Assembly: GCA_017452115.1 (NCBI GenBank)
Contig: JAFTNB010000151.1
Location: 1 to 10,220, forward strand
Direction: 5' to 3'
Length of the DNA: 10,220 nucleotides
Source of the DNA: Alphaproteobacteria bacterium
Lineage (GTDB): Bacteria > Pseudomonadota > Alphaproteobacteria > RF32 > CAG-239
Part shown: positions 1 through 10,220 of the stretch, in pieces
How the letters are laid out: the number at the start of each line of letters is the position of its first letter
How positions within the stretch are numbered: position 1 is the stretch's first letter
Made by a program: the position numbers and the translations under genes
Notes under the pieces: generated by a model
What the model was told of the DNA's origin: nothing
The model's input: only the letters and a program-made list of their open reading frames with translations
Databases searched by the model: none

Positions 1-25
1 CTCGGGATAAACCCGAGTATGACAA
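1..25. repeat. Palindromic intergenic repeat fragment, cut by the window edge
   Basis: CTCGGG (1-6) and CCCGAG (12-17) form a perfect 6-bp GC-rich stem around ATAAA, followed by TATGACAA. Read on the minus strand this is TTGTCATA then the stem, a layout typical of small dispersed palindromic elements (GTCAT-stem-loop-stem) found between genes in many proteobacteria. The element probably continues beyond position 1. It could instead be a hairpin serving the next gene on the minus strand, but its downstream side is outside the window, so a T-run cannot be checked. Confidence 0.4.
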
Positions 26-38
26 CAACTTAAAAGTC

Positions 39-74
39 ATGCCTATTTTTTGCAAAGCAAAAAATTCAAGGCAT
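39..74. repeat. Long intergenic hairpin, likely a second palindromic repeat
   Basis: ATGCCT (39-44) pairs with AGGCAT (69-74), and ATTTTTTGC (45-53) pairs with GCAAAAAAT (57-65) around an AAA loop. A three-base bulge (66-68) is the only break in 15 base pairs. It is preceded by GT (GTCATGCC from 37), so it has the same GTCAT-type border as the hairpin at 1-17 but in the opposite orientation. No strong T-run follows the stem on either strand, which argues against a simple terminator. Confidence 0.45.
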
Positions 75-102
75 CTTCCGATTTTCTATTACCTTTCCTC
101 AT
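43..102 (-). CDS. Doubtful 19-residue reading frame downstream of the tsf terminator
   Basis: On the minus strand an ATG at 102-100 opens a 19-codon frame ending in TAG at 45-43, giving MRKGNRKSEDALNFLLCKK. A GGAG (110-113) lies 7 bases upstream of the ATG, and TATAAT (115-120) lies just before that. The C-terminal half is encoded by the hairpin at 39-74, which suggests the frame may only be a by-product of a repeat element. It resembles no family I recognise. A leader peptide for the off-window gene is conceivable but unsupported. Confidence 0.15.
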   Translation of the reverse strand: MRKGNRKSEDALNFLLCKK

Positions 103-201
103 CTTATAGCTCCAATTATATAAATTACCTCTAACCAGAACTATATCATATATTTCATCAAATATAAATATTTAATGAAAAATAGGAACGCGAATTTGTA
201 T

Positions 202-227
202 AAAAAAAGCTCCTCAAACGAGGAGCT
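202..227 (-). terminator. Intrinsic terminator of the rpsB-tsf operon
   Basis: On the minus strand the RNA reads AGCUCCUC, loop GUUU, GAGGAGCU, then runs into a string of U (seven T on the minus strand at 208-202). This is a perfect 8-bp stem with a tetraloop and a U-tract, a textbook Rho-independent terminator. It lies 26 bases after the tsf stop codon. It separates rpsB-tsf from whatever follows on the minus strand; in many alphaproteobacteria that is pyrH. Confidence 0.93.
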
Positions 228-253
228 ACATTTATATTGCCTTAAGTAAAAGA

Positions 254-1180
254 TTATTTTGCAAGTTGAGCAGCAACTTCAGCAGCAAAATCTTCTTCTT
301 TCTTTTGCAAACCTTCACCTAAACGGAAACATACATATTCTTTAAGTTTAATATCTGTTCCCATTTCTTTGGCAGCATCAGCAATAATTTGCTTAACTTT
401 TTTGTCGGGATCCATGATATAAGCTTGTTCTTCAAGAACAACTTCATCATAATATTTACGAACGCGGCCTTCTACCATTTTTTCGATAATATTTTCAGGT
501 TTTCCGGAAGCTTTAGCTTGTTCAGAGAAAATAGCTTTTTCACGTTCAACAGCTGCCGTATCAACAGAAGCAATATCAAGGAACAACGGATTAGAAGCTG
601 CAATATGCATAGCAATATGTTTACCGAGTTCATTTAATTTTTCTTTATCTCCTGTAGATTCAAGAGCAACTAATACACCGATTTTACCTAAACCAGATTT
701 AACGGCATTATGAACATAAGAAGCTACAACACCATTGTTGACTTCAAGTAATTTTGCACGGCGTAAATTCATATTTTCACCGATTTTAGCAATCATATCT
801 GTCAAGCGTTCTTCAAAAGATTTGTTTACTTTCGGACATTGGAAAGTTTTCATATCACAAACTTCACCTTTATTCAAAAGAGCAACGGTAGCTGCATCTT
901 CAACATATTCTTGGAAAATATCATTTTTTGCAACGAAGTCTGTTTCAGAGTTAACTTCAACTACAGCACCTTTGTTACCGTCAACGGCAACAGCAACCAA
1001 ACCTTCAGCAGCAATACGTCCTGCTTTTTTTGCAGCAGAAGCCAAACCTTTTTTCCGCAGCCAGTCAATAGCTTGTTCCATATCACCATTAGTTTCGGTC
1101 AATGCTTTTTTGCAATCAAGCATACCGGCACTAGTTGTTTCGCGGAGTTCTTTCACCATAGCGGCAGTAATATTTGTCAT
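254..1180 (-). CDS. tsf: Translation elongation factor Ts
   Basis: Guanine-nucleotide exchange factor that regenerates EF-Tu-GTP during protein synthesis in the cytoplasm. The 308-residue product matches the usual length. The N-terminal UBA-like domain (about 1-55) contains the family signature around [16 protein letters not shown], and the invariant EF-Tu-contacting TDFVAKN sits at residues 80-86. The core dimerisation-type subdomains follow (for example [10 protein letters not shown]). The ATG at 1180 is supported by AAAGGGA (1191-1197) ten bases upstream. The gene lies 95 bases downstream of rpsB in the usual bacterial order and is closed by the terminator at 202-227. The spacer hairpin at 1212-1247 may tune its expression relative to rpsB. 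Nothing is missing or frameshifted. Confidence 0.98.
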
Positions 1181-1211
1181 TGTTGTAATATCCCTTTAAT
1201 AGATTTAAAAT

Positions 1212-1247
1212 ATGGCGATACTTAAAACGTTGTTTAAATACCGCCAT
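1212..1247 (-). promoter_or_regulatory. RNA hairpin in the rpsB-tsf spacer (possible attenuator or processing site)
   Basis: The minus-strand RNA from 1247 to 1212 folds into an uninterrupted 15-bp stem with a six-base loop (CAACGU), starting AUGGCGGUAUUUAAA. Two pairs are G-U wobbles (1241/1218 and 1238/1221), which on the plus strand are A-C mismatches. The pairing is therefore complete only in the rpsB-tsf transcript. After the stem comes UUUU (1210-1207), a weak U-tract, so it could be a leaky terminator or a stability or processing element. It begins 28 bases after the rpsB stop codon and ends about 15 bases before the tsf Shine-Dalgarno. Confidence 0.55.
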
Positions 1248-1275
1248 CAAACATTAACAGCTCTAAAAAATAGAA

Positions 1276-2076
1276 CTATTCAGCACTGGCTTCAGCTTCA
1301 GCGGCAGCTTTTTTAGAAGCTTTTTTCTTTGCCGGTTTAGCTTCGCTTTCAACCATTTCTTCAACTTTAACACCATGAGCTGCGATTTCAGCCTGCATAC
1401 CATCGAGGATAGCGCCAGAAACTAACTCAGAATAGAAAGAAATAGCGCGAATAGCATCATCATTACCCGGAACAGGAAAATCAACAGCATCAGGATCTGC
1501 ATTTGTATCGCAAATACCGATTACTGGAATACCAAGCTTTTTAGCTTCTTTGATAGCCAAAGATTCTTTTGGAGTATCGATTACAAACAAGAGGTCTGGT
1601 TGACCACCCATATTCATAATTCCACCAAGTTCCAATTCAAGTTTTTCCTGTTCTTTTTTAAGATTCTGCATTTCTTTTTTTGTATAACCGTCATAAGCAT
1701 TTTTTTCAGCCATATCTTTGAGTTTAACAAGGCGAGAAATTGATTTATAAACGGTTTTCCAGTTGGTCATCATACCACCGAGCCAACGATGATTTACATA
1801 ATATTGACCGCATCTTTCAGCATTTTCTTTGATAATGTCTTGAGCTTGTCTTTTTGTACCCACAAACAAAACCTTACCGCCTTGAGCAGCAATATCTCTA
1901 GCAGTAGCCAAAGCTGTATAAAGCATTGGGTAAGTTTTTTGCAAGTCAATAATGTGAACATTATCTGTTTTGCCAAAGATGAAAGGAGCCATTTTCGGAT
2001 TCCAACGACGAGCGTGGTGACCGAAATGAACGCCGGCTTCAACCATTTGGCGCATTGTAAAAGTAGGAAGTGTCAT
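1276..2076 (-). CDS. rpsB: 30S ribosomal protein S2
   Basis: Structural protein of the small ribosomal subunit, needed for S1 association. The 266-residue product opens with the family N-terminus ([20 protein letters not shown], residues 8-27). It continues with VGTKRQAQ (72-79), the signature [12 protein letters not shown] (95-106), the coiled-coil insert (about 110-150) and the [22 protein letters not shown] core (161-196). The C-terminal 25 residues are a Lys/Ala/Glu-rich tail of the kind seen in alphaproteobacterial S2. I chose the ATG at 2076 because AAGGA (2086-2090) lies 9 bases upstream and the protein then begins like other S2 proteins. A GTG 23 codons upstream would add residues foreign to the family. 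It is first in the operon with tsf. Confidence 0.98.
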
Positions 2077-2107
2077 ATTAAAATATCCTTTATTTTTCCG
2101 GTTAAAC

Positions 2108-2198
2108 CTCCGTAGATACTTGGCTGTTACAATATATAACAACACCGGAGCGAGTATTTATGCAAATGAAAATTGTTGCTATACCCGCCTAATCTACG
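2108..2198 (-). promoter_or_regulatory. Structured 5' leader of rpsB (candidate S2 feedback element)
   Basis: The minus-strand RNA upstream of rpsB can form CUCCG (2150-2146) with CGGAG (2112-2108), enclosing a smaller stem UGUUA/UAACA (2141-2137 with 2129-2125). Alternatively CGUAGAU (2198-2192) can pair with AUCUACG (2117-2111). The two options share bases 2111-2112, so they compete. S2 represses its own operon through the leader in gammaproteobacteria. Whether this leader does the same is inference, and the stems are short. No convincing -35/-10 pair for rpsB could be fixed here. Confidence 0.3.
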
Positions 2199-2216
2199 TG
2201 TGAAATTAAAACAATA

Positions 2217-2238
2217 CTTGGACAGATTATCTGCCAAG
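2217..2238. promoter_or_regulatory. Dyad-symmetric site in the divergent intergenic region
   Basis: CTTGG (2217-2221) and CCAAG (2234-2238) flank CAGA (2223-2226) and TCTG (2230-2233), giving nine matched base pairs with one unpaired base (2222) and a TTA centre. It lies between the rpsB leader and the promoter of the plus-strand giant gene, about 70 bases upstream of that promoter's -35. It could be a binding site for a dimeric regulator or the top of the rpsB transcript. It has no T-run, so it is unlikely to be a terminator. Confidence 0.35.
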
Positions 2239-2309
2239 CCGTTTCTTTTTATCACTATTTCCCTAATTTGCAAGAGTTTTTTTATCAATTTCGCATTATT
2301 AATAAAAAA

Positions 2310-2338
2310 TAGACAATGAACTAGTATTATGATAAAAT
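2310..2338 (+). promoter_or_regulatory. Sigma70-type promoter of the giant peptidase/kinase-like gene
   Basis: TAGACA (2310-2315) and TAAAAT (2333-2338) each match the consensus at five of six positions and are separated by exactly 17 bases. The predicted start of transcription near 2345 leaves a leader of about 29 bases. That leader carries GAGG (2363-2366), 7 bases before the ATG at 2374. This is the best promoter-like sequence I found in the window, and it points away from rpsB. Confidence 0.7.
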
Positions 2339-2373
2339 AAATACAAGATTTATTCATTAGTTGAGGTATAACT

Positions 2374-5300
2374 ATGGAAAAATATACGGGTGAAGAAAAC
2401 AATTATAGCATTGAATTTTGGGAAGATCATAGGATATTGCCCAAAGATTGCGAAACTACGCAAATTGTCCAAAAGTATATTAAATCAATTTGTACCAAAT
2501 TATACCAAAAAAAAGGTGGTGAATATGCTCAACCGGATTATTTTGATAAAAATTTTCAAATTGTGGTAGAGGATAAGCCGGAAATTAATGCTGCATATAT
2601 GTCCAAAAAACATACAAAGGATAACCGTAATATTCTGTATGTAAGCAAAGGTTTATTAGCTAATGTGCAAAATGAAGCACAATTAGCCTCTGTTATTGCA
2701 CATGAATTAGGTCATTTTGAAGTTGATGAAACTCGCGAAAAAGATAGATTTGGTGATTCTACGGGTGGGCATGAACATGAAATGTCCGCCGATGATTTAG
2801 GTTTTAAATCTTTAGTAGAAGCCGGATATAATCCTGACGAAGCAGTCAGCTTTTTGAAAATGATAAATGTAGCGCCGCAAGATACCAAATCGGCTTATGA
2901 ATCTGCTAATGACGTACACGGAAACACATCTACACGTATTGACCGCTTGATGACTCGTAAATCAGCTTATGAAAAGCAAGGAGTAGTATTTTCTACGGAT
3001 ACTTTTGAAAATCGTTTTAAATATTTTCAAAAAGATTTTCTTTTAAAAGCCTCTAATGATCATTATATCAGTTACTTAGAAGAAAGAATTAGAGAAGAAT
3101 ATCATGTTTCTTCAAGCCGAGAAGTATCGCCTAAAGAACGCTGGAATTTTTGTGAAAAAATTATTACAGACGAACCGAAAACACTAGCTGTCAGTGGACA
3201 AAGAGTAGTATCATTTTCACAGATTTTTTCACAAAACGTACCGTCTGTATCCAAAGAAGATGCGATACAAATTAACCGAATTTTAGAAAAAGCTTATGCC
3301 TTTAAGGAGCAATACCTTTCTAGGGATGTTGATGATATGTGGTGCGGCAGTCAATTGCCTGTTCGCGATGAAAATGGCGATGTTTATATAAAACCGCTGG
3401 GTAGTTTGGCATATAAAATAAATCATATGCAAAAATTAATAAAAGACAAAGATGAATTTAATCAGTTAAAAGAAGCTTCCACCGCTAATAATACCGCACA
3501 TGAATTAAATAAACCTTACAATATGGAAGATCATGTTGTTATGCCGTCTTTTTCTATTGAGGGCCTCCAAAAAGGCGATACTGTTCCTTGGGCATCGGTA
3601 GCTGAAGTGGCTAATGCAGAAAACTGGATAAATATCAATAGAATTATGAATATTTTAAATGTTAAGTATAATTATTTTGCACAAATATATGGAGATAGCC
3701 TCGGCTATACTAAAGGAGATAAAAATAATATATATGTAAATGCTCAAGGAGAGGTTGTAAGTACCAATCCGGAAGAAGTCGCCTCGTTACATTCGGAATG
3801 TGAAGATAAAGTTCAAAATAACCAAACTAAAGAACGAAAAAGACAAATGAAGTTAGATTTTCATGATCAACTTGCAATTATGTCGCAAAATGAACGTGGC
3901 TCGGCAGTTTTTACCGAAGCAAAACAACAAGCTTCCGCAATCTATCTTAAATCGGTTGATGCTTTTGCAAAGATTGATGCTAAATCATCTGATTATTTAC
4001 TTAAATATGGAACCGGATTACACTTTAATCCGGAAGATAAAAATCGTCCGTCCGCTCAGTTATTTGCAGATCGTCCTTATTATTTATCTCCTTCTTATGA
4101 TGATGCTAAATATGCACAAATATTTTATCCGTTATTTACGGAAGTGGTATTGGATACCGAATTAAAAGATATTATGCAAGTTTATCATAGTGAAAGGTAT
4201 CCTAAGGTAGATAAAGCCTTAAATTTTGTCAACGGTCTTTACAATACTATGTTAGATACAAACAAAAAAGAATTAAATAATGTCAGCCCTCAAATTATAC
4301 GAGCAATGGCTCCCTCCGTGTTTAGGGTATATGGCGATTTAATGTATGATACTCCAAATACATCATCGGTTAGTTATTTGCATAGAATTGTCACTCAAAC
4401 TCTTCTGAATGATAATGTCGGAAGTGAGGGAAATTTACCCTATGTTGAAGAATGGCGCGCTAGACAAGGCTTAACAGAAGCCAATAATACGGATGAATTA
4501 GTTCATAATTTGTCAAGCTTACAACCTAAAGAGCCTTATTATGAGGGATATGCTGTAACAACCTCAAAGCTTTTGTACGATTACGAAATAATGCGTACGG
4601 TTAACAAAGGTGTAGATGTTGATATAAGTACTGTACTCAACACTATACCAAGCGTGGTTTCTCCGGCATTAGCCGATAAATTGACCGACTATGCATTGCA
4701 AAAAGATTTATTCGGGGCCAAAGAGGGAGAAAGCGCAGAATCAACTTATGAACGTTGTAAAGAACTTTATATTACAATGACCGCCAAAGAAGCCTTTACC
4801 TCAAAAGATGACACACAGCGTCAAATAGAAAGTAAATTACTTTCCCATATGCAAAAATTATCTCCTGAACGCCAATTGGAAGAAGCTTATGATCTTATCA
4901 GTACACATGCCAATCATGATATTGCCAATATGGAGATTAATGATAGTATATTTACAAGCCAGACAAAAAAAGAAAGAAACAACATCAGAATTGAACGACT
5001 CAAGGAACTTGGCGGTTCTATTTTGCAATATGACGGCAATAAACAAATAGTTGAACGTATGTGTGCCAATCATATTGTAACCAAACATGGAATTGATGAT
5101 GATACTCCCGAATATCAAGAAAAAATAACCGCGGAATTAGAAAATGTTTCTGCTAATATTTCTCAAAAAAGCCGTAAAAGAATTTGCGAGCAAGTAGCAA
5201 AAGGGGTAATGGCACAAAAACAACTGGCTTATGATATTAAAGAGATTCATGACAAAGATTTATCTAATGCCGAAGTTAGAAATAAGGCGGTTAACGGATA

Positions 5301-7998
5301 TAATTTATTAGACACTTATATTATGCGTAATCCGGATTTCTCTGCAAAGGCTATGTCTTTTTTACTCTCTAATGGCAATACCGAAGATTGTCGACAGTTT
5401 AGTCAAGATTTAGCACAAGAATACAATACAAAAAGATCTCTGATTCCGGAAGAATGGAAAAATAATATGGATAAAAAATTAATAGATAATAATATTTCCG
5501 GTCTTACCTCAAGAGATATCCAAAATTTGACCATTCCTGAAGATTCTTTTGTTTCTGCTGCCGGCAAGCTGCATGAAGAATATCTAAATGCCGGCTTTGA
5601 AGAACGAGCAGTGATAATGCATCGGTTACTTGATAGTTATGCCAACGAAAGCAATCTTTCCGAAGAAGAAAAACTACAAAAGCAAATTTCTTTTGTTTCC
5701 GATAAGGTTTTTGGTACAAGAGCTGAAGATAAAGATTTATTACAAGAAGTAAAAACTATTTCTACTGCAGTTTGTCACCAAGAAGAACAGCCTTCATTAT
5801 TATTGGGTGCTGTATTATCGGGACGGGAACCGGGACAAGCTGATAAAAATATGAATGTTGGCGATGGTTTAGCTATGTTTTGTGAAAAACAAGGTACTGC
5901 ATGGGTTAAATTAGCACAAACTTTATCATATGTAGATGCCTTGCCTCAAGATATTAGGGATAGTTTAGGTCGCTTAAAAGATAAAGCCAATGAACCCAAA
6001 CAATGGGAAATTCACAAAGATTTAGCAGAAGCTATGCCGGAAAGTGAATTATCCCGAATTAAACATGTAAAAAAATTTATTGGCGGTGGTACTTTTAATA
6101 AAACAATTTTAGTTGATGTTGAAAATGAACAATCAGGTAAGCAAGAAACTAAAGTTGTTCAGGTAATGCATGATAGAGCAGCAACAAAATCAGAACGTGA
6201 ATTTAAGAAAATCAATGCTGCAATTGATGAATTATGTACACAAGATTCTAAATATGAGATATTGCGAAGTGTAGCTGAACGTTCTGCTAAAAATGCCGTT
6301 ATCGAGGTTGATATTAAAGAAGGAGCAAAGCAATATGAAAATGCATGCCAAAACTATGGAAAAATTGAAAGTATTGAACTAAATGGTGTTTCATATATTC
6401 CTAAAGTTGCAACTTGGGAACGTTATGGTGAATCTCAATATTCTAATTACAAAATTATGGAAATGGCGCCCGGAAAGAGTATAGATTCTCCTGAATTTAC
6501 TCCGGCTCAACGTCGAGAAATGGCTCTTGCTTATACCGCAATTGAATTATCTAATTTGATGGGTGGAAAAGCATGGGATATTGATAGACATAGTAAACAA
6601 CAAAACTTTCATGTTACTAAAGATGAACACGGCAAAACCATCGTTGAAATAGGTATTTTTGATACAGGAGCCCAACGTCCGGCCCCGACTAAAGATGAAA
6701 AGAAATTACTTGGTAAGTTTTTGGTTGCTGTAGTTAAAGAACAACAGCAAGGCAAAGGTGGAAATTTAGGCGAATTTATGCTGCAAAAAATAAAAAAATT
6801 TGAAAAAGCCGGTAAAGATGTTAATTATGTTTCCGATGTCCAGCGCGGTTTATTGGCTATTTCTGATGTTATGCAATATATGAATACTCCGGAACATCCA
6901 AATGGTATGGCCGATGGTCTTATGACTTGTTTTAAAGTCTTAAAAGATAAAGAAATTATTGATAACGGATTATATAAAACATTAATTAGAGAAACAGCAA
7001 AGTCAATTCTTAAAAGCCCTTCTTTTGCTAAAAAGGCGCTCAATGCGGTAATTCATCCGAAAGAAAATACGGATAATTTAAGCATCAATTTAAGCAATAA
7101 TAATGATAAAATTGAACAGCAAATAAAATCTTCAGTAAGAGTTGATAAGCCATCATATGAAACAGAAAAAATTGAGTTAAATAAAACTCGCATTAAACCT
7201 AAACCCAAAACACCTAGAGAACAGGTTGAAAGTAAGTTAGAACAGCTTGGTATTGATAAAAAAAGCTATATGTTATTAACACCGGATGATAAATGGTTGG
7301 AAACTGAATATGGATTTGGCGGTTCTCGATCCATTGATGTTTATTTTGGACGTCAAGAACAAGCTGCAAAAGCCGGAAAAGAGATATTAGTCGGTGCAAA
7401 TAATGGCTATAGTGCTGCATATTTTGCCAAACAAGATATTTATGTTGTTTCTCCCGACTATAAGCTGCGAAATGCATTATGCGGCAGAGGTTATGATGAT
7501 GGTTATGGCGTAATGTTTTCCAATGGAGAACGATTTACCAATAGTGAATGGAGAAATGATAAGTGGAAAGATATAAAAGCCTACGTAGCCAATAAGGATA
7601 AAGAAAAGCATAACGACCAGTCCAAAACTGCAGCATTTATTCATGATGCAGACAGAAGAACAATATTAGAAAAAACCGGACGTTCTGTTCCTTTGGAGGT
7701 GCAAAAAGATTTTTCAGTGAAAGAACAAGAAAATATAAATTCTCCGGTTATGAATACTGTCCAGCCGGATATTTTAGAAACTGCAAGTATTCAATCTCCA
7801 ACTGCAGAAAAAATAGATGAGAAAACGCAAAAAGGAAAATTTATACATTATTTACGTTTAGGACGTAATTTGAAGTTAGAACAAAATAAAGGACGCAATT
7901 CTGAAAATACTCAAACAAAAACAACTGAAAAAGAAACAAAATCTAATATTAATATAACTCAAAAATTAGGTAAACTTTGGAGCAAAAGCTCACGCTGA
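2374..7998 (+). CDS. Giant multidomain protein: M48-type metallopeptidase domain plus ABC1/UbiB-like kinase fold
   Basis: The 1,874-residue protein shows no signal peptide or membrane helix, so a cytosolic (or non-classically exported) product is likely. Residues ~25-200 form a gluzincin domain of M48 type: INAAYM (71-76), HELGHFE with HExxH at 110-114, EMSAD with E136 as third zinc ligand, AGYNP, and H182/R188 in the HxxTxxR element that closes M48 domains. Residues ~205-1120 are mostly helical, polar and unassigned. Residues ~1165-1450 resemble the ABC1/ADCK/UbiB atypical kinases: KLAQ (1179-1182) for KxGQ, GGGT (1237-1240) for the Ala-rich loop, VVQVM (1261-1265) as beta-3, ENA (1322-1324), IMEM..G (1361-1367), DRH....N (1404-1411) and FDTG (1429-1432). 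A further block (~1610-1750) and a Lys-rich tail are unassigned. The start is set by GAGG 7 bases upstream. Substrate and role are unknown. The peptidase call is firm; the kinase-fold call rests on motif order. Confidence 0.85.
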   Translation: MEKYTGEENNYSIEFWEDHRILPKDCETTQIVQKYIKSICTKLYQKKGGEYAQPDYFDKNFQIVVEDKPEINAAYMSKKHTKDNRNILYVSKGLLANVQNEAQLASVIAHELGHFEVDETREKDRFGDSTGGHEHEMSADDLGFKSLVEAGYNPDEAVSFLKMINVAPQDTKSAYESANDVHGNTSTRIDRLMTRKSAYEKQGVVFSTDTFENRFKYFQKDFLLKASNDHYISYLEERIREEYHVSSSREVSPKERWNFCEKIITDEPKTLAVSGQRVVSFSQIFSQNVPSVSKEDAIQINRILEKAYAFKEQYLSRDVDDMWCGSQLPVRDENGDVYIKPLGSLAYKINHMQKLIKDKDEFNQLKEASTANNTAHELNKPYNMEDHVVMPSFSIEGLQKGDTVPWASVAEVANAENWININRIMNILNVKYNYFAQIYGDSLGYTKGDKNNIYVNAQGEVVSTNPEEVASLHSECEDKVQNNQTKERKRQMKLDFHDQLAIMSQNERGSAVFTEAKQQASAIYLKSVDAFAKIDAKSSDYLLKYGTGLHFNPEDKNRPSAQLFADRPYYLSPSYDDAKYAQIFYPLFTEVVLDTELKDIMQVYHSERYPKVDKALNFVNGLYNTMLDTNKKELNNVSPQIIRAMAPSVFRVYGDLMYDTPNTSSVSYLHRIVTQTLLNDNVGSEGNLPYVEEWRARQGLTEANNTDELVHNLSSLQPKEPYYEGYAVTTSKLLYDYEIMRTVNKGVDVDISTVLNTIPSVVSPALADKLTDYALQKDLFGAKEGESAESTYERCKELYITMTAKEAFTSKDDTQRQIESKLLSHMQKLSPERQLEEAYDLISTHANHDIANMEINDSIFTSQTKKERNNIRIERLKELGGSILQYDGNKQIVERMCANHIVTKHGIDDDTPEYQEKITAELENVSANISQKSRKRICEQVAKGVMAQKQLAYDIKEIHDKDLSNAEVRNKAVNGYNLLDTYIMRNPDFSAKAMSFLLSNGNTEDCRQFSQDLAQEYNTKRSLIPEEWKNNMDKKLIDNNISGLTSRDIQNLTIPEDSFVSAAGKLHEEYLNAGFEERAVIMHRLLDSYANESNLSEEEKLQKQISFVSDKVFGTRAEDKDLLQEVKTISTAVCHQEEQPSLLLGAVLSGREPGQADKNMNVGDGLAMFCEKQGTAWVKLAQTLSYVDALPQDIRDSLGRLKDKANEPKQWEIHKDLAEAMPESELSRIKHVKKFIGGGTFNKTILVDVENEQSGKQETKVVQVMHDRAATKSEREFKKINAAIDELCTQDSKYEILRSVAERSAKNAVIEVDIKEGAKQYENACQNYGKIESIELNGVSYIPKVATWERYGESQYSNYKIMEMAPGKSIDSPEFTPAQRREMALAYTAIELSNLMGGKAWDIDRHSKQQNFHVTKDEHGKTIVEIGIFDTGAQRPAPTKDEKKLLGKFLVAVVKEQQQGKGGNLGEFMLQKIKKFEKAGKDVNYVSDVQRGLLAISDVMQYMNTPEHPNGMADGLMTCFKVLKDKEIIDNGLYKTLIRETAKSILKSPSFAKKALNAVIHPKENTDNLSINLSNNNDKIEQQIKSSVRVDKPSYETEKIELNKTRIKPKPKTPREQVESKLEQLGIDKKSYMLLTPDDKWLETEYGFGGSRSIDVYFGRQEQAAKAGKEILVGANNGYSAAYFAKQDIYVVSPDYKLRNALCGRGYDDGYGVMFSNGERFTNSEWRNDKWKDIKAYVANKDKEKHNDQSKTAAFIHDADRRTILEKTGRSVPLEVQKDFSVKEQENINSPVMNTVQPDILETASIQSPTAEKIDEKTQKGKFIHYLRLGRNLKLEQNKGRNSENTQTKTTEKETKSNINITQKLGKLWSKSSR

Positions 7999-9129
7999 TT
8001 GTTCATCAATAGATTGATGTTCTATAGATAATGCTGTATCTTCGCCGAGTTGAATATCTTCAATTTTCTGAATTCGTCGAGCTATTTTTCCCGAAGAAAT
8101 TTTAATATTGTCAATATCATCATTTGCTTGCTTAAAATGACGACTCAAACTTTCAATTCTTCCATCCAAACGACCTATATCATCAATCAATACACCAACT
8201 TCTTTTTGAATAACTCCGGCTTGTTCCCGCATTTTTGCATCTTTAAGAATAGCTCGAACGGTATTCAGCGTAGCCATCAATGTAGTTGGAGATACAATCC
8301 ATACTTTTGCTCGATAAGATGTTTCTACTACATCGGGAAAATTGGCATGAAGTTCAGCATAAATAGCTTCACTGGGTAGAAACATTAATGCCGATTCGGC
8401 TGTTTGTCCGGTAATGATATACTTTTCGGAAATATCTTTAATATGTTTTAGAACAGATGCTTTGAAGAATCTCTCCGCTTCGATTTTTTCTCTATCATTA
8501 GCAGCGATTCGTAACGCATGATAACTTTCGAGTGGGAATTTTGAATCAATCACAATCATCCCCGGAGGGTTAGGAAGATTTAATACACAATCGGCTCTTT
8601 TTTGATTTTCCAATACAACCTGAAATTCATATGCAGAAGGAGGAAGAGCAGATGTTACAATATCATTAAGTTGAATTTCACCAAAAGCTCCGCGAGCTTG
8701 CTTATTAGAAAGAACTTCTTGCAAAGATACAACTTGTTCTGAAAGAGCCGATATCTTTTGTTGTGCTGCATCAATTTTCGCCAAACGTTCACGTAAATCA
8801 GTAAGGGTTTCATTTGTTTTTGTTGTATTTTGTTGTAAACCTTCACTGACATTTTTTGTAACTTGTAATAATTTTTCATCCATGATTTTAAGTACAGATA
8901 AACGTTGCTCATTTATTGCCGCGGCAATAGTATCTTGTTGTTGGCGAGAATATTCGGCCATCTGACTTAATCTACCGGATAATTCCGATTGATGATGAAA
9001 CAAAATATCTGCCAAACGATTTAATTCCGGATTCTTTTTCTGTGTCCTCCATATTAACAATAAGATTAAAATGAAAAAACACAATCCTCCTACAATCAAA
9101 ATTTGAGCATTTGACAGATTATTTATCAA
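7990..9129 (-). CDS. rmuC: RmuC-family protein (membrane-anchored coiled coil with a nuclease-like core)
   Basis: RmuC proteins limit recombination at inverted or short repeats and carry a PD-(D/E)XK nuclease-like fold. The 379-residue product has one N-terminal membrane helix (about 8-27), which should leave the rest in the cytoplasm. A long coiled coil follows (about 35-145), then the conserved core: RGAFGEIQL (146-154), RADCVLNLP (178-186, with D180), IDSKFPLESY (194-203, catalytic-type D195 and K197), LPSEAIYAEL (251-260) and SPTTLMATLNTVRAI (280-294). I place the start at a TTG (9129), because GGAG (9138-9141) lies 8 bases upstream and the membrane helix follows at once; later ATGs would remove it. 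It begins one base after the accA stop, implying coupled translation, and its last 9 bases overlap the end of the convergent giant gene. It is shorter than the E. coli protein (475 residues). Confidence 0.93.
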   Translation of the reverse strand: MINNLSNAQILIVGGLCFFILILLLIWRTQKKNPELNRLADILFHHQSELSGRLSQMAEYSRQQQDTIAAAINEQRLSVLKIMDEKLLQVTKNVSEGLQQNTTKTNETLTDLRERLAKIDAAQQKISALSEQVVSLQEVLSNKQARGAFGEIQLNDIVTSALPPSAYEFQVVLENQKRADCVLNLPNPPGMIVIDSKFPLESYHALRIAANDREKIEAERFFKASVLKHIKDISEKYIITGQTAESALMFLPSEAIYAELHANFPDVVETSYRAKVWIVSPTTLMATLNTVRAILKDAKMREQAGVIQKEVGVLIDDIGRLDGRIESLSRHFKQANDDIDNIKISSGKIARRIQKIEDIQLGEDTALSIEHQSIDEQSA

Positions 9130-9130
9130 A

Positions 9131-10114
9131 TTAATATCTCCGTTCAGTATAAGATATTTCTCTTCCCATTGCCAAAAATTTTTCAGTACGTTCTGTTTTT
9201 AATTTTTCTCCGTTTAACGGCATCAATTCTTTTAAATGACGATGAATTGCATTACCAACTCTTTCAATAGTTAATGACGCATCCCGATGAGCTCCACCGG
9301 TTGGTTCAGGAATGATTTCATCAATAACGCCAAATTTTTTCAAATCTTGAGCTGTTAACTTAAGCGCTTCGGTTGCTTCCTTAACCTTATCTGCAGAGCG
9401 CCATAGAATAGAAGCACAACCTTCAGGAGAAATTACTGAATAGATTGAATGTTCAAGCATTAATATTCGATTTGCTGCAGCAATAGCGATCGCTCCTCCA
9501 GAACCACCCATGCCAATAACAATCGAAACTAAAGGAACTTTAATTTGTAAACATTTTTCAATTGATGACGCAATGGCTTCAGCTTGGCCGCGAGCTTCGG
9601 CTTCCACACCCGGAAATGCACCGTCTGTATCAACAAAAGCAATCACCGGCATTCCGAATTTATCAGCCAAATCCATTAATCTTTGAGCTTTGCGGTATCC
9701 TTCTGGTTTGGCCATTCCGAAATTATAACGAACACGGCTTTCCAAATCATGTCCTTTTTCTTGTCCGAGCACAACCACAGACATATTTCTAAAACGACCG
9801 ATGCCGCCAATCATTGCTTCATCATCAGCAAAAAGTCTATCTCCGCATAATGGTGTAAAATCTTCAATTAAATAATTAACATAATCCAAGCAGTGAGGGC
9901 GTTGTGGATGGCGTGAAACCTGTAATTTTTGCCAAGGCGTTAAGTTTGCATATGAAGCTTTCATTTGTTTCTCCAGTTTTTGCTGCAAACGTGTAATCTC
10001 GGGGGTGATGTCTACATCTTGTCCTTCAGCCAGATGGCGCATTGCCTCGATTTTATCTTCAATTGCTACAATATTTTTTTCAAAATCAAGAACTAAAGTA
10101 TTTTCGTTGTTCAT
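9131..10114 (-). CDS. accA: Acetyl-CoA carboxylase carboxyltransferase subunit alpha
   Basis: With AccD it forms the carboxyltransferase that moves CO2 from biotin on AccB to acetyl-CoA, making malonyl-CoA for fatty-acid synthesis in the cytoplasm. The 327-residue product is full length (E. coli 319). Landmarks are LTPWQKLQVSRHPQRP (58-73), GDRLFADDEAMIGG (91-104), MAKPEGYRKAQRLM (134-147), DTDGAFPG (162-169), GGSGGA (203-208, oxyanion-type loop) and ISPEGCASILWR (228-239). Residue 164 is Asp where most homologues have Pro (DTPGAYPG). The ATG at 10114 follows a weak GAG about 6 bases upstream. rmuC follows after a single base, so the two are probably co-transcribed. No accD or biotin carboxylase gene is in view. 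Confidence 0.98.
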   Translation of the reverse strand: MNNENTLVLDFEKNIVAIEDKIEAMRHLAEGQDVDITPEITRLQQKLEKQMKASYANLTPWQKLQVSRHPQRPHCLDYVNYLIEDFTPLCGDRLFADDEAMIGGIGRFRNMSVVVLGQEKGHDLESRVRYNFGMAKPEGYRKAQRLMDLADKFGMPVIAFVDTDGAFPGVEAEARGQAEAIASSIEKCLQIKVPLVSIVIGMGGSGGAIAIAAANRILMLEHSIYSVISPEGCASILWRSADKVKEATEALKLTAQDLKKFGVIDEIIPEPTGGAHRDASLTIERVGNAIHRHLKELMPLNGEKLKTERTEKFLAMGREISYTERRY

Positions 10115-10220
10115 TATTATCTCATCATACAGTTACAAATCATCTAACAAATATCATATTTTTTTTTAGATTTCGACTCTTATTTTGCCTTACTGTGTAA
10201 ATAGTACTCAAAAATCTTGA
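10115..10220 (-). other. accA upstream region
   Basis: This short AT-rich stretch holds no gene. On the minus strand TATGAT occurs twice (10153-10158, and just before the accA Shine-Dalgarno). Neither has a good -35 at 16-18 bases, so I do not call a promoter. An A-tract of nine or more on the minus strand precedes the first TATGAT and could act as an upstream activating element. Confidence 0.3.

Follow-up and report, generated by a model that had tools for sequence, protein, structure and literature searches.

The locus considered here raises the question of whether a single reading frame can genuinely join a zinc peptidase of the M48 type to a kinase-like domain of the ABC1/UbiB type, and, if it does, what kind of protein results from the union. 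The window, by which we mean the whole stretch of 10,220 bases that was analysed, is an entire contig belonging to a bin of 1.02 Mb that is 62% complete and derives from a gut bacterium. An earlier note had read positions 2374-7998 as one giant protein combining both domains, and had named an assembly error joining two genes as one circumstance that would overturn this reading. The giant is borne out by a single intact frame and by independent relatives: 15 database relatives with identities of 54-92% align along the whole frame with the same start, one full-length relative sits on a 150-kb contig, and a GAGG motif resembling a ribosome site lies directly 5' of the ATG. One could suppose that assembly had produced a chimeric frame, or that the kinase resemblance is due to chance. 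This idea draws on the contig end, which follows the last gene by 106 bases, on the incomplete bin, and on six congeners (94-100% complete) in which the giant was not found. It is refuted by the independent assemblies that yielded the full-length relatives, and it conflicts as well with giants in other genomes that match the window in both parts, with the clean controls of the profile comparisons given below, with a protein, P0024, that passes the Pfam cut-offs for both domains, and with the congener G006, in which the same flanking genes stand in the same order; we regard it as scarcely credible. The features of the window are collected in Table 1.

Table 1. Features of the window and of the giant protein that it encodes (base positions are counted from the first base of the window, residues from the start of the giant).
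Feature	Positions	Strand	Basis
tsf	254-1180	-	
rpsB	1276-2076	-	
M48/ABC1-like giant, whole gene, 1,874 aa	2374..7998	+	ORF list; 15 full-length relatives
M48 zinc-peptidase domain, residues ~55-205	2536..2988	+	Pfam, PDB 3c37, giants' M48 profile
HELGH, residues 110-114, zinc ligands and catalytic Glu	2701..2715	+	H110, E111, H114 invariant in 16/16
EMSAD, residues 136-140, third zinc ligand E136	2779..2793	+	E136, A139, D140 invariant in 16/16
H182...R188 M48 motif	2917..2937	+	both invariant in 16/16
Long linker, residues 206-1062, without known domain or membrane-like segment	2989..5559	+	Pfam, PDB profile search, hydropathy
ABC1/UbiB-descended region, residues 1063-1545, with conserved lead-in before kinase core	5560..7008	+	giants' kinase profile; hhalign
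KLAQ 1179-1182, KxGQ-equivalent	5908..5919	+	aligned with UbiB KxGQ
Gly-rich loop IGGGTF 1236-1241, replacing UbiB Ala-rich loop	6079..6096	+	aligned with UbiB AAAS
Q1263, beta-3 lysine position, substituted	6160..6162	+	profile alignment
E1311-V-D1313, UbiB ExD motif	6304..6312	+	aligned with UbiB ExD
DRHSKQQN 1404-1411, catalytic loop; D1404 retained, Q1409 at the Asn position	6583..6606	+	profile alignment
DTG 1430-1432, DFG-equivalent	6661..6669	+	D and G in 50/52 rows, 2 gaps
C-terminal domain, residues ~1610-1730	7201..7563	+	common to other large proteins of related bacteria
rmuC	7990-9129	-	
accA	9131-10114	-	

Because the same join recurs in other bacteria, the M48-ABC1 giants are a genuine, recurring class of proteins in which two well-known domains are fused. 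Sixteen matches were obtained in a protein search, comprising the 15 full-length relatives (1,688-2,174 aa, BLAST identity 55-92%) and P0016 (2,210 aa), which matches mainly in the kinase part. P0024 was reached through P0016, and when its kinase part was compared with long proteins, 36 matches including itself were obtained, for which the precomputed Pfam assignments record both domains in 14, M48 only in 9, ABC1 only in 10 and neither in 3; P0045 is the only one of these rows to name an organism. Some part of the protein is matched at E 1e-3 in 22 of the 152 genomes of the window's bacterial family. The kinase profile, applied at E 1e-5, matches 15 of 153 genomes of the order, 13 of them with a full-length match; G075 and G077 match in part only, and G060 and G139 hold two giants each. 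Within the class, matches occur in 5 of 289 genomes, namely the window's own, G741 (two giants), G607 (a frame of 1,200 aa) and two weak cases that lie in frames of 492-525 aa. A scan of named genomes gave no match with the window protein alone and 12 loci with an eight-row alignment; the titles of half of these 12 named relatives denote samples from the guts of ruminants (sheep, goat, roe deer, water buffalo), and one bears the label Rickettsiales. When 398 genomes sampled from the phylum were searched with P0024, 28 gave a match at E 1e-6, in frames of 479-879 aa with the exception of the window's own gene, and no second giant was found in this sample. No relative was found in phage records or, by a pattern scan, in viral contigs, and plasmids gave one match, to M48 only. 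Shortened forms were also observed: three short frames at L056 (G077:C15, 4946-6665, minus strand) group with the giants and are probably a decayed copy, while L054:6710-10594 and L055:3541-7323 encode truncated, M48-intact relatives of 1,295 and 1,261 aa in which the kinase-profile match ends midway (model 2-232).

The statement that no described family combines these domains agrees with our literature searches, in which no published description of an M48-ABC1 fusion was found in mainly open-access literature, including the accessible part of PMC9758233. The accessible part of PMC1262709 reports ABC1 combined with Usp or RIO1, and other kinases combined with Peptidase_M22, and contains no combination of a kinase with M48.

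By sequence, the window protein belongs to the M48 peptidases, and proteolysis itself is predicted. Pfam PF01435 matches residues 59-121 with 36.8 bits against a gathering cut-off of 20.3, PDB entry 3c37 (Peptidase, M48 family) aligns to residues 130-203 at E 7e-7, the NCBIfam BepA model matches the peptidase part at E 5e-6, and the M48 profile of the giants covers residues 30-234. The M48 hallmarks sit where they had been placed by the earlier note, and the zinc set (HEHE) is complete; in addition to the residues listed in Table 1, G151-P154 (GYNP) is invariant in all 16 aligned proteins, and H182...R188 aligns with the HP...R of other giants. The window protein thus has the HExxH, ExxAD, GYNP and H...R of M48 peptidases of the 3c37/BepA type, and a profile built from 21 giants of the P0024 type finds both 3c37 (E 1e-10) and BepA (2.5e-4). 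It differs from these peptidases in having no further Pfam domain such as TPR, which BepA carries, in having no membrane-like segment, and in having about 1,650 further residues. Identity as a defence system was also considered and rejected, PADLOC giving one partial match alone, to capP (E 0.0068), in the peptidase stretch.

The kinase-like part begins about 1,000 residues after the M48 domain. When the A2 alignment of 15 kinase fragments was compared by hhalign with 28 ABC1/UbiB proteins of Alphaproteobacteria, the probability was 97.2 (E 4.4e-11, 267 columns), against 0.4 for reversed UbiB and 0.0-1.5 for five column shuffles, and against 0.9 and 0.2 when the linking region and the M48 region were compared with UbiB; the resemblance to ABC1/UbiB exceeds chance by these controls. 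The window type (8 rows) and the P0024 type (21 rows, 13 of them with both M48 and ABC1 precomputed) match each other with a probability of 99.0 (E 4.8e-18, 360 columns). Single sequences cover a wide range of scores. Neither the whole window protein nor its kinase fragment matches Pfam ABC1 (PF03109) at E 1; the ABC1 cut-off of 22.9 is passed by two of the 15 window-type kinase fragments, L050 (33.3 bits) and L013 (25.6), and P0024 passes both cut-offs in one frame of 1,687 aa (M48 43.8 bits, ABC1 49.8). The NCBIfam UbiB model matches the window protein weakly at residues 1157-1223 (E 8.5e-4, 18.0 bits), L045 with 29.3 bits and P0024 with 70.2 bits over 288 residues, all three being far below its equivalog cut-off of 487.55 bits. 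When the window-type kinase profile was run against PDB sequences, the matches were weak, partial and of several kinds (1wgy at E 0.0075, casein kinase II at E of at least 0.53, a calcium-dependent kinase at 0.67, and ribosomal L18); ADCK3 was not among them, nor was it retrieved at E 0.1 with the P0024-type profile. Since these outcomes speak against the domain being easily recognised, Pfam, NCBIfam and hhalign are the basis of the ABC1 claim. In the one genome searched with Pfam ABC1, the window's own (62% complete), no match was found. Judged from these profile comparisons, the kinase-like domain is a descendant of ABC1/UbiB. The window protein is nonetheless not filed as a UbiB protein, because several defining UbiB/ABC1 features are absent from its kinase-like domain.

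These absences become apparent when the protein is aligned with the UbiB/ABC1/COQ8 (aarF) family, PF03109. The order of the aligned elements is the same, namely KxxQ, loop, beta-3, ExD, hinge, D-x-H loop and DxG, but the window protein has a Gly-rich loop and not an Ala-rich one, lacks the beta-3 Lys, the alpha-C Glu and the catalytic-loop Asn, and has its kinase-like domain fused to a peptidase. The KxGQ-like element was correctly positioned at residues 1179-1182 in the earlier note, but it reads KLAQ: the Lys and Gln, which occur in 48 and 49 of 52 aligned rows, are kept and the Gly is replaced by Ala, KxGQ proper being present in many relatives. The loop contains GGGTF, and position 1239 is occupied over 86 aligned rows by A in 47, G in 34, S in 2, D in 2 and N in 1. 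From the alignment, the loop Gly of the window protein is taken as the equivalent of ADCK3 Ala339, a residue whose change to Gly reversed the preference for ADP, as reported in the accessible part of PMC4718504. The ExD motif, absent from the motif list of the earlier note, is present in the window protein; its Glu is found in 50 of 52 rows (2 gaps) and its Asp in 34. D-T-G had been correctly recognised, with D1430 and G1432 in place, and D1404 of the catalytic loop is likewise present. Two other assignments did not survive the profile alignment, which puts the alpha-C Glu position at G1317 and not in ENA, and the Asn position of the D-R-H...N loop at a Gln. The core of the window protein is Q-G-D-Q-D, compared with the canonical K-E-D-N-D, and because three canonical positions are substituted, the suggestion that the protein phosphorylates is unsupported. 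As a separate observation, in L014, L015, L053 and L051 the last 90-100 positions of the kinase profile match again downstream of the kinase-like part.

When the 15 close relatives are compared with the window in bins of 50 residues, identity is 81-92% at residues 1101-1500 and 56-66% at residues 1-200, so that the altered kinase core is more strongly constrained than the peptidase; no region of the window-type protein is better conserved than the kinase-like part, despite the three substituted phosphotransfer positions. The explanation that we tentatively prefer, and to which we assign somewhat less than an even chance, is that the protein is a soluble M48 endopeptidase controlled by a C-terminal nucleotide- or ligand-binding switch of ABC1/UbiB descent. 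The zinc endopeptidase, closest in sequence to 3c37 and BepA, would cut proteins; the kinase-like domain would bind nucleotide or, in line with a proposal made for UbiB proteins, a lipid of isoprenoid type, and would act as a binding switch and not as an ordinary protein kinase; and this switch, separated from the peptidase by about 850 residues of scaffold, would control peptidase activity or substrate access. The retention of K1179, Q1182, ExD, D1404 and DxG is counted in favour of a binding switch. The same retained residues, together with the position of the domain as the most conserved part, argue against the unlikely alternative that the kinase-like domain is a pseudokinase which provides only a docking or dimerisation scaffold, an alternative to which the three substituted positions, and the additional loss of the catalytic Asp in L014, L015 and L053, would lend themselves.

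From 86 rows examined, 6 were set aside and 80 giants were classified by site state. Both sites are complete in 23, the peptidase alone in 34, the kinase core alone in 8 and neither in 15, so that the M48 zinc set is complete in 57 giants (34 with an altered kinase core and 23 with complete K-E-D-N-D) and the kinase core in 31. M48 is degenerate in 15 giants, a call which for P0016 (41 residues) and P0018 rests on weak matches; of these, 8 have a complete core, 4 have the Lys alone replaced and 3 lack the catalytic Asp. In a further 8 giants M48 was undetected, and all 8 keep both Asp. The earlier note had asked whether the domains always occur together, and as catalytic partners they do not. 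Loss of one site does not entail loss of the other part, so the join does not amount to a simple pair of matched enzymes; and because the kinase-like part persists where M48 is degenerate or undetected, not every member can have peptidase regulation as its function. The 23 giants in which a complete zinc set accompanies a K-E-D-N-D core speak for another reading, also improbable in our estimation, in which one chain carries two independent activities for convenience or channelling, that of a protease and that of a functional atypical phosphotransferase or ATPase with a lipid or small molecule as its substrate. The accessible parts of the literature are compatible with such an activity, in that ADCK3 has been proposed to phosphorylate small molecules or lipids (PMC4718504) and UbiB proteins have been tied to coenzyme Q and phospholipid balance (PMC10214851); the lack of the beta-3 Lys, alpha-C Glu and catalytic-loop Asn in the window protein weighs against it.

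The history of the join can be followed in both domains. In a quick tree, in which long branches meet at the junction of giants and UbiB and the UbiB set is alphaproteobacterial only, 75 giants, which form groups of 32 and 43, are set apart from 25 UbiB proteins by a single branch (SH-aLRT 100). The M48 and kinase distances are correlated with r 0.97 in the window's group (37 proteins, 666 pairs) and r 0.82 in the second group (35 proteins, 561 pairs), which indicates common inheritance and argues against domain swapping: the join is inherited as a unit. A regulatory link between the domains, as our preferred explanation would have it, is a guess from this co-inheritance, because shared descent alone, with no functional coupling, would give an r of 0.97 as well.

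In 24 gene neighbourhoods of the giants no neighbour is common to all, and some are common to small groups; PPDK adjoins three related giants, and the five neighbours that were scanned are PPDK, PFOR, a pyruvate formate-lyase, a helicase-nuclease and one protein without a match. The helicase-nuclease (DUF4011/AAA/REase_MTES_1575), encoded directly downstream of a giant at L088:11753-16015, resembles defence proteins. In the window, the 3' ends of the giant and rmuC overlap tail to tail by nine bases. In G006 the order tsf, rpsB, ..., rmuC, accA is the same, and the slot between rpsB and rmuC (L152:3986-6485) is occupied by genes for a gyrase-B-type topoisomerase and a GNAT protein, not by a giant. 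Among the other congeners, G002 and G003 have rpsB and rmuC in a different arrangement with 8.3-8.8 kb between them, G001 and G004 have them on different contigs, and G005 gave no RmuC match. The giant thus occupies a variable place between conserved genes.

Besides M48, Pfam gave nothing above cut-off over the whole window protein, and the linker profile (residues 330-1040) gave no credible PDB match, the best having E 0.27. The C-terminal domain, about 110 aa with conserved NNG and SNGE, gave no PDB match at E 1 as a profile, and could be a lineage-specific tail or a delivery tag. It was also seen in the proteins at L049:6992-7798, L017:2458-2889 and L016:8056-8529, which resemble the giant solely in this domain and have no Pfam match above cut-off. 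Localisation was assessed by crude hydropathy measures and not by a signal-peptide predictor. By a 19-residue measure, a membrane-like segment is absent from all 15 window-type proteins, the window's included, and among eight others (P0016-P0020, P0023, P0024, P0027) an N-terminal segment is found in P0023 and P0024 and internal segments in P0018 and P0019. By a 15-residue mean of at least 1.8, a measure applied to the 34 P0024-type relatives P0028-P0061, 26 of the 34 have a strongly hydrophobic stretch in the first 59 residues. If these N-termini are read correctly, the ABC1-type domain would lie outside the cytoplasm in the P0024-type branch, where ATP is not expected, and a role other than phosphorylation would be favoured in that branch.

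Such N-termini also invite the proposal, in our judgement distinctly improbable, that the giants are exported, effector-like proteins acting on prey or host cells. Further points in its favour are P0045, named an M48 family metalloprotease, which comes from a Bdellovibrionales bacterium, the Bdellovibrionales including known predators, and the presence of VirB4 in the window's genome. The window-type proteins, with no membrane-like segment in any of the 15, do not conform to it, and P0045 itself reaches only 1.6 on the 15-residue measure. VirB4 is found in 126 of the 152 family genomes, in 8 of the 12 that bear giants compared with 118 of the 140 others, an association only, by which the giants are not tied to a VirB-type system. 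No secretion gene was found among the five scanned neighbours, a minority of all neighbours. The effector, toxin or stress-factor role that had been suggested found no support. Among the matches listed, VirB4 occurs once per genome, apparently as part of an inherited type IV secretion system of small-genome gut Alphaproteobacteria.

The control of M48 peptidases is often unclear. The chemistry of the UbiB/COQ8 kinase-like proteins is described as unsettled in the accessible part of PMC4718504. A parallel to the giants, though not a homology of the fusion, is provided by the plant plastoglobule, in which the M48 peptidase PGM48 and the ABC1K kinases share one compartment; according to the accessible parts of PMC3635846 and PMC12587418 they are separate proteins, and no direct link between them is seen there. 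A more speculative version of the switch explanation, which we consider rather doubtful, makes the giants an ancient class of single-chain proteins whose zinc protease is gated by a UbiB-type sensor of nucleotide or lipid; one branch of the class would be exported and another would stay in the cytosol, and in the gut-bacterial branch the switch would have acquired a Gly-rich loop and given up the canonical Lys-Glu pair. If this were true, the fusion would be direct evidence that M48 peptidases and ABC1 kinases, which are neighbours in plant plastoglobules, form one functional circuit. The retention of the fusion across very large divergence suggests that the two domains work together, and the giants offer single-chain proteins in which this can be tested, with the natural variants that have lost either site as ready controls.
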